A stretch of 62,988 nt of DNA, taken from assembly GCA_944385475.1 (NCBI GenBank), contig CALWXJ010000001.1:1-62988 (forward strand). Direction: 5' to 3'. Positions 1 to 62,988 of this stretch are shown one piece after another (within the stretch, counting starts at the first letter, position 1; the number at the start of each line of letters is the position of its first letter). Both the position numbers and the translations under genes were made by a program. Below the pieces are notes generated by a model that was given only the letters and a program-made list of their open reading frames with translations, did not search any database and was not told where the DNA came from. The DNA is from an uncultured Oscillospiraceae bacterium. Lineage in GTDB: Bacteria; Bacillota; Clostridia; Oscillospirales; Oscillospiraceae.

Positions 1-14
1 GCGGCGTTTTCCCG

Positions 15-20
15 TATACT
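15..20 (+). promoter_or_regulatory. Possible -10 box for ade
   Basis: A TATACT hexamer lies about 50 bases before the adenine deaminase start. The matching -35 region would fall outside the window, so this is only a weak suggestion. No purine riboswitch can be judged because upstream sequence is missing. Confidence 0.3.
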
Positions 21-69
21 CATTCTAATCAAATACGCCGCCTCTCGGGGCGGGAAGGGGAGGGATTCC

Positions 70-1794
70 ATGGCTGAGAGCTATACCAGCAGAATCAACC
101 GCAAACTGCGCAAAAAGCGCCGCATGATCAATGTGGCTGCCGGCCGGGAAAAGGCGGACCTGGTGCTGAAAAACGCCACGTTCGTCAACGTGTTTTCCAA
201 TGAGCTCTGCACGGCGGACATCGCCGTGGCGGAGGGGCTGATCGTGGGCATGGGAAGCTATCAGGGCACGGTGGAGGAATCGTGCGTCGGCAAGATCGTC
301 CTGCCGGGATTCCTGGATGCCCATATCCACCTGGAAAGCTCCCTGGTGACCCCCCGAGAGTTTGTCCGGGCCGTGCTGCCCCACGGCACCACCACCGTGG
401 TCACCGACCCCCATGAGATCGCCAACGTCATGGGTACGGACGGCATTGAGTACATGCTTCAGGCCACAGAGGGGCTGCCGGTGGATGTGCAGTTCATGCT
501 GCCCTCCTGCGTCCCGGCCACGCCCCTGGATGAATCCGGCGCCGTGCTGGACTACCGCAGCCTGGACTCCTTTTATGACTACCCCAGGGTCCTGGGTCTG
601 GCGGAGATGATGAACTTTGTGGGCATCATCGCAGGGGATGACCAGCCGGTGGAAAAAATCGTGGCCGCCCAGGCCCACCACAAGAAGATCGACGGCCATG
701 CCCCGGACCTGGTGGGCAACGACCTCAACGCCTATGTGGCTGCCGGCGTCTACTCTGACCATGAGTGCCATGATTTAAACGACGCCATCGCAAAGCTCCA
801 GCGGGGACAGTTCATCATGATCCGGGAGGGCACCGCCGCCCGGAATTTAAAGGCCCTGGCCCCCCTCCTTTGCCACAAGTACTCCGAGCGGTGCATGTTC
901 TGCACCGATGACAAGCACCCCAACGATCTTTTGGAAAAGGGCCATATCGACTTTATCGTCAAAGAGGCCATCGCCCTGGGGGCGGACCCCATCACCGCGG
1001 TAAAAGTGGCCTGCCACAACGCCGCCCGGTACTTCCTGCTGAACAACCGGGGGGCCGTGGCCCCGGGATACCTGGCAGATTTTGTCCTCATTGATGATTT
1101 CCAGCACTTTACTATTGAAAAGGTGTACAAAAGGGGCGTGCTGATGGTAGACCATGGGGAGGTGGCGGACTTCCCCGCCCCCGACATCGACCCCTATCTT
1201 GCGCAGCGGGCCCATAACACCTTCCATCTCGACCGCCTCACCCCCCAGGATTTTGCGGAGCAGCGTCCCCGGGGCGTCCTGGGCATGGTGCCGGGAGAGA
1301 TCACCACGGTGGATGCCGGTTACGCCGATCACATTGATCCCAAAGAGGACATCTTGAAGATCGCCGTGGTGGAACGCCACAAAAATACCGGTCACATCGG
1401 CCTTGGATATCTCAAGGGCTACGGCCTGCGCTCCGGCGCTGTAGCCACCTCCGTGTCCCACGACTCCCATAACATCATCGTAGTGGGTGCCAGCGAATCC
1501 GACATGGCCGCCGCCGCCAACCGGGTGGCGGAGCTGGGCGGCGGCATCGTGGTCTTAGATGGCGGCCAGACCAAGGCAGAGGTGCCTTTGGCCATCGCCG
1601 GTATCATGAGCGACGAGCCTTTGCCCATGGTCAATGAAAAGCTGGAGCACGCCAAGGCCGCGGCCCATGCCCTGGGAGTAAATCCCGGCATCGATCCTTT
1701 CATGACCCTGAGCTTTATGGCCCTGCCGGTGATCCCCACTCTGCGCATCACCACCCGGGGCGTCTTTGACGTCTCCACCCAGAGCTACATATAA
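70..1794 (+). CDS. ade: Adenine deaminase
   Basis: Cytosolic purine-salvage enzyme that converts adenine to hypoxanthine and ammonia. The 574-residue length is normal for the family. The amidohydrolase metal site is visible: DAHIH at residues 83-87, TDPHE at 112-116, DGHAP at 208-212 and SDHE at 229-232, followed by CTDDKHP in the second half. The C-terminal part carries the family's HDSHN and GGGIVV segments. The ATG is preceded by a GGGGAGGG ribosome-binding site with seven bases of spacing. The gene stands alone; the next gene is convergent. Family assignment is firm; substrate is inferred from overall resemblance to bacterial Ade proteins. Confidence 0.95.
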   Translation: MAESYTSRINRKLRKKRRMINVAAGREKADLVLKNATFVNVFSNELCTADIAVAEGLIVGMGSYQGTVEESCVGKIVLPGFLDAHIHLESSLVTPREFVRAVLPHGTTTVVTDPHEIANVMGTDGIEYMLQATEGLPVDVQFMLPSCVPATPLDESGAVLDYRSLDSFYDYPRVLGLAEMMNFVGIIAGDDQPVEKIVAAQAHHKKIDGHAPDLVGNDLNAYVAAGVYSDHECHDLNDAIAKLQRGQFIMIREGTAARNLKALAPLLCHKYSERCMFCTDDKHPNDLLEKGHIDFIVKEAIALGADPITAVKVACHNAARYFLLNNRGAVAPGYLADFVLIDDFQHFTIEKVYKRGVLMVDHGEVADFPAPDIDPYLAQRAHNTFHLDRLTPQDFAEQRPRGVLGMVPGEITTVDAGYADHIDPKEDILKIAVVERHKNTGHIGLGYLKGYGLRSGAVATSVSHDSHNIIVVGASESDMAAAANRVAELGGGIVVLDGGQTKAEVPLAIAGIMSDEPLPMVNEKLEHAKAAAHALGVNPGIDPFMTLSFMALPVIPTLRITTRGVFDVSTQSYI

Positions 1795-1891
1795 GGATCC
1801 CGGAGATATCCGCGTTCTTGTTGTGACATTGCCGATGAGGGCGGCTGCTATACTCTGAAGGCTGACCTGCCTCGGCTTCAAAAATTCAGAA

Positions 1892-1921
1892 AAGCCCCGC
1901 GGCCTTTTGGCCGCGGGGCTT
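1892..1921 (-). terminator. Rho-independent terminator between convergent ade and hydrolase genes
   Basis: A perfect 13-bp stem (AAGCCCCGCGGCC pairing with its complement) has a TTTT loop. Read on the minus strand it is followed by a T-rich tract, so it chiefly ends the nicotinamidase-like transcript. On the plus strand the T-tract is poor. Confidence 0.8.
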
Positions 1922-1925
1922 AGAT

Positions 1926-2474
1926 TCATGTTTCCCCCACCACGGTGATTTGACAGGCCCTCATGGCCTCCAGGGCCGTGCGGTGGGCCTGGGGCGTTAC
2001 ACCTGCGCAGCACCCAGCCTCCACCACGATCTCCGCCTCCGGCAAAAAGGCCTTTACCAGCAGTGCGTTGGAGAGGACGCAGATGTCCGTACACACCCCG
2101 ATGAGCGTCACCTTCCCCACACCGGGCTGTCTCTGCCGGCGCAGATCCTCGTCCCGGGCCCTCAGCAGTGCCCCCAGCTCCCGGCTGCCAAAGGTGGGCT
2201 TGTCAATGGGATGAGGAGCGTACTCTTGCAGCTGGGGGATGATCTCCCAGCCCTCAGTCCCCCGGATGCAGTGGGGCACCGGCAGCTTTCTCCCCTCCTG
2301 GGTGCCCAGATAATCCTCTTCATGGGTATCCCGGGTAAAGAGGATGGTCTCCCCCCGGTTCAGGCCGTCCACCACCCGCCCCACCACACAGGGCACGATA
2401 TCAAAGGCCTCCTGCGTCCCCAAGGCCCCGGAGACAAAGTCATTCTGCATGTCCACAACCACCAATACATCCAT
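1926..2474 (-). CDS. Isochorismatase-family cysteine hydrolase, probable nicotinamidase
   Basis: Likely hydrolyses nicotinamide to nicotinate for NAD salvage in the cytosol. The 182-residue protein opens with VVDMQNDFVSG, which holds the catalytic Asp. It continues with a DTHEEDY metal-binding segment, LPVPHC, a KPTFGS segment with the catalytic Lys, and GVCTDICVLSNAL with the nucleophilic Cys. The open frame continues upstream, but this ATG has a GGGGAGGG ribosome-binding site and matches the family's N terminus. The D-x-H metal motif favours nicotinamidase over isochorismatase proper, but the exact amide substrate is inferred. Confidence 0.85.
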   Translation of the reverse strand: MDVLVVVDMQNDFVSGALGTQEAFDIVPCVVGRVVDGLNRGETILFTRDTHEEDYLGTQEGRKLPVPHCIRGTEGWEIIPQLQEYAPHPIDKPTFGSRELGALLRARDEDLRRQRQPGVGKVTLIGVCTDICVLSNALLVKAFLPEAEIVVEAGCCAGVTPQAHRTALEAMRACQITVVGET

Positions 2475-2501
2475 ATGCGATCCCTCCCCGGTGTTTTTTC
2501 C

Positions 2502-2510
2502 AATATAGCA
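2502..2510 (-). promoter_or_regulatory. Extended -10 element for the nicotinamidase-like gene
   Basis: On the minus strand the sequence reads TGCTATATT, an extended -10 box, roughly 30 bases before the start codon. No good -35 is seen. A 9-bp GC-rich inverted repeat lies just upstream at 2521-2551. Confidence 0.4.
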
Positions 2511-2587
2511 GACTTCCTCCCCCGGTGCAAGGACCCGCCGGCACCGGGGAGATGCCTGCCCTGCCCGTGGGGGGCGCTCCCCTGCCC

Positions 2588-2788
2588 TCACAGCGCCGAA
2601 AGGTCCGAAGCCGCGGCGTCTCCCCCTTCCGTTTCCTCTTCCAGAGGCTGCAGGGCAGCGATGGTGCCCAGGGTGGTGCCCAGCTGGGTAAAGAGCAGGG
2701 AAAGCCGGGTCAGCTCCTCTGTGGTCAGGGTCTTTGCCAGGATGGCTGCCGCGGCATACACCTCCCCGCTCCAGCCGATGGCATCCAT
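2588..2788 (-). CDS. Small hypothetical protein (DUF6774-like)
   Basis: A 66-residue helical protein with no signal peptide. The central stretch (AKTLTTEELTRLSLLFTQLG followed by TTLGTI) resembles small proteins of clostridial genomes that carry an 'LT-EEL--L---F-QLGDTL-TI' pattern, which I recall as DUF6774. It has a strong ribosome-binding site (GGAGGGGG) with good spacing, which supports translation. It lies upstream of the nicotinamidase-like gene on the same strand with about 110 bases between. Function is unknown; the family call is from memory and uncertain. Confidence 0.65.
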   Translation of the reverse strand: MDAIGWSGEVYAAAAILAKTLTTEELTRLSLLFTQLGTTLGTIAALQPLEEETEGGDAAASDLSAL

Positions 2789-2928
2789 GTCTTCCCCCTC
2801 CTCTCTTTGGAAAGTGTATGCGCCCGGCGGGTTTTTTTGCCTGGGCTGTCAGGTTTTGAGGGTTGCTTCCTGCAGGCGGATTTTTGTATGATTTTATGCA
2901 GAAACCCCTACAGAAAGGAAAACAGGAA

Positions 2929-3711
2929 ATGAAACGAACACTTTTGTGCGGTCTTGCCGCCGCTTTAGCCCTGGCGATTCCCACCAAGGCCGCCCGGGAC
3001 ATCCCCGTACAGGTGGACGGACAGGAGATGGAGGCCCGATGTTATGTAGAGCAGGGCGTGACGTATGTGCCTTTGCGGACCCTGCTGGAGACTTTCGGCG
3101 GGTGGTCCGTCTGGTGGGACAGCTCCACCGGCACCGCCCGGGCCGCCTCTGACGGGGAAAGCCTCACGGCAGACCCCAAGACCGGCAGCATTACCATCAA
3201 CGGCAAAAAATCCTCCGCCCGGGTGACGGTGGAAAACGGCCGGACCTATGTCCCGGTGCGGCTGGTGACAGAGTCCCTGGGCGGCAGCGCCGAGTGGGAC
3301 GCGTACTTAGGCGGAGCGGGCGTAACCTCACCGGACGCCCAGCATGACGCCATCGACGTTTACTGGCTGTCCCACATCATCAGCGCCGAGAGCGCCGGAG
3401 AGCCCATGGAGGGTCAGGTGGCCGTGGGAAACGTGGTATTGAACCGGGTGGCCAGTGATGAATTCCCGGATAACATTCCCGATGTGATTTTTGACCGGAA
3501 CTGGGCCATCCAGTTTGAGCCGGTGGCCAATGGGACCGTCTACCGCGATCCCTCTCCCAAGTCCGTGGAGGCCGCCTACCGTGCCTTGAACGGCGAGGAT
3601 CAGGTGGGCGCGGCGCTGTACTTCTATGCTCCCGCTCTTTCAGAGGGCGTGTGGATCAACGCCAACCGTACTTACAGCCAGACCATCGGCTGCCACCGCT
3701 TCTATTTATAA
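2929..3711 (+). CDS. Copper amine oxidase N-like domain plus SleB-type cell-wall hydrolase
   Basis: A 260-residue exported protein. Residues 1-20 look like a short signal peptide (MKRTLLCGLAAALALAIPTKA). A copper-amine-oxidase-like N-terminal domain follows (about 24-125), with the repeated signature TYVPLR and TYVPVRLVTESLGG. The C-terminal half (about 145-260) is a Hydrolase_2/SleB domain with HIISAESAGEPMEGQVAVGNVVLNRV, the family's catalytic Glu region. SleB enzymes are lytic transglycosylases of spore cortex muramic-lactam peptidoglycan; some relatives act on vegetative wall. The ATG at the MKRT position has an AGGAAAACAGGA ribosome-binding region and a signal peptide directly after it, so it is preferred over an upstream in-frame ATG. 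Confidence 0.88.
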   Translation: MKRTLLCGLAAALALAIPTKAARDIPVQVDGQEMEARCYVEQGVTYVPLRTLLETFGGWSVWWDSSTGTARAASDGESLTADPKTGSITINGKKSSARVTVENGRTYVPVRLVTESLGGSAEWDAYLGGAGVTSPDAQHDAIDVYWLSHIISAESAGEPMEGQVAVGNVVLNRVASDEFPDNIPDVIFDRNWAIQFEPVANGTVYRDPSPKSVEAAYRALNGEDQVGAALYFYAPALSEGVWINANRTYSQTIGCHRFYL

Positions 3712-3778
3712 GTTGCGTTGACTTTTTTGGCTCTGGCGGGTAAAATAGGACCATTCCATCTGCAAAGGAGTGAGTGGG

Positions 3779-4570
3779 ATGCTGTTTTCCAGCCGCCCCA
3801 GGTCCCATTATGAAAATGCCCCGGCCCATGAGGTCATCTGCCAGCTGCGCTTTCCGGCTATCCTGCGGATTGATCAGGAAGAGCCCGCCGCGTTTCAAGA
3901 GGTGATCCGGGAAAAATTCCCCCAGTATGACCGGCGGCAGACCGCTCCCGCCCCTCAGATCCGTCCCGGTCCCACCGGGCCCCGGCTGGAGCAGACCCCC
4001 AGCGTCATCAACCATCACTTTTTCTCCTCTGACCGGGCGTGGAAATTGAACCTCACCCGGGACTCCATCGCCCTTTCCACCCTGCACTACCCGGGATGGG
4101 AGGCGTTTGCCCGGATGCTGGACAAGCCCCTGGCTACCTTTATCCAGCTCTATCGGCCCGCTTACTTTACCCGGGTGGGGCTGCGGTATATCAATTTGTT
4201 CTCCCGCTCCCGCCTGGGATTGGAGGACGCCGGCTGGCAGGAACTGTTCCTTCCCGCCTATTTGGGGCCTCTTTCCCAATCCGATGTGGAGGAGAACCGG
4301 CTTATGGCCTGCGGGGTGGACTTTCAGATCAAGCTGGACTCCTCCTGCAGAGCGAGGATCCATGCCGGCCCCGGCCGTATCCGTACCAATCCCCCCAGCC
4401 CCTCTCCCCAGCAGGAGGCGTGCTTCCTCTTTGACATGGACCTTTCCATGGGAGACCAGGTGTCCTGCACCTTGGCGGCCGCCTCTTTGGAGACGCTCCA
4501 CGGCCATGGCACCCGAATTTTTGAAGGTGCCATTACCGACCGGTTGCGGGAGGCTATGAACCCTGACTGA
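3779..4570 (+). CDS. TIGR04255-family protein of unknown function
   Basis: A 263-residue soluble protein resembling the TIGR04255 'sporadically distributed' family. The N terminus (YENAPAHEVICQLRFP) matches the family's opening 'P--EV--QLRFP'. It is followed by a WKLNLTRDSIALST segment and RVGLRYIN, other typical landmarks. ATG at this position has AAGGAG eight bases upstream; an overlapping GTG nine bases earlier lies within the ribosome-binding site and is rejected. No partner gene is linked: the next gene is gdhA behind a terminator. The family's function is not known to me. Confidence 0.75.
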   Translation: MLFSSRPRSHYENAPAHEVICQLRFPAILRIDQEEPAAFQEVIREKFPQYDRRQTAPAPQIRPGPTGPRLEQTPSVINHHFFSSDRAWKLNLTRDSIALSTLHYPGWEAFARMLDKPLATFIQLYRPAYFTRVGLRYINLFSRSRLGLEDAGWQELFLPAYLGPLSQSDVEENRLMACGVDFQIKLDSSCRARIHAGPGRIRTNPPSPSPQQEACFLFDMDLSMGDQVSCTLAAASLETLHGHGTRIFEGAITDRLREAMNPD

Positions 4571-4588
4571 ATCTTCACTCCTGCATTT

Positions 4589-4621
4589 GCCCCTGCCGCC
4601 CTCCGGCGGCAGGGGCTTTTT
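4589..4621 (+). terminator. Rho-independent terminator after the TIGR04255 gene
   Basis: A 12-bp perfect GC-rich stem (GCCCCTGCCGCC and complement) with a CTCC loop is followed directly by five T residues. Confidence 0.9.
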
Positions 4622-4677
4622 GTCCTACTTGCCAGCGAGCCATGCAATTCTTTTTTCGATTTTAGGAAAAATAGATA

Positions 4678-4706
4678 TTGCATCTATCACCGCTTTCTGC
4701 TATCTT
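4678..4706 (+). promoter_or_regulatory. Candidate gdhA promoter
   Basis: TTGCAT and TATCTT are separated by exactly 17 bases in an unusually AT-rich stretch before gdhA. This gives a leader of about 80 bases. Confidence 0.5.
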
Positions 4707-4763
4707 AATAAAATAAGATAGATCCTTGGTTTTTTCTTTTTAATTAAGTTTTTTCTTTTTTAA

Positions 4764-6143
<1,380 letters not shown>

Positions 6144-6219
6144 TTTTCGCGCATGGGGCCCTCCCCTTCGGGAAGGGCAGGACTACTCCTCTCTTATTTC
6201 ACAATATCCTCTTAGCACG

Positions 6220-6264
6220 GCTGGAGGCCGGGTACGGGAAGCACTCCCGCACCCGGCCTCCAGC
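6220..6264 (+). repeat. Long inverted repeat (hairpin) 3' of gdhA
   Basis: Two 20-base arms with a single mismatch enclose a 5-base AGCAC loop. It sits 76 bases past the gdhA stop and is not followed by a T-run, so it looks like an mRNA 3'-end stabiliser or a non-canonical terminator. Confidence 0.7.
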
Positions 6265-6298
6265 TGCATGTTCCCCGCTGTCCTCTCCCCCAAAAAGA

Positions 6299-6323
6299 AG
6301 CGCCCGGCTTTTGGCCGGGCGCT
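6299..6323 (-). terminator. Terminator of the first MacAB-type operon
   Basis: A 10-bp stem (AGCGCCCGGC and complement) is followed on the minus strand by TTCTTTTT, just past the permease stop codon. Confidence 0.8.
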
Positions 6324-6338
6324 GGGATGACCCCCGCG

Positions 6339-7565
6339 TCACTCATAGCGCAGGGCGTCGATGGGATTGAGTTTTGCCGCTTTGTTTGCAGGCATGTAGC
6401 CAAAGAAGACCCCCACTGCCACAGAAACGCCGAAGGAAACGGCGATGCCGCTGAGGGTGGGCACGGCCACGAACCCGTCATTGCCCGTCTCCAGCACCAG
6501 GGCGATAATGTTGCTCAAAACATTGGCCATGAGGATCCCCAGCAGGATCCCCACCGTTCCGCCGATGGCGGAGGTGGTGCCCGCCTCGATGATAAACTGG
6601 CTGCGGATATCCCGCCCCTTTGCCCCCAGGGATTTGCGGATGCCGATCTCCCGAGTCCGCTCTGTGACAGACACCAGCATGATATTCATGATGCCGATGC
6701 CTCCCACCAGCAGGGAGATGGCGGCGATGAGGATCAAGATGGCCATGAGGGTGTTGATCATGGAGTCCATGGCGTCGATCATCTCTGCGCTGCTCATAAT
6801 GAAATAGTAGTCGCTGCTGCCATAGATCTTTGTCAGCAGGTTCTCCACCATGGCCTTGGCCTGGGAGGAGACGTCCTTATTGACGCTGCTGAACAAATAC
6901 AAGTTCACTTCTGGAGAACCGGTGAGGCGCATGGCGTTTTGATAGGGAATGAAGATCACATCGTCGTTGCTGCCCTCCGTGGAGTCGGCCTTTTCCTCCA
7001 ACACGCCTACGATGGTGTAGGGGGCGCCCTGAATGGTGATGGTCTGCCCCAGAGCCTCCCCCTGGAAGCCCTGCTGGGCAATGTAAGTCCCCACCACGCA
7101 GACGTTCTGCTTGCGCTCCACCTCCACATAGCTTAAAAAGCGTCCCTGGGCAAGGGCGTGGCCATCAATGGTCTGGTTGCGGTCAGCCATGTAGAAAAAG
7201 TCGCTGACACCATATATGGCAGTGCGCTCAAATTCCTCCGTTCCCTTGCGCACCAGGGCCTGGGCCGTCACATAAGGAGAGACGCCGCTGAAATACTCCG
7301 GGTACTTTTCCACCAGGGCGGTCATATCCTCCGGCCGGGCAAAGCGGGTGGACCCCTCTCCCCGGCTCATGATCTGCACCTGCAGCAAATTGGAGCCCAG
7401 CTGGTCGAACTGGTCGTTCATGTAATTACGCATCCCGTTGCCCAGGCTGGTGATAATGATCACCGCCGCCACGCCGATGATAATGCCCAGCATGGTCAAA
7501 AGCGCCCGCATCTTACTGGTGCGCAGAGATTTGATGGCCAGCTTAAAAGACTGGGTGAAGCTCAC
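6339..7565 (-). CDS. MacB-type ABC transporter permease
   Basis: A 408-residue FtsX/MacB-family membrane protein. One N-terminal membrane segment (about 20-40, in MLGIIIGVAAVIIITSLGN) is followed by an extracytoplasmic MacB_PCD domain (about 50-260). Three C-terminal helices follow, with the signature GGIGIMNIMLVSVTERTREI. It would work with the ATPase encoded upstream, with which it overlaps by four bases (ATGA), and with the HlyD-like adaptor. Such systems in Gram-positive bacteria export peptides, antibiotics or other amphiphiles; the substrate here is unknown. A TetR-family regulator heads the operon. Confidence 0.92.
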   Translation of the reverse strand: MSFTQSFKLAIKSLRTSKMRALLTMLGIIIGVAAVIIITSLGNGMRNYMNDQFDQLGSNLLQVQIMSRGEGSTRFARPEDMTALVEKYPEYFSGVSPYVTAQALVRKGTEEFERTAIYGVSDFFYMADRNQTIDGHALAQGRFLSYVEVERKQNVCVVGTYIAQQGFQGEALGQTITIQGAPYTIVGVLEEKADSTEGSNDDVIFIPYQNAMRLTGSPEVNLYLFSSVNKDVSSQAKAMVENLLTKIYGSSDYYFIMSSAEMIDAMDSMINTLMAILILIAAISLLVGGIGIMNIMLVSVTERTREIGIRKSLGAKGRDIRSQFIIEAGTTSAIGGTVGILLGILMANVLSNIIALVLETGNDGFVAVPTLSGIAVSFGVSVAVGVFFGYMPANKAAKLNPIDALRYE

Positions 7566-8305
7566 GCCTTCTCCACCTCCTCCCCCAGGTCCTCCGAGGG
7601 CTGGACCACTGCCTGGGGATCCTCGGCATCCCCGTCATAGATGACCTTGCCGTCCTGCAGCCGGACGATGCGCCTGGCCTTGACGGCAATGGAGTTGTCA
7701 TGGGTGATCAGGACCACGGTGTCGCCCTCTGCGTTGAGCTTTTGCAGAAAGGACAGGACCTCCCGCCCGGTACGGGAATCCAGGGCGCCGGTGGGCTCAT
7801 CCGCCAGGATGACCGAGGGCTTTCCCGCCAGCGCCCGGGCAATGGAGACCCGCTGCTGCTGGCCGCCGGAGAGCTGGCTTGGCAGATTTTTTCGCTTGTC
7901 CGCCAGACCCACCCGTTCCAGGGCCTCCATGGCACGGCGGTGGCGCTCTTCCGAGGACACCCCGGCGTACAGCAGCGGCAGCTCCACATTTTCCAGCACA
8001 TTGAGCTTGGGGATCAGGTTGTACTGCTGGAAGATGAAGCCCAGCATTTTGTTGCGGATCTCCGCCAGCTCGTCGTCATCCATGGAGGAGACGTCCGTTC
8101 CCCCCAGATGATAGCTCCCGGAGGTGGGCACATCCAGGCATCCGATGATGTTCATGGCGGTGGACTTGCCGGACCCCGACTGCCCCACGATGGCCACGAA
8201 CTCCCCCTGATCCACGGTGAGATTGATTCCGTCCAGGGCGTGTACCACCTCGTCGCCCATGTGGTAGATCTTATAGACATCCGTCAGTTGGATGAGGTGT
8301 GCCAT
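7562..8305 (-). CDS. MacB/LolD-type ABC transporter ATP-binding protein
   Basis: A 247-residue cytosolic ATPase that powers the adjacent permease. Walker A is GQSGSGKS near residue 42, the signature is LSGGQQQRVSIARAL, Walker B is VILADEPTGALD, and the switch His is in VLITHD. It belongs to the MacB/LolD subfamily, as shown by GSYHLGGTDVSSMDDDELAEIRN. The gene starts four bases after the adaptor stop codon and its own stop overlaps the permease start. A short acidic tail follows the usual end of the domain. Confidence 0.95.
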   Translation of the reverse strand: MAHLIQLTDVYKIYHMGDEVVHALDGINLTVDQGEFVAIVGQSGSGKSTAMNIIGCLDVPTSGSYHLGGTDVSSMDDDELAEIRNKMLGFIFQQYNLIPKLNVLENVELPLLYAGVSSEERHRRAMEALERVGLADKRKNLPSQLSGGQQQRVSIARALAGKPSVILADEPTGALDSRTGREVLSFLQKLNAEGDTVVLITHDNSIAVKARRIVRLQDGKVIYDGDAEDPQAVVQPSEDLGEEVEKA

Positions 8306-8309
8306 GGGC

Positions 8310-9971
8310 TCAGCCTCCCATCATCATATCCATCACGGAGGTCACTTTGTTGAAGATGAGGACCGTATCCCCCTCCTTCAGCCCGTCGGTGATCTCCACA
8401 TACTCCTCGTCGTTGCGGCCGATGGACACGCTTTGCTCTCCCACCTTCCGGTTATCCACCACGGTGGCGCCGTCCTCGCTGAGGGCGCCGGGCTGCGGGA
8501 CATAGACGGTGTTGCCCGGCCGGACTGCCTCCACAGGGATGCACAAAACATCCTCCGCCCGCTCGCTGATGATCTTGGCGGAGACGTTCATACCGGGCTT
8601 GAGATCGCCGTAATCCTCCAGGACCACCGTGACGGGATAGCTGGTGGAGCCGCCCACGGTGCTGCCGTTGATGCTGATCTTATCCACCACGCCGGTGAAG
8701 GTCTCCCCCGGCAGGGCATCGGCGGTGATCTCCACCTCCTGTCCCACCTGGACCTTGCCGATATCCAGCTCATCCACGCCGATGCTCATTTTCAGATAGC
8801 TCATGTCATAGATAACTGCCAGGTTCCCCGAGCTCATGCCCTCCACCTTATCGCCGGCTTTGAAGTTCTTCTCGATCACCGTCCCGTCAATCTGGGATTC
8901 GATGATGTAGTCCTCCAGGCTGTCTTCCGCGGTGGAGGCGGAAAGCTTGGCATTTTCCAGCGCCAGCGCAGCATTTTCGATCTGGTTTCGGATGCTCTCC
9001 GATTCCACGGTGCAAAGCACCTCCCCTTTTTGGATGGTGCTGCCGGAGAGCTTTGTCAGTCCCTGAATGGTGCCGCTTCCCGTGGCATAGATGCTGCCGC
9101 TGGCAGGCATGGAGATGGTGGCGTTTCCATAGCTGCTGTAACTTCCGATGACGGCCTTTGCCGTATAGGCGCTGGACACCACACCGGGGTTTGTCAGCTT
9201 CACCCGCACCGTGCAGGTCTTCATGCCGTTGCTGGTGACAGAGGTGGAGTCCGACACAGCCGCCACGGCGCCGTGGACAGGCGCGTCAAAATCCCCAATA
9301 AAAATGGTGGCGTCCTGGCCGATATAAAAGGCGCTGGGGTCCACATAGGGGAAGATGAAGTCAATGGTGAGATCGGTGCTGGCCACCACCTCTGCCAGCA
9401 GCGTGCCGGCGGTGACACTGTCTCCGTCCCGGACATGGAGCTCGTTGATGGTCCCTGTGATGGGGGACGTGGGCTGCAGGGCCTCTCTGGCCTGGTCATA
9501 GCTCAGCTGGGCCTGCTCAACGCTGATGTCCGCCCGGTCCACGCTGGTCTGGGCATCGGTGCTGTCCATCTCAAAGAGCACCTCTCCCCGGCTCACCAGA
9601 TCCCCCTCTTCAAAGGGCGCGCTCTGGATCTCGCCGGAGAGCAGCGTGGTGACGTTATAGGAATCCGCCGGCTCCAGGGTAGCGGTGCCGGAGACCGCCA
9701 CCGTCATATCCCTGCGCTCCGCTTTTACCACCTGGTAAAAGCCGCTTTGCCCGTTGAGGCTTCCGCTGACGTTGGCCTTGTAGATGATGCCGAAGCACAG
9801 CGCCAGCACCAAAACCACCGCCGTGACAGCGATGAAGCGGCGGCGGCCCTTTTCCGTCTTGGGCAGGCGGGGCAGGCGCAGTTTTTTCCTCTTGGGGGCC
9901 TCTCCGCCCTCTGTCCCGGCGGCCTGCGCCCCGGCAGCTTGTTCTTGGGTCTGATCCATCAATTCTTCCAT
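8310..9971 (-). CDS. MacA/HlyD-family adaptor subunit
   Basis: A 553-residue membrane-anchored adaptor (membrane fusion protein) for the MacB-type exporter. A cytosolic basic stretch (KRKKLRLPRL) precedes one transmembrane helix at about 45-65 (FIAVTAVVLVLALCFGII). Then come split biotinyl-lipoyl-like halves (around EIQSAPFEEGDLVSRGEVLFEMD and TVIEKNFKAGDKV) and C-terminal beta-barrel domains (DLKPGMNVSAKI). In a single-membrane cell it would project toward the wall. The ATG has AAGGAGAGG upstream and lies 12 bases after the regulator's stop, so the four genes form one operon. Confidence 0.9.
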   Translation of the reverse strand: MEELMDQTQEQAAGAQAAGTEGGEAPKRKKLRLPRLPKTEKGRRRFIAVTAVVLVLALCFGIIYKANVSGSLNGQSGFYQVVKAERRDMTVAVSGTATLEPADSYNVTTLLSGEIQSAPFEEGDLVSRGEVLFEMDSTDAQTSVDRADISVEQAQLSYDQAREALQPTSPITGTINELHVRDGDSVTAGTLLAEVVASTDLTIDFIFPYVDPSAFYIGQDATIFIGDFDAPVHGAVAAVSDSTSVTSNGMKTCTVRVKLTNPGVVSSAYTAKAVIGSYSSYGNATISMPASGSIYATGSGTIQGLTKLSGSTIQKGEVLCTVESESIRNQIENAALALENAKLSASTAEDSLEDYIIESQIDGTVIEKNFKAGDKVEGMSSGNLAVIYDMSYLKMSIGVDELDIGKVQVGQEVEITADALPGETFTGVVDKISINGSTVGGSTSYPVTVVLEDYGDLKPGMNVSAKIISERAEDVLCIPVEAVRPGNTVYVPQPGALSEDGATVVDNRKVGEQSVSIGRNDEEYVEITDGLKEGDTVLIFNKVTSVMDMMMGG

Positions 9972-9983
9972 ATCCGCCTCTCC

Positions 9984-10607
9984 TTATGTTCTCTGGGGAA
10001 GGGGTTTGGCCCCCATGCCCCGCCGCAAAATACGCAAACACTGCTCCAGCTGCTCCCGGGCTCCGGGATCCCCGTGGTTCAGTCCCCGGCAAAACAGCGG
10101 CACCGCCAGTCCCACCAGAAGGCCCAGCATGCTGTCCAGGTCGCCGGGATCCCGCAGATCCAAAAGATCCGGGTTCACCGCGTGGCGCAGCCGCCCGATA
10201 ATGGCCCGTGGGTCCAAAAACTCCAAAAGTCCCTTTTGCTGCAGGGGGCCGTTGCGGTTGACGATCCCGCCCAGCACCCCCAGCCCCCCCAGATCCTGGT
10301 CGTCCCGGTGAGCGGCAATATAGTCATAGAGCTCCATCAGCGCCGAGAAGACGTCCCCGCCGTCCCGCAGCAGCAGTTCCTCTGTCACCATCACCAGCTG
10401 ATCCACATAGTCCCGCAGGAGATAGCGCAGCAGCTCTTCCTTGTCCCGAAAGTACATATAAAAGCTGCCCCGGGGGATCCCCGCCTCTTTGATGATCCGG
10501 TTGATGGAGGCCTCGTTAAAGGGCTTTTGCGTAAATTCCCTCACTGCGGCGCAAAGCAGCTTCTCCTGCTTTTGCGCCGGTAAATTCAAAAATGTGGCGC
10601 TGGGCAT
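9984..10607 (-). CDS. TetR-family transcriptional regulator
   Basis: A 207-residue repressor-type protein. The N-terminal helix-turn-helix is clear at about 20-55 (AAVREFTQKPFNEASINRI followed by IKEAGIPRGSFYMYF). The C-terminal ligand-binding region is divergent. The open frame extends upstream, but this ATG has GGGAGGAGC before it and gives the normal TetR N terminus. It is the first gene of the exporter operon. Two copies of an 11-bp dyad overlap the promoter just upstream, so self-repression relieved by an exporter substrate is the likely control; this is inference. Confidence 0.9.
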   Translation of the reverse strand: MPSATFLNLPAQKQEKLLCAAVREFTQKPFNEASINRIIKEAGIPRGSFYMYFRDKEELLRYLLRDYVDQLVMVTEELLLRDGGDVFSALMELYDYIAAHRDDQDLGGLGVLGGIVNRNGPLQQKGLLEFLDPRAIIGRLRHAVNPDLLDLRDPGDLDSMLGLLVGLAVPLFCRGLNHGDPGAREQLEQCLRILRRGMGAKPLPQRT

Positions 10608-10664
10608 TCCGCTCCTCCCCTCCTCCTTTTGATTTACCAGCTTACAAAGGTAAAATAGCAATAT

Positions 10665-10675
10665 GACAACCTGTC
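10665..10675. promoter_or_regulatory. Putative TetR operator, downstream copy
   Basis: GACAACCTGTC is a dyad of the form GACA-N3-TGTC. It lies downstream of the -10 box, near the expected transcription start, and is an inverted copy of the site in the promoter spacer, with centres 25 bp apart. Confidence 0.75.
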
Positions 10676-10680
10676 GCTTT

Positions 10681-10709
10681 ATCATAGCCGACAGGTTGTC
10701 ATACTGCAA
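10681..10709 (-). promoter_or_regulatory. Promoter of the tetR-macA-macB operon
   Basis: On the minus strand TTGCAG and TATGAT are separated by exactly 17 bases. The spacer contains one operator dyad and the second lies just downstream, so a bound repressor would block RNA polymerase. Confidence 0.8.
10690..10700. promoter_or_regulatory. Putative TetR operator, promoter-spacer copy
   Basis: GACAGGTTGTC, again GACA-N3-TGTC, sits inside the 17-base spacer. Together with the downstream copy it forms a perfect 15-bp inverted repeat (10662-10676 with 10689-10703) around a 12-base centre. Confidence 0.75.
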
Positions 10710-10742
10710 GAGGATTTTGGAAAGGTTTACAGTTTCTTCACA

Positions 10743-11426
10743 TCATTCCCCCGTCCGCTGGTACAGCGGGATCCCCCGCTGATAGGGCTGGACACGGTAT
10801 GTGACAGAGGAGATCCTGCGCCCGGACACCCCATATTTGGGATGGACGCCGAACAGATCCACATAGTGCAAAAGGTCTTCCCGCTCCTTGGCCATGGCCT
10901 CCATCACCACTGCGGCGGCCCGGGCGTCATCCACGGCCCGGTGGCTGTTTTCCACCCGCTCCTCCAGCCCGTAGGCGGCGATGGCGTTGCAAAGCCGGTG
11001 GGGATAATCCCGCCGGTCCCGATAGACGGTCAGCAGATCCAGAAAGCGGGGCGGACGCAGCGCCCCCGCCAGCCCGGCGTCCCGCAGCAGGCCATAGAGA
11101 AAATTCAGGTCAAACTGGGCGTTATAGGCCGCCAGCAGCGGCCGTTCCGCCCCCGCCCAGAGGCGGCAGAACTCCTCCGCGGCCTGCCGGGGGGCAACGC
11201 CCTGCTCCAGGAGCATGGCGTCGGTAATACCGGTGAGGCCCACGATCTCCTCCGGCAGCGCCATCCCCGGAGGAAGGTGCAAAAAACGGTCCAGGGAGGG
11301 CCCCTCTCCTCCGGGCGTTAAGACCACTGCCCCGATCTCAATGATCCGGCAGGAGCGAGGGTCGATGCCGGTGGTCTCGGTGTCAAAGACCACCACCCGG
11401 TCAAATTGATCCCAGAGGGTATCCAT
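10743..11426 (-). CDS. DnaQ-like 3'-5' exonuclease
   Basis: A 227-residue DEDDh exonuclease resembling the DNA polymerase III epsilon/PolC proofreading fold. ExoI is VFDTETTGIDP (about 14-24), the ExoII Asp lies in AYNAQFDLNFL, and ExoIII is NSHRAVDDARAAA with the catalytic His and Asp. It lacks a polymerase or UvrC domain, so it is a stand-alone exonuclease probably acting on DNA or RNA ends in the cytosol. The true start is the ATG sharing one base with the stop of the upstream endonuclease gene (TGATG); GGAGGAGG precedes it. Substrate is not determined. Confidence 0.88.
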   Translation of the reverse strand: MDTLWDQFDRVVVFDTETTGIDPRSCRIIEIGAVVLTPGGEGPSLDRFLHLPPGMALPEEIVGLTGITDAMLLEQGVAPRQAAEEFCRLWAGAERPLLAAYNAQFDLNFLYGLLRDAGLAGALRPPRFLDLLTVYRDRRDYPHRLCNAIAAYGLEERVENSHRAVDDARAAAVVMEAMAKEREDLLHYVDLFGVHPKYGVSGRRISSVTYRVQPYQRGIPLYQRTGE

Positions 11427-12142
11427 CACGCCGCCTCCTCCATCTCCCAGTTTTCTCCGGTTTGATAGTCGATGTCCACTCCCGGCTGTACATTGTAGCA
11501 AAACACATGGAAGCACACACCCAGGCCCTGGTCCTCCACAGAGAGGGCCTCCATCTCAACGCCCCGGGCCACCAGCTCCGTCCCCTCAAAAAGGGGCGTC
11601 ACCCGATACAAAACATGGTTCCCCGTCTGCTCCACATAGTCGGCCACCTCATTTTCAAAAGGCAGCATCCCCTCCACATTGAGATAGCGGGTGCCGGTAA
11701 TCAGATTCAGAGGGTTGTCGTTTTCCCCCGTCAGCTGAAAGCCGATAAGATGGCAGCGGTTGTATAGGGCCTGCCCCGACACAAAGTCGTAAAAATTCTG
11801 CTCCCACCCCGTGGGCTGCACATCGCTGATATCCCCCCGGCTTTCTGTAGGCATCAGATCCTGGCCCACACAGGCCTGGGCAGTACCGCAGCGGCCCAGA
11901 AGGTCCAGTTCACTGTACCACTCGTAAGAGTCTGTGGTGAGATCCTCCTGGTCAAAAGACGGGACATTCCCCGCAAGCTCAGTATAGGGACTGCCGCTGT
12001 ACGGGGGGAGGTCCTCCAAGGTGGCCGGAGGCGGCGCAAAATACCACCGCAGCGCAGCCGCCACAGCACAAAGCGCCACCACTACCGCCACCCGCCGCCA
12101 TGTCAGGCGCTGTCCGCTCCGCCGTCTTTTTCTCTTTGCCAT
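11426..12142 (-). CDS. DNA/RNA non-specific endonuclease, membrane anchored
   Basis: A 238-residue protein with a very basic N terminus (MAKRKRRRSGQR) and one transmembrane helix at about 16-31 (RVAVVVALCAVAAALRW). This places the nuclease outside the membrane. The beta-beta-alpha-metal active site is YNRCHLIGFQLTG, where the catalytic His is in CHLI in place of the classic DRGH. The metal-binding Asn follows in NPLNLITGTRYLN. Relatives degrade extracellular DNA or take part in DNA uptake. Start chosen at an ATG behind AGGAGG. It is co-transcribed with the exonuclease downstream. Confidence 0.88.
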   Translation of the reverse strand: MAKRKRRRSGQRLTWRRVAVVVALCAVAAALRWYFAPPPATLEDLPPYSGSPYTELAGNVPSFDQEDLTTDSYEWYSELDLLGRCGTAQACVGQDLMPTESRGDISDVQPTGWEQNFYDFVSGQALYNRCHLIGFQLTGENDNPLNLITGTRYLNVEGMLPFENEVADYVEQTGNHVLYRVTPLFEGTELVARGVEMEALSVEDQGLGVCFHVFCYNVQPGVDIDYQTGENWEMEEAA

Positions 12143-12382
12143 GCCTGCCTCCTGAACGTCATGCCCCAGGGGAGTAAGAGCCCTTCTGCCGAATCTCTCG
12201 GTGCCCCCCGGCCCGCTGCCGGGAGGACTGATCCGGATTTCGGCAAAGAGCCTTTCCATCCCCGGTTTTTCCCCAGTTTTCTTTTATTTTCCTTTACTAT
12301 AACAAATCTCCGGAGGTTTTGCAAAGAGCGCATGATTTTCTTCCGGCGGGACATGCTGAGGAAAACCACAGGAGGTCTTTTT
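12143..12382. other. Divergent intergenic region
   Basis: It separates the minus-strand endonuclease from the plus-strand deacetylase. It becomes AT-rich at 12265-12325, with TACTAT and TATAAC overlapping near 12295, but no convincing -35 partner was found. Nothing else is recognisable. Confidence 0.4.
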
Positions 12383-13192
12383 ATGTCTCGTACTGTGCTT
12401 CGGGTACTATGTGTGATGCTGCTGCCCTGCCTGCTCTTTGCCGCCCTTTGGTCCGCCCGTCCGGAGGCGCTGCCCGCCTCCGCCGACGCGGCGGTGGCCG
12501 TCTCGTCGGAAAACTGGGGGCTCTCCTTCCCCCAGGAGGGGCAGACGCCCATCGGAAACGCCACGGCGGAGGAGCTGTCCCAATATGACGCGCACTATGT
12601 GGGGGATACCAGCCAAAAAGTCCTCTACCTCACATTTGACTGCGGCTATGAAAACGGCTACACCGAAACCATCCTGGACGCTCTTGCCCGCCATAACGCC
12701 CCTGCCGCTTTCTTCGTGGTGGGACACATGGTAGAATCCGCGCCGGAGATCGTCTGCCGCATGGTGGAGGAGGGACACATCGTGGGCAACCACACCTTTC
12801 ACCATCCGGACATGTCCGCCATTGCCGACAAAACCTCTTTTTGCCAGGAGCTGACGTCTCTGGAGGAGCTGTTCCGGCAGACCACGGGAGAGGAGATGTC
12901 CAAATTCTACCGTCCTCCCCAGGGGAAATACAGCGTGGAAAACCTCTCCCAGGCCCACGAGTTAGGCTATACCACCGTGCTGTGGAGCCTTGCGTATGTG
13001 GACTGGTATGTGGATGACCAGCCCACGGCGGAGGAGGCCTATGAAAAGCTGCTGCCCCGGATCCACAATGGCGCCATCGTGCTGCTGCACTCCACTTCCG
13101 CCACCAATGCCGCCATCCTGGATGACCTTTTGACAAAGTGGGAGGAGATGGGCTACACCTTTGCCCCCCTAACCCAGCTGCCGGGGGTATGA
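12383..13192 (+). CDS. PdaA-like polysaccharide deacetylase (muramic delta-lactam type)
   Basis: A 269-residue exported NodB-family enzyme. PdaA removes acetyl groups from N-acetylmuramate in spore cortex, a step toward muramic delta-lactam. Residues 1-30 form a signal or anchor segment (VLCVMLLPCLLFAALW). The lead-in WGLSFP followed by NATAEEL is typical of PdaA. The catalytic motif is LTFDCGYENGYT, where the second position after the catalytic Asp is Cys as in the PdaA branch rather than TFDDG. The metal-binding motif is NHTFHHPDMS, and RPPQGKY and HST complete the site. ATG follows GGAGG with seven bases spacing. Confidence 0.88.
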   Translation: MSRTVLRVLCVMLLPCLLFAALWSARPEALPASADAAVAVSSENWGLSFPQEGQTPIGNATAEELSQYDAHYVGDTSQKVLYLTFDCGYENGYTETILDALARHNAPAAFFVVGHMVESAPEIVCRMVEEGHIVGNHTFHHPDMSAIADKTSFCQELTSLEELFRQTTGEEMSKFYRPPQGKYSVENLSQAHELGYTTVLWSLAYVDWYVDDQPTAEEAYEKLLPRIHNGAIVLLHSTSATNAAILDDLLTKWEEMGYTFAPLTQLPGV

Positions 13193-13199
13193 GAGGAAA

Positions 13200-13230
13200 A
13201 AAAGACGAGCCATAAGGCTCGTCTTTTCTT
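13200..13230. terminator. Bidirectional terminator
   Basis: A 12-bp stem (AAAAGACGAGCC and complement) with an ATAA loop has T-runs on both strands. It ends both the deacetylase and the convergent glycosyltransferase transcripts. Confidence 0.9.
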
Positions 13231-13256
13231 CTGTATTCTTTGATTTTCTTCCCCGC

Positions 13257-14435
13257 TCAGGCAGATACCCGCTTGCTTTGATGGGCGGTGGCCTCAATCT
13301 CTTTCCGGTAGATCTCCTCCACCCGCTGGGCAAAGCGCTGCGCCGAGTACTCCTCCGCCACCCGGCGGGCTGCGGCGGACATCTCTGCCAAGGTCTGGGG
13401 CTGATCCAGCAGCGTCTGCACCGTCTTAATCAGCTGACGGGAGGTGTGATACTGGAAGCCGTCCTCCCCGTCCCGGATGACCCCTTCCAGGCAGGGGTCC
13501 GCCCGGCATACGGTGGGAACACCGGCAGCCAGGGCCTCTACATAGGTCAGGCCCTGGGTCTCGCTGGTGGAGGCACTGACAAAGAGGTCCCCCAACTGAT
13601 ACCAGCGGGATACCTGCTCCGAGGGCACCATGCCTGCGAAAATCACCTGGGGCGCCCGGAGGCCCAGGTTTTGGGCCTCTTCTTCCAGGCGGACGCGGTC
13701 CGGTCCGTCTCCCACGATCAAAAGCGTCAGAGGCGCCTGGCCCATCTCCGCCCGGGAGCGCAGCAACTCGTCGATGTTCTTCTCCTCTGCCAGACGTCCC
13801 ACATACACCAGCACCTGCCACCCCTGGGGAATGGCCAGGCCCCGGCGGGCGTCCGCCTTTTCCTGCGGCGTCAGGCGGCGGCTGAAGCGGCGCAGGTCGA
13901 TGCCGCTGGGCACCACCTCAATGGGCTGGCGCACGCCGTATCCCTCCAGCAAGGTCTTGACTTTTCCCGTGGGGACGATCATGCAGTCCGTCTGGGCCGC
14001 CACCCAGCGGGAGAGCAGCGCCGCCGCCATTTTCCCCAGCCGGACGCTGGGGGAGAAATAGTGGGTATAGTCCTCGTACACCGTGTGATAGGTGTGGACC
14101 AGGGGCACATCCAGCTCCTCTGCGATCCGCCGGGCCAAAAAGAAGGTGGAAAATTCGCACTGGGAGTGGACCACATCCGGCCCCCAGGCCACGATCTCCC
14201 GAATGAATCTGCCGGCAAGAGAGGTCCGCAGCCGGGCGCCGGGATAGATCAGTCCCACGGGGATAGAGCCCAGGTGGGTGATCCCGTCTTCTTCCCAGGA
14301 GCTGCGGGTCTGGGACAGTGTTAAAATCCGCACCTCATGGCCTCTGCTTTGCAGCTCCCGCCGCAGATTCTTCACAGAGGTGACCACGCCGTTGACTGCG
14401 GGACTATACCAGTCAGATGTGATGAGAATCTTCAT
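13257..14435 (-). CDS. GT4-family glycosyltransferase
   Basis: A 392-residue GT-B fold enzyme. The N-terminal half opens with ITSDWYSPAVNGVVTSVKNL, as in diacylglycerol glucosyl- and mannosyltransferases. The C-terminal donor domain has YVGRLAEEKNID, VIFAGMV and the EX7E region SASTSETQGLTYVEALAAGVP. Such enzymes transfer sugars from nucleotide donors to membrane lipids or cell-envelope polymers on the cytosolic membrane face. A promoter with near-consensus boxes precedes it and a shared terminator follows, so it is probably monocistronic. Glucosyl-diacylglycerol synthesis is the best guess, not proven. Confidence 0.85.
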   Translation of the reverse strand: MKILITSDWYSPAVNGVVTSVKNLRRELQSRGHEVRILTLSQTRSSWEEDGITHLGSIPVGLIYPGARLRTSLAGRFIREIVAWGPDVVHSQCEFSTFFLARRIAEELDVPLVHTYHTVYEDYTHYFSPSVRLGKMAAALLSRWVAAQTDCMIVPTGKVKTLLEGYGVRQPIEVVPSGIDLRRFSRRLTPQEKADARRGLAIPQGWQVLVYVGRLAEEKNIDELLRSRAEMGQAPLTLLIVGDGPDRVRLEEEAQNLGLRAPQVIFAGMVPSEQVSRWYQLGDLFVSASTSETQGLTYVEALAAGVPTVCRADPCLEGVIRDGEDGFQYHTSRQLIKTVQTLLDQPQTLAEMSAAARRVAEEYSAQRFAQRVEEIYRKEIEATAHQSKRVSA

Positions 14436-14564
14436 AAACGCTCCTTGTTTTCATGGAAGCGGCGACACCATCCGTTTCCGGCTGAGGCAGTCCCGCGATG
14501 AGGGTCAGCACCGCAAAGCGACATACCCCCATTTTTATCATTGGTACTTTACGATATTGAACAA

Positions 14565-14593
14565 ATCATAGTATATGCATTTTAGTTTGTCAA
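14565..14593 (-). promoter_or_regulatory. Strong promoter for the GT4 gene
   Basis: On the minus strand a perfect TTGACA and TATGAT are 17 bases apart. The leader to the start codon is about 120 bases and has no recognised riboswitch. Confidence 0.8.
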
Positions 14594-14665
14594 GTTCACT
14601 TCTGGAAACATTTTATTCCAAAATGGTTACAGTTTTCCCCGAATTTTGTAAAACTCCCGTAAGAT

Positions 14666-15085
14666 TTATTGCTCTCTCCGCTGTCTTTTTGCCAGCAGCA
14701 CTGCAGCCCCCAGGGCCACTGCCCCGTCCGCCAAATTGTACACATAGCGGCCCAGGGGCCCCGGCACCTTGGGAAAGCGCACATAATCCCTCACGCTGCC
14801 CCAGCGCAGGCGCTCTGCAAGATTGCTGGCTCCTCCCCCCAGCAGGATCCCCGCTGCCAGGGGGGCGTCCCTGCGGCGGCGCCACGCCCAGTATAGTCCT
14901 GCCGCGGAGGCCGCCATCACCCACTTCCGCTTCATCGGCAGGCCGAAGGCCGCCCCCGGGTTATCCACCCGGCCTATCCAGATCCGGCCCTTCCAGAAAA
15001 GCCGGGGCCGGGGATACGCCTCTGTCCGGCGGCGCAAAGCGCCGCAGGCGGCAAATACCCCCAAGGCTGTCAGCATGGTTTTCAT
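14666..15085 (-). CDS. Signal peptidase II-like membrane protein, divergent
   Basis: A 139-residue protein resembling LspA, the aspartic protease that cleaves lipoprotein signal peptides. The conserved NPGAAFGLP loop, a GGGASNLAERL segment, the SVRDYVRF segment with one catalytic Asp, and YNLAD with the second are all present. In typical LspA the ASN--ER part reads GN--DR, so Asp is replaced by Glu. The first membrane helix is short and poorly hydrophobic, and the protein is rather short for the family. It overlaps the stop of the upstream GTPase-RNase fusion by four bases (ATGA), so it is translationally coupled to it. It may be a working minor peptidase or an altered paralogue. Confidence 0.7.
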   Translation of the reverse strand: MKTMLTALGVFAACGALRRRTEAYPRPRLFWKGRIWIGRVDNPGAAFGLPMKRKWVMAASAAGLYWAWRRRRDAPLAAGILLGGGASNLAERLRWGSVRDYVRFPKVPGPLGRYVYNLADGAVALGAAVLLAKRQRREQ

Positions 15086-17769
15086 GTTGTCTCCTCCTGT
15101 TCTTCCCGGGCCCGCTCCATGGCGGAGCGGAGAGCCCCGTTCTGCCGGTCTTTTTCATTATGGGCCCGCAGGGTGCGCTCCATGGTTCCCAGCACCTGGT
15201 CCATCTCCTCCCGGAACTGGGAGGCGGAGATCCGCAGGGCCCCGTGGCCCAGGATGATCAGCTGCTCCGGTCCGTCAGAGGTGGCCACCTTCACCCGGTG
15301 GTCCCGGCCGATGGTATAGGTGGCCCGCTCGATATAGGCATCCGCCGTCTCCGCCTCTTTGGTGTAGACCACGCAGATGTTGTGATACCGCTCCACACTG
15401 CCCAGCCCCCCCTTGACCTTATAGGCGTCAAAGACCACGATCACCTGACAGCCCCGGCAGCCCTGGTAATTGCAAAGATCATCGCAGAGCTTTTTCCGGG
15501 CCGCATCCAGATTCTCCCGGGCAATGGCTTTGAGCTCTTCCCAGGCGAAGATGATGTTGTACCCGTCCACCAGCAAATACTCCTCCCCCGCCGGGGGGGC
15601 CATCACGCTCCGCCGCTCCCCCTCCGACTCCAAAGGCCTCCGGGGCGCCCTGGGGGGCGGGGGCGGGTCCCGGCGCTTGATGGGACCATACGTCCGCTCG
15701 AAAATGGCCATCAGCTCCTGCTCCTGTCCCAAGGTAGGGCGGGCCCCCCCGGAAGCGGCAGGGGCCGCCGGAGAGGCAGAATCCTCCTGCCGCGGACGCA
15801 GCACACAGGGCACATGGGCCCGCTGGGGCACCTGGTCCCAGGGCACGATCTCTCCGGAACCGTGGGTGCAGAATACGGAGCTGGAGGGGTTGTCCACATC
15901 CCCGGCAGGGTCATACCCCTCCAGCAGCGATACGATCTCCGGCCGGGGCGGGGCGGGAGAGTCTTCCTGGGTCTCGGGGCAGGGGAAATACCCCTTGGGC
16001 GTGCAGCTCAGCCGTCCCAGGCCCCGGGTATAGGCGCTCACCTCCTGGCCGTAGGAGCGCAAAAATGCCACCGGCGCCGCGCCGGTGAGGACCGTCATCT
16101 CCCCCTCCGTTTGGGGCGGGTCTGTCTTCCCTCCCATGCGCTGGAGGTCGCTCATGGCCCGTCCCACCTGAGGGGCAGGAACCTCCAGGCAAAAGTCATA
16201 CCACGGCTCCAGCAGCACGCAGCGGCCCTGCATCAGCCCTTGGCGCACCGCCCGATACGTGGCCTGGCGGAAGTCGCCCCCCTCTGTGTGCTTCACATGG
16301 GCCCGGCCCGCCACCAGGGTGATCTTCAAATCGGTGATGGGGGAGCCTGTCAGGACGCCGGGATGCTCCCGCTCCGCCAGATGGGTGAGGATCAGGCGCT
16401 GGTAGCTGCCGTCCAGCTGGTCCTCCGGGCAGGCGGTATCCAGCACGATGCCGCTTCCCCGGGGCAGCGGCTCCATCAAAAGATGCACCTCGGCATAGTG
16501 CCGCAGGGGCTCAAAATGGCCGATCCCCTCCACTGTCCGGGTGATGGTCTCCCGGTAGCAGATGGCCCCCTCCCCAAAGGAGATGTCCATTCCAAAGCGC
16601 TCTTTTACCATCCTCTGGAGGATCTCCATCTGCACGCTGCCCATCAGTTGGACAAAGATCTTGCGCAGATGTTCCTCCCACACCACGTGGAGCTGGGGAT
16701 CCTCCTCTTCCACCTGCCGCAGGCGGGAGAGGGCAATGGCGGGGTCCGTGCCGTCTGTGAGTTCCACCTGATAGGTCAAAACCGGCTCCAGCAGCGCTCC
16801 GGACCAGTCCTTTTCAAAGCCCAGCCCCTGGCCGGGAAAGGTATGGCTCAGGCCGGTCACTGCCACCACTGTGCCCGCCTGGGCCTCTTCCAGCAAGGCA
16901 AACTTGCTGGCGGAATATTGCCGCAGCTGGTCCGCCTTCTCCTCCCAGAGGGAAGTCCCCTCTCCGGAGGCAGGGCGGCGCAGGACATCCTTCACCCGCA
17001 GCGTCCCGCCGGTGACTTTCAAGTGGGTCAGCCTGGCGCCCTGGGCGTCCCGGGAGATCTTGAAGACCCGGGCCCCAAAGGCCTGCGGCCAGCTGGGGTG
17101 GGGTGCATAGCGGCCAATGCCCTCCATCAGCGCCTCCACCCCCTGCAGCTTCAAAGCAGAACCGAAATAGCAGGGAAACAGCTGCCGCCGTGCCACCAGC
17201 CGGGAAACCCCGTCGTCAGAGAGATCCCCGGTTTCCAGATACTGTTCCAGGGCCTCCTCATGGCACATGGCGGCCTCCTCCGCCCAAAGCTGCCGGGACT
17301 GGCCGAAGTCCACACAGCCTCCGGAGAGTTTTTGCCGCAGCTCCTCTAAAACAGCGGTCCGGTCCGACCCCGCCAGATCCATCTTATTGATAAATAAAAA
17401 CGTGGGCACCTCATAGCGCTGCAGCAGCTGCCACAGCGTACGGGTATGACTCTGGACGCCGTCGGTACCGCTGATCACCAATACGGCGCAATCCAGCACC
17501 CGCAGCACCCGTTCCGCCTCCGCGGAAAAATCCACGTGGCCGGGGGTGTCCACCACCGTCACCTGCCGCTGCCCCATGGGCAGCACCGCCTGCTTGGCAA
17601 AGATGGTAATGCCCCGCTGGCGCTCCATCTCCTCCGTGTCCAAAAAGGCGTCCCGGTGGTCCACCCGCCCCAGGCGGCGCAGCACGCCGCCGTGATAGAG
17701 CAGCGCCTCGGACAAGGTGGTCTTGCCCGCGTCCACATGGGCCAAAATCCCCATTACCAGTCGTTCCAT
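15082..17769 (-). CDS. TetM/EF-G-like ribosomal GTPase fused to Rae1/YacP NYN ribonuclease domain
   Basis: An 895-residue two-part protein. The N-terminal ~600 residues are a ribosomal-protection-type translational GTPase. G1 is AHVDAGKTTLSE near residue 10, G2 is RQRGITIF, G3 is DTPGHVDF, G4 is NKMD and G5 includes GSALK; EF-G-like domains II to V follow. A Pro/Ser-rich linker (about 610-728) leads to a C-terminal NYN domain (729-895) that closely follows Bacillus YacP/Rae1. It has LLVDGYNIIFAW, VIVVFDAYKVKGG, YTKEAETADAYIE and VATSDGPEQ, with acidic residues at 735, 781, 810 and 832. Rae1 is known as an A-site mRNA endonuclease. Tetracycline resistance is not implied by the resemblance to TetM. 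Confidence 0.92.
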   Translation of the reverse strand: MERLVMGILAHVDAGKTTLSEALLYHGGVLRRLGRVDHRDAFLDTEEMERQRGITIFAKQAVLPMGQRQVTVVDTPGHVDFSAEAERVLRVLDCAVLVISGTDGVQSHTRTLWQLLQRYEVPTFLFINKMDLAGSDRTAVLEELRQKLSGGCVDFGQSRQLWAEEAAMCHEEALEQYLETGDLSDDGVSRLVARRQLFPCYFGSALKLQGVEALMEGIGRYAPHPSWPQAFGARVFKISRDAQGARLTHLKVTGGTLRVKDVLRRPASGEGTSLWEEKADQLRQYSASKFALLEEAQAGTVVAVTGLSHTFPGQGLGFEKDWSGALLEPVLTYQVELTDGTDPAIALSRLRQVEEEDPQLHVVWEEHLRKIFVQLMGSVQMEILQRMVKERFGMDISFGEGAICYRETITRTVEGIGHFEPLRHYAEVHLLMEPLPRGSGIVLDTACPEDQLDGSYQRLILTHLAEREHPGVLTGSPITDLKITLVAGRAHVKHTEGGDFRQATYRAVRQGLMQGRCVLLEPWYDFCLEVPAPQVGRAMSDLQRMGGKTDPPQTEGEMTVLTGAAPVAFLRSYGQEVSAYTRGLGRLSCTPKGYFPCPETQEDSPAPPRPEIVSLLEGYDPAGDVDNPSSSVFCTHGSGEIVPWDQVPQRAHVPCVLRPRQEDSASPAAPAASGGARPTLGQEQELMAIFERTYGPIKRRDPPPPPRAPRRPLESEGERRSVMAPPAGEEYLLVDGYNIIFAWEELKAIARENLDAARKKLCDDLCNYQGCRGCQVIVVFDAYKVKGGLGSVERYHNICVVYTKEAETADAYIERATYTIGRDHRVKVATSDGPEQLIILGHGALRISASQFREEMDQVLGTMERTLRAHNEKDRQNGALRSAMERAREEQEETT

Positions 17770-17800
17770 TCCGGTCCCCTTTCACTGGTTATGATCATTG

Positions 17801-17829
17801 ATGATACCATGCCCCGTCAGGGGGCGCAA
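17801..17829 (-). promoter_or_regulatory. Candidate promoter of the GTPase-RNase fusion gene
   Basis: Minus-strand TTGCGC and TATCAT are 17 bases apart, about 35 bases before the start codon. The spacer itself contains a small CCCC-TGAC-GGGG dyad. Confidence 0.5.
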
Positions 17830-17926
17830 GTCCCGCCTCCCGCCCATCCCCAAAAGCCTTATCCATTTTTAACAGACTTTTCCCCACGGAGTTCAAAAAT
17901 CCCCGTCTATTGTCCCAAAAATAACA

Positions 17927-17947
17927 AAGAGGGCCTGCCGCCCTCTT
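17927..17947. terminator. Terminator-like hairpin overlapping the megL promoter
   Basis: An 8-bp stem (AAGAGGGC and complement, CTGCC loop) is followed by T-rich sequence on both strands. It lies between divergent genes, where no transcript is obviously in need of ending. Confidence 0.55.
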
Positions 17948-17973
17948 GACTTTTTTATATTAGTGAATATACT
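17946..17973 (+). promoter_or_regulatory. Candidate megL promoter
   Basis: TTGACT and TATACT are separated by 16 bases in AT-rich sequence. The leader is about 75 bases and contains an imperfect GTTATCA/TGATTAT dyad around 17981-18003. Confidence 0.6.
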
Positions 17974-18052
17974 GATTAAAAGTTATCAATTTTAATGATT
18001 ATCTTTTCCTTCCGTTTGTCAAAAAAGATTTTAAAGAAAGCAGGTATTCCAC

Positions 18053-19249
18053 ATGTACAACATTCAAAAAGCCGGGTTTGCCACCCGCCAGATCCATGCC
18101 GGCAAGCAGACCAACTCCGCCGGCGCCCTGTGCACCCCCATCTATCAGACCTCCACCTTTGCCTTTGACACAGTCCAGCAGGGCGGGGCCCGCTTTGCCG
18201 GAGAGGAAAACGGCTATATTTACACCCGCCTGGGGAATCCCTCCCTCACCACGGTGGAGTCCACTATCGCCCAGCTGGAGGGGGGCGAGGCGGCGCTGGC
18301 CACGGCCTCCGGCATGGGGGCCGTCTCCTCTACCATCTGGACCAGCGTCCAGGCGGGGGACGAGATCATCGCCGATGAGACGCTGTACGGCTGCACCTAC
18401 ACGCTGCTGGCCCATGGGATGGAAAAATTCGGTGTCAAGGTCTTTATGACGGATCTCAGCGATCCTGCAAATCTGCAGAAATATCTCTCTGCCAAGACCA
18501 AAGTGGTGTATTTTGAGACCCCCTGCAACCCCACGCTGAAGGTACTGGACATCGAGGCCATCGCCTCTGCCGCCCACGCCTACTGCAAGGATATCCGGGT
18601 GATCGTGGACAACACCTTCTGCTCCCCCTATCTCCAGCGGCCCCTGGAGCTGGGGGCCGATGTGGTGGTCCACAGCGCCACCAAGTACATCAACGGCCAC
18701 TGCGACGTCATCGCCGGCTTTGTGGTGGGCAGCGCGGAATTTGTGGGCACCGTGCGGATGAGCGGTCTGAAGGATATGACCGGCGCCATCATGAGTCCCT
18801 TTGACGCCTTTTTGGTCACCCGGGGCCTCAAGACCCTGGATATCCGCATGGATCGTCACTGCGCCAACGCCCGGAAGGTGGCAGAATTTTTCCGCTCCCA
18901 CCCCGCTGTGGACAAGGTCTACTATCCCGGCTTTGAAGACTTCCCCGGCCATGCAGTGGCCAAAAAGCAGATGAAGGACTTCGGCGGCATGGTCTCTATC
19001 GAGCTCAAGGCCAGCCGGGACGCCACCGCTGACGCTCTGAACAAGCTGCAGCTTTGCACCATCGCCGTGTCTCTGGGCGGGCCGGAGACTCTGGTGGAGC
19101 ACGCCGCCTCCATGACCCACTCCACTTACACCCCTGCGGAGCTGAAGGCCTCCGGTATCTCCGAGGGCCTGGTCCGCATCAGCGTGGGCCTGGAGGATCC
19201 GGAGGATATCATCGCCGATTTGAAGCAGGCCCTGGACACCTTGCTTTGA
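18053..19249 (+). CDS. megL: Methionine gamma-lyase (PLP-dependent Cys/Met metabolism enzyme)
   Basis: A 398-residue cytosolic enzyme of the cystathionine gamma-synthase/lyase superfamily. It would split L-methionine into methanethiol, 2-oxobutyrate and ammonia. PLP contacts are visible: the ASGMGAVSS phosphate loop, VDNTF with the PLP-Asp, and HSATKYINGH with the Schiff-base Lys. The YGCTY motif carries the active-site Cys that is characteristic of methionine gamma-lyases and missing from most cystathionine enzymes. Length and alignment are normal. It is monocistronic, with its own promoter and a strong terminator. Homocysteine or cysteine cleavage as side activity is possible. Confidence 0.88.
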   Translation: MYNIQKAGFATRQIHAGKQTNSAGALCTPIYQTSTFAFDTVQQGGARFAGEENGYIYTRLGNPSLTTVESTIAQLEGGEAALATASGMGAVSSTIWTSVQAGDEIIADETLYGCTYTLLAHGMEKFGVKVFMTDLSDPANLQKYLSAKTKVVYFETPCNPTLKVLDIEAIASAAHAYCKDIRVIVDNTFCSPYLQRPLELGADVVVHSATKYINGHCDVIAGFVVGSAEFVGTVRMSGLKDMTGAIMSPFDAFLVTRGLKTLDIRMDRHCANARKVAEFFRSHPAVDKVYYPGFEDFPGHAVAKKQMKDFGGMVSIELKASRDATADALNKLQLCTIAVSLGGPETLVEHAASMTHSTYTPAELKASGISEGLVRISVGLEDPEDIIADLKQALDTLL

Positions 19250-19302
19250 TTTCCCGTTCCCCGGCTGTCCGGGCGAGTCCATCCTACAGTTCATTTTTGC
19301 AC

Positions 19303-19336
19303 AAAAAGCGGCGCCCCTTTTGGGGCGCCGCTTTTT
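19303..19336. terminator. Bidirectional terminator after megL
   Basis: A 15-bp perfect inverted repeat (AAAAAGCGGCGCCCC and complement, TTTT loop) ends in T-runs on both strands. It serves megL and the convergent trk-aldolase operon. Confidence 0.9.
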
Positions 19337-19387
19337 GCTGCGCAATTTCAAAAAAGGAGATCGGCTTTTCCGCCCAGAGCCCCGGAG

Positions 19388-20041
19388 TCACGAAGATTCC
19401 TTTTGTCCATAGGAGCCAAAGCGCTCTGCCGCCTGGGCCATCTCCTCCCGGGTCAAAAGCCGGGGGGTGCCCACTGCCTGGCAGTGCCACTGCAGCTGGG
19501 CGGTAAACTCCAGATTCTCCGCCAGGGCATAGGCCCGGGGAAGATCCTCCTCCCACACGCAAAGCCCGTGGTTGGCCATCAGCACGCCCCGCCCCTCCCC
19601 GCAGGCATGGACCGTAACCTCCGCCAATTCCCGGCTGCCGAAGAGCCGGTAGGGGGCGCAGGGGACTTCATAGACACCGCAGCCGGCCATGGCATAGTGG
19701 ACCGGACGCAGGGGCTGTCCCAGGCAGGCAAGGGTGGTGCAGTAGAGGGAATGGGTATGGATCACTGCCCGGGCCTTGGGATAGCGAAGGTAAAAGGCGG
19801 CATGCAGCGCCCATTCACTGGAGGGGGCCCGGCTCCCCTCCACCTGGCGGCCCGTCAGATCCATCACCGCCATGTCCCCGGGGGTGAGAACGTGATAGTC
19901 CATCCCGGAGGGGGTGATCACCATCAGCCTCTCCCCGGGGGAAAACACGCTTAAATTTCCGCTGGTGCCGGTGCTCAATCCCGCGTCGCTCATACGGCGG
20001 CCATACTGGACCAGCATTTCCCGCTCTTTGAAAAATCTCAT
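19388..20041 (-). CDS. Class II aldolase/adducin family protein (L-fuculose-phosphate aldolase-like)
   Basis: A 217-residue zinc aldolase. Zinc ligands are in VIHTHSLYCT (two His) and VLMANHG; the catalytic Glu is in SSEWALH; the phosphate pocket includes SGMDYH near residue 45 and TGTSGNLSV near 25. Relatives cleave L-fuculose-1-phosphate, L-ribulose-5-phosphate or, in methionine salvage, methylthioribulose-1-phosphate. It starts 12 bases after trkH, so it appears to be the last gene of a potassium-uptake operon, an odd pairing. No sugar kinase or isomerase is nearby. Substrate is open. Confidence 0.85.
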   Translation of the reverse strand: MRFFKEREMLVQYGRRMSDAGLSTGTSGNLSVFSPGERLMVITPSGMDYHVLTPGDMAVMDLTGRQVEGSRAPSSEWALHAAFYLRYPKARAVIHTHSLYCTTLACLGQPLRPVHYAMAGCGVYEVPCAPYRLFGSRELAEVTVHACGEGRGVLMANHGLCVWEEDLPRAYALAENLEFTAQLQWHCQAVGTPRLLTREEMAQAAERFGSYGQKESS

Positions 20042-20053
20042 GCTCTCCCTCCC

Positions 20054-21499
20054 TCAGGCCCTGCGCCGCTTCCAGATAGACGGGGCGAACAGCAGCAGCA
20101 TGGGATAGATCTCCAGCCGTCCCACCAGCATGTTGAAAGAGAGCAGCAGCTTGCCCCCCACAGAAAAGCCGCTGAAGTTCCCCATGGGGCCCACCAGCTC
20201 CAGTCCGGGACCGATATTGTTGATGCACGCCGCCAGGGCGGTGAAGGTGGTGATGAGGTCAAATCCCTCCATGCACAAAAGTAAAAACGAGGCGGTGAAG
20301 ACGAAGATGTAAACTGCAAGATAGCTCTGCACGCCCCGGATGTTCCGCTCCGGCAGGGGCTTTCCCTCCACCCGGACGGTGACCACGGCATTGGGGTGGA
20401 GCATCCTGCGCATGTCGCCCACAGCCGCCTTCACCAGCGTCACTACCCGCACCACCTTCAGTCCGCCGGCAGTGGAGCCGGCGCAGGCCCCGATGAACAT
20501 CAGCACCACCAGGATCCCCTTGGACAGCGTGGGCCAGAGGTTGAAGTCCGTGGAGGCGTAGCCGGTGGTGGTCATGATGGTGGACACCTGGAAAAACGCG
20601 TGGCGTAAACTCTCCCCCACCGTCCCATAGAGGTGGTAGATATCCACGGCGATGATGCCCACCGCCACGGCGGTAATGGCCAGATAAGCCCGCAGCTCGT
20701 CAGAGTGGAACACATCTTTAAACCGACGGACCAGCAGGAAGTAGTACAGGTTGAAGTTCACGCCGAACAGCAGCATGAAGATCCCGATGACGACCTCAAA
20801 ATAAGGGCTTCCATAAGCCCCCACGCTGAGGTTGCGGCAGCTGAATCCCCCGGTGCCGGCAGCGCCGAAGGCGTGGACGCAGGAGTCAAAAAAGGGCATT
20901 CCCCCCAAAAGCAGCAGCAAGATCAGCACCACCGTCATCACAAGGTAGATGCCATAGAGGATCTTGGCAGTGTCGCTCATGCGGCTGACCAGCTTGCCGG
21001 CTGTGGGGCCGGGCATCTCCGCCCGCAGGATATGCATGCCATGGCCGTCGCTCATAGGCAGGATGGCCATGACAAACACCAAAACCCCCATGCCCCCCAC
21101 CCAGTGGGTAAAGCTGCGCCAAAAAAGGCCGCTGCGGGTAAGGGACTCCACCTCTGTGAGGATGCTGGCCCCGGTGGTGGTAAAGCCGGACACCGTCTCA
21201 AAAAACGCATCCACAAAGTGGGGAATATCCCCGGAGAGGACAAAGGGCAGCGCCCCGAAAGCCGACATCCCGATCCAGGCCAGCGCCACGATGGCAAACC
21301 CATCCCGGGCATAGAGGGTCATGTTTTTGGGCCGGCGGAAGCTCAAAAGCGTCCCCGCCGCCGCCAGGGCCGCCATGGGGATCAAAAAGGGGTACAGCGC
21401 CTCCCGGTAGATCCGTGCCACCAGCAGCGGCAGCGCCAGAAGGACCGCCTCTGTCTGTAAAATCCGCCCAATGCTAAAGGCGATAATGTGATAATTCAC
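20054..21499 (-). CDS. trkH: Trk-type potassium uptake channel subunit
   Basis: A 481-residue integral membrane protein that forms the K+ pathway of the Trk/Ktr system together with the TrkA regulatory subunit encoded just upstream. The selectivity-filter-like loops are visible: SGFTTTGASI, AAGTGGFSCRN, MTTTGYASTD and ACINNIGPGLE. About ten hydrophobic segments are seen. The start is a GTG (VNYHIIAFSIGRIL) behind AAAGGGG. This matches the usual TrkH N terminus; a longer reading would overlap trkA with no ribosome-binding site. It lies 13 bases after trkA. Confidence 0.93.
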   Translation of the reverse strand: MNYHIIAFSIGRILQTEAVLLALPLLVARIYREALYPFLIPMAALAAAGTLLSFRRPKNMTLYARDGFAIVALAWIGMSAFGALPFVLSGDIPHFVDAFFETVSGFTTTGASILTEVESLTRSGLFWRSFTHWVGGMGVLVFVMAILPMSDGHGMHILRAEMPGPTAGKLVSRMSDTAKILYGIYLVMTVVLILLLLLGGMPFFDSCVHAFGAAGTGGFSCRNLSVGAYGSPYFEVVIGIFMLLFGVNFNLYYFLLVRRFKDVFHSDELRAYLAITAVAVGIIAVDIYHLYGTVGESLRHAFFQVSTIMTTTGYASTDFNLWPTLSKGILVVLMFIGACAGSTAGGLKVVRVVTLVKAAVGDMRRMLHPNAVVTVRVEGKPLPERNIRGVQSYLAVYIFVFTASFLLLCMEGFDLITTFTALAACINNIGPGLELVGPMGNFSGFSVGGKLLLSFNMLVGRLEIYPMLLLFAPSIWKRRRA

Positions 21500-21512
21500 G
21501 GTGTTTGCCCCT

Positions 21513-22874
21513 TTACTGGAAAATATCCCGAATGTCCTGCAGCGTGGTGTCCGTGGTGACAACGATCACATCGTCTCCGCTTTGCAGCACGTCGCTGCCG
21601 GTGGGGATGACGATCTCTCCGCTGCGGCGGACGATCCCCGCCAGCAGGATTCCGCTTTTAAGCTCCAGGTTCCGCAGGGGGATATTCAGGAAGGGGGCGT
21701 TGGCTCCCACGCCGAACTCCAGCGCCTCCACCGCGCCGTCCACCAGACGGTGCAGCGTTTTCACCCCGGAGCCGGAGGCGCTTTGCATGGAGCGGACATA
21801 CTGCACGATCAGCTCCGTGGTGACGCTGGAGGCGGAGACCACGCTGTCGATCAACTCCTCCTTGGACACCAGGTCCACCAGGGAACGGCGGTTGATCTTT
21901 GCCACCACCTTGCAGTTGCCGGGCTGCCGGGCGGCGCACAGGGCCATGAGGATATTGGCCTCGTCGATGCCGGTAATGGCCACAAAGGCGTCCGTCTGCT
22001 GGAGTCCCTCCTCATAGAGCAGCTCCAGGTTCGCCCCGTCCCCCACGATGGTCAGGGCCTTGGGCAGACGCTCGCTCATCTCCACGCAGCGCTGCTGGTC
22101 CTGGTCGATGATCTTTACGCTCATGCCCATTTTCAAAAGTTCCGAGGCTAAGTAATAGCAGATCTTGCTGGCGCCTACGATCATCACGGAGGACGCCCGC
22201 TTGCGGAAGAGCCCCAGGTGCTGGAAAAATTGGGACAGCTGATCCGGCGAGGCGGTGAGATAGATCTTATCCCCCGAGCGCAGGCAAAAATCGCCGGAGG
22301 GAATGATGGTCTCCCCCGGGCGGGCCACGGCGCAGATCAGCACCCGCACCCGGATATTGCGGTACAGATCGGAAAGGCGGATCCCGTTCAGGGCCGAGTC
22401 CTCCGGCAGGCGGTATTCCACCAGCTCCAGCCGGCCCTTGGAAAAGGACTCCAGCTTCATGGCCGCCGGGAAGCGCAGCACCCGGGCGATCTCTCTGGCG
22501 GTGGCCTTTTCCGGATTGACAGCCATGGAGAGTCCCAGTTCTCCCCGCATGAAGCGCAGCTGTTCTTCATACTCCGGCTTGCGGATCCGGGCAATGGTAT
22601 GCCGTACGCCGATCTTCTTTGCCACCAGGCAGGCCAGGATATTGATCTCGTCGCTGGAGGCCGTGGCGATCAAAAGCTCGGCTTTGTCAGTCCCCGCCTC
22701 CTTCTGGACAGCATAACTGGCCCCGTTGCCGCACACCCCCATCACATCGTAGATGTTGATGATATTTTCAATGAGCTGCGGGTTTTGGTCAATGACGGTG
22801 ACCTCGTTCTCCTGGGAGAACTGGGCCGTCAGCGCCGTGCCGACCTTGCCGGCACCCACGATGACGATTTTCAT
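21513..22874 (-). CDS. trkA: Trk system potassium uptake regulatory protein
   Basis: A 453-residue cytosolic ring-forming protein that gates TrkH in response to nucleotides. It contains two RCK units. The first N-domain opens with MKIVIVGAGKVGTALTAQFS and has VIDQNPQLI; the second has VMIVGASKICYYLASELLKMGMSVKIIDQD. Each is followed by a RCK-C domain (about 140-220 and 370-453). It is first in a trkA-trkH-aldolase operon. A TATAAT box sits on the minus strand at 22940-22945 with no clear -35. Confidence 0.93.
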   Translation of the reverse strand: MKIVIVGAGKVGTALTAQFSQENEVTVIDQNPQLIENIINIYDVMGVCGNGASYAVQKEAGTDKAELLIATASSDEINILACLVAKKIGVRHTIARIRKPEYEEQLRFMRGELGLSMAVNPEKATAREIARVLRFPAAMKLESFSKGRLELVEYRLPEDSALNGIRLSDLYRNIRVRVLICAVARPGETIIPSGDFCLRSGDKIYLTASPDQLSQFFQHLGLFRKRASSVMIVGASKICYYLASELLKMGMSVKIIDQDQQRCVEMSERLPKALTIVGDGANLELLYEEGLQQTDAFVAITGIDEANILMALCAARQPGNCKVVAKINRRSLVDLVSKEELIDSVVSASSVTTELIVQYVRSMQSASGSGVKTLHRLVDGAVEALEFGVGANAPFLNIPLRNLELKSGILLAGIVRRSGEIVIPTGSDVLQSGDDVIVVTTDTTLQDIRDIFQ

Positions 22875-23081
22875 AGAGTTTTGCTCTCCACCTCCGAAAT
22901 TCCGCCGTTGGGTTCAGCGGGCAACTTGCAATTGAACACATTATATCGGATGCCCCGGAAAAAAGGAATAGGATTTTTTAATTTCTCCCCACAGAATCGA
23001 CTTTTTCCCTTGGATCCCCCACGCCGCTCCCACCGCGCCCCCCTGAGAAAAATAAAATCCTCCTGTTTTTGAAATTTCTTC

Positions 23082-23110
23082 TTGACAAAAGCCTCGGTTT
23101 TTCATAAAAT
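23082..23110 (+). promoter_or_regulatory. Strong promoter of acpP and the fatty-acid cluster
   Basis: A perfect TTGACA and TAAAAT are separated by 17 bases. Transcription should start near 23117, immediately before the AT-rich palindromes. Confidence 0.85.
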
Positions 23111-23135
23111 CAAAAACGCTTAAATTATTTTAGTT

Positions 23136-23160
23136 AAAATTATTTAATTAAAATAATTTT
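23136..23160. promoter_or_regulatory. AT-rich palindrome, possible operator of the cluster's MarR regulator
   Basis: AAAATTATTT and its exact complement flank AATTA, giving 10-bp arms; a smaller perfect palindrome TTTAATTAAA lies inside. A related 19-base element ending GTTAAA is at 23120-23138. Binding by the MarR protein encoded at the end of the cluster is inference. Confidence 0.45.
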
Positions 23161-23190
23161 ATAATTTATTGGATCATAAGGAGCATGCAT

Positions 23191-23421
23191 ATGGAATTCA
23201 ACAAGGTGCAGGATCTCATTGCCGAGACGCTGGGCTGTGATGCCCAGCAGGTGACCATGGAGGCCTCTTTGGCCGACGACTTGGGGGCGGATTCCCTGGC
23301 CTCTGTGGAGCTGGTGATGGCCCTGGAGGAGGCCACCGGCGTGCACATCGAAGATGCCGACATGGAGCATTTCAAAACCGTGGGCGACATCATGGCCTAT
23401 CTCAGCAGCCACAAGGAATGA
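23191..23421 (+). CDS. acpP: Acyl carrier protein
   Basis: A 76-residue acidic four-helix protein that carries growing acyl chains on 4'-phosphopantetheine. The attachment site is Ser35 in LGADSLASVELVMALEE. Of two in-frame ATGs six bases apart, the second is chosen because AAGGAG lies seven bases before it and only one base before the first. It leads the fatty-acid cluster and is separated from accB by a terminator-like hairpin, which should make acpP mRNA the most abundant of the operon. Confidence 0.96.
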   Translation: MEFNKVQDLIAETLGCDAQQVTMEASLADDLGADSLASVELVMALEEATGVHIEDADMEHFKTVGDIMAYLSSHKE

Positions 23422-23428
23422 TTCCTGT

Positions 23429-23465
23429 CCGCCGGAGGGGGTCCCTTCTCCGGCGGCACTTTTTT
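23429..23465 (+). terminator. Terminator/attenuator between acpP and accB
   Basis: A 9-bp GC-only-rich stem (CCGCCGGAG and complement) is followed by CACTTTTTT, a proper intrinsic terminator shape inside the operon. No promoter is evident between it and accB, so partial read-through is expected. Confidence 0.75.
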
Positions 23466-23480
23466 AGGGAGGAAGGTCCC

Positions 23481-23915
23481 ATGAACAATCAAGAACTCTA
23501 TGACCTGCTGGACCGCTTTGAGCGCAGCAGCCTGCAGACGCTGAAGATCTCCCGGGAGGGGTTTTGCGTGGAGATGAGCCGGGGGGGCGCCCCCAGCGCG
23601 GCCCCGGCTCCGGGGGCAAAGGCCGCCCCGGCTCCGGATGCCGCCGCCCCTTCCCCCGCCCAGCCCACGGCAGAGGGAGACGTCATTACCGCCCCTATGG
23701 TGGGCACCTTTTACGCCGCCCCCGCCCCGGACCAGCCCCCCTTTGTGGCCGTGGGGGACCATGTGGACAAAGGGCAGACTGTGTGTTTGATGGAGGCCAT
23801 GAAAATGATGAGCGAGGTCAGTGCCCCCTGTTCATGCGTCATTACAGAGGTTTTGAAAAACAGCGGCGACCTGGCCGCCTTTGACGAGCCTCTGTTCCGT
23901 TACCGGCCATGCTGA
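23481..23915 (+). CDS. accB: Biotin carboxyl carrier protein of acetyl-CoA carboxylase
   Basis: A 144-residue protein that carries carboxybiotin between the AccC and AccD/A active sites. The N-terminal 35 residues are a helical domain (LYDLLDRFERSSLQTLKI). An Ala/Pro-rich flexible linker (about 38-68) and a biotinyl domain (about 69-144) follow. The biotinylated Lys108 sits in MEAMKMM. ATG follows GGGAGGAAGG. Its end overlaps accC by seven bases. Confidence 0.95.
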   Translation: MNNQELYDLLDRFERSSLQTLKISREGFCVEMSRGGAPSAAPAPGAKAAPAPDAAAPSPAQPTAEGDVITAPMVGTFYAAPAPDQPPFVAVGDHVDKGQTVCLMEAMKMMSEVSAPCSCVITEVLKNSGDLAAFDEPLFRYRPC

Positions 23916-25300
23916 AGCGGGTATTGATCGCCAACCGGGGGGAGATCGCCCTGCGGGTGCTGCGGGCATGCCGGGAACTGGGGATCGAGACGGTGGCCGC
24001 CTACTCCCAGGCGGACGCGGAGGCCCTTCACGTCCAGCTGGCCACCCAGGCGGTATGTATCGGCCCGGCCCGGGCCGCCGAGAGCTATCTCAACCCCGCC
24101 GCCCTCCTGACCGCGGCCAAGGCCACCGGCTGCGACGCCCTGCACCCCGGATATGGCTTTTTATCGGAAAACGCCGACTTTGCCGACACCTGCGCCCGGG
24201 AGGGTATCACCTTCATCGGCCCCAGGGGAGATACCATCCGCAAAGCCGGCTCCAAATCCGCCGCCCGGGAGATCATGCGATCCGCCGGCGTGCCGGTGAC
24301 CCCCGGCTCCAACGGCCCGGTGCGTTCCGTGGAGGACGCTCTGGCGGCGGCAGAGAACGTGGGGTACCCTGTGCTGCTGAAAGCCAGCGCCGGGGGCGGC
24401 GGGCGGGGCATTCGCCGCTGTGACCGGCCGGAGGACCTGCCCGGGGCATACGCCGAGGCCCAGGCGGAGGCCCGGGCATGCTTTGGGGACGGGGAGATGT
24501 ATCTGGAAAAGCTGGTGCTGCGGCCCCGGCACATCGAGTTTCAGGTGCTGGCGGACCGTTTCGGCCACATCATCCACCTGGGGGACCGGGACTGCTCTGT
24601 TCAGCGGCGCAACCAAAAGCTTATCGAAGAGGCCCCCGCCTGCTGCCTGACGCCAGGGCTGCGGGAGGAGATGGGCCGGGCCGCCGTCCGGGCCGCCCGG
24701 GCTGTGGACTATGAGGGCGCCGGCACTGTGGAATTTCTGCTGGACGGCGACGGGGCGCATTTCTATTTCATGGAGATGAGCACCCGGATCCAGGTGGAGC
24801 ACGGCATCACAGAGCTTGTCACCGGCGTGGATCTGGTGCGGGAGCAGCTGCGCATCGCCTCGGGCCTGCCCCTTTCCCTCAGCCAGGAGGACGTGCACCT
24901 GCGGGGCCACGCCATGGAATGCCGCATCAACGCCGAGGACCCCGCCCGGGATTTTTGCCCCTGCCCCGGAAAGGTGACATTTCTCCACTTCCCCGGCGGG
25001 ATGGGGGTCCGGGTGGACTCCTGCCTGTATAACGGCTGTACCCTCCCTCCCTACTATGACTCTCTGGCGGCAAAGGTGATGGTCCACGCCCCCACCCGGC
25101 TGGAGGCCATCCGGAAGATGCGCCGCTGCCTGGAGGAGTTTACCCTGGAGGGCTTTCCCACCAATACCGATCTCAGCTATGAGATCCTGCATCACCCCAT
25201 ATTTGTCCGGGGAGGCTGCACCACTGCCTTTTTGGACGAGAACCTACCCCAGCTGCTGGACTTTGCCCGCCAGCTGCCCCTACAGGAGGATCCTGAATGA
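23909..25300 (+). CDS. accC: Biotin carboxylase subunit of acetyl-CoA carboxylase
   Basis: A 463-residue ATP-grasp enzyme that carboxylates biotin on AccB using ATP and bicarbonate. It opens with [21 protein letters not shown], has [14 protein letters not shown], the Gly-rich ATP lid [12 protein letters not shown], the catalytic region FHFMEMSTR-like [13 protein letters not shown], and [10 protein letters not shown]. Length is typical. Overlaps with accB and accD (ATGA) indicate translational coupling. Confidence 0.96.
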
Positions 25301-26151
25301 ACAGCATTTTTGCAAAGCGCCGGGCCCGGCTCCTGGCCATGAAGGCCATGCGGGACAACTATGTCCCCCCGGAAAAGCGGATAACCTGCCCCCGCTGCGG
25401 CAAAGAGACCCAGCGCCGGGACCTGGCGGAAAATCTTCTGGTCTGCCCCGGCTGCGGCTATCACTGGCCCCTGGGGGCCTATCACCGCCTCAGCACCGTG
25501 CTGGACTCCGGCTCCTTCCGGGAGCTCAACGGCAAATATCCCGCCGGGGACCCCCTGTTCTTTCCCGGCTATAAAGCCAAGCTGGCCTCCACCCAGCGCA
25601 AGACCGGCCTTACTGAGGCCGTGGTCACCGCCACGGGCACCATCGGCGGATACCGGTGTGTGGTGGGGGTGCTGGACAGCCGCTTTTTCATGGGCTCCAT
25701 GAGCGCCGCCGTGGGAGAAAAAATCACCCTGGCCATCGAATACGCTGCCCGCAGCCGCCTGCCTTTGATCCTCTTTTCCGCCAGCGGCGGCGCCCGGATG
25801 CAGGAGGGGATCCTCTCCTTGATGCAGATGGCCAAAACCAGCGCGGCTCTGTCCCGCTTTTCGGAAAAGGGGCTTTTCTATCTCTCCGTGCTGACAGACC
25901 CCACCACCGGCGGCGTCACCGCCAGCTTCGCCTCCCTGGGAGACATCATCCTGGCCGAGCCGGGGGCCCTCATCGGCTTTGCCGGACCCCGGGTCATTGA
26001 GCAGACCATCGGCCAGACGCTGCCGGAGGGATTCCAGCGGGCAGAGTTTCAGGAGGCTCACGGCTTTGTGGACGCCGTGGTCCCCCGGCATGAGATGCGC
26101 CCCACCCTCATCCAGCTGCTGCGCCTCCACGGAAAGGGGGAACATCCATGA
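25297..26151 (+). CDS. accD: Acetyl-CoA carboxylase carboxyltransferase beta subunit
   Basis: A 284-residue subunit that with AccA moves the carboxyl group from biotin to acetyl-CoA, making malonyl-CoA. The N-terminal zinc ribbon is present (CPRCGKE at about 32 and CPGCGYH at about 51). The crotonase-like core has [32 protein letters not shown] and [11 protein letters not shown]. Four-base overlaps join it to accC and accA. Confidence 0.96.
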
Positions 26152-26966
26152 ATCCAACCCTCACCGCCGCAGAGCGGGTGGCCATCGCCCGCCACCCCCA
26201 GCGGCCCAATATCACGGACTATCTCTCCCTCCTCTTCACAGACTTTTTCCAGTGCAGGGGGGACCGCCTGTGCGGCGAGGACGCCGCCATCCTGGGGGGC
26301 GTGGCATTGTTTCACGGCCGGCCCGTCACCGTCATCGGCACCCGCAAGGGCCGCACGGCGGAGGAAAACCTCCAGTGCAATTTCGGCATGCCGGGGCCGG
26401 AGGGCTACCGCAAAGCCCTGCGGCTGATGCGCCAGGCGGAGAAATTCCGCCGCCCCGTCATCACCTTCATCGACACCGCCGGGGCCTATCCCGGGCTGGA
26501 GGCGGAGGCCCGGGGACAGGGGGAGGCCATCGCCCGCAACCTCTTTGAGATGAGTCGCCTCACCGTGCCGGTGGTCTCCATCATCACCGGAGAGGGCAAC
26601 AGCGGCGGCGCTTTGGCCCTGGGGGTGGCCAACCGGGTATTCATGCTGGAAAACGCCGTGTACGCCATCCTCTCCCCGGAGGGGTTTTCCTCCATTCTCT
26701 GGAAGGACGCCGCCCGGAGCAAGGAGGCCTGCGACCTCATGCGCCTCACCGCCCCGGATCTTCTTTCTCTGGGGGTCATTGACGGCATCATCCCCGAGCC
26801 GGAGGGGGGCGCCCACTTAGCTCCCGTCATTGCCGCGCGGCAGGTGGAGCGCTGCCTTGCCCGCTGCCTCAGCGAGCTTTCCCGGGAGAGGGGGAGTGCC
26901 CTGGCGGCGCAGCGATACCAGAAATTCAGAAAAATGGGGGGCGCGGCCCCCAAGGAGGACGTATGA
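26148..26966 (+). CDS. accA: Acetyl-CoA carboxylase carboxyltransferase alpha subunit
   Basis: A 272-residue partner of AccD. Family landmarks are [65 protein letters not shown] and the oxyanion-hole region [15 protein letters not shown]. The N-terminal coiled part found in longer AccA proteins is shortened, which is common in Firmicutes. It overlaps accD and fabH by four bases each. Confidence 0.95.
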
Positions 26967-27910
26967 GCGGAATCAAGATTCGTGGCACGGGGAAGGGCGT
27001 CCCCGCCGGGGTCATCACCAACGCGGACTTGGAAGGGCTGGTGGACACCACCGATGCGTGGATCACCTCCCGCACCGGCATCCAACTCCGCCGGCGGTGC
27101 GACGGCCAGTCCCTGACGGACATTGCCGTCCAGGCCGGCCGCCAGGCCCTGACCCGCTCCGGCGTCACTCCGGAGGACATCGGTGTTTGCATCGTAGCCA
27201 CCCTGACGCCGGACACCCTGGTGCCCTCCGCCGCCTGCTGCCTGCAGCGGGAGCTGGGGCTGCCGGAGGACACGCTGTGCTTTGACCTCAACGCCGCCTG
27301 CACCGGCTTTCTCTACGCCCTGCACACCATGGAGTGCCTGCTGGCAAAAAGCCCCCGCAAATGCGGCCTGGTGGTGGGGGCCGAGCGCCTCACCCGGGTC
27401 ACCGACTGGACGGACCGGAGCACCTGCATCCTCTTTGGGGACGGGGCCGGCGCCGCCGTGGCGGAGTGGAGAGAGGACTTCCCCTCCATCTGCGCCGTGC
27501 TGGGCTGCCGGGGAGACCAGGAGCTTCTGCGCCTGGCGGGCCCCGGGGCCCCGGAGCCCTGTTACATCCAAATGGAAGGGCGCAAGGTCTTCAAGTTCGC
27601 CGTGGAGGTGGTGCCCCTTTGCATAGACCAGGTCCTTGCCAAGGCGGGAAAGACCGTGGAGGACGTGGACTTTTTCGTCTTCCATCAGGCCAACGCCCGG
27701 ATCATCGACCTGGTGGTGAAAAAATACCACATCCCGGAGGAGAAGTACTATAAAAACCTGGCCCGTTTCGGCAACACCTCCGCCGCCAGTATCCCCCTGG
27801 TCCTCAGCGAATTGGAGGAGCAGGGCAAGGTAGGCCCCGGATCCCGGGTGCTGATGGTGGGCTTTGGCGGCGGCCTCACCTGGGGCGGGGCCTATGTGGA
27901 ATTTGCGTGA
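26963..27910 (+). CDS. fabH: 3-oxoacyl-ACP synthase III
   Basis: A 315-residue condensing enzyme that starts chains by joining acetyl- or branched acyl-CoA to malonyl-ACP. The triad is visible: Cys113 in LNAACTGF, His in FHQANARI and Asn in RFGNTSAASIP. The closing GFGGGLTWG loop is typical. It starts within the last codons of accA. Substrate choice (acetyl versus branched primers) cannot be read by eye. Confidence 0.95.
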   Translation: MSGIKIRGTGKGVPAGVITNADLEGLVDTTDAWITSRTGIQLRRRCDGQSLTDIAVQAGRQALTRSGVTPEDIGVCIVATLTPDTLVPSAACCLQRELGLPEDTLCFDLNAACTGFLYALHTMECLLAKSPRKCGLVVGAERLTRVTDWTDRSTCILFGDGAGAAVAEWREDFPSICAVLGCRGDQELLRLAGPGAPEPCYIQMEGRKVFKFAVEVVPLCIDQVLAKAGKTVEDVDFFVFHQANARIIDLVVKKYHIPEEKYYKNLARFGNTSAASIPLVLSELEEQGKVGPGSRVLMVGFGGGLTWGGAYVEFA

Positions 27911-27974
27911 GCGCCCCGGCGCCACGTGCAGCGCGCCCGGCCCGGATGCCGCCGGCGCAGACAAGGAGCGTATT

Positions 27975-28913
27975 ATGAAAAAACTCAATGAGATCCTGGG
28001 GACCCGTCTCCCCATTATCCAGGGGGGCATGGCCAACATCGCCACTGGCGAGTTTGCCGCCGCCTGCTCCAACGCCGGAGCCCTGGGGATGATCGCCACC
28101 GGCGGCTGGGACGGCGACCGTCTGCGCCGGGAGATCCGCCGGGCCAAAGAGCTCACCCACAATCCCTTCGGGGTGAATCTGATGCTCATGAGCCCCTATG
28201 CCGACGACATCGCCCAAATCATCCTGGACGAGGGCGTGCAGGTGGTGACCACCGGCGCCGGCAACCCCGGCAAATATATCCCCGCCTGGAAAGAGGCGGG
28301 CATCAAGGTCCTCCCTGTGGTGGCAGCCTCTGTCCTGGCAAAGCGCCTGGAGCGTCTGGGGGTGGACGCCATCATCGCCGAGGGCACCGAGTCCGGCGGC
28401 CACGTGGGCGAGATGACCACCATGGCCCTGGTGCCCCAGGTCATCGACGCCGTCCGTGTCCCCGTGGTGGCAGCCGGCGGCATCGCCGACGGCCGCCAGG
28501 CCGCCGCAGCCTTCGCCCTGGGGGCCTGCGGCATCCAGGTGGGCACCTGCTTGCTGGTGAGCCGGGAGTGCCCCATCCACGAAAATTACAAGCAGGCCAT
28601 CCTCAAGGCCAAGGACTCCGACACCGTGGTCACCGGCCGCTCCATCGGCGGCCCCGTCCGGGTGCTGAAAAACAAGATGGCCCGGGAGTATCTGGCCCTG
28701 GAGAAGCGGGGAGCCACTTTGGAAGAACTGGAAACGGTCACCCTGGGGGGGCTGCGCCGGGCTGTGCTGGAAGGGGATGTGGACACCGGCAGCGTCATGA
28801 GCGGCCAGGTGGCGGGCATGCTCCACGAGATCCGCCCCGTCCGGGACATTCTGGAGGGTCTCTATGCCGGCGGCAAAGCCGTGCTGGAGGCAGCGGCAAA
28901 GGAATGGCAGTAA
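27975..28913 (+). CDS. fabK: Enoyl-ACP reductase II (FMN-dependent)
   Basis: A 312-residue TIM-barrel flavoprotein that reduces trans-2-enoyl-ACP, the last step of each elongation cycle. It replaces the triclosan-sensitive FabI, which is not in the cluster. Landmarks are LPIIQGGMANIA, TTGAGNPGKY, the catalytic-site EGTESGGHVGE and PVVAAGGIADGRQAAAA. The ATG with AAGGAG upstream is preferred over longer readings. The 3' end overlaps the next, related gene by 10 bases. Confidence 0.93.
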   Translation: MKKLNEILGTRLPIIQGGMANIATGEFAAACSNAGALGMIATGGWDGDRLRREIRRAKELTHNPFGVNLMLMSPYADDIAQIILDEGVQVVTTGAGNPGKYIPAWKEAGIKVLPVVAASVLAKRLERLGVDAIIAEGTESGGHVGEMTTMALVPQVIDAVRVPVVAAGGIADGRQAAAAFALGACGIQVGTCLLVSRECPIHENYKQAILKAKDSDTVVTGRSIGGPVRVLKNKMAREYLALEKRGATLEELETVTLGGLRRAVLEGDVDTGSVMSGQVAGMLHEIRPVRDILEGLYAGGKAVLEAAAKEWQ

Positions 28914-29992
28914 CAATTCGGGGCAAGACGCTGCCCCTCCCCATTTTACAGGGCGGCATGGGGGTGGGCATCAGTCTGGAGCGCCTGGCAGGCGCTGTGG
29001 CCGCCTGCGGCGGCATGGGCACCATCTCAACGGCCCTGTGCGGATTTCAAGAGCCGGACTTTGCCGCCGATCCCCAGGGTGCCAATCTCCGGGCCCTGAA
29101 ACGGCAGGTGCGCCGGGCCAAGGAGCTATCCCACGGCGTGGGCATGGTGGCCGTCAACGCCATGGTGGCCACCACCCAGTATGCCAACAGTGTCCGCACC
29201 GCCCTGAAAGCGGGGGTGGACGCCGTGGTGTGCGGGGCGGGGCTTCCCAAGGACCTCCCCGCCATCGCCGCGGAGGTGCCGGAGAGCGACGCCGCCCTGG
29301 CCCCCATCGTCAGCAGCGGCCGGGCCGCGGGCCTCATCTGCCGCCTCTGGGATAAACACCACGGCCGGATCCCGGACTTTGTGGTGCTGGAGGGCCCCCT
29401 GGCCGGGGGGCATCTGGGCTTTTCCCCGGAGGAGGCCAGACAGGCCCAGGCGGGACGGCCCAAGTCCCTGAGCAGTCTGCTCCAGGAGGTGCTGGAGGCC
29501 CTGGCCCCCTATCGGGACAAGGCCGGACGGGACATCCCCGTCTTTGTGGCCGGGGGCGTGAAAAACGGGGCGGAAATGGCCCGCTATATGAAGGAGGGCG
29601 CCGCCGGGGCCCAGTTTGCCACCCGGTTCATCGCCACCGAAGAGTGCGACGCCTCCGAGGCTTATAAGCAGGCCCTGATTGCCGCCAAGGGGGAGGACAT
29701 CACCATCGTCCAAAGCCCGGTGGGCATGCCGGGGCGGGCCCTACGCTCCCCCCTGATCGTGCGGGTGGAGGCAGGCAAGCAGCCTCCCGTAGACCGGTGC
29801 ATCCGCTGCCTGGTGCCCTGCACCCCGTCCAAGGCCCCCTACTGCATCTCCCGGGCGCTGATGGCCGCCGCCCGGGGGGACTGGGAAAACGGCCTCTTTT
29901 TCTGCGGGGCGGGTGCCGGAGAGGTCAAGTGCCTCTCCACCGTCCGAGAGCAAATGGACGAAATCATGAGAGAATGGAGGGCCGCGGAATGA
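28904..29992 (+). CDS. FabK/nitronate monooxygenase-family flavoprotein with C-terminal Cys cluster (FabX-like)
   Basis: A 362-residue FMN TIM-barrel protein, a distant paralogue of the preceding fabK. It shares ILQGGMGVGIS at the N terminus, the catalytic His170 in AGGHLGF, and VFVAGGVKNGAEMA. Unlike FabK it ends with a Cys-rich segment, C299-x2-C302-x3-C306-x7-C314, with two more Cys further on, well suited to a [4Fe-4S] cluster. Databases usually label such proteins nitronate monooxygenase. The place inside a fab operon, the length and the Cys motif recall Helicobacter FabX, an Fe-S flavoenzyme that dehydrogenates and isomerises decanoyl-ACP to begin unsaturated fatty acids. That role is inference. 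It overlaps fabK by 10 bases and fabD by four. Confidence 0.85.
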   Translation: MAVTIRGKTLPLPILQGGMGVGISLERLAGAVAACGGMGTISTALCGFQEPDFAADPQGANLRALKRQVRRAKELSHGVGMVAVNAMVATTQYANSVRTALKAGVDAVVCGAGLPKDLPAIAAEVPESDAALAPIVSSGRAAGLICRLWDKHHGRIPDFVVLEGPLAGGHLGFSPEEARQAQAGRPKSLSSLLQEVLEALAPYRDKAGRDIPVFVAGGVKNGAEMARYMKEGAAGAQFATRFIATEECDASEAYKQALIAAKGEDITIVQSPVGMPGRALRSPLIVRVEAGKQPPVDRCIRCLVPCTPSKAPYCISRALMAAARGDWENGLFFCGAGAGEVKCLSTVREQMDEIMREWRAAE

Positions 29993-30933
29993 AACTCGGC
30001 TTTTTATACGCCGGACAGGGCAGCCAGCACCCGGGCATGGGTGCCGACCTGTACCACGCCTACGGCGCCTTCCGCGCCGTATTAGACAGCGCGGAGGTGG
30101 ACTTCGACCTCAAGGAGGTCTGCTTCACCGATTCCCGGGGGCTCATCAACCGCACCCGCTACACCCAGCCCTGCATGGTGGTCTTTGCCGCCGGTCTCAC
30201 CGCCGTGCTGCGGGAGAAGGGCGTCGTCCCCGCCGTGGCGGCGGGACTGTCCCTGGGGGAGTACTCCGCCCTCCACGCCGCCGGCGTCCTGGACGCCGCC
30301 ACCGCTGTGAAGCTGGTGGCCTTCCGGGGCCGTGCCATGGAGGAGGCCGCCGCCGGGCGGGAGAGCGCCATGGTGGCAGTCTTGAACCTGGACCGGGCCC
30401 CTTTGCAGGAGGCCTGCGAGGCCGCCTCGGATCTTGGGTGCGTGGTGATCTGCAACTACAACTGCCCGGGGCAGCTGGTCATCGGCGGCGAGAAGGCCGC
30501 CGTGGAAAAGGCCTCCGCCCTGGCCAAGGAGAAGGGCGCCCGCCGGTGCCTGCCCCTGAAGGTCAGCGGTCCCTTCCACACCCCCCTGATGGCCCCCGCC
30601 GGGGACGCCCTGGCGGAGCATTTCAAGACCATCTCCTTCCATGAGCCGCAGATCCCCGTGATCTTCAACTGCCTGGGGGATGTAAAGGACGACTCCATCA
30701 CCATCCCGCAGCTGCTGGTGCGGCAGGTGCAAAGCAGCGTCTTTATGGAGGACTCCATCCGCAAGATGGCCGCCATGGGGGTGGACGCCATAGTAGAGAT
30801 CGGGCCGGGCAAGGCCCTCAGCGGGTTTGTCAAGAAGACCGTGCCGGAGATCCCCGTCACCGCCGTGGAAACCGTGGCGGACGTGGAGGCCCTGGCCGAC
30901 ACCCTCAACGCCCTGATAAAGGAGAGAGCATGA
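29989..30933 (+). CDS. fabD: Malonyl-CoA:ACP transacylase
   Basis: A 314-residue enzyme that loads malonyl units onto ACP. The nucleophile is in AGLSLGEYSAL and the partner His in SGPFHTPLM; the N terminus FLYAGQGSQHPGMG is diagnostic. The ATG overlaps the preceding stop by four bases and has GGAGGG upstream. The 3' end overlaps fabG. Confidence 0.95.
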   Translation: MKLGFLYAGQGSQHPGMGADLYHAYGAFRAVLDSAEVDFDLKEVCFTDSRGLINRTRYTQPCMVVFAAGLTAVLREKGVVPAVAAGLSLGEYSALHAAGVLDAATAVKLVAFRGRAMEEAAAGRESAMVAVLNLDRAPLQEACEAASDLGCVVICNYNCPGQLVIGGEKAAVEKASALAKEKGARRCLPLKVSGPFHTPLMAPAGDALAEHFKTISFHEPQIPVIFNCLGDVKDDSITIPQLLVRQVQSSVFMEDSIRKMAAMGVDAIVEIGPGKALSGFVKKTVPEIPVTAVETVADVEALADTLNALIKERA

Positions 30934-31676
30934 TGAAGTTTGCAGGAAAGACCGCCGTGGTCACCGGCGGCAGCCGGGGGCTGGGCCGGGCCATTTGCCT
31001 GGAGCTGGCCCGGGGCGGCGCCAATGTGGTATTTTGCTACGCCGGCAACGAATCCGCAGCCCGGGAGACCGTCGACCGCTGCGAGGCCCTGGGTGCCAGA
31101 GCCCTGGCCCTGCGGTGCGATGTGGCCAGGGCCGACGGGGTGAAGGCCCTGATGGACGCGGCGGTAAAAGAATGCGGCCGCATCGACATTTTGGTGAACA
31201 ACGCCGGCATCACCCGGGACGGCCTTCTCATGATGATGAAGGAGGCGGACTTTGACGCGGTGATGGACGCCAACCTCAAGGGCGCCTTCCTGTGCATGAA
31301 GGCTGCATCCCGGATCATGGTGAAGCAGCGCTATGGCCGCATCGTGAACCTCAGCTCCGTGGTGGGCCTCAGGGGCAACGCCGGGCAGGTGAACTACGCC
31401 GCCAGCAAGGCCGGCGTCATCGGCATGACCAAGTCCCTGGCCAAGGAATTGGCCTCCCGGGGCGTCACCGTCAACGCCGTGGCCCCCGGCTTCATCGCCA
31501 CCGACATGACCGCCGCCATGCCCGATGCCGCCAGGGAGGCGGCCCTTGCCTCTATCCCCCTGCAGCATCTGGGGACGCCGGAGGACGTGGCCCGCGCCGT
31601 GGCCTTCCTTGCAAGCGACGAGGCCGCCTACATCACCGGGCAGGTGCTGTGCGTGGACGGCGGCATGGCCATGTAA
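30930..31676 (+). CDS. fabG: 3-oxoacyl-ACP reductase
   Basis: A 248-residue short-chain dehydrogenase that reduces 3-oxoacyl-ACP with NADPH. The cofactor motif is VTGGSRGLGRAI, the NNAGITRDGLL segment follows, and the catalytic Ser, Tyr and Lys are in NLSSVVG and NYAASKAG. The Arg after the cofactor Gly motif favours NADPH. Two in-frame ATGs occur at the start, overlapping the fabD stop. Confidence 0.95.
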   Translation: MMKFAGKTAVVTGGSRGLGRAICLELARGGANVVFCYAGNESAARETVDRCEALGARALALRCDVARADGVKALMDAAVKECGRIDILVNNAGITRDGLLMMMKEADFDAVMDANLKGAFLCMKAASRIMVKQRYGRIVNLSSVVGLRGNAGQVNYAASKAGVIGMTKSLAKELASRGVTVNAVAPGFIATDMTAAMPDAAREAALASIPLQHLGTPEDVARAVAFLASDEAAYITGQVLCVDGGMAM

Positions 31677-31749
31677 AAAGGCCCGTTATGACTTTTCCGC
31701 GGGAGCGCAGCGTTCCCGCCACTTTGAATCGAAATTCGGAGGTACTACT
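31677..31749 (+). other. fabG-fabF intercistronic spacer with short hairpin
   Basis: A GCGGGA/TCCCGC stem around a GC-rich loop lies near 31699-31719. There is no T-run. It may adjust fabF expression. The fabF start has a GGAGG-type site about eight bases upstream. Confidence 0.35.
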
Positions 31750-32991
31750 ATGGATGGACGCAGAGTCGTCATCACCGGCCTGGGGGCCGTCACCCCCGTG
31801 GGCCTTACCGCATCCGAAAGCTGGCAGGCCGTGCGCAGCGGCGTGTGCGGCATCGCCCCCATCACCCAGTTCGACCCCACCGGCATGAAGGTGCAGCTGG
31901 CCGCCGAGGTCAAGGGCTTTGTCCCGGAGAACTATATGTCCCGCCAGGAGGCCAAGCACATCGGCCGCTTCACCCAATTTGCCCTGGCCGCCGCCCAGGA
32001 GGCCTTCGCCGACAGCGGACTTGTCTGCGAGGCGGAGGACCTGGACCGCTGCGGCGTCATCATCTCCAGCGGTATTGGCGGCCTCTCCATCACCGAGGCC
32101 GAGCACGACCGGGGCAAGGAAAAGGGCTGGGACCGGGTCTCCCCCTTCTATATCCCCATGGGCATCTGCAATATGGCCGCAGGGCAGGTGGCCATCAAAT
32201 TTGGCTTCCGGGGCATGTGCACCTGCCCGGTGACCGCCTGTGCCGGCGGCACCAACGCCGTGGGCGACGCCTTCCACTATATCCGGGACGGCTACGCCGA
32301 TGTGATGCTCTGCGGCGGCACGGAGGCCTCTGTGACCCCCCTGGCCATCGGGGGCTTCACCTCCATGAAGGCCCTCAGCCAGGCCACGGACCCCAGTCGT
32401 GCCTCCATCCCCTTTGACGCCCAGCGCAGCGGCTTTGTCCTGGGAGAGGGCGCCGCGATTCTGGTGCTGGAGGAGCTCCAGCACGCCCTCCGCCGGGGAG
32501 CTCAGATCTACGCGGAATTCGTGGGCTACGGCGTCACCTGCGACGCCTATCACATGACCGCCCCCCGGCCCGATGGCTCCGGCGGCGCCAAGGCCATGGC
32601 CATGGCCTTGGCCGACGCCGGCATCACGCCGGATCAGGTGGACTATATCAACGCCCACGGCACCTCCACCCACTTAAACGACGCCGGGGAGACCGCCGCC
32701 GTGAAGGCGGTCTTCGGCGACCACGCCTACAAGCTGGCCATGAGTTCCACCAAATCCATGACCGGCCACATGCTGGGGGCCGCCGGCGCTGTGGAGGCCA
32801 TGTTCACCGCCCTGTCCCTGCGGGATGGCTACATGCCCGCCACCATCCACTATTCCGTGCCGGACCCAGCGTGCGACCTGGACATGGTGCCCAATGAGGG
32901 CCGGGAGGCAAAGCTCCGCTATGCCCTGTCCAACTCTCTGGGCTTTGGGGGCCACAACGGCAGCATCCTGCTGAAAACGTGGGAGGGATGA
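31750..32991 (+). CDS. fabF: 3-oxoacyl-ACP synthase II
   Basis: A 413-residue elongating condensing enzyme. The Cys-His-His triad is visible: PVTACAGGTNAV, NAHGTSTHLND, and STKSMTGHMLGAAG. The N terminus RRVVITGLGAVTPVG and the closing NSLGFGGHNGSI are typical of FabF. It is the only elongating ketosynthase of the cluster, so it should handle saturated and any unsaturated intermediates. Confidence 0.95.
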   Translation: MDGRRVVITGLGAVTPVGLTASESWQAVRSGVCGIAPITQFDPTGMKVQLAAEVKGFVPENYMSRQEAKHIGRFTQFALAAAQEAFADSGLVCEAEDLDRCGVIISSGIGGLSITEAEHDRGKEKGWDRVSPFYIPMGICNMAAGQVAIKFGFRGMCTCPVTACAGGTNAVGDAFHYIRDGYADVMLCGGTEASVTPLAIGGFTSMKALSQATDPSRASIPFDAQRSGFVLGEGAAILVLEELQHALRRGAQIYAEFVGYGVTCDAYHMTAPRPDGSGGAKAMAMALADAGITPDQVDYINAHGTSTHLNDAGETAAVKAVFGDHAYKLAMSSTKSMTGHMLGAAGAVEAMFTALSLRDGYMPATIHYSVPDPACDLDMVPNEGREAKLRYALSNSLGFGGHNGSILLKTWEG

Positions 32992-33000
32992 GACACGGGG

Positions 33001-33429
33001 ATGCAGTATAATTCCAATGAGATCGCCCAGATCCTGCCCCACCGCTATCCTTTCGCCCTGGTGGACCGGATCGTGGACGGGGAGCCGGGCCAGTGGGCCA
33101 AGGGCATCAAGTGCGTCAGCGTGGGCGAGCCCTATTTCTGCGGCCACTTCCCCCAGGAGCACGTGATGCCCGGGGTGCTGATCCTGGAGGCCATGGCCCA
33201 GGTGGGGGCTGTGGCGGTACTGTCCCTGCCGGAGATGCAGGGCAAGACCGCCTACTTCGGCGGCGTGAAGAACGCCCGGTTCAAGAAGAAGGTCACCCCC
33301 GGGGACGTGCTGGAGCTCCAGTGCACCCTGATCAAGCGCCGTGGTCCTGTGGGCATCGGGGAGGCCACCGCCACCGTCGGCGGCCAGGTGGTCTGCTCGG
33401 CGGAACTGACCTTCGCCATCGGCGGGTAA
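33001..33429 (+). CDS. fabZ: 3-hydroxyacyl-ACP dehydratase
   Basis: A 142-residue hot-dog-fold dehydratase. The active-site His lies in YFCGHFPQEHVMPG and the Glu in LILEAMAQVG. The N terminus ILPHRYPFALVDRI is diagnostic. FabZ normally does not isomerise, so it does not by itself explain unsaturated fatty acids. It is the last enzyme gene of the cluster, nine bases after fabF. Confidence 0.95.
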   Translation: MQYNSNEIAQILPHRYPFALVDRIVDGEPGQWAKGIKCVSVGEPYFCGHFPQEHVMPGVLILEAMAQVGAVAVLSLPEMQGKTAYFGGVKNARFKKKVTPGDVLELQCTLIKRRGPVGIGEATATVGGQVVCSAELTFAIGG

Positions 33430-33432
33430 CGG

Positions 33433-33461
33433 TTGCTGTTTTCCCGACGGTTTGATATAAT
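33433..33461 (+). promoter_or_regulatory. Promoter of the MarR-family regulator gene
   Basis: TTGCTG and a perfect TATAAT are 17 bases apart immediately after fabZ. The regulator can therefore be made independently of the long operon. Confidence 0.65.
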
Positions 33462-33469
33462 ATGTTAAA
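33451..33469. promoter_or_regulatory. Possible MarR/FabT-type operator over the regulator's own -10 box
   Basis: TTTGATATAATATGTTAAA is an imperfect dyad of the TTTGA-N-TTAAA kind seen for FabT-like repressors. It ends in GTTAAA like the element at 23120-23138 before acpP. It is AT-rich, so chance similarity is possible. Confidence 0.4.
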
Positions 33470-33494
33470 AACTGGGGAAAGCGAGCCATGTGCC

Positions 33495-33953
33495 ATGCTG
33501 AAATACGCTTTTTTTAATGTGTATACCAAATTCAAGCTGCATTTTTACCAGGAGATCTTCCGCCGCTTCCAGGACCGGGAGGCCAGCCTCACCACGGTGG
33601 AGACCTTCTGTATGGAGACCATTCAGGCCTTAGGCAACCCCTCCGTCAATGAGTTTGCCTCCTTCATGCGGATCTCTCCCCCCAACGCCGCCTATAAGGT
33701 CAACAGCCTCATCAAAAAGGGCTATATCCGCAAGATCCAGTCTCCGGAGGACCGGCGGGAGTATCACCTGGAGGTCACGCAGAAGTATATCGACTACTAC
33801 AACATCTCCTCAGCTTATATGGTGGAGGTCATGGACCGCATCGCCAAGCGTTTTTCTCCCGAGGACTGCGCCAAGCTGGAGGAGATGCTCACCATCATCA
33901 GCCGGGAACTGATGCCGGAGGTGGAGATCCCCCAGGCCCGGATGCCGGAATGA
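33495..33953 (+). CDS. MarR-family regulator closing the fatty-acid cluster (FabT-like role)
   Basis: A 152-residue winged-helix protein with the MarR layout. The helix-turn-helix region spans about 45-75 (NEFASFMRISPPNAAYKVNS). The wing is IRKIQSPEDRREYHLEVT, with the typical D-R-R. Position at the end of the fab cluster suggests a FabT-like repressor responding to acyl-ACP. An upstream in-frame ATG lies inside the -10 region of the gene's own promoter and is rejected. The chosen start has only a weak, distant GGGGAAAG site. Confidence 0.82.
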   Translation: MLKYAFFNVYTKFKLHFYQEIFRRFQDREASLTTVETFCMETIQALGNPSVNEFASFMRISPPNAAYKVNSLIKKGYIRKIQSPEDRREYHLEVTQKYIDYYNISSAYMVEVMDRIAKRFSPEDCAKLEEMLTIISRELMPEVEIPQARMPE

Positions 33954-34014
33954 GCGCGCACCCAGGCGAAAAAGAAGAGACAGGCAGGTGCCTGTCTCTT
34001 TCTTCTTTCCAATT

Positions 34015-34968
34015 TCAAAAAAGCCCCTCCGGAATGGGGATATCCGCCGTGGGGACCCTGTCCCACCTAAAATCTGCCAGCAGCTCCGCCGCCGTCCGGG
34101 GCCCGGCGCCGGGGTTGAATCCCCCCAGATAGGCAAGCTTTCCCAAAATCTCCGCCGCGGTGTACCGGTCCTGGAGATCGTCCAGCCCCGCGTCGGCATT
34201 GCGCTTGGAGAGACGGCGGCCGTCATATGTCAGCAGCAGCGGCACATGAAAAAAGGCGGGGGGCTGCAAATCCAGCAGCCGGTAGAGATACAGCTGCCGG
34301 GGGGTGGAGGAGAGGAGGTCCTCCCCCCGCACCACCTCCGTTACCCCCATGGCGGCATCGTCCACCACTACCGCCAGCTGATAGGCGAACATCCCGTCAG
34401 ACCGGCGCAGCAAAAAGTCCCCGCACTCCTTTTGGAGGTTCTCTCCGTAGGGACCCATGTGACCGTCGGTAAAGGAGATCACCTCCTCCGGCACCCGCAG
34501 CCGCAGCGCCGGGGTCCGGCCCGTCTCCCGGGATCGCCGACGCACCTCCGCCGCTGTCAAATGGGCGCAGGTGCCGGGGTAGATCACCTGTCCGTCCTCC
34601 CGGTGGGGCGCCGAGGCGGCGTGGAGTTCTGCCCGGGAGCAAAAGCAGGGATACACCAATCCCTGCTTCTCCAGCAGGGCAAGGGCCGCCTGGTAGAATT
34701 CCGTCCGGGCGCTCTGCTCATAGGGGCCGTTAGGTCCCCCCACCCCGGGGCCCTCATCCCAGGTAAGGCCCAACCACTGAAGGTCCCGCTCCATCTGCCG
34801 GGCATACTTCCGGGGGCAGCGGGCGGTGTCCAGATCCTCGATGCGCAGCACCACCCGTCCCCCCTTCTGCCGGGCGCTGAGCCAGGCCAGGAGGCTGCAG
34901 AAGATATTCCCCAGGTGGATCCGCCCGCTGGGAGACGGGGCAAAACGGCCCACTGCTTCCATGTTCAT
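34015..34968 (-). CDS. gluQ: Glutamyl-Q tRNA(Asp) synthetase
   Basis: A 317-residue truncated GluRS paralogue that attaches glutamate to queuosine in tRNA(Asp). The HIGH-like motif is PSPSGRIHLGN near the N terminus and the KMSKS-like motif is RLSKRN. The zinc site CFCSRAELHAA with a later YPGTC fits the Cys-x-Cys...Tyr-x3-Cys pattern of GluQ-RS. The anticodon-binding domain of true GluRS is missing, as expected. Start placed at the first of two close ATGs, behind AGAGGAGAGG. Monocistronic. Confidence 0.9.
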   Translation of the reverse strand: MNMEAVGRFAPSPSGRIHLGNIFCSLLAWLSARQKGGRVVLRIEDLDTARCPRKYARQMERDLQWLGLTWDEGPGVGGPNGPYEQSARTEFYQAALALLEKQGLVYPCFCSRAELHAASAPHREDGQVIYPGTCAHLTAAEVRRRSRETGRTPALRLRVPEEVISFTDGHMGPYGENLQKECGDFLLRRSDGMFAYQLAVVVDDAAMGVTEVVRGEDLLSSTPRQLYLYRLLDLQPPAFFHVPLLLTYDGRRLSKRNADAGLDDLQDRYTAAEILGKLAYLGGFNPGAGPRTAAELLADFRWDRVPTADIPIPEGLF

Positions 34969-35258
34969 CGCCTCTCCTCTTCTATTCAGATGATGTGCCG
35001 GACCCCACAGTCCCCCGGCACTTTCGCGCTCCATGGTCCAGCCTGAGATCCGGACATCCAGCGCCCGGTCCCGTTTCGACGCTTTCTGCGTCTTAGCATA
35101 GCATGCCGGCCAGGGCATTGCAACATTTCCCTCTCCTCCGTCCCCCGGCGGCCCCGGGGAAAGCGCAGTGCCAGAGACGGGTGAAAAGGGGGTGTACTTT
35201 CCCGGGGAGCCATGCTATAATATGAATTTGATTCTTCTGAAATCGAGGTGGGGAATAT
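34969..35258. other. Divergent intergenic region
   Basis: This 290-base region separates gluQ from the zinc-ribbon operon. Apart from the extended -10 element near its right end I see no gene, repeat or RNA structure I can name. Open frames across it look like chance readings. Confidence 0.5.
35213..35221 (+). promoter_or_regulatory. Extended -10 promoter of the zinc-ribbon operon
   Basis: TGCTATAAT is a perfect extended -10 box, with only a poor -35 upstream. The leader is about 30 bases. Confidence 0.65.
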
Positions 35259-35876
35259 ATGAGTGAGCAGATGCGGACCATCGGCTACCTCTGTCCCAAG
35301 TGCGGGAAAACCGTGATGGCAGCCCGGTCTGTTTTTGCGTTGGAGGCCTCCAACGCGGAGGTTTCCTGCGATTGCGGCGGCAGCGCTCTGCAGGTGGAAT
35401 ACGACGGCACGGCTTACCGGGTGTATGTGCCCTGCGGCCTGTGCGGCCAGACCCACGTGGCCGTCTGCCCGCCGGAGCGGATGCTTCACGGGGCCACGGC
35501 CCTGGCCTGTACCAAAGGAAAACAGTTTTGCTGTTTCATCGGCCCGGAGGGCACGGTGGAGAAAAATCTGCGGGAGCTCTCGATCCTCCACGAAAAGGAA
35601 AAACGGCAGGAGAACGAGCAGGAGCCGGAGGCCTTTTCCGACCAGGTGATCATGTACGAGGTCCTCTCAGAACTGCGGGACATTGCCGCCCGTCCCGGCG
35701 GCATCACCTGCGGCTGCGGCTCCAGCAGCTATGGCATGGAGATCCGCCGCTCCTGCATAGACCTGATCTGCCGGGAGTGCGGCGCGAAGCTGCGGATCAA
35801 CGCCGCCACCGACCGGGATCTGGATGATCTTTGCTGCCATATGAAACTTGTGATTCCCGGGAGGGAACCATGCTGA
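35259..35876 (+). CDS. Cys-rich zinc-ribbon protein of unknown function
   Basis: A 205-residue soluble protein with 18 cysteines. An N-terminal ribbon uses CPKC and CDCGG. A second pair set follows in CGLCGQTHVAVC with a CTKGKQFCC segment after it. A C-terminal ribbon uses CGCGSSS and CRECGAKL. Between them is a charged helical linker (HEKEKRQENEQEPE). Starts behind GAGGTGGGG. It is the first gene of an operon and overlaps the NhaC-type antiporter by seven bases, so it may sense or buffer metal ions or regulate transport; no function can be assigned from sequence. Confidence 0.85.
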   Translation: MSEQMRTIGYLCPKCGKTVMAARSVFALEASNAEVSCDCGGSALQVEYDGTAYRVYVPCGLCGQTHVAVCPPERMLHGATALACTKGKQFCCFIGPEGTVEKNLRELSILHEKEKRQENEQEPEAFSDQVIMYEVLSELRDIAARPGGITCGCGSSSYGMEIRRSCIDLICRECGAKLRINAATDRDLDDLCCHMKLVIPGREPC

Positions 35877-37219
35877 TTGTGTGTTTTACTCTCTTCTTCG
35901 CGGCCATGGTGGTCTGCCTCATCACCGGGTGGAACCTGTCCTGGGCCCTGCTTTTGGGGCTGGTGCTGTTTTTCGGGGCCAGCCTGATCCGGGGGTTTTC
36001 CTTCCAGGATCTGTGCCGCATGGCCTGGCGGGACGGGAAGCGGTCCTTGATCGTCATTCCCATCTTTTTGCTCATCGGCACCCTCTCCGGCCTCTGGCGC
36101 TCCTCCGGCACCATCTCCTTTTTCCTCTATTACGGGCTCCAGGGGATCTCCCCGCCTCTATTTTTGCTGGTGGCCTTCTGCCTTTCCACCCTTCTTTCCT
36201 ACATCCTGGGCTCCAGCTTCGGCGTGGTGGGCACGGTGGGGGTGGTGTTTATCACCCTGGCCCGCACCGGGGGCGTGGATCTTGGCCTTACCGCGGGAGC
36301 CATCCTCTCCGGGGCGTATTTTGGTGACCGCTGCTCCCTCATGTCCTCCAGTGCTTCGCTGGTGGCCGCCTGTACGGAGACCCAGCTTTACATCAACGTC
36401 CGCAATATGCTCCACACCGTGATCCTGCCCACGGCCCTGACCACGGTGCTCTATGCCGTCTTCTCCTTTTTCAATCCCATCTCCCAGGTAGACCCCGCCG
36501 TTCTCTCCGCCCTCTCCCAGCATTTTTCTCTCAGCCCCCTGGTGCTGATCCCGGCAATTTTGATGCTGGGACTCCAGGCGCTGCATGTTCCGGTGAAATG
36601 GGCCATGTCCATCAGCGCGGCGGCAGCCTTTATTCTCAGCGTCACCCTCCAGGATCTTCCCATCTCCCAGGCGGTCCACACCGCCATTTTCGGCTATGCC
36701 CCCGCCGATCCGGACCTTGCCGGCATCCTCTCCGGCGGCGGGCTTTTGTCCCTGGCCAAGTCCGGGCTGATGATCTTTATTGCCAGCCTTTATTCCGGCA
36801 TTTTGGACGGCACCCGGGCCCTGGCCCCCATCCAGTCCCAAGTGGGGCGCATGGCCCGCAGGATCGGACTCTTCCCCACCACAGTCATCACCAGCACCGC
36901 CGCCGCCATGGTCTTTTGCAGCCAGAGCATCGCCATCGTCATGGCGGCAGAGCTGCTGCAGGGCACCTATGACGAGATGGGAGCCCGGAAAGAAGAGCTG
37001 GCTCTGGATATCGCCAACTCCTGCGTGGTGGTGTCGGCCCTCATCCCCTGGAACGCTGCCTTGTCCGTCCCGCTTTCCACCTTGAATGTGGGGTTGGAGG
37101 CCGTTCCCTGGTCGTTTTTGCTCTATCTCATCCCCCTTTGCTACCTCTTTACCCGCTCCCATACCCGGGTGAAACTTGCCGAGGCTCCGCTGGGGGAGAA
37201 AGGAACTGATGCGGTATGA
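35870..37219 (+). CDS. NhaC-type Na+/H+ antiporter family protein
   Basis: A 449-residue membrane protein with about eleven hydrophobic segments. It resembles NhaC antiporters, which exchange Na+ for H+ or, in relatives, malate for lactate. Landmarks are GSSFGVVGTVGVVF, AGAILSGAYFGDRCSLMSSSASLVAA and the late LIPWNAALSVPLSTL. The start follows GGGAGGG and overlaps the zinc-ribbon gene. Its stop overlaps the CDF gene by four bases. Ion specificity is not readable. Confidence 0.88.
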   Translation: MLIVCFTLFFAAMVVCLITGWNLSWALLLGLVLFFGASLIRGFSFQDLCRMAWRDGKRSLIVIPIFLLIGTLSGLWRSSGTISFFLYYGLQGISPPLFLLVAFCLSTLLSYILGSSFGVVGTVGVVFITLARTGGVDLGLTAGAILSGAYFGDRCSLMSSSASLVAACTETQLYINVRNMLHTVILPTALTTVLYAVFSFFNPISQVDPAVLSALSQHFSLSPLVLIPAILMLGLQALHVPVKWAMSISAAAAFILSVTLQDLPISQAVHTAIFGYAPADPDLAGILSGGGLLSLAKSGLMIFIASLYSGILDGTRALAPIQSQVGRMARRIGLFPTTVITSTAAAMVFCSQSIAIVMAAELLQGTYDEMGARKEELALDIANSCVVVSALIPWNAALSVPLSTLNVGLEAVPWSFLLYLIPLCYLFTRSHTRVKLAEAPLGEKGTDAV

Positions 37220-38379
37220 TCCAACTGCTCTCCCGTTATTTCATCAAACCCGAGGGCAAAACTCCCGCACAGCTGCGCCAGGCCTACGGGACCTTGTGCA
37301 GTGTGGTGGGGATCTCCTTAAACATCCTGCTGTTTGCCACTAAACTCTTTGCCGGCTTGATCTCTCACTCCATCGCCATCACGGCGGACGCCTTCAATAA
37401 CCTCTCAGACGCCGCCTCCTCCGTGGTGACGCTGGTGGGCTTTACCTTAGCAGGGCAAAAGCCGGATGCCGACCACCCCTTCGGTCACGGGCGGATGGAG
37501 TATCTCTCCGGCCTGGCGGTGTCCGTGCTGATCCTCCTGATGGGGATCGAATTGATCCAGACCTCTGTGGAGAAGATCCTTCACCCTGCCTCTGTGGACT
37601 TCACCGGCCTTACGGCGGCCATTTTGCTGTTGTCCATCGGGGTGAAGATGTACATGGCCTTTTATAACCACCGGATGGGCCGGAAGCTGGACGCCACCGC
37701 CATGCTGGCCACCGCCAGGGACTCCTTGAGCGACTGCGCCGCCACCACCGCGATTTTGCTGGCCTCTCTGATAGGCCATTTCACCTCTTTGCACATCGAC
37801 GGCTGGGCCGGCGCCGTGGTGGCGCTGTTCATCCTCTGGTCCGGCATCAGCGCGGTGAAGGAGACGGTGGACCCCCTTCTGGGCACCCCGCCCTCCCCTG
37901 AGTTTGTAAATGAGATCCGCTCCATCGTTCTCTCCCATCCCACGGTGGTGGGGCTGCACGATCTCATCGTCCACGACTACGGCCCGGGACGGCGGATGAT
38001 CTCCCTCCATGCGGAGGTTCCCGCCAATTTGGAGGTCCTCCAGCTCCATGACGAGATCGACAATATTGAGCGGGAGCTGCAGGATACCCTGGGGTGCCTT
38101 GCCGTGATCCACATGGACCCCATCGTCACCGATGATGGCATCACCGCCCAGACCCGGGAAAAAGTGGCGGATCTGGCCCGGTGTATCGACGACTCTATCA
38201 CCATCCACGATTTCCGCATGGTGGCCGGGCCCACCCACACCAATTTGATTTTTGACGCGGTGGTGCCCTTCCGGTTTCGCCTCAGCGATCAGGAGGTGGC
38301 CAAAAAGCTGCAGGACGCGGTGCACGTCTTAGACGGCAACTACTATGTGGTGGTAACCGTGGAGCGCTCTTATACATAA
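37216..38379 (+). CDS. Cation diffusion facilitator (CDF) metal transporter
   Basis: A 387-residue divalent-cation/proton antiporter that exports Zn, Fe, Mn or similar ions. Metal-site motifs are ADAFNNLSDAASS in helix 2 and HPFGHGRMEY after helix 3. About six membrane helices (40-220) precede a cytosolic C-terminal metal-binding domain, here longer than in minimal CDFs (about 225-387). Translationally coupled to the antiporter upstream. Which metal is carried cannot be told by eye. Confidence 0.9.
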   Translation: MIQLLSRYFIKPEGKTPAQLRQAYGTLCSVVGISLNILLFATKLFAGLISHSIAITADAFNNLSDAASSVVTLVGFTLAGQKPDADHPFGHGRMEYLSGLAVSVLILLMGIELIQTSVEKILHPASVDFTGLTAAILLLSIGVKMYMAFYNHRMGRKLDATAMLATARDSLSDCAATTAILLASLIGHFTSLHIDGWAGAVVALFILWSGISAVKETVDPLLGTPPSPEFVNEIRSIVLSHPTVVGLHDLIVHDYGPGRRMISLHAEVPANLEVLQLHDEIDNIERELQDTLGCLAVIHMDPIVTDDGITAQTREKVADLARCIDDSITIHDFRMVAGPTHTNLIFDAVVPFRFRLSDQEVAKKLQDAVHVLDGNYYVVVTVERSYT

Positions 38380-38392
38380 ACCGCATTTTCCG

Positions 38393-38418
38393 CCGGCTCC
38401 CTCGGGAGCCGGTTTTTT
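38393..38418 (+). terminator. Terminator of the zinc-ribbon/NhaC/CDF operon
   Basis: A CCGGCTCC stem and complement with a short loop is followed by six T residues. Confidence 0.9.
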
Positions 38419-38479
38419 CATATTCCCGGGGTAATGGGGCAAGCTATGGAAAATCTCAGGCGGGAGGTGCCTATCTTTT

Positions 38480-39496
38480 ATGGCTGAAAAACATCAGGGC
38501 CGGCAGACGGCGGCCCTGGCTCATCCGCCCTCTGTTCTGTCCTTTGCCAATATCGGCGGGCGGCAGGAGGGACGGGGGCCTTTATCGGAGTGCTTCGACC
38601 AACTCAGCGATGACGCCTACTTCGGCGAAAAGACATGGGAAAAGGGGGAGGCCGCCATGCAAAAGGCAGTGGTGGCCCGGGCCCTGAGCCGGGCGCGGCT
38701 TACCCCGGCGGAGGTGGACTATATCCTGGCCGGGGACCTTTTGAACCAGTGCATCGGATCCTCATTTGCCCTGCGGGAATTCGGCATCCCCTTTTACGGG
38801 CTGTATGGCGCCTGCTCCACCATGGGGGAGTCTTTATCCCTGGCCTCACTGCTGATCGACGGAGGGTTCGCCCAGGTCTGTGCCGCCGTCACCTCATCCC
38901 ACTTTTGCACGGCAGAGCGGCAATACCGCATGCCGGTGCCCTATGGCAGTCAGCGCCCCCCCACCGCCCAGTGGACCGCCACCGCCTCCGGCTGCGTGAT
39001 GGTGGGGCGGAAAGGGCCTGGGCCCTATATCACCCATGTCACCTGCGGACGCATCGTGGACAAGGGGATCAAAGACGCCAACAACATGGGCGCGGCCATG
39101 GCCCCCGCCGCCTGCGATACTCTTTGCGCCTTCTTCCGGGACACCCAGACCTCCCCCGGGGAATACGACCTCATTCTCACCGGGGATCTGGGGGCCCTGG
39201 GCCACGAGATCGTCACCGACCTTTTGAAGCGGGAGGGCTTCGATCCCGGAGCGCAGTTTTCCGACTGCGGACTTTTGCTGTTTGACCGCCAGGCCCAGGA
39301 TATGCATGCCGGCGCCAGCGGCTGCGGCTGCGCCGCCGCCGTGCTGACAGGCTATGTGCTGCCGGGGATGCGCCAGGGAAAATGGAAAAAGGTCCTCTTT
39401 GCCCCCACCGGGGCACTGCTCTCCCCCACCTCCTCTTTCCAGGGGGAGTCCATCCCGGGCATCTGCCATGCCCTGTGCCTGCAATCATCCGTGTAA
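38480..39496 (+). CDS. spoVAD: Stage V sporulation protein AD
   Basis: A 338-residue thiolase-fold protein of the SpoVA complex, which loads dipicolinic acid into the forespore and releases it in germination; SpoVAD is the DPA-binding part. Landmarks are DDAYFGEKTWEKGEAAM, AGDLLNQCIGSSFA, YGACSTMGESL, SSHFCTAERQYR and NNMGAAMAPAA. The ribosome-binding site GGGAGG is about 13 bases away, rather far. spoVAE follows 14 bases later. The usual upstream partner spoVAC is not here; the preceding gene is a CDF transporter behind a terminator. No sigma-G promoter was recognised. Confidence 0.95.
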   Translation: MAEKHQGRQTAALAHPPSVLSFANIGGRQEGRGPLSECFDQLSDDAYFGEKTWEKGEAAMQKAVVARALSRARLTPAEVDYILAGDLLNQCIGSSFALREFGIPFYGLYGACSTMGESLSLASLLIDGGFAQVCAAVTSSHFCTAERQYRMPVPYGSQRPPTAQWTATASGCVMVGRKGPGPYITHVTCGRIVDKGIKDANNMGAAMAPAACDTLCAFFRDTQTSPGEYDLILTGDLGALGHEIVTDLLKREGFDPGAQFSDCGLLLFDRQAQDMHAGASGCGCAAAVLTGYVLPGMRQGKWKKVLFAPTGALLSPTSSFQGESIPGICHALCLQSSV

Positions 39497-39510
39497 GGGA
39501 GGAAACCACT

Positions 39511-39867
39511 ATGGAATATCTTTGGGCATTTCTCTGCGGCGGGGCCATTTGCGCCGTTGGTCAGATCTTCATTGACCGCACCCGCCTCTCCCCCGCCCGC
39601 ATTTTGACCGGCTATGTGGTCTGCGGGGTCCTGCTCAGTGCCCTGGGGCTCTATCAGCCTCTGGTGGACCTGGGAGGCGCAGGCGCCACCGTGCCCCTCA
39701 CGGGATTCGGCCACACCCTGGCCAAGGGTGTCCGGGACGCCGTGGCCCAAGACGGCTGGCTGGGGGTTTTTACCGGCGGCCTGGGAGCCGCAGCCGGCGG
39801 CATCACTGCGGCGGTGGTCAGCGGCGTTGTGGTGGCACTGTTGTTCCGCCCGGGAGAAAAGCGGTAG
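39511..39867 (+). CDS. spoVAE: Stage V sporulation protein AE
   Basis: A 118-residue small membrane protein of the SpoVA channel. It has hydrophobic segments at about 1-20, 30-55 and 85-112. The family signature is present: AICAVGQIFIDRT, TPARI-like SPARILTGYVV, GAGATVPLTGFGHTLAKGV and GVFTGGLGAAAGGITAA. ATG lies eight bases after a GGGAGG site. It forms a two-gene unit with spoVAD. Confidence 0.95.
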   Translation: MEYLWAFLCGGAICAVGQIFIDRTRLSPARILTGYVVCGVLLSALGLYQPLVDLGGAGATVPLTGFGHTLAKGVRDAVAQDGWLGVFTGGLGAAAGGITAAVVSGVVVALLFRPGEKR

Positions 39868-39948
39868 AATTTTGTCATTCTTTTGTGGTGTTTTCTCCGC
39901 AGAAGTCTGTTATACTGTTGAAAACACACGGAAGAAAGGATGTCCGTC

Positions 39949-41223
39949 ATGTCGCGCCTTACCGCTCTTTTTTTGTCTTTTTTACTTTTGAGCACCCTGT
40001 GCGCCTGCGCCGCTCCCTCCTCTTCCCCCGATGGAGGCGGCAATGCCGATCCCCAGGAGGAGAACGGGCAGAACCCCGGGGCGGACACCGCCCCGGGGGA
40101 GGAGGATGCCTCCCAGGCTGCCCCGCCGGAGCCCGCGCCCTATGAGATCCTGGACCCCACCGTCATGCCGGAGGGCGGGACCCGGGACGGTGTTGCCTAC
40201 ACCGCCTATGACGGTGTGGTGGAGCATCTGTTTTTCCACCCGGTGGTGGCCTATCCGGAACTGGCCTTTGACGGGGATTCCCAGGCCGACGGCATCGACG
40301 ACTACATGGTCACCGTGGGGGAGTACAACAAAATTCTCCAAAGCCTCTATGAAAAGGACTACATCCTGGTGGACATCGGGGACGTCTGGCGGGAGGAAAC
40401 GGGAGAGGACGGCCGCCAGACCATGGTGCGCAACACCTTGTATCTCCCGGAGGGAAAGAAGCCCTTGATCCTCTCCTTCGATGACGTGAACTACTATGAC
40501 TACATGCTCTCCAACGGCTTTACCTACAAGCTGATCCTGGGAGAGGATGGGAAGATCGCCTCCTATGGCCGCTCCCCCTCCGGGAAAGAGGTGGTCTCCC
40601 GGGAATTGGACGCCATCCCCATCCTGGACCAGTTCGTAGAAGAGCACCCGGACTTCTCCCCCTTCGGCGCCAAAGGCTGCCTGAGCCTCACAGGCTATCA
40701 GGGCATCCTGGGCTACCGCACCCAGACAGATCAGGAAAACTGGACGGCGGAGCGGGAGGAGGCCCGTCAAAAAGAGATCGAGGCCGTCAAACCCATCATC
40801 GCCGAACTTAAGCGCACCGGCTGGACCTTTGGAAGCCACACCTGGGGACATATCCGCCTGGGCACCCGGCCCATGGAGGTAATCAAGCAGGATACCCAAC
40901 GCTGGTTTGACGAGGTGGGCAACTTGGTTGGCCCCACCACCATCTTGTTCTATCCCCATGGGGAGCGGCCTGACGGCGACGACTGGAAAAAAACAGGTCC
41001 GGTGCTGCAGTACCTTCAGAGCCAGGGGTTCCGGGTGTTTGCCTCTGTGGGGATCGAGAGCTTCAGCTATATCAAAAGGGACCTTTGCGCCGTGATCTGC
41101 GACCGTCTCCACCCCGACGGCATCACCCTGCGTCACTCCCGGGAGCGGTATCTGCCCTTCTATGACGCCAAGGATATTTTGGACGTATCTGTCCGTCCCC
41201 AGCGGGAGATCAGTTGGGAATAA
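39949..41223 (+). CDS. Polysaccharide deacetylase-like lipoprotein
   Basis: A 424-residue exported lipoprotein. The signal peptide ends in a lipobox (STLCAC) with the lipidated Cys near residue 20, then a low-complexity Pro/Gly/Glu-rich linker (about 22-65). The NodB-like domain has LILSFDDVNYYDYM with the catalytic Asp pair and GSHTWGHIRLG with the metal-binding His-x3-His. A DPTVMPEGG lead-in precedes it. Acts outside the membrane on wall glycan or another acetylated sugar; target unknown. The second ATG is chosen because AAAGGA lies eight bases before it and overlaps the first ATG. Confidence 0.88.
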   Translation: MSRLTALFLSFLLLSTLCACAAPSSSPDGGGNADPQEENGQNPGADTAPGEEDASQAAPPEPAPYEILDPTVMPEGGTRDGVAYTAYDGVVEHLFFHPVVAYPELAFDGDSQADGIDDYMVTVGEYNKILQSLYEKDYILVDIGDVWREETGEDGRQTMVRNTLYLPEGKKPLILSFDDVNYYDYMLSNGFTYKLILGEDGKIASYGRSPSGKEVVSRELDAIPILDQFVEEHPDFSPFGAKGCLSLTGYQGILGYRTQTDQENWTAEREEARQKEIEAVKPIIAELKRTGWTFGSHTWGHIRLGTRPMEVIKQDTQRWFDEVGNLVGPTTILFYPHGERPDGDDWKKTGPVLQYLQSQGFRVFASVGIESFSYIKRDLCAVICDRLHPDGITLRHSRERYLPFYDAKDILDVSVRPQREISWE

Positions 41224-41238
41224 AGGAGGAACAAGCAT

Positions 41239-41637
41239 ATGACCCGAGAAGAACTCAAATCCGCCGCCGTGGCCATGCTGGACCGGGCCTATGTCCCCTA
41301 CTCCCACTTCCCTGTGGGAGCTGCCCTGGAGTGCCAGGATGGAACCGTGTTCACCGGCTGCAATATCGAAAACGCCGCCTACGGCCCCACGCTGTGCGCT
41401 GAGCGCACCGCCGTGGTCAAGGCCGTCAGCGAGGGGCACCGGGATTTCCGGCGGATCGTCATCGCCGGGCGCAGCGAGGATTTTTGCGTGCCCTGTGGGG
41501 TGTGCCGGCAAGTGCTTACAGAATTTGCCCCCCATATGGAGATCATCTGCCTCAACGCCCGGGGGGAGGAGCTGTGTCTGCCTCTGGACCAACTGCTGCC
41601 CCACGGATTCGGACCCCAATACTTATTGGACCGGTGA
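41239..41637 (+). CDS. cdd: Cytidine deaminase
   Basis: A 132-residue pyrimidine-salvage enzyme that converts cytidine and deoxycytidine to uridine forms. The zinc site is CAERTAVVKA (Cys and catalytic Glu) with PCGVCRQVL (two Cys). The substrate loop YSHFPVGAALE and NIENAAYGPT are typical of the tetrameric form. ATG lies behind AAAGGAGG, 15 bases after the deacetylase stop, so the two may be co-transcribed. Confidence 0.95.
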   Translation: MTREELKSAAVAMLDRAYVPYSHFPVGAALECQDGTVFTGCNIENAAYGPTLCAERTAVVKAVSEGHRDFRRIVIAGRSEDFCVPCGVCRQVLTEFAPHMEIICLNARGEELCLPLDQLLPHGFGPQYLLDR

Positions 41638-41680
41638 GGAAGGGGCAGCCCCTCCCCCTGCACCCATGGCAATATGACCC

Positions 41681-41720
41681 AAAACGGCGCACTGCCCGAA
41701 AGGGGCGGTGCGCCGTTTTT
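41681..41720. terminator. Bidirectional terminator between cdd and the HtrA gene
   Basis: A stem of about 17 bp (starting AAAACGGCGCAC, one wobble pair) around a GAAA-type loop has A-run and T-run flanks, so it functions both ways. Confidence 0.9.
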
Positions 41721-41823
41721 ATCCTTCTATCTATATTCAATCTCCTCTTGCCTGCCGCATGGCGGCCTTTTGCCTCTTTGCAGCTGCTGCCGCAGGGCCG
41801 CCGTCAGGCCAGGGAGGGATTTT

Positions 41824-43437
41824 TCAGCCGTTATAGCGGTTTCCGAAGAAGTATTCGAAAAGATCGTTGGGGTCGATATAGGTCCCCTGGCTATTGTCAT
41901 TGCTGCCGCTTTGGCTTTGCTGGTCATCCTGGGCCGTTACCTGCTGATCCTCCGGCACGGCATCCCAGGTGATCTCCACCGTGATGGTCTCTCCGCCCCG
42001 GTAGACGGTGAGGGTTGCGGTATCCCCGGCGGAATACTGCTTTTTCACGGCATTGAGGCCATCCACGCTGCTGATGGCGGTATCGTCCACCTTGGTGATG
42101 ACATCCCCCATCTGCAGTCCTGCCTTATCCGCAGCGCTGCCCTCTTCCACCGAGCAGACGAACACGCCCTGGTCGATGTTATAGCGGAACTGCGCCGCCA
42201 TCTGGCTGGTCATGGTACTGGGGGTGATGCCCAGGTAAGGCTTGTTGGTGACATAGCCATTGGTCATGATGTCCTGGATCATGGCAATGACATCATTGAT
42301 GGGGATGGCAAAGCCCAGACCCTCCACCGCTTCGTTGGAATAGCTGGAGTACTTGGCGGACACAATGCCCACCACCTCGCCATAGCTGTTGAGCAGCGGG
42401 CCGCCGGAGTTGCCGGGGTTGATGGAGGCCGTCACCTGGATCATGTTAAAGGGCGTGCCGTCCACATTGATGGCCCGGTTCACCGAGGAGGCAATGCCCT
42501 CACTCATGGAGAAAGTCAGCTCACCCAAGGGGTTGCCGATGGCCAGCACATGGTCGCCCACATTGAGCTGGGAGCTGTCCCCGATGGTCACCGCAGGAAG
42601 ATCTGTGGCCTCCACTTTGATCACGGCGATATCGTAGTCCTCGTCGCCTCCCACATAGCGGGCCTCATAGGTATCGCCGTTGTACATGGTGACCTGCACT
42701 GTGTCGGCATCTTCCACCACGTGGTAGTTGGTGACGATATACCCATCCTTGGTCAGCACGAACCCCGACCCGGAAGAGGCCGTCTCCACCGGCTGGCCGA
42801 AGAAGTTATAGCCGCTGGTCCCCTTGACGTTGATGGAGACCACGCTGTTGACAGTGGCAGCATAGACCTCCGCATCCGTCATGGCGGTCTTCCCATCCAC
42901 AGTGTTCACCGACACCTGAGTGGCCGGCCGGCTGGAAACGGAGATCGAGGTGCTGCCGCCCCGGGTGGCCACGCCATAGACGATGCCGCCGCCCAAAGCA
43001 CCGCCCAGCAGCGAGCAGACCAGCGCCAGCGCCACCATCCGCATTCCCCGGCGCTCCTTCTTGTTCTTGGCCGGCCTCATCACCGGCGTCCCCTGGGACT
43101 GGGGATGGTGGTGCGCGGCGGCATACTGCCGATATTGATGGAGCTGCTCTTCCACAGAGGGGTGCACGCCTCCCCCAAATCCCTGGGGCTGAGAACTGCC
43201 GCTGCCTTCACCCTGGGCCGCTCCCCCAAACCCCTGGGGCTGGGATCCGCCGGCGGGTTGGCTCTGGGCCGTCCCTTCAAATCCCTGAGGCTGGGAGCTG
43301 GCCGCAGATTCCTTTGGAGCGGAGTCTGCCTGGTGGGGGACGTTGGAATCCTCCCCGGAGGGGCCGTTGGAGCCGGTATGCTGATTGGGATATGTGAAAT
43401 GATAGAAATTATTTTCGTTGTTTTCGTCACGATACAT
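41824..43437 (-). CDS. HtrA/DegP-type serine protease with PDZ domain
   Basis: A 537-residue membrane-anchored protease for envelope quality control. The cytosolic N-terminal part (1-125) is rich in Ser/Gln/Gly with imperfect SQPQGF repeats. One transmembrane helix follows at about 133-153 (MVALALVCSLLGGALGGGIVYG). The trypsin-like domain has His in VTNYHVVED, Asp in DYDIAVIKVE and Ser in NPGNSGGPLLN. One PDZ domain (about 395-490, GVFVCSVEEGSAADKAGLQ) and a Gln/Asn-rich tail follow. Monocistronic with its own promoter. Confidence 0.93.
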   Translation of the reverse strand: MYRDENNENNFYHFTYPNQHTGSNGPSGEDSNVPHQADSAPKESAASSQPQGFEGTAQSQPAGGSQPQGFGGAAQGEGSGSSQPQGFGGGVHPSVEEQLHQYRQYAAAHHHPQSQGTPVMRPAKNKKERRGMRMVALALVCSLLGGALGGGIVYGVATRGGSTSISVSSRPATQVSVNTVDGKTAMTDAEVYAATVNSVVSINVKGTSGYNFFGQPVETASSGSGFVLTKDGYIVTNYHVVEDADTVQVTMYNGDTYEARYVGGDEDYDIAVIKVEATDLPAVTIGDSSQLNVGDHVLAIGNPLGELTFSMSEGIASSVNRAINVDGTPFNMIQVTASINPGNSGGPLLNSYGEVVGIVSAKYSSYSNEAVEGLGFAIPINDVIAMIQDIMTNGYVTNKPYLGITPSTMTSQMAAQFRYNIDQGVFVCSVEEGSAADKAGLQMGDVITKVDDTAISSVDGLNAVKKQYSAGDTATLTVYRGGETITVEITWDAVPEDQQVTAQDDQQSQSGSNDNSQGTYIDPNDLFEYFFGNRYNG

Positions 43438-43518
43438 AACTGCTTCCTCCTGTCCGCTGATGTATCACCCTTTAAAAAGGGGGCCCGGGAAGCTGTCCTT
43501 CCCAAATCTTCTGTACGC

Positions 43519-43548
43519 AGTATATCTTGGTGAACTTAAATTTGTCTG
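43519..43548 (-). promoter_or_regulatory. Candidate promoter of the HtrA gene
   Basis: Minus-strand CAGACA and TATACT are 18 bases apart, roughly 75 bases before the start codon. Confidence 0.5.
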
Positions 43549-43613
43549 AAAAGTTTTTGAATCATTCGTGAACCTATCATGAAGATTCCCCTCTGCTGGA
43601 GCAAAAATGCCGT

Positions 43614-43641
43614 TTGCGGCGAAAAAAAACTGTGGTACACT
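43614..43641 (+). promoter_or_regulatory. Candidate promoter of the FAD oxidoreductase gene
   Basis: TTGCGG and TACACT are 16 bases apart, with a GAAAAAAAAC stretch in the spacer, 40 bases before the start codon. Confidence 0.45.
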
Positions 43642-43680
43642 AAGAGCGTATCCCTACTTTTTGGAAAGGAGGCTTTTTCT

Positions 43681-45309
43681 TTGCTGAAAATTGAAGGCAT
43701 CAAGTTGCCTCCCGGAGACGGCATGGCGCAGCTGCGGTCTGCCGCTGCCCGGATCCTGCGGGTAAAACCGGAGGAGATCACCCACCTGCGGATCCTGCGC
43801 CGCAGCGTGGATGCCCGGGAGCAGGTCCGGATGGTCTACACTGTAACAGTCCAGGCAGGCAGCGATGCCGCGCTTTTACGCCGCTGCCGCCACCGGGGTG
43901 TCAGCGCTTGGCAGCCGCCATCCCCCTACTCCCCCCCGGGACCTGTGAGCCATCTCCCTGTGCCGCCGGTGGTGGTGGGGGCGGGACCGGCAGGCCTCTT
44001 CGCCGCCCTGGTGCTGGCCATGGCCGGCGCCCGCCCCATTTTGCTGGAGCGGGGGCGCCCTGTGGAGAGCCGCCGGGAGGATGTGGCCTCCTTTTGGGAC
44101 CGGGGGACCCTAAACCCTGCCTCCAACGTCCAGTTTGGGGAGGGGGGCGCCGGCGCCTTTTCCGACGGCAAGCTCAATACCGGCACCAAGGATCCCCGCC
44201 ACCGCTTTATTTTGGAGCAGTTTGTCTCCTGCGGCGCGCCGGCGGACATTTTAATAGACGCCAAGCCTCACATCGGCACCGACTACCTCTATACCACCCT
44301 CCAGGGTCTGCGGCAAAAGCTGTTGTCCCTGGGGGCGGATATCCGCTTTGAAAGCCGCCTTTCCGATCTGGAGCTGGAGGGGGGACAGGTAAGGGCCATC
44401 ACCGTGGAGGGCCCCCAGGGCCCCTATACCCTGCCCTGCTGCCAGCTGATCCTCTGCCCCGGCCACTCCGCCCGGGACACCTTCGCCATGCTCCGCCGCC
44501 GGGGCGCCGACATGGAGGCCAAAGCCTTTGCCGTGGGGGTGCGGATCGAGCACCGCCAGGCGGACTGCGATGCCGCCCAGTACCGCGCCTATGCCGGCCA
44601 TCCCGGCCTGGGGGCGTCCTCTTACAAGCTCTCCTGCCATCTGCCCAGCGGCCGGGGCGTCTTCTCCTTTTGTGTCTGCCCCGGGGGGGACGTGGTGGCC
44701 GCCGCCTCAGAGCCAGGCGGCGTGGTGACCAATGGCATGAGCGAATTTGCCCGGGATGGGGAGAATATCAACGGCGCCTTGCTGGTAGGCGTCTCCCCGG
44801 AGGATTTCGGCGGTCTCCGGGACCCCCTGGCGGGGATCGCCTTTCAGCGCCGGCTGGAGCAGTCTGCCTACGCTGCCGGAGGCGAGGGCTTTTGGGCACC
44901 CGCCCAACGGGTGGAGGACTTTTTGGCGGGGCGTCCCTCCTCGGGCCCCGGCCGGGTAAAACCCACCTATCGCCCCGGCGTGGTATGGAGAGATCTGCAC
45001 CAGTGCCTGCCCCCCTTTGTGTGCGACGCCATTGCCCAGGCCCTGCCGCTTTTGGGCCGCAAACTCCAGGGCTATGATCACCCTGACGCCGTGCTGACCG
45101 CAGTGGAGAGCCGCAGCTCCTCCCCGGTGCGGATTCTGCGGGACGAGACCTATCAGTCCAACCTCCGGGGACTGTATCCCTGCGGGGAGGGGGCCGGCTA
45201 CGCCGGGGGCATCCTCTCTGCCGCCGCAGACGGCATGCGGGCAGCAGAGCAGGTGGTGGAATGCCTTTGCTGCGGAAGTGCCTCATTGGTGGATAACAAA
45301 TCGTTATAA
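43681..45309 (+). CDS. FAD-dependent oxidoreductase (COG2509-like), TTG start
   Basis: A 542-residue flavoprotein of an uncharacterised dehydrogenase family. An N-terminal domain of about 90 residues (LKIEGIKLPPGDGMAQL) precedes the FAD site VVVGAGPAGLFAALVLAMAG. Then come the GAGAFSDGKLNTGTKDPRHRF segment, the AFAVGVRIEH region, and the closing FAD contact LYPCGEGAGYAGGILSAAADGM. The start is a TTG: AAAGGAGG lies eight bases upstream, and no ATG in frame has a comparable site. Substrate and physiological role are unknown. Confidence 0.85.
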   Translation: MLKIEGIKLPPGDGMAQLRSAAARILRVKPEEITHLRILRRSVDAREQVRMVYTVTVQAGSDAALLRRCRHRGVSAWQPPSPYSPPGPVSHLPVPPVVVGAGPAGLFAALVLAMAGARPILLERGRPVESRREDVASFWDRGTLNPASNVQFGEGGAGAFSDGKLNTGTKDPRHRFILEQFVSCGAPADILIDAKPHIGTDYLYTTLQGLRQKLLSLGADIRFESRLSDLELEGGQVRAITVEGPQGPYTLPCCQLILCPGHSARDTFAMLRRRGADMEAKAFAVGVRIEHRQADCDAAQYRAYAGHPGLGASSYKLSCHLPSGRGVFSFCVCPGGDVVAAASEPGGVVTNGMSEFARDGENINGALLVGVSPEDFGGLRDPLAGIAFQRRLEQSAYAAGGEGFWAPAQRVEDFLAGRPSSGPGRVKPTYRPGVVWRDLHQCLPPFVCDAIAQALPLLGRKLQGYDHPDAVLTAVESRSSSPVRILRDETYQSNLRGLYPCGEGAGYAGGILSAAADGMRAAEQVVECLCCGSASLVDNKSL

Positions 45310-45420
45310 GTTGTTCCCTACAAACCGGTTCTTCCCCTTTTTTACGGGGTTCTCTATACTATGGAAAAAGGACAGCAGTCCAGAACTGCTGCCCCACTGT
45401 AGATGAAGGAGGATCCCGAG

Positions 45421-47190
45421 ATGTCTGATGTTTCCAAAACCGCCTGCGATTCCTGTGATTCCTGTGATTCCTGTGATTCCTGTGATTCCTGCGCAGACTG
45501 CGCCCCGCCTGAAAAGGGCAAGCTCCATCAGCTCCACCCCTGCCGGGTCTATTGGTCGGTAGGCTTTGACAATGAGGACTTGAACCGCCCCACCATTGGC
45601 ATTGCCAACGCCTTCAGCGAGGTGGTGGCAGGACACTTCCATCTGCGGCAGGTAGCGGAATTTGTGAAAAAGGGCGTCCACCTGGCGGGGGGAAACGCTG
45701 TGGAGTTCGGCGTCATCGGCTGCTGCGACAGTGCCGGCAACGGCACAGACGGCGGGTATTACATCCTCCCCTCCCGGGACCTGATCGCAGACAGCGTGGA
45801 GACCATGATCCGGGCCCACCACTTTGACGGCATCGTGCTGCTGGGCTCCTGCGACAAGATCGTCCCCGGCATGCTCATGGGCTGCATCCGGGCCAACGTC
45901 CCCGCCATCATGCTTCCCGGCGGCCCCATGCTCAGCGGCCCTACCTTCGGCGAGAAGTCCAAGGCCGACGCCACGACCCCCTCGGAGACTTACGGCCGCT
46001 ATCAAAAGGGCCTGGCCACCTGGCAGCAGGTGCTGGACCTGCAGAATATCACCCAGCCCACCTGCGGCTCCTGCAACTTCTATGGCACCGCCAACACCAT
46101 GAGCTGTGCCTCTGAGGCCCTGGGCATGGCCATCGCCGACGCCGGCAGCATCCCGGCGGTGTACAACGAGCGGCTGCGCTGCGCCAAGCGCACCGGGCAG
46201 AAGATCATGGAGCTGGTGCGCCGGAACATCCGGCCCCGGGACATTGTCACCAAGGAAGCCCTGGAAAATGTCATCACCTATCTTCTGGCTACCGGCGGCT
46301 CCACCAATGCCACCATCCATTTCAGTGCCATCGGCAACGAGGTGGGCATTGACCCCTCCTGGATCATGGAGACCTTTGACCGCCTCAGCCGGGAGATCCC
46401 CCACATCGCCCGCATCAACCCCGCCTCCAACGACTATGATATGAGCGACTTTTATCACAGCGGCGGCGTCATGCGGGTAATGGAATATTTGCAAAGACGC
46501 CTGCATCTGGATACCATGACCGTCAACGGCAAGACCTGGCGGGAGATCCTCCCCAACCACCACTATTTGTACGGCGCGTGCAACGACGAGGTCATCCGCC
46601 CCCTGGACCGTCCCTTCAGCACTCTGGGAGGACTGGCCATCATGCGGGGCAATCTGGCACCGGACACCGGCGTTGCCAAACCCGCCGCCATCGACCCCTC
46701 TGTGCGCCGCTTTACCGGGGAGGCCATCTGCTTCAACAGCGAAGAGGAGTGCCTGGCAGCTTTGGAGCGGCTGGAGATCCATCCCGGCCATGTGGTGGTC
46801 ATCCGGTATGAAGGGCCCAAGGGCGGCCCCGGTATGCGGGAGATGTACCGCCCCATGAAACTGCTTCACGGCCAGGGCCTGGACAAGAGCACCGCCCTGA
46901 TCACCGACGGGCGCTTCTCCGGTACCAACAACGGCTGCTTCGTGGGGCACATCTCCCCTGAGGCGGCAGAGGGCGGCCCCATTGCCCTGGTGGAAAACGG
47001 GGACCGCATCACCATTGACGTATATGAAAAAACCCTGACCCTCCATGTGGAGGATGAGGAGCTTGCCCGCCGCAAGGCCGCCTGGCACTATACCCCCAAA
47101 CCCATTGGAGGCTATCTGGAGCGGTATGCCGCCATGGCCAGCTCCGCCGCCAGGGGAGGAATTTTGGATTGGAGGAATTGCAAGAAATGA
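45421..47190 (+). CDS. IlvD/Edd-family dehydratase with N-terminal Cys repeat
   Basis: A 589-residue Fe-S dehydratase of the dihydroxy-acid/phosphogluconate dehydratase family. Core landmarks are IGIANAFSEVVAGH, LPSRDLIADSVETM, the cluster ligands in GSCDKIVPGMLMGC and PTCGSCNFYGTANTMS, LLATGGSTNATIH and LITDGRFSGTN. The GCCDSAGNGTDGGYY segment departs from the usual -DGIAMGH-GM- of DHAD, so this may be a sugar-acid or other hydroxy-acid dehydratase. The N terminus adds seven Cys spaced every third residue (9 to 27), built from tandem Asp-Ser-Cys repeats. The second ATG is used: AAGGAGG overlaps the first. Its stop overlaps the next gene. Confidence 0.85.
   Translation: MSDVSKTACDSCDSCDSCDSCDSCADCAPPEKGKLHQLHPCRVYWSVGFDNEDLNRPTIGIANAFSEVVAGHFHLRQVAEFVKKGVHLAGGNAVEFGVIGCCDSAGNGTDGGYYILPSRDLIADSVETMIRAHHFDGIVLLGSCDKIVPGMLMGCIRANVPAIMLPGGPMLSGPTFGEKSKADATTPSETYGRYQKGLATWQQVLDLQNITQPTCGSCNFYGTANTMSCASEALGMAIADAGSIPAVYNERLRCAKRTGQKIMELVRRNIRPRDIVTKEALENVITYLLATGGSTNATIHFSAIGNEVGIDPSWIMETFDRLSREIPHIARINPASNDYDMSDFYHSGGVMRVMEYLQRRLHLDTMTVNGKTWREILPNHHYLYGACNDEVIRPLDRPFSTLGGLAIMRGNLAPDTGVAKPAAIDPSVRRFTGEAICFNSEEECLAALERLEIHPGHVVVIRYEGPKGGPGMREMYRPMKLLHGQGLDKSTALITDGRFSGTNNGCFVGHISPEAAEGGPIALVENGDRITIDVYEKTLTLHVEDEELARRKAAWHYTPKPIGGYLERYAAMASSAARGGILDWRNCKK
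45448..45492 (+). repeat. Five tandem 9-bp repeats encoding Asp-Ser-Cys
   Basis: The unit GATTCCTGT is repeated five times, the last ending in C. Each unit adds one DSC tripeptide without changing frame. Near-perfect DNA identity suggests recent expansion by slippage. Confidence 0.95.
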
Positions 47191-48191
47191 CCAACTCGGC
47201 ATCTTCCCAAACTGCCGCCCGGGACATCTGTGTCTGCCTGGAGTGGCTGACACCCCAGCACAAAGAGCAGATCCGCTCCACCGCACTGCCCCTGGGGTTT
47301 ACTCCCCACTTCTTTGACCTGACGGAGCAGGACGCCGCCCGGGAGTGCCTGCAGCACAGCGAGATCTATTATGGACATACCCCCGCCCTGCTGCGCTCCG
47401 CCCCTGCCACACTGCAGTGGTACTGCTGCTCCTTCGCCGGTGTGGAGCCCTACTGCAAAGACCCCACGTTCTTTGCCAACCCCAACTGCCTGCTCACCAA
47501 CTCCAACAGCTACGGTGTCACCATTGCCGAGCATGTGATGATGACCGCCTTGATGCTGCTGCGGCAATACCCCCAGTACCAGCAGCTCATTACCCAGCGG
47601 GAGTGGGCCAACCGCCTGCCCTTCCGGGCCATGCGGGACACCACTTTTACCCTCCTGGGCACCGGCGATATCGGGCAGCTCACCGCCCAGCGCCTGCGGG
47701 CCATGGAGGTGCGGGGGATCGTGGGCCTCAACCGCAGTGGTCGGGCCCCGGCAGGGGGCCTCTTCGACGAGGTGCTGCCCATCTCCCAGCTGGATGAGGT
47801 ACTGCCCCGGACAGAGGTGCTGATCATGTCCCTGCCCTCCACCCCCCAGACTGCAGGAATAATGGACGCCCGGCGCATTGCTCTGCTGCCCAAGGGCGCC
47901 TTCCTCATCAATGTGGGACGGGGCAATGCCCTGGATCAAGACGCCCTGGTGGCCGCTTTGCGCAGCGGTGCCCTGGGGGGAGCCGCCCTGGACGTGGTGG
48001 AGCCGGAGCCCCTGCCCCAGGACCACGATCTGTGGGAAGCACCCAACCTCATCCTCACCCCCCATGTGGCGGGGAACATGATCCCCGGTCATACCCGGGA
48101 TGCCAATGTGGCCATGTTCTGTGAGGATCTTGGCAATTATGCCGCCGGGCGGCCTCTGGCCCACCTGGTGGACCGGAGCCGGGGATATTGA
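47187..48191 (+). CDS. D-2-hydroxyacid dehydrogenase family protein
   Basis: A 334-residue NAD(P)-dependent oxidoreductase. The cofactor motif is LLGTGDIGQLTAQRL; catalytic residues lie in NVGRGNALDQDALV (Arg), DVVEPEPLP (Glu) and LTPHVAGN (His). The N-terminal substrate domain is shortened and divergent. The gene overlaps the dehydratase stop (ATGA) and shares its operon, which suggests consecutive reactions on a hydroxy- or keto-acid. Substrate is not known. Confidence 0.88.
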   Translation: MTNSASSQTAARDICVCLEWLTPQHKEQIRSTALPLGFTPHFFDLTEQDAARECLQHSEIYYGHTPALLRSAPATLQWYCCSFAGVEPYCKDPTFFANPNCLLTNSNSYGVTIAEHVMMTALMLLRQYPQYQQLITQREWANRLPFRAMRDTTFTLLGTGDIGQLTAQRLRAMEVRGIVGLNRSGRAPAGGLFDEVLPISQLDEVLPRTEVLIMSLPSTPQTAGIMDARRIALLPKGAFLINVGRGNALDQDALVAALRSGALGGAALDVVEPEPLPQDHDLWEAPNLILTPHVAGNMIPGHTRDANVAMFCEDLGNYAAGRPLAHLVDRSRGY

Positions 48192-48217
48192 GCAGACCCT
48201 GAAAACAGCAAAAAAAC

Positions 48218-48250
48218 ACGGGGAGGCGCCCATGGGCGCCTCCCCGTTTC
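48218..48250. terminator. Bidirectional terminator before the RNase Y gene end
   Basis: A 13-bp stem (ACGGGGAGGCGCC and complement, CATG loop) with a long T-run on the minus strand ends rny. On the plus strand it can end the dehydratase operon. Confidence 0.88.
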
Positions 48251-48260
48251 ATATCTTCTT

Positions 48261-49811
48261 TTACTTGGCGTATTCCACGACTTTGGTCTCCCGCAGGACA
48301 TGGACCTTGATCTGACCGGGATACTCCATCTCCTCTTCGATCTTCTTGGCCAGATCCCGGGCCAGGATGACCATCTGGTCCTCGCTGACCTGCTCGGGTT
48401 TGACCATGACCCGGACCTCCCGGCCGGCCTGGATGGCATAGGCCTTCTCCACGCCGGGGTAAGAGCCGGTGATGGACTCCAGCTGCTCCAGCCGCTTGAT
48501 GTAATTTTCCAGGTTTTCGCGGCGGGCGCCGGGCCGGGCGGCGGAAATGGCATCGGCCGCCTGCACCAGGCAGGCCACCACCGTCCGGGGCTCCACATCG
48601 TTATGATGGGCCTCAATGGCGTGGATGATGTCCTCTTTTTCCTTGTACTTCCGGGCGAATTCCACGCCCAGGGCCACATGGGTGCCCTCCATCTCATGGT
48701 CCACGGCCTTGCCCAGGTCATGGAGCAAGCCCGCCCGCTTGGCGGCCTGGACGTCAGCCCCCAGATCGGCGGCCATCATGCCGGCGATATGGCTGACCTC
48801 CACCGAGTGCTGCAGCACGTTTTGGCCGTAGCTGGTGCGGTAGTGCAGCCGGCCCAGCATCTTCACCAGCTCGGGGTGCAGTCCCCGCACGCCGGTCTCA
48901 AACACCGCCCGCTCGCCTTCCGACTTGATGACGGCATCCACCTCCCGGCGGGCCTTCTCCACGGTCTCTTCAATGTGGGTGGGGTGGATCCGCCCGTCGG
49001 CAATGAGTTTTTCCAGAGCCAGCCGGGCCACTTCCCGGCGCACCGGCTCAAAGCAGGAGACCGTGATGGCCTCCGGCGTGTCATCGATGATGAGATCCAC
49101 GCCGGTCAGCGTCTCAATGGTGCGGATATTGCGGCCCTCCCGGCCGATGATACGGCCCTTCATCTCGTCATTGGGCAGGGGAACCACACTGACGGTCATC
49201 TCAGCCACCGTATCCGCGGCGCAGCGCTGGATCGCCTGGGCCACCACTTCCCGGGCCCGGGCGTCGCACTCCTCTTTCATCCGAGACTCCACTTCCTTGA
49301 TCTTCATGGCAGTCTCGTGGGTCACTTCCGATTCCACCTGGGAGATGAGGTATGCCTTGGCCTCTTCCGCGGTGAAGCCGGAGATCCGCTCCAGGACCTC
49401 CGTCTGACTTTGTTTGATGGCCCGGATTTCCTCTTGCTCCCGGTCTGCGGCCGCGTGTTTTTGCGCCAGGGACTCCTCTCTGCGTTCCAGGGACTCCAAC
49501 TTGCGGTCCAGGTTTTCCTCTTTTTGCTGCAGGCGATTTTCCTGCCGCTGCAAATCAGCTCTGCGGGACTTTTCTTCCTTTTCGTACTCGCTGCGGTTTT
49601 TCAGGATTTCTTCTTTTGCCTCCAAAAGGGTCTCTTTTTTCTTGGTCTCTGCGCTCTTGATCGCCTCGTTGATAATGCGCGTTCCCTCTTCTTCGGCGCT
49701 GGAGATCTCTTTTTCAGACACTTGCTTCCGGTAGCGGATACCCAATGGGAAGAAAACCGCCCCGCCAATCAAAAGGCCGGCCAGGCCGGCGACAATTTCT
49801 GTGATGGGCAT
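48261..49811 (-). CDS. rny: Ribonuclease Y
   Basis: A 516-residue membrane-anchored endoribonuclease that starts bulk mRNA decay in Firmicutes. It has one N-terminal helix ([19 protein letters not shown]), a long coiled coil (about 28-200), a KH domain with [15 protein letters not shown] and an HD domain with [15 protein letters not shown] conserved [21 protein letters not shown] end completes it. ATG follows GGAGG. A leader of about 130 bases with two stable hairpins precedes it. Confidence 0.96.
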
Positions 49812-49861
49812 GGGTTTCCTCCATTTTCTTCGGTATGAACTTGCATTGTATATGCAGACGT

Positions 49862-49931
49862 CCCGCCGGCATCACCGGTGGGCTTTTTGGAATGTCAGAA
49901 AAGAACCGGCCGACGCCCCTTCGTCCGCCGG
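49862..49931 (-). other. RNase Y mRNA leader with two hairpins
   Basis: Arms at 49906-49915 and 49922-49931 form a 10-bp stem with one mismatch. Arms at 49862-49869 and 49875-49882 form a second 8-bp stem with one mismatch. Both lie between the promoter and the start codon. No terminator T-run follows. A role in autoregulation is speculation. Confidence 0.5.
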
Positions 49932-49946
49932 TGACTATCCTTTCAT

Positions 49947-49975
49947 AGTTTAATCTTTTAGGGGGGACCTGTCAA
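49947..49975 (-). promoter_or_regulatory. Promoter of rny
   Basis: Minus-strand TTGACA (perfect) and TAAACT are 17 bases apart. Confidence 0.7.
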
Positions 49976-50051
49976 GAAAAAGTATGTTCTTTAGGGAAAA
50001 TCCCTCTTTTTTCCCAGGGATTGTGCCGGCTTTGTTTCATTCGGGGCTGCT

Positions 50052-50792
50052 TTAAACATTGATATAGGTGGCGGCCGCATACCCCAGGCTGCTGCCGTAA
50101 CTCACGGTGTACCAGCCCTGCCACTGCCCGTACACCGTGACGGCGGAGCCGTCGGGGATCTTGTTGATGATCTCCGCCTCCTGGTCGGGTTCGGCCCGAA
50201 GGTTCAGCCGTCCGCCGCCGGTATCCACCCGTCCGTCCATGGGGCCCATGGGGGTGATGAAGGGCAGGCCGAAATAGTTGGTAAGACCCTGGGCGATCTG
50301 CCGGGCAATGGCGTCATAGTGCCCCTCCAGCCAGACGGCATCTTGATAGTTGTCGTGGTACCCGATCTCCAGCAGCACGGCGGGAAAGCGGGTGCGGCTC
50401 ACCTCCCCCAGGGAGGTGGTGGCCCGGGTGGTGACCAGCTGCGGCAGGGGATAGATCTCCCGCAGGGACTCCGCCAGCAGCTCCGCCGCCCGCTGCCCCT
50501 CGCTGCTGCCGGGATAGTAAAAGGCGATGATGCCCCGGGTCTGTCCGTACCGGTCTTCCGGGGAGGCATTGGAGTGCAGCGCCAAATAAAAATCATAATA
50601 TCCGCTATTGGCCTCCCGAATGGAAGATGCCGCCGTCATATCGGGGCTGTTGCGGCGAAAGGCAATGGCATTGGACCAAAGATAGGGCTCCAGGGCATCG
50701 GCCAGGATATTCATGTTGTATTCCTCCGAGCCGCTGCCGGTGACATACATGTTCCAGTCCTGGGTGGACGGGCTGAGATAAATAATAGGCAT
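50052..50792 (-). CDS. N-acetylmuramoyl-L-alanine amidase-like protein with SH3 domain
   Basis: A 246-residue Amidase_3-like protein that would cut the sugar-peptide bond of peptidoglycan. Zinc and catalytic landmarks are the Glu in EEYNMN, His in LALHSNASP and Glu in LLEIGYHDN. The first His of the usual GHGG motif is replaced (IYLSPSTQDWN). A bacterial SH3 domain ends the protein (about 190-246, GRLNLRAEP to LGYAAATYINV). No signal peptide is present, so export or lysis-dependent release is unclear. ATG with GGAGGGG upstream is chosen over an in-frame extension. Confidence 0.82.
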   Translation of the reverse strand: MPIIYLSPSTQDWNMYVTGSGSEEYNMNILADALEPYLWSNAIAFRRNSPDMTAASSIREANSGYYDFYLALHSNASPEDRYGQTRGIIAFYYPGSSEGQRAAELLAESLREIYPLPQLVTTRATTSLGEVSRTRFPAVLLEIGYHDNYQDAVWLEGHYDAIARQIAQGLTNYFGLPFITPMGPMDGRVDTGGGRLNLRAEPDQEAEIINKIPDGSAVTVYGQWQGWYTVSYGSSLGYAAATYINV

Positions 50793-50853
50793 AGACTCCC
50801 CTCCTATTTTTGATTGCCTGTATTCCATGGATATGGCAATCCGGCAAAAAATG

Positions 50854-50862
50854 TGCTACACT
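50854..50862 (+). promoter_or_regulatory. Extended -10 element for the rRNA methyltransferase gene
   Basis: TGCTACACT is an extended -10 box about 40 bases before the start. A weak TGGCAA lies 17 bases further upstream. Confidence 0.45.
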
Positions 50863-50899
50863 GGGAGAAAATCAACTGCCGCAGGAAAGGAACGCCGCC

Positions 50900-52129
50900 A
50901 TGAAAACACAACGGGACTATCCCAAATACACCGTCACACCCAAGGCGGAGGCCGCCATCCTTCGGGGCCACCCCTGGGTCTATGATGCGGAGATCCTCAC
51001 CGCCCAGGAAGGGGCGGAAAACGGGGGGCTCGTGGATGTGGTGAGCAAAAAGGGGCGGTATCTGGGCACGGGATTTTTGTCGGAGCAATCCAAGATCCGC
51101 GTGCGGCTGATCTCCCGCAACGCCAACGACCGTTTCGACGCGGCCTTTTGGCGGCGCAAGCTCCGCTGGGCGTGGGAATACCGCAAGGCGGTCATGTCGG
51201 CGGAGGATCTGGACGCCTGCCGCATCATTTTCGGGGAGGCGGATGCCTTCCCGGGGCTGACGGTGGACAAATTCCACGACCTGCTCTCCATCCAGGTGCT
51301 CTCCATGGGCATGGAGCGCATCAAAGACCGCCTGATCCCAGATCTGGTATCCATCCTCCGGGAGGACGGGCAGGTCATTCGGGGCGTCTTTGAGCGCAGC
51401 GACGTGGCCCTGCGGGAAAAGGAGGGGCTCACCCAGGAAAAACGCTGGTTCCCCCTGCCGGGGGAGTCGGTGCCGGACTCCCCGGTGACGGAGATCACGG
51501 AAAACGGCGTGAAATACCTGGTGGATGTGGAGAACGGGCAGAAGACCGGCTTTTTTCTGGACCAGAAGTACAACCGCCGGGCAGTGGCCCGTCTTTCCAG
51601 GGGGCGCACGGTGCTGGACTGCTTCACCCACACCGGCTCCTTTGCCCTGAACGCCGCCATGGGAGGCGCCGCCCACGTTACCGCCGTGGATATTTCGGAA
51701 TCCGCCGTGGAGATGGCCCGGGCCAACGCGGCGCGCAACGGTCTGGAGGGCGTCATGGAGTGCGTAGCGGCCAATGTCTTCGACCTGCTGCCCGCTCTGG
51801 AGAAGGAGCCCCCCCTCTACGACTTCATCATCCTGGACCCGCCGGCCTTCACCAAGTCCCGCAGGACCGTTCATAACGCCCTGGCGGGATACAAGGAGAT
51901 CAACTACCGAGCCATGCGCCTGCTGCCCCGGGGGGGATTGCTGGCCACCTGTTCCTGCTCCCACTTTGCAACAGAGGAAAAATTTGTGGCCATGCTCCAC
52001 GACGCCGCCCGGGACGCCGGGGTGCAGCTGCGGCAGATCGAGGCCCGGCAGCAGGCCTGTGATCACCCCATTCTCTGGGGAGTGGAGGAGACCAGTTACC
52101 TCAAATTCTATCTCTTCCAGGTGGTGTAA
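50900..52129 (+). CDS. SAM-dependent 23S rRNA methyltransferase (RlmI-like)
   Basis: A 409-residue class I methyltransferase with an N-terminal PUA-like RNA-binding domain (about 10-85, ILRGHPWVYDAEI). An EEHD-type middle part follows, then a Rossmann-like catalytic domain with LDCFTHTGSFALNAA, VTAVDISESAVEMA and ILDPPAFTKS. RlmI methylates a cytosine in 23S rRNA; some relatives modify other positions. ATG follows an AGGAAAGGA site. Flanked by a divergent amidase and a convergent operon, so it is monocistronic. Confidence 0.88.
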   Translation: MKTQRDYPKYTVTPKAEAAILRGHPWVYDAEILTAQEGAENGGLVDVVSKKGRYLGTGFLSEQSKIRVRLISRNANDRFDAAFWRRKLRWAWEYRKAVMSAEDLDACRIIFGEADAFPGLTVDKFHDLLSIQVLSMGMERIKDRLIPDLVSILREDGQVIRGVFERSDVALREKEGLTQEKRWFPLPGESVPDSPVTEITENGVKYLVDVENGQKTGFFLDQKYNRRAVARLSRGRTVLDCFTHTGSFALNAAMGGAAHVTAVDISESAVEMARANAARNGLEGVMECVAANVFDLLPALEKEPPLYDFIILDPPAFTKSRRTVHNALAGYKEINYRAMRLLPRGGLLATCSCSHFATEEKFVAMLHDAARDAGVQLRQIEARQQACDHPILWGVEETSYLKFYLFQVV

Positions 52130-52161
52130 ATTTTTTAACTCCCCACCTCTTTTTGGCAAAA

Positions 52162-52196
52162 AACCAGGACGCGCAAAAGCGCGTCCTGGTTTTTTC
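52162..52196. terminator. Bidirectional terminator
   Basis: A 12-bp stem (ACCAGGACGCGC and complement, AAAA loop) flanked by A- and T-runs serves the methyltransferase and the second exporter operon. Confidence 0.9.
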
Positions 52197-52212
52197 TTGC
52201 TTGGGAATGGAC

Positions 52213-54192
52213 TCAGCCGCCCACTTCCACCACGCACACCACGCCGTCTTTCACATGGAGCGTGACCGTGTCGGCATAGGCCTTGGCCTCATCCAACGTG
52301 ATCCATCTGCGGCCGTCGGAGTTGTAGCACAAAACGGTATTGGGATCAAACGTGTAGGTCCTGCCGCCGTAAGTGATGGCCGAATTGCCCACCCAGGCGG
52401 TGTTGGGCACGTTCTGCAGGGCCGTGAGCTTGGTCATGGATACGAAGCCGGTGCCCTTGCTGTTGAGTTTGGCGCTGACGAAGTCGCCCTGCTTAAAGCC
52501 GAAGCGGGCGCCGAAGGGACCCACCCGGTTCTCAGAGCCGTTGCCGTACTCCACGCCCAGGCTGTCCTGCCACTCGCTGCCGGTGAGGTTGCCCTCATCG
52601 TCATACACAGGCACTTCCTTACTCTCAATAAACACGCGGCCCACGATCCAATCCACGGCGCGGTCCAGGACGATGAGGTCCACCTCGCCGGCCCAGTTGG
52701 CCCGGGCATACAGGATCTGGCTGTCGGGGATCTGGTCCTGGGTCAGCTGGTTGATGCCGATGGTCTTTCCGCCATCGAAGATCAGGACATTATCCGCCAG
52801 AGGACGGCTGCCCATCTTCCGGGTGCTGACCACCAGGTCGCCGGAAAGGGCGTTTTGCTGGTCGCTGAGGGTCACCTTGTTCTGCTGGCTGGCGTTGATG
52901 CGCACCGCCTGGCCGTTATGCTCTGCGGCGCCGGCCACGCCAGTGAGCTCAATGGTGCTGCCGCCGCAGACGAGATATACCGTGCCGTCCCACACCACGC
53001 CAATGGCGTTGCCCCGGGCGGAGTTGGTATTGGGATCCACCGCCGCGGCCACCTGGCCATCCACCGTCAGCAGCAAGGTCAACACATCCCCGGGCTTATA
53101 CTTGGAAAGGCTCTCCACAGCGGTGGGCAGCACATTGAAGGTGTGGCCCAGCGCCGTGATGGTGGTGGGCGCCGAGGGGCTGGGGGCGCAGTTTTCATAA
53201 TAGACCGTGAGACGGGTGTCGCTTACCCGGATGGCATTGGTTCCCGGAGAATAGACGGCCACGTCATATTTGCGCAGATCCCCGATGGTGGCAGGGGAGC
53301 CGTTTTTGTAAATGGTGTAATTGCTGTTGCCCGCCAGGGAGCCAAGGCCCGCTGCGGACCCGTCCGCTCCCACGATCACCGCCGCGGAAGTCGTGCCGCT
53401 GCTGCCGCCGCTGTTGGGCAGGAAGGTCAGTGCCTTTCCGTCCTCTGTGAGCACCACCCGTCCCCGGGTCCCTGTCAGGGTGGTCTCCCCTGCGGCATGG
53501 ACCATGGTGTAGACTTTCCCATCGCTGGTTTTCATAGTTCCTGCGCCGCCGTCCACGGACACCAGGTCCGTCTCCTCGCTGAGGGCGTACAGGGTTCCGC
53601 CCTGGGCGCCCTCCGTCTCCAGAAGGTTGCGGAACAGCCGGGCCGCCTGGCCCCGGCTGAGGCCGGCAGAGCCGTTGGTGGACACGCCTTCTGTAAGGCC
53701 GATGGTGGCGGCCACGGCCATGTAGCTGTCCGGCCAGACGCCGCCGATATCCTCATCCTTGTACCCCAGCATCCGCAGCAGCATGGTCACGGCATGTCCC
53801 ACCGTGACGGTGCGCTCCGGGTAAAAGTTTCCGTCGGGATATCCGGAGATGATGCCCTTGCCCTTGGCTGCCATATTGATGTAGCTGGCAGCCCAGTAGG
53901 AGGGCTTCACATCCGGAAACACCGTCACCGTGCGGTAGCGCCCCAGCTCGCTGGAGCCGTTCATGGCATAGACCGCCATCTTGCAAAACTGTGCCCGGGT
54001 CAAAACGGTGTCGGGGCGGAAGGTACCGTCGGCATATCCGTCCAGTACCCCCATCAGGCGCAGCACCTCCGCCGACTGGCGGACGGTGGGGTCCGACACG
54101 TCGGAAAAGCGGGTGGTGGCCGCCGCCGCGGGCAGAACCAGCGTCAGCGCCGTGCAGACCGCCAGGACCCAGGCCAAAAGCTTTTGTTTCAT
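52213..54192 (-). CDS. S-layer homology (SLH) domain surface protein
   Basis: A 659-residue secreted protein. The signal peptide is clear (KLLAWVLAVCTALTLVLPAAA). SLH repeats follow at about 28-75 (FSDVSD, LMGVLDGYADGTFRPD), 90-135 (FPDVKPSYWA, GIISGYPDGNFYPE) and a weaker third at 150-195; SLH domains bind pyruvylated secondary wall polymers. The remaining 450 residues are beta-rich, without a domain I can name. The gene starts 12 bases after the MacB-type permease, with AAGGAGG upstream, so it is the last gene of the exporter operon, which is unusual. Confidence 0.9.
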   Translation of the reverse strand: MKQKLLAWVLAVCTALTLVLPAAAATTRFSDVSDPTVRQSAEVLRLMGVLDGYADGTFRPDTVLTRAQFCKMAVYAMNGSSELGRYRTVTVFPDVKPSYWAASYINMAAKGKGIISGYPDGNFYPERTVTVGHAVTMLLRMLGYKDEDIGGVWPDSYMAVAATIGLTEGVSTNGSAGLSRGQAARLFRNLLETEGAQGGTLYALSEETDLVSVDGGAGTMKTSDGKVYTMVHAAGETTLTGTRGRVVLTEDGKALTFLPNSGGSSGTTSAAVIVGADGSAAGLGSLAGNSNYTIYKNGSPATIGDLRKYDVAVYSPGTNAIRVSDTRLTVYYENCAPSPSAPTTITALGHTFNVLPTAVESLSKYKPGDVLTLLLTVDGQVAAAVDPNTNSARGNAIGVVWDGTVYLVCGGSTIELTGVAGAAEHNGQAVRINASQQNKVTLSDQQNALSGDLVVSTRKMGSRPLADNVLIFDGGKTIGINQLTQDQIPDSQILYARANWAGEVDLIVLDRAVDWIVGRVFIESKEVPVYDDEGNLTGSEWQDSLGVEYGNGSENRVGPFGARFGFKQGDFVSAKLNSKGTGFVSMTKLTALQNVPNTAWVGNSAITYGGRTYTFDPNTVLCYNSDGRRWITLDEAKAYADTVTLHVKDGVVCVVEVGG

Positions 54193-54204
54193 GTGCGTTC
54201 CTCC

Positions 54205-55461
54205 TTATTCCGCCCGCAGGGCTTCCACAGGCTGGAGCTTTGCCGCCTTGGCGGCGGGATAGATGCCAAACCCGATACCCAGAAGCACCGAGAGGGCAAA
54301 GGCGCAGGCGGTGATCCAAAGCGCCGGATAGATGGTCATGTGGAACAGGAGCTGCCCCGTCAGGTAGCTTCCCCCTGTGCCGATCAAAATCCCAATGATG
54401 CCGCCGATACCGCATAGCATGGCCGCCTCGATCAAAAATTGAGTGACGATGGACCTGCGCTGGGCACCGATGGCCCGGCGGATGCCGATCTCACGGGTTC
54501 GTTCCGTAACCGTGACCAGCATGATGTTCATAATGCCGATGCCGCCCACCAACAGGCTGATGGCGGCGATGCCCCCCAGAACCAGGGAGATCATGGCCAT
54601 CTGTTCGTTCATCTGCTGCTGCCATTCATCGTTGGAATAGACCTGAGAATCGCCGATGGACGGATTGACAAGGCCCTTTAAAAATCCCCGCACCCGGGAG
54701 GCCGCCTCCGCCAGCTGACCGGCGCTGCGGACCTTCACGATAAACTGCGTGGGCCGCTCGCCCCCCAAAAGCCGGGTGGCGGTATAGGGGAAGACGATGA
54801 AATTATCCGCGGTGCTCATGCTGGCCAGATCTTCGCTGAGGCGAGAGGCATACACCCCCACCACGTCAAAATTCTGGCCGTTGACCTGCATAGTCTTTCC
54901 CACAGGGTCCACGGTGCCGAAAAATGTCTTGGCGGCCTGGCTCCCCATGACGCATACCTGATTATACCGCTCACAGTCCAGCACTGTCAAATCCCGCCCC
55001 TTGGCAATGGTCAGATTGTTGCACACGGCGTACTGATCGCTGCCCAAATACAGATCCGGCGGGGCACTGGTCACATTGCCCTGCTCGTCCGTCTCCCAGG
55101 ACATGTTGGCGCTGTTTTTGGTGCCGTAGACCACCGTGGCGCTGAGCCAGCCCTGGGGCGTCACCCCGGAGATGCTGTCCAGGGTCTTGCAGTAATTGTA
55201 CAGATCCGGGAAGTAGTCCTTTCCGATGTTGTTGCCTTCCTCATCGTAGACATAGCTGTAAATGTAGACCTGCAGCTTATTGCTGCCCATGGCGTTGTAC
55301 TGCTCCATGGTCTTTTCTGTATAGCCATTCATGGCCGAGACGATGGTCATCACGGCGGCAATGCCGATGATGATGCCCAGCATGGTGAGGATGGACCGGC
55401 CCTTCTTGCCCCAGATGGATTTCCAGGCCATTTTGAATGCCTGACTGATATTCAAAACCAA
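54205..55461 (-). CDS. MacB-type ABC transporter permease (second system)
   Basis: A 418-residue FtsX-like permease. It has an N-terminal helix (TMLGIIIGIAAVMTIVSAMNG), a large extracytoplasmic domain (about 45-280) and three C-terminal helices with GGIGIMNIMLVTVTERTREIGIRRAIGA. It is clearly paralogous to the permease near the left end of the window. Its start overlaps the ATPase gene by 10 bases. Substrate unknown; the SLH protein downstream may be linked to its role at the cell surface. Confidence 0.92.
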   Translation of the reverse strand: MVLNISQAFKMAWKSIWGKKGRSILTMLGIIIGIAAVMTIVSAMNGYTEKTMEQYNAMGSNKLQVYIYSYVYDEEGNNIGKDYFPDLYNYCKTLDSISGVTPQGWLSATVVYGTKNSANMSWETDEQGNVTSAPPDLYLGSDQYAVCNNLTIAKGRDLTVLDCERYNQVCVMGSQAAKTFFGTVDPVGKTMQVNGQNFDVVGVYASRLSEDLASMSTADNFIVFPYTATRLLGGERPTQFIVKVRSAGQLAEAASRVRGFLKGLVNPSIGDSQVYSNDEWQQQMNEQMAMISLVLGGIAAISLLVGGIGIMNIMLVTVTERTREIGIRRAIGAQRRSIVTQFLIEAAMLCGIGGIIGILIGTGGSYLTGQLLFHMTIYPALWITACAFALSVLLGIGFGIYPAAKAAKLQPVEALRAE

Positions 55462-56156
55462 TCCACCTCCTGACGATAGTCCTCCACGATCTTGCCGTCC
55501 TGCAGCCGCACCACCCGCCGGGCGGTGGCAGCAATACCGTTATCATGGGTGATCAGGATGATGGTGCTGCCCTCCCGGTTGAGCTGCTGCAAAAAGGTCA
55601 GCACCTCGTGTCCCGTGTGGGAGTCCAGAGCGCCGGTGGGCTCATCAGCCATGATAATGGGGGGGCTGGCGGCAATGGCCCGGGCAATGGCCACCCGCTG
55701 CTGCTGGCCGCCGGACATCTGGGCGGGCTTGTGCTTGATCCGGTCCGCCAGACCCACCCGCTCCAGTGCCTTCACCGCCAGGTCATGGCGATCATCCGCC
55801 CGGACGCCCTGATAGATCAGAGGAAGTTCCACATTCTCCAGCACGGAGAGGCTGGGGATGAGGTTATACTGCTGGAAGATAAAGCCGATCTCCCGGTTGC
55901 GGATCTGGCTCAGCTCCCGGTCTGTCAGCTCCCGCACATCTGTCCCGTCCAGGATATAGTCCCCCCGGGTGGGGATGTCCAGGCAGCCCAGCACATTCAT
56001 CATGGTGGACTTGCCGGAGCCGGACTGGCCCACCACTGCAACAAACTCCCCGGCATCAATGGTCAAAGAGACGCCGTCCAGGGCCCGGACCTCGCTTTCC
56101 AGCCCCTCGCCATAGATTTTATAGACGTCCCGCAATTCAATCAGATGCTTTCCCAT
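55452..56156 (-). CDS. MacB/LolD-type ABC transporter ATP-binding protein (second system)
   Basis: A 234-residue ATPase. Walker A is GQSGSGKSTMMN, the signature is MSGGQQQRVAIARAI, Walker B is IIMADEPTGALD and the switch is ILITHDN. The open frame runs further upstream into the adaptor gene, but the ATG five bases after the adaptor stop gives the normal N terminus (KHLIELRDVYKIYGEG). Pairs with the downstream permease. Confidence 0.95.
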   Translation of the reverse strand: MGKHLIELRDVYKIYGEGLESEVRALDGVSLTIDAGEFVAVVGQSGSGKSTMMNVLGCLDIPTRGDYILDGTDVRELTDRELSQIRNREIGFIFQQYNLIPSLSVLENVELPLIYQGVRADDRHDLAVKALERVGLADRIKHKPAQMSGGQQQRVAIARAIAASPPIIMADEPTGALDSHTGHEVLTFLQQLNREGSTIILITHDNGIAATARRVVRLQDGKIVEDYRQEVDWF

Positions 56157-56161
56157 GGCTG

Positions 56162-57883
56162 TCACCACGCGTTGATGGCCATGATCTGGGTAAAGACCTC
56201 GGTATCGGCCTCCACACCGGACTTGATCTCCACATTGTAATTGTCGGAAATGCCGATCTCCACCTGCACGGGCCAGAATCCCTCCGGGATCTCCTCCCCG
56301 GTATCCGGCACGTCCACGGCGTTTTCCGGCCGGTCCTTGCTCTTGACGTACAGCACGTTGATGGCACTGCCGTCCTCCAGCCCCACGCTGCGCACGCACT
56401 GCAGCGGCACCACCAGGCAGTTGTCGTTTTCGCTGGCGGTGAGGGAGTAGTTGATGTAGCTGTTGATCTGGAGAGTCCCCTCCGTGTTGTCCGCGGAGAT
56501 GGTGAAGGGATATGTAGCCGCACCGTTGTTCACCGTGGAGGAAAGGCTCACCGTCTCCACCGTGCCCATGGCGGTGGTTCCCCACTGGTCCAGCTGCACC
56601 ATCATGCCGGGCTTGATATAGCTTACGTTGCGCTCATCCACCGTGGCGTTGATCACCACAGTGCTGGTATCGGAGATGGAGACCACCGTGGTATTGGCGG
56701 CCACCTCTTCCCCGGGCTGGAGCATCAGCCCGATCACCGTACCGCTGATGGGGGCCACGGCGCTACAGTTGGCAAGGTTCTCCTCTGCGGCGGCCAGCTC
56801 CTCCTGCGCTGCCTCCAGGTTCTGGCGCAGGGTGAAGAGCTCACCTTCGCTGTCTTCGCCGTCGATCCGCACCAGCACCTGCCCCTGGCTCACCTGGAGG
56901 TAGTCCACCAGATCGCTGGAGATCACAGTGCCGTTCACCGTGGACACCAGGTCGCCGCTGCGATAATACTCCAGCTTGCCCGGCTCATAGGGATAGACGG
57001 TGGTCCCGTTGACCTCCACCGTGGCGGAGGCGGCCATCTCCGCCGTCAGCGCCCCTTCATTGTTCACCAAAATCTCCGCAGAAAAGAGCTTGGAGCCCTC
57101 CGGGGTGATCCGGCTCACCATGTGGACTTCCTCCACCGTGCCGGGCAGAGAGGTCATCAGCGAGGGGATGGAGACCTGCACCGTCTGACCCGCATAGAGG
57201 TCCCCCGCATAGGCGTAGCTGTAGTACTGCTCCAGGCGCAGGCGGGTATCGTCGTTGAGCTTGGCCACCACCTGGCCCTTGCTGATGGTGTCGCCGGGAT
57301 TGAGGGTGGCGGTCTCCATCAGCTTGCCGGGATAGGGGGCGGAGAGGTTCAGTCCGGCAATGTCCTTTTCCAGGGCGGAGAGCTGCTTTTCAATGCCCTC
57401 CACATTGGTCCTGGCCTTCTGCACCGCCTCCTGGGCTGCGGGGCTGTCAATGACAAACAGGGGGTCGCCCTGGTTGACCTGCTGGCCCTCTGTCACCAGC
57501 ACCTCCATGACCGTGCCGGCGGTGGCCAGCGTAATGGTCTCACTGCTCTTGGCCCGGACCTGGCCGTTGCCCTCCACCGTGGAGGTGATGGCGCCGTACT
57601 GCACAGTGTCCGTCACCACCTGGCTCTGGCCCTTGTCCTTCCCGCCGAACACCCGCAGCGCCAAAACTGCCCCAGCGCACAAAATCACCAGGATCACAAT
57701 CCAGCGGATGATGCGACGGCGCTTTTTCCGGGGCATGGATTTCCACTTGCCAGGCTTTTTCTCCTGGGGAGCGGAGATTTCCGCCTCACCTGCGCTCTGG
57801 GGAGCCTCCTGTACCGCTTCCTGGGCAGGCATCGTCTCTTCTGCCACCGGGAGATCTTCCCGTTCCATGGTCATATCGGTCAT
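56162..57883 (-). CDS. MacA/HlyD-family adaptor subunit (second system)
   Basis: A 573-residue membrane-anchored adaptor. A Glu/Pro-rich cytosolic tail (1-45) and basic PRKKRRRIIRW precede one helix at about 61-77 (IVILVILCAGAVLALRVFG). Lipoyl-like halves (VMEVLVTEGQQVNQGDPLFV and TVIGLMLQPGEEVAAN) flank a coiled-coil hairpin region (about 150-170 and 330-360). C-terminal barrel domains follow. AAGGAG lies seven bases before the ATG. It heads the adaptor-ATPase-permease-SLH operon; unlike the first system, no regulator is attached. Confidence 0.9.
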   Translation of the reverse strand: MTDMTMEREDLPVAEETMPAQEAVQEAPQSAGEAEISAPQEKKPGKWKSMPRKKRRRIIRWIVILVILCAGAVLALRVFGGKDKGQSQVVTDTVQYGAITSTVEGNGQVRAKSSETITLATAGTVMEVLVTEGQQVNQGDPLFVIDSPAAQEAVQKARTNVEGIEKQLSALEKDIAGLNLSAPYPGKLMETATLNPGDTISKGQVVAKLNDDTRLRLEQYYSYAYAGDLYAGQTVQVSIPSLMTSLPGTVEEVHMVSRITPEGSKLFSAEILVNNEGALTAEMAASATVEVNGTTVYPYEPGKLEYYRSGDLVSTVNGTVISSDLVDYLQVSQGQVLVRIDGEDSEGELFTLRQNLEAAQEELAAAEENLANCSAVAPISGTVIGLMLQPGEEVAANTTVVSISDTSTVVINATVDERNVSYIKPGMMVQLDQWGTTAMGTVETVSLSSTVNNGAATYPFTISADNTEGTLQINSYINYSLTASENDNCLVVPLQCVRSVGLEDGSAINVLYVKSKDRPENAVDVPDTGEEIPEGFWPVQVEIGISDNYNVEIKSGVEADTEVFTQIMAINAW

Positions 57884-57954
57884 GTCGCTTCTCCTTTTTC
57901 ATATCGTTGCAGGCCAAAACCTGTTTGCTTTCTCCCTTCGCGAAAGTCCCTTTC

Positions 57955-57983
57955 ACTCTAGTGGATGCCAGGGTATAAATCAA
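57955..57983 (-). promoter_or_regulatory. Candidate promoter of the second exporter operon
   Basis: Minus-strand TTGATT and TAGAGT are 17 bases apart. The leader is about 65 bases. Confidence 0.45.
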
Positions 57984-58025
57984 CAACAAAACAGTTACAG
58001 TTTTTTCCCTTCCAAAAGGAGGGCA

Positions 58026-58059
58026 AAGAGGCGGCACGGAATCCTCCATGCCGCCTCTT
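58026..58059 (-). terminator. Terminator after the TRAP permease gene
   Basis: An 11-bp stem (AAGAGGCGGCA and complement) with a 12-base loop lies just past the TRAP permease stop. The T-tract on the minus strand is interrupted, so efficiency may be moderate. Confidence 0.6.
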
Positions 58060-58077
58060 CCGGGTTCGTTTTCAATT

Positions 58078-60054
58078 TTAGGAAGCAATGGGAGCTGCCC
58101 GTCTGGAGCGGACCCGCTGATAGAGCAGCACAGCAATCACCATCACCAATCCCCCCACATCGCTGAGGGTGCCGGGGATCATCATGCAAAGGCCGCCCAC
58201 CGCCAGGAAAAGCCGCAGCAGCAGGGGGATCTTGCAAAAGACATAGCCGTTGAGGGCCGCCGCCACACCGAACAGCCCCACCAGGGAGCTGACGATGATC
58301 TGCACCACTTCCCACCAGCCGCTTACGTCAATGAAGAGCATGGCGGGGCTATAGGCAAAGATATAGGGGACGATAAAGGCCGCAATGGCCAGTTTTGTGG
58401 CCTGAACGCCTGTCTTCATGGGGTTGCCCTTGGCGATGGCCGCGCCGGCATAAGCTGCCAGGGCCACCGGGGGGGTGATGTCCGCCACGATGCCGAAGTA
58501 GAACACAAAGAAGTGGGCGGCCATGTCGGGAAGCCCCATTTTAATAAGGATGGGTGCGCAGGTGGAGGCCATGATGCAGTAGTTGGCCGTGGTGGGCACG
58601 CCCATGCCCAGCACGATGCAGCACAGCATGGTCAGCACCAGGCCGATGATCAGCGTATCGCCGGAGATGGACACCACGCCGGCAATGAGCTTGGAGGCAA
58701 GGCCGGTGACGGTGATGCAGCCGGCCACCAATCCCGCCATGCCGCAGGCCACTGCCACGGTGATAGAGCCCTTGGCCCCGCCCTCCAGGGCGTCAATGAT
58801 CTTGGAAACGGTCAGTCTCTCGTCGGGATTGATAAAGCCCACTACAATGGCGGCCACGATGGAGATGGCGGCAGCTCTTTGCATGGTGCTGGTGTTGGTG
58901 GTGACCATCCACACCAGCAGCACCAGGGGGGCCAGAAGATAGAGCTTTTTCAAAAGAGGCCCGATCTTGGGCAGCTGATCTCTGGGAATGCCCTTGAGGC
59001 CCAGGCGCTTGGCCTCCAGATGGACTGCGATGAAAATGCCGGTGAAATACAGCACCGCAGGAAGGGTGGCCTTCAAGGCCACCTCCTTATAGGGCACGTC
59101 CATATACTCCGCCAGCAAAAAGGCGGCGGCGCCCATAATGGGGGGCATGATCTGGCCGCCGGTGGAGGCGGCAGCTTCCACCGCGCCGGCAAACTCGCTG
59201 CGATAGCCGGTCTTCTTCATCATGGGGATGGTGACAGAGCCGGTGGTGACGGTGTTGCCCACGGAGGAGCCGGACACCATGCCGCACAGGGCCGAGGAAA
59301 TGACTGCCACCTTGGCCGGGCCGCCGGAGGCCCAGCCCGCCACCCGGTTGGCCAGGGAGATGAAGAAGCTGGCAATGCCGGTGCGCTCCAAAAAGGCGCC
59401 GAAAATGATGAAGAGCACAATGTACTTATAGCAGGTGCTGATGGGGGTGCCGATGGCGCCGGAGGTGCTGTAAAAGAGGGTATAGATCACCCGGCGCAGC
59501 ACCTGGTAAAGGCCCTTTCCATTGCCCATCATATTGATGAACGTATAGATGAGCAGTACGGTGACAACGCACAAAATAGGCAGGCCCACGCAGCGGCGGC
59601 ACAGCTCCATCAAAATCAGCAGTCCCACCACGCCCACTGCCACATGGAGGGGCTTGATATTCACGGAAAGCTGGATGATATCCATGGCATTGAAGGCATA
59701 AAAGAAGAAGCAGCCTGCTCCCACCACCATCAAAATGACATCATACCAGGGGATGTGGTTGGGCCGGAGATGGTGTTTGCGGGCGGGATAGGTCAAATAC
59801 CCGATGATGACGATGAATCCCAAAAAGGCGCTCAGCCGCACCTCCTGCATGGCCTGGCTGAAAAGTGTCATGCCGATGCAGTAGAGGGAAAAGGCCGCCA
59901 TCAAAATCCGGATCACCGCTTTGGGCTTGCCCTCCCAGATGCGGACATTGGACTCCCGGTCATATTTTTTCATCACGGAGTCTACATCCGCCGCAGTGCC
60001 GACGCCCTCGTCCGCTACGGGCCCTTTCGTGTCGGGTTTTTTTATGTTGCTCAT
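58078..60054 (-). CDS. TRAP transporter, fused small and large permease (DctQM type)
   Basis: A 658-residue membrane protein of about 16 to 18 helices. It joins the small and large subunits of a tripartite ATP-independent periplasmic-type transporter, as usual in TAXI systems. Landmarks are RPNHIPWYDVILMV near 100, TGIASFFISLANRVAGW, the long SGSSVGNTVTTGSVTIPMMK region, GGQIMPPIMGAAAFLLAEY and CCIVLGMGVPTTANYCIM. It moves organic acids or amino acids with Na+ or H+. Ends in a basic tail. Follows the solute-binding gene across a hairpin. Confidence 0.93.
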   Translation of the reverse strand: MSNIKKPDTKGPVADEGVGTAADVDSVMKKYDRESNVRIWEGKPKAVIRILMAAFSLYCIGMTLFSQAMQEVRLSAFLGFIVIIGYLTYPARKHHLRPNHIPWYDVILMVVGAGCFFFYAFNAMDIIQLSVNIKPLHVAVGVVGLLILMELCRRCVGLPILCVVTVLLIYTFINMMGNGKGLYQVLRRVIYTLFYSTSGAIGTPISTCYKYIVLFIIFGAFLERTGIASFFISLANRVAGWASGGPAKVAVISSALCGMVSGSSVGNTVTTGSVTIPMMKKTGYRSEFAGAVEAAASTGGQIMPPIMGAAAFLLAEYMDVPYKEVALKATLPAVLYFTGIFIAVHLEAKRLGLKGIPRDQLPKIGPLLKKLYLLAPLVLLVWMVTTNTSTMQRAAAISIVAAIVVGFINPDERLTVSKIIDALEGGAKGSITVAVACGMAGLVAGCITVTGLASKLIAGVVSISGDTLIIGLVLTMLCCIVLGMGVPTTANYCIMASTCAPILIKMGLPDMAAHFFVFYFGIVADITPPVALAAYAGAAIAKGNPMKTGVQATKLAIAAFIVPYIFAYSPAMLFIDVSGWWEVVQIIVSSLVGLFGVAAALNGYVFCKIPLLLRLFLAVGGLCMMIPGTLSDVGGLVMVIAVLLYQRVRSRRAAPIAS

Positions 60055-60085
60055 GAGAGGTCCTCCTAATCGTTTTCAGACACAG

Positions 60086-60116
60086 GGACTACGGCGGGGT
60101 TCGCCCGTCGTAGTCC
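60086..60116 (-). repeat. Intercistronic hairpin between TAXI binding protein and permease
   Basis: Arms GGACTACGGCGGG and CCCGTCGTAGTCC form a 13-bp stem (one wobble/mismatch) with a GTTCG loop. No T-run follows on the minus strand, so it more likely protects the upstream binding-protein message than terminates it. Confidence 0.7.
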
Positions 60117-60151
60117 ACTTTGCCGCCTTCCATGAAAGGCATGTTCATCTG

Positions 60152-61171
60152 TTACTTGGTGGGCACGTCATAGCCCTTCTCAGCGAAGTACTTGGCGGCG
60201 CCGGGGTGATAGGGCACATCCGTGACGCTGGTGGCGAAGTCCAGGCTCAGCTCAGCGGCCTTGCCGTGGGAGAGGTTGTCAGCGTTTTCGAAAATGTCAG
60301 AGACGAAGGCATACACGGCATCCTCGCTGACATCGTCCCGGGCGATGATCACGGCGCCCACAGCTACGGTAGTGGTGTCGCTGTCCAGACTATAGACATC
60401 GGCGGCAATGACGTTCTCACTGTAGTAAGGAGAGGTCTCCCGCAGGGCGGCAATGTGCTCAGAGTCCAGGCTCACCAGATACACGTCCTTACTGGTGGCC
60501 AAAGAGGTGATGGCGTTGGTGGGAGCGCCGGCCACCACGAAGGCGGCGTCGATGGTCCCGTCGGTAAGGCTGTCAGAGCTGTTGGCGAAGTCCTGATAGT
60601 TCACCACGATGTCATCCACCGTCAGGCCGTAGGCCCCCAGAATATCAATGGCGTTGAAGTACACGCCGGAACCGGCGGCACCGATGGAGACCCGCTTGCC
60701 CGCAAGATCCGCAACGGTCTTGATATCAGGGTCGCAGGTGACGATCTGCACCTGCTCCATGTACAGGGCGGCCACCGTGGAGAAGCTGGTGACGGCGCCG
60801 TCCTCTTCAAAGGTGCTGGTTCCGTTATAGGCATAGGACATGACGTCGGACTGGCAGAAGGCCAGGTCAGCGTCCCCGCTGTCCAGCAGCAGCACGTTTG
60901 CCTTGGAGCCGCCGCTGCTGATGTTGGTAACACTGTAGTCGGTATTGGCGGTGACATCCTGGGCAATGACGCCGCCGAAGGCATAGTACGTACCTGTCTC
61001 GCCGCCGGTGGTGAACACCAGCTCCGTGGAGCCGGAATCGCCGCCGGAGGTGTCATCCGTGGTAGAATCGTCCGTGGTGGAGTCATCCGTGGTGGAGCCG
61101 TCCGTACCGCCGCAGGCGGCCAGGCTCAGCACAAATACCAGCGCCAAGAGCAAAGATAAAAACTTTTTCAT
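60152..61171 (-). CDS. TAXI-family TRAP transporter solute-binding lipoprotein
   Basis: A 339-residue extracytoplasmic binding protein. The signal peptide ends in LSLAAC, the lipobox, and is followed by a repetitive acidic Ser/Thr/Asp linker (about 23-48). The TAXI domain has FTTGGETGTYYAFGGVIAQ, SSGGSKANVLLL, ADLAFCQSDVM and KRVSIGAAGSGVYFNA. Such proteins deliver ligands (glutamate and other small acids in known cases) to the fused permease encoded next. The second ATG is used, behind AAGGGG. An upstream near-consensus promoter drives the pair. Confidence 0.93.
   Translation of the reverse strand: MKKFLSLLLALVFVLSLAACGGTDGSTTDDSTTDDSTTDDTSGGDSGSTELVFTTGGETGTYYAFGGVIAQDVTANTDYSVTNISSGGSKANVLLLDSGDADLAFCQSDVMSYAYNGTSTFEEDGAVTSFSTVAALYMEQVQIVTCDPDIKTVADLAGKRVSIGAAGSGVYFNAIDILGAYGLTVDDIVVNYQDFANSSDSLTDGTIDAAFVVAGAPTNAITSLATSKDVYLVSLDSEHIAALRETSPYYSENVIAADVYSLDSDTTTVAVGAVIIARDDVSEDAVYAFVSDIFENADNLSHGKAAELSLDFATSVTDVPYHPGAAKYFAEKGYDVPTK
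61054..61098 (-). repeat. Three tandem 15-bp repeats encoding an acidic linker
   Basis: Near-identical 15-mers encode repeats of Asp-Asp-Ser-Thr-Thr just after the lipidated Cys. They lengthen the flexible tether of the binding protein without shifting frame. Confidence 0.85.
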
Positions 61172-61516
61172 CACAGTTCCCCTTTTCATCGTTTCATCGG
61201 TGTCCGGATTTCATGTTTTGCGATCCGGTCTTTCGTCCATGTGCATACTATACGCTTCTTCTTTTCATTTTGCAACCTATTTTTTTAAAAAAGATCGAAA
61301 ATTTTGCAAGTTCACAGCAAATGACTTGCATTTTGGAGTTTCGTTTTGCATTTTCACCACATGCTTCCTGCAAGACGGCGCATTTTGGGCAATCTCCCCT
61401 GCCGCCGCTTCAGGGGGTGTTGTGCAATCTCACCAAGGTGGTTTCCCCCTCTTTTAGGCAGCAGAGAGCCGCGCCCTGTCAAAATAGACAGGACGCGGCC
61501 AAATCCTCTGAAAAAA
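61172..61516. other. Intergenic region between thrS and the TAXI operon
   Basis: This 345-base gap holds the TAXI promoter, an AT-rich stretch with repeated TTTTGCA words, an inverted repeat TGCAAGT/ACTTGCA (61305-61311 and 61324-61330), and a 13-bp hairpin with one mismatch at 61468-61499 after thrS. The hairpin lacks a T-run on the minus strand. No gene is supported. Confidence 0.55.
61247..61275 (-). promoter_or_regulatory. Promoter of the TAXI-TRAP operon
   Basis: Minus-strand TTGCAA and TATAGT are exactly 17 bases apart, about 75 bases before the start codon. Confidence 0.75.
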
Positions 61517-62988
61517 TCAATCCAGTGCTTTGGTATCCACGGCAGTGCGGATCTTGGCGGTGAAGTCCTCCAGGCTCATGGCCCCCAGGTCCTCACCGGA
61601 ACGCAGGCGGACAGAGACCGTCTGATTCTCCATATCCCGGTCGCCCACCACCAGCATATAGGGGACCTTTTCCAGGGTGGCCTCCCGGATCTTTTTGCCG
61701 ATCTTTTCATTGCGCTCATCCACTTCCACCCGGAAGCCGGCGGTATCCAGCTTGCGGGAAAGGTCCTTGGCATATTCGCCCGCCCGGTCGGTGACAGGCA
61801 GGATCTTCACCTGGACAGGGGCCAGCCAGGCGGGGAAGGCGCCGGCGAAGTGCTCGGTAATGACGCCGATAAACCGCTCAATAGACCCCAGCACCACACG
61901 GTGGATCATCACAGGGCGGTGCTTCTGGCCATCCTCGCCGGTATACTCCAGCTCAAAGCGCTCCGGCAGCTGGCTGTCCAGCTGGATGGTGCCGCACTGC
62001 CAGGTGCGGCCCAGGGAGTCCGCCAGATGGAAGTCCAGCTTGGGGCCGTAGAAGGCGCCGTCGCCCTCGTTGATGGTGAAATCCTTGCCCATATCGATGA
62101 TGGCGTTTTTCAGGATGTCCTGGTTGCGCTCCCACTCCTCCACGGTGCCGATGTGGTCCTCGGGCATGGTGGAAAGCTCGATGGTGTAGCGCAGGCCGAA
62201 GGTGGAGTACACCTCGTCAAAGAGGCGCACCGTCTCCTGGATCACGTCCTTCATCTGCTCCCGGGTCATGAAGACGTGGGCATCGTCCTGGGTGAAGCAG
62301 CGCACCCGGAAGAGGCCGTGGAGGGCACCGGAGAGCTCGTGGCGGTGCACCAGGCCCAGCTCCCCTACCCGCAGGGGCAGATCCCGGTAGGAATGGGGCT
62401 CGCTGGCGTAGACCAGCATGCCGCCGGGGCAGTTCATGGGCTTGATGGCGTAATCTTCCCCGTCGATGACGGTGGTGTACATGTTCTGCTTATAGTGGTC
62501 CCAGTGGCCGGAGCGCTCCCACAGCTGGCGGTTGAGGATAATGGGGGTGGAGATCTCCACATAGCCGTACTTTTTATGCACCTGGCGCCAGTAGTCGATG
62601 AGGGTGTTTTTCAGCACCATGCCCTTGGGCAGGAAGAAGGGGAAGCCGGGGCCCTCTTCCCGGAGCATGAACAGGCCCAGCTCCCTGCCCAGCCGCCGGT
62701 GGTCCCGCTTCTTGGCCTCCTCGATGCGCTGGAGGTAGGCGTCCAGCTCGTCCTTCTTGGGGAAGGCGATGCCGTAGATCCGCTGCAGGGTCTCCCGGCT
62801 GGAGTCGCCCCGCCAGTAGGCGGCGTTGCAGGCGGTGAGCTTCAGGGCGTTGCCCTTGATGCGGCCGGTGGAGTCCAGGTGGGGGCCGGCGCACAGGTCG
62901 GTGAACTCCCCCTGCTTGTAGAAGGAGATGTGGGCGTCCTCGGGGAGATCGTTGATGAGCTCCACCTTATAGGGCTCGCCCTTCTCCT
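61517..62988 (-). CDS. thrS: Threonyl-tRNA synthetase, C-terminal part (cut by window end)
   Basis: Charges tRNA(Thr) with threonine in the cytosol. About 490 codons are visible and the frame stays open to the window edge, so the N-terminal TGS domain lies outside. Seen are the end of the editing domain (FTDLCAGPHLDSTG), class II motif 1 region, the zinc-site Cys in MNCPGGMLVY, motif 2 FRVRCFTQDDAHVF, motif 3 HRVVLGSIERFIGV and the anticodon-binding domain (about the last 110 residues, VQVKILPVTD). It is truncated only by the window; no damage is seen. Any T-box leader would also be outside. Confidence 0.96.
   Translation of the reverse strand, partial: EKGEPYKVELINDLPEDAHISFYKQGEFTDLCAGPHLDSTGRIKGNALKLTACNAAYWRGDSSRETLQRIYGIAFPKKDELDAYLQRIEEAKKRDHRRLGRELGLFMLREEGPGFPFFLPKGMVLKNTLIDYWRQVHKKYGYVEISTPIILNRQLWERSGHWDHYKQNMYTTVIDGEDYAIKPMNCPGGMLVYASEPHSYRDLPLRVGELGLVHRHELSGALHGLFRVRCFTQDDAHVFMTREQMKDVIQETVRLFDEVYSTFGLRYTIELSTMPEDHIGTVEEWERNQDILKNAIIDMGKDFTINEGDGAFYGPKLDFHLADSLGRTWQCGTIQLDSQLPERFELEYTGEDGQKHRPVMIHRVVLGSIERFIGVITEHFAGAFPAWLAPVQVKILPVTDRAGEYAKDLSRKLDTAGFRVEVDERNEKIGKKIREATLEKVPYMLVVGDRDMENQTVSVRLRSGEDLGAMSLEDFTAKIRTAVDTKALD

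Follow-up and report, generated by a model that had tools for sequence, protein, structure and literature searches.

An EF-G/Tet-type translational GTPase fused to a YacP/Rae1-type NYN domain in an Oscillospiraceae bacterium: a candidate ribosome-rescue or mRNA-surveillance factor

Known relatives and the architecture of the fusion

Proteins in which a Tet-type translational GTPase is joined to a YacP-like domain were described as the Tet-YacP architecture in ten Clostridiales species, with an RNase-based resistance suggested as their role (Atkinson 2015, PMC4342817). Relatives of the two halves have been characterized separately: Rae1 (YacP) of B. subtilis is reported as an A-site endonuclease whose loss suppresses an efp mutant (PMC6613710), with S1025 as the earliest of its substrates to be characterized (PMC11780869), and in TetM the domain IV tip overlaps the position of tetracycline through Pro509, with Val510 (PMC7456112). 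No functional test of a GTPase-NYN fusion was found in the literature consulted.

In the window, i.e., the whole stretch of 62,988 nucleotides that was analysed, an open reading frame with an ATG start (15082..17769, minus strand) encodes such a fusion of 895 aa, while the plus-strand reading of the same interval is interrupted by stops. The initial annotation had proposed a single 895-residue chain combining an EF-G/Tet-type translational GTPase with a C-terminal YacP/Rae1 NYN domain, which the reading frame and the Pfam matches confirm (Table 1), and had expected similar fusions in related genomes, which were indeed found at 79 other named genome loci with 53-67% identity. Given these 79 homologues with the same fusion, contamination, mis-assembly and a chance frame were rejected as explanations. 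The closest relatives are Oscillibacter and Flavonifractor records, and many of the relatives come from animal guts according to the record titles. With a Tet/EF-G-like GTPase followed by a YacP-like NYN domain in one chain, and with relatives in Clostridiales, the window protein shares both architecture and host group with the published Tet-YacP fusions (PMC4342817) and is another member of them. The fusion architecture is thus known since 2015 and common in related bacteria, and the initial annotation, which knew of no described function for it, was unaware of that description and its functional guess. The available portion of the same paper emphasizes antibiotic resistance and an ability to act as an rRNA RNase, and contains neither the subfamily signature nor the loss of stand-alone Rae1 described below.

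Table 1. Coordinates of the fusion gene, its parts and the downstream gene in the window
Feature	Residues	Position	Strand	Basis
GTPase-NYN fusion, whole gene	895 aa	15082..17769	-	ORF and Pfam
G domain, G1-G5 intact	4-223	17101..17760	-	Pfam GTP_EFTU, motifs, alignment
Domain II	232-310	16840..17076	-	Pfam EF-G_D2, 25.3 bits (cut-off 27)
Domain III	328-399	16573..16788	-	Pfam EFG_III, 26.3 bits (cut-off 27)
Domain IV	402-515	16225..16566	-	Pfam EFG_IV
Domain IV tip KHTEGGDFR, subfamily signature	493-501	16267..16293	-	Alignments
Domain V	518-601	15967..16218	-	Pfam EFG_C
C-terminal extension of GTPase subfamily, also in unfused relatives	602-652	15814..15966	-	Alignments, structure model
Insertion DSPAPPRPE, window protein	603-611	15937..15963	-	Alignments
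Linker, low-confidence at 661-680 and 696-724	653-729	15583..15813	-	Alignment, structure model
Linker helix	681-694	15688..15729	-	Alignment, structure model
NYN_YacP nuclease, acids D735, D781, D810, D832	732-882	15124..15576	-	Pfam, alignments
Short signal-peptidase-II-like (lspA-like) downstream gene, 4-nt overlap with the fusion		14666..15085	-	ORF, Pfam

Features of the GTPase, the linker and the nuclease

Pfam assigned domains I-V of an EF-G/Tet-type GTPase to residues 4-601, with the EF-G_D2 and EFG_III matches falling slightly below their own cut-offs. The claim that G1 to G5 are complete was verified by locating the motifs between residues 7 and 207: G1 lies inside GILAHVDAGKT (7-17), G2 is GITI (53-56), G3 is DTPGH (74-78), G4 is NKMD (128-131) and G5 is GSALK (203-207). 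The key residues of G1, G3 and G4, including the histidine of DTPGH, are invariant in alignment A3, which consists of the window protein and its 79 nearest named relatives (80 fusions). In the alignment the G domain is without the G' insert found in the aligned EF-G rows, and the score against the EF-G equivalog TIGR00484 is 264 bits vs a cut-off of 659, so that the protein is not classified as EF-G. A Foldseek search with the whole chain returned EF-G/EF-2-type chains in the 50 matches listed and was uninformative on the NYN domain or the extension. The same genome encodes two further domain IV proteins, whose frames are 706 and 700 aa long. In comparison to Tet(M)/Tet(O) (3j9y, 4v6v), the fusion has the same domains I-V, G motifs, lack of G' and DFR following the tip, but differs by an identity of 29-31%, by another domain IV tip, by another C-terminal extension and by the added NYN domain.

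The tip of domain IV follows the pattern KHTxGGDFR in all 80 fusions of A3 and in all 10 long fused rows outside A3. The unfused relatives (L145, L149-L172), which share 38-49% identity with the window protein and stop right behind the extension without a NYN domain, carry an HTxGGD tip in 25/25 rows, KHTxGGD(F/L) in 22/25 and an FCxxG motif in the extension in 24/25; one of them (L145) is a protein of Ligilactobacillus salivarius plasmid pR1. The extension, at about residues 602-652, is conserved and is modelled with high confidence as ordered. Its motif occurs as FCxHG in 80/80 rows of A3 and in 5/10 long fused rows outside A3, and the histidine was therefore rejected as a signature. The insertion within the extension is gapped in 33 other fused and 25 unfused aligned rows. 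As judged from these alignments, the GTPase of the fusion is a member of a distinct subfamily that occurs unfused as well.

The initial annotation had described a Pro/Ser-rich linker of about 120 residues which would let the nuclease swing. A true, Pro-rich linker was recovered (15 P and 5 S among 78 residues in the window protein), but it is not a single flexible tether: residues from about 602 to 652 belong to the ordered extension, and the helix at 681-694 splits the low-confidence stretches. An ELxxIFxxTYG-type motif is found at the helix in 64 of the 80 fusions, and linker length ranges from 66 to 112 residues among the fusions. The roughly 49 residues modelled as disordered would, we infer, let the NYN domain reach the A site in most models.

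The nuclease half matches Pfam NYN_YacP with 166.8 bits vs a cut-off of 24.6. It aligns over 144 residues with B. subtilis Rae1/YacP (5mq8 and 5mq9, E 4.8e-26), and the acids noted earlier at 735, 781, 810 and 832 do correspond to four aspartates shared with that protein, which in B. subtilis is separate (a 181-residue PDB chain) whereas here it forms the C-terminal domain of an 895-aa GTPase. Residues 735, 738, 781, 808, 810, 814, 832 and 836 are invariant in 80/80 fusions of A3. Further fused rows, with four genomes counted twice, retain D735, N738 and D781 in 43/43, and D810 and D832 in 42/42, the remaining row ending at a contig end; the active-site acids are also present in 17/17 aligned stand-alone NYN rows (of 27).

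Distribution and origin

In the order to which the window belongs, the NYN family was found in 120 of 297 genomes, and the best NYN frame was at least 800 aa long in 115 of the 120. The other five frames (160, 269, 462, 465 and 478) are split or lie at a contig end, and no clear stand-alone NYN copy was found in these 120 NYN-bearing genomes. One sequence that ends just before its NYN domain (G099) was placed outside the classification. In the draw of 398 genomes from the phylum, 28 have a GTPase frame of at least 800 aa, with exactly one NYN match each among the matches listed. For the class, more than one NYN match was seen in 5 of 250 NYN-bearing genomes, and only one of the 250 (G567) has an intact fusion together with an intact stand-alone NYN, both among the matches listed; another (G647) has a decayed NYN remnant. 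The question raised by the initial annotation, whether stand-alone yacP is absent where the fusion exists, can thus be answered as nearly always, with G567 as the exception among the 250 genomes, and stand-alone Rae1 appears nearly absent in the clade carrying the fusion. The carriers include members of Oscillospiraceae, Acutalibacteraceae, Butyricicoccaceae and Lachnospiraceae.

An unfused GTPase of the subfamily is accompanied by a separate NYN match in 13/19 class and 4/5 phylum genomes among the matches listed, an association (17/24) that is a raw count ignoring phylogeny. The class has at least 19 such genomes, as the best approximately 150 places were considered and, of about 19 weaker ones, only one (G414) was inspected; three with frames cut at 554-678 aa (G462, G339, G521) are outside the classification. 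The other 7 of the 24 genomes have a full-length unfused GTPase without a NYN match (G057, G097, G324, G321, G349, G363, G1011), as has G968, which was excluded from the 24 since its GTPase match is partial, indicating that the GTPase has a job independent of Rae1. Stand-alone NYN proteins without such a GTPase occur in many genomes. One copy, from Monoglobus, is carried by a sequence record with a plasmid label.

In the GTPase tree, a single clade (SH-aLRT 100) contains all 34 fused rows together with one unfused row, the L. salivarius protein, which is without NYN and whose placement is unsure in view of program warnings about long rows and differing letter composition. In the NYN tree, 36 fused rows are set apart from 27 stand-alone rows with a support of 85, which is below the star of the tool. 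Both trees, which were made by a quick method without bootstraps and have many open inner branches, are compatible with a single fusion event.

Proposed function and alternative explanations

A natural GTPase fusion that replaces Rae1 across a large clade of Clostridia points to a loader, which bears on the way Rae1 gains access to the A site and on whether it does so unaided. Judged by their motifs, both active sites are intact and conserved, and they are joined in one chain across this clade. Our main reading is that the fusion may be a ribosome-rescue or mRNA-surveillance factor, to which we assign a probability of about 0.5. By analogy with its family, the GTP-bound GTPase would dock at the factor site when the A site of the ribosome is vacant or obstructed, and domain IV would be pushed into the decoding centre, as with TetM/EF-G; upon GTP hydrolysis domain IV would withdraw or shift, and the NYN domain would enter the A site and cut the mRNA like B. 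subtilis Rae1, with the ordered extension and the helix-containing linker of about 78 residues presumably holding it at high local concentration. The truncated complex would then become a substrate for tmRNA, which is encoded in the same genome (142 bits) and whose action requires a prior cut of the mRNA in the A site, Rae1 being among the nucleases listed for this (PMC12320835). Several points count against a role in rescue: the neighbourhood has no conserved rescue-linked gene, the full-length unfused GTPase occurs without a NYN match in 7 of 24 genomes and NYN without this GTPase in many, and the L. salivarius GTPase in the fused clade is without NYN. Domain IV and the NYN domain would also compete for the A site, so that the sequence of steps given here is conjectural. 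Another nuclease may do the rescue job instead, such as the Smr-domain protein of the same genome. Its frame of 800 aa corresponds in length to MutS2, a collision factor.

A more specific version, which we put forward tentatively, is that of a GTP-clocked A-site nuclease, in which the GTPase would sense stalled ribosomes and empty the decoding centre, and hydrolysis would hand the site to the tethered Rae1. If the GTP-clocked reading is true, the fusion would be a single-protein bacterial counterpart of eukaryotic GTPase-assisted no-go decay, and the ancestral state would be two proteins, an unfused GTPase beside a separate Rae1, such that Rae1 in other Bacillota may also have a GTPase loader.

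Less probable is mere linkage, where the GTPase and Rae1 act independently on ribosomes and the fusion only fixes their one-to-one expression, with GTP neither driving nor gating the nuclease. The seven unfused-GTPase genomes without NYN, the many NYN genomes without this GTPase, the L. salivarius protein and the varying linker length are all consistent with it, while the spread of the fusion over four families with almost no stand-alone Rae1 alongside and the recurrence of the linker helix motif argue against it.

A role in shielding the ribosome from tetracycline or another A-site drug, to which the NYN domain would add an RNase-based resistance step, was proposed for such fusions by Atkinson 2015 (PMC4342817), and is unlikely here. 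The domain make-up without G' resembles that of ribosomal protection proteins, tet_protect is the top-scoring NCBIfam model, and the unfused copy of L. salivarius carries a tetracycline-resistance annotation. However, the tet_protect score of 398.4 bits is about half of the curated resistance cut-off (775), the identity to TetM/TetO is low as given above, the gene is present in a large share of the genomes of the order, and the Ser-Pro-Val tip of loop III in TetM/TetO (Ser508-Pro509-Val510 in TetM) is absent, with xKH aligned there in the fusion subfamily. The tip argument is not decisive, because Tet(M) changed at S508, P509 and V510 can stay active (PMC4750697). Calling the protein TetM-like thus holds for the make-up of the GTPase family, while drug protection is doubtful at best given the Lys-His tip and the score. 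The distinct subfamily, the KHTxGGDFR tip, the ordered extension and the distribution suggest that a housekeeping role is more probable for the fusion than one in tetracycline resistance. Some annotated tetracycline-resistance factors, e.g., the unfused L. salivarius copy, may likewise be housekeeping, which bears on resistance-gene surveys.

Least probable is that rRNA or tRNA, and not mRNA, is the target of the NYN domain on the ribosome, for subunit inactivation, quality control or maturation, since the closest relative with a known structure is YacP/Rae1, described as an A-site mRNA cutter (PMC6613710), and the neighbouring genes vary, even though rRNA cutting has been suggested (PMC4342817), rRNA maturation is one of several processes that involve PIN-like proteins (PMC11346440) and TrmO, Dus or HIGH_NTase1 matches lie next to the fusion in three hand-picked loci.

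With regard to the neighbourhood, the lspA-like gene is found at 7 of 87 fusion loci, exclusively in near relatives, and is probably outside the function of the fusion. No gene widely conserved beside the fusion was found among the 87 loci, where the next genes vary, or beside the unfused GTPase among 24 loci. The TrmO, Dus or HIGH_NTase1 matches, the last of which we take to be a tRNA gene, come from 3 of 4 loci hand-picked for scanning and are not a statistic. Rfam gave no match in the whole window at gathering scores. Upstream of the fusion, a promoter-like site is followed by a terminator-like hairpin between the site and the start codon. This arrangement had suggested attenuation, but an attenuator is not claimed, as the hairpins differ in position and a part of them may be terminators of upstream genes; such hairpins were observed in 16 of 71 upstream regions in comparison to 2.2 expected from simple letter shuffles.

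Domain composition and conservation of the fusion protein

The initial annotation had described a translational GTPase and a NYN nuclease joined in one chain, and this observation was right: Pfam identified a NYN_YacP domain and all five domains of a translational GTPase of the EF-G/Tet type, G1 to G5 were all intact by motif inspection, and the NYN domain aligned with B. subtilis YacP (5mq8, 5mq9) at an E value of 4.8e-26, with aspartates 735, 781, 810 and 832 lining up with aspartates of that protein. This NYN_YacP match is the only one in the window's genome (1.73 Mb, estimated 86% complete), and EF-G domain IV also occurs in two further proteins of the genome, whose frames span 706 and 700 aa.

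Features of the fusion gene and its surroundings
Feature	Position	Strand	Details
Fusion ORF	15082-17769	minus	895 residues
NYN_YacP domain	residues 732-882	minus-strand ORF	Pfam, 166.8 bits
Signal-peptidase-II-like gene	14666-15085		139 aa, 4-nt overlap with fusion gene
Terminator-like hairpin	17927-17947	minus	about 160-180 nt ahead of fusion start codon
Promoter-like site	17995-18022	minus	

In an alignment of 80 fusions, a biased sample comprising the window protein and its 79 nearest named relatives, nuclease residues 735, 738, 781, 808, 810, 814, 832 and 836 were invariant, as were the main G1, G3 and G4 residues; in 43 additional fused rows, which include four genomes twice, the acidic residues were kept wherever the row extends to them. 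The AlphaFold2 model of the fusion (mean pLDDT 86.8, pTM 0.68) speaks to the domains and not to the placement of the NYN domain relative to the rest. The C-terminal extension of the GTPase part and the NYN domain were modelled well, and the runs with pLDDT below 50 were residues 661-680 and 696-724, with a helix (681-694) between them. The best 50 Foldseek matches were EF-G/EF-2-type chains.

The domain IV tip reads KHTxGGDFR in all 80 aligned fusions and in all 10 long fused rows outside that alignment, and among 25 unfused rows KHTxGGD(F/L) was found in 22 and HTxGGD in every one. The unfused proteins stop directly past the common extension (FCxxG in 24 of 25); the extension is therefore part of the GTPase, leaving residues 653-729 as the linker proper. 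The extension carries FCxHG in 80 of 80 aligned fusions in comparison to only 5 of the 10 long fused rows outside the alignment.

Distribution and origin of the fusion

In the window's order, a NYN_YacP match was found in 120 of 297 genomes, in 115 of which the best match sits within a frame of at least 800 aa. Among the remaining five, a contig end cuts the frame of genome G099 just ahead of the NYN domain, and this genome was left unclassed; G135 has both domains in a cut frame, in G234 the fusion is split into two frames, and G173 and G183 have frames of 478 and 462 aa that extend back nearly to the start of the contig. Of the 393 class genomes, 250 have a match, and among the best 150 matches listed, 65 are in frames of at most 216 aa, 80 in frames of at least 800 aa and 5 are intermediate.

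The expectation that stand-alone yacP is absent where the fusion exists was borne out nearly as predicted. More than one NYN match was found in 5 of the 250 class genomes, among which G567 alone combines a fusion and a stand-alone NYN that are both intact; in G647 the fusion is accompanied by a decayed yacP remnant with an internal stop (L204, contig 56), consistent with replacement of stand-alone yacP by the fusion, and in G413, G464 and G496 the second match scores under the family cut-off. The phylum draw gave a NYN match in 219 of 398 genomes, and the 28 genomes whose GTPase match falls within a frame of at least 800 aa have exactly one NYN match apiece.

The GTPase was searched for in the class with residues 1-650 of the fusion (E ≤ 1e-90), giving matches in 165 of 393 genomes. 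Among the matches listed, at least 19 genomes carry an unfused GTPase (645-671 aa, no NYN), and the phylum draw gave five more full-length and one partial (G968), the last being left out of the set of 24 loci (19 class, 5 phylum). Five weaker phylum matches reach only about residue 597-599; of the four examined, L173 has a divergent extension and L174, L175 and L176, from three genomes, have none, the latter representing a further Tet-like GTPase group of 651-659 aa with the tip HTHPxDF.

Both trees were built by a quick method. The GTPase tree (68 rows), which carried a tool warning on long rows and uneven composition, placed 34 of 34 fused rows in one clade (SH-aLRT 100) with a single unfused member, from L. 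salivarius, and the remaining 24 unfused rows outside it. In the NYN tree (63 rows), one branch parts 36 fused from 27 stand-alone rows with support 85, graded by the tool as neither shown nor rejected. The stand-alone NYN of G497 (173 aa; L059/L202) adjoins the fused clade there; no GTPase match was found in the 19 kb around it, the genome itself having one, and it may predate the fusion or have arisen by a later fission. The trees are most simply explained by a single fusion event, loss of the NYN domain from the L. salivarius copy, and disappearance of stand-alone Rae1 from the fused lineages. The fusion is a worthwhile target for a decisive experiment, given its spread, an origin that appears to be single, and the rarity of stand-alone Rae1 beside it.

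Proposed function and alternatives

We consider, with a probability of about one half, that the fusion is a rescue or surveillance factor whose GTPase part would bring the nuclease to stalled ribosomes; the GTPase family suggests that it would bind the ribosome and use GTP, and the intact NYN site that it would be RNase-active. B. subtilis Rae1 is described as a ribosomal A-site endonuclease whose loss suppresses an efp mutant (excerpt of PMC6613710), an A site filled by mRNA needs a cut before tmRNA entry, Rae1 being among such nucleases (excerpt of PMC12320835), and tmRNA is present in the window's genome; the rescue or surveillance reading is therefore favored over its rivals. The genome also has a Smr-domain protein in an 800-aa frame.

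A separate NYN match occurs in 17 of the 24 genomes with an unfused GTPase and none in the other 7, so the GTPase must have some task that does not depend on Rae1. That the linked domains of the fusion act independently is the most probable rival, and is still rather unlikely. Drug protection is improbable. The L. salivarius GTPase (plasmid pR1, L145 3986-5920) is annotated as a tetracycline-resistance protein. TetM and TetO, however, have YYSPVSTPADFR at the tip position in contrast to KHTxGGDFR in the fusions, and TetM Pro509, which overlaps the tetracycline site (excerpt of PMC7456112), and Val510 align with Lys493 and His494 of the window protein, which argues against TetM-type drug displacement without disproving it, since Tet(M) with altered tip residues can be active (excerpt of PMC4750697). 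Least probable, and very doubtful beside the A-site cutting of Rae1, is that the NYN domain cuts rRNA or tRNA.

The initial annotation's reading, a factor that enters stalled or drug-bound ribosomes and cleaves the message, is plausible in its chemistry and weak in its tetracycline link; the GTPase-YacP architecture is already in print (Atkinson 2015, PMC4342817) and hence not new. A literature search that covered few subscription papers turned up no experimental work on a protein of this kind.

Gene neighborhood

Of 87 fusion loci, 7 encode a protein similar to the signal-peptidase-II-like one close to the fusion, all of them from near relatives (Oscillibacter-type), and no widely shared neighbor gene was found in the 87 fusion loci or the 24 unfused-GTPase loci, so the fusion protein seems to need no fixed operon partner. 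The promoter-like site followed by the hairpin (17927-18022) could be an attenuator leader; the upstream gene is divergent. The L. salivarius GTPase gene adjoins rpsN on its plasmid. Among four genes next after the fusion, chosen by eye from other lineages, three have a TrmO, Dus or HIGH_NTase1 match (L071:8622-9302, L101:8749-9762 and L112:8580-9737); all three are tRNA-modification-type families.
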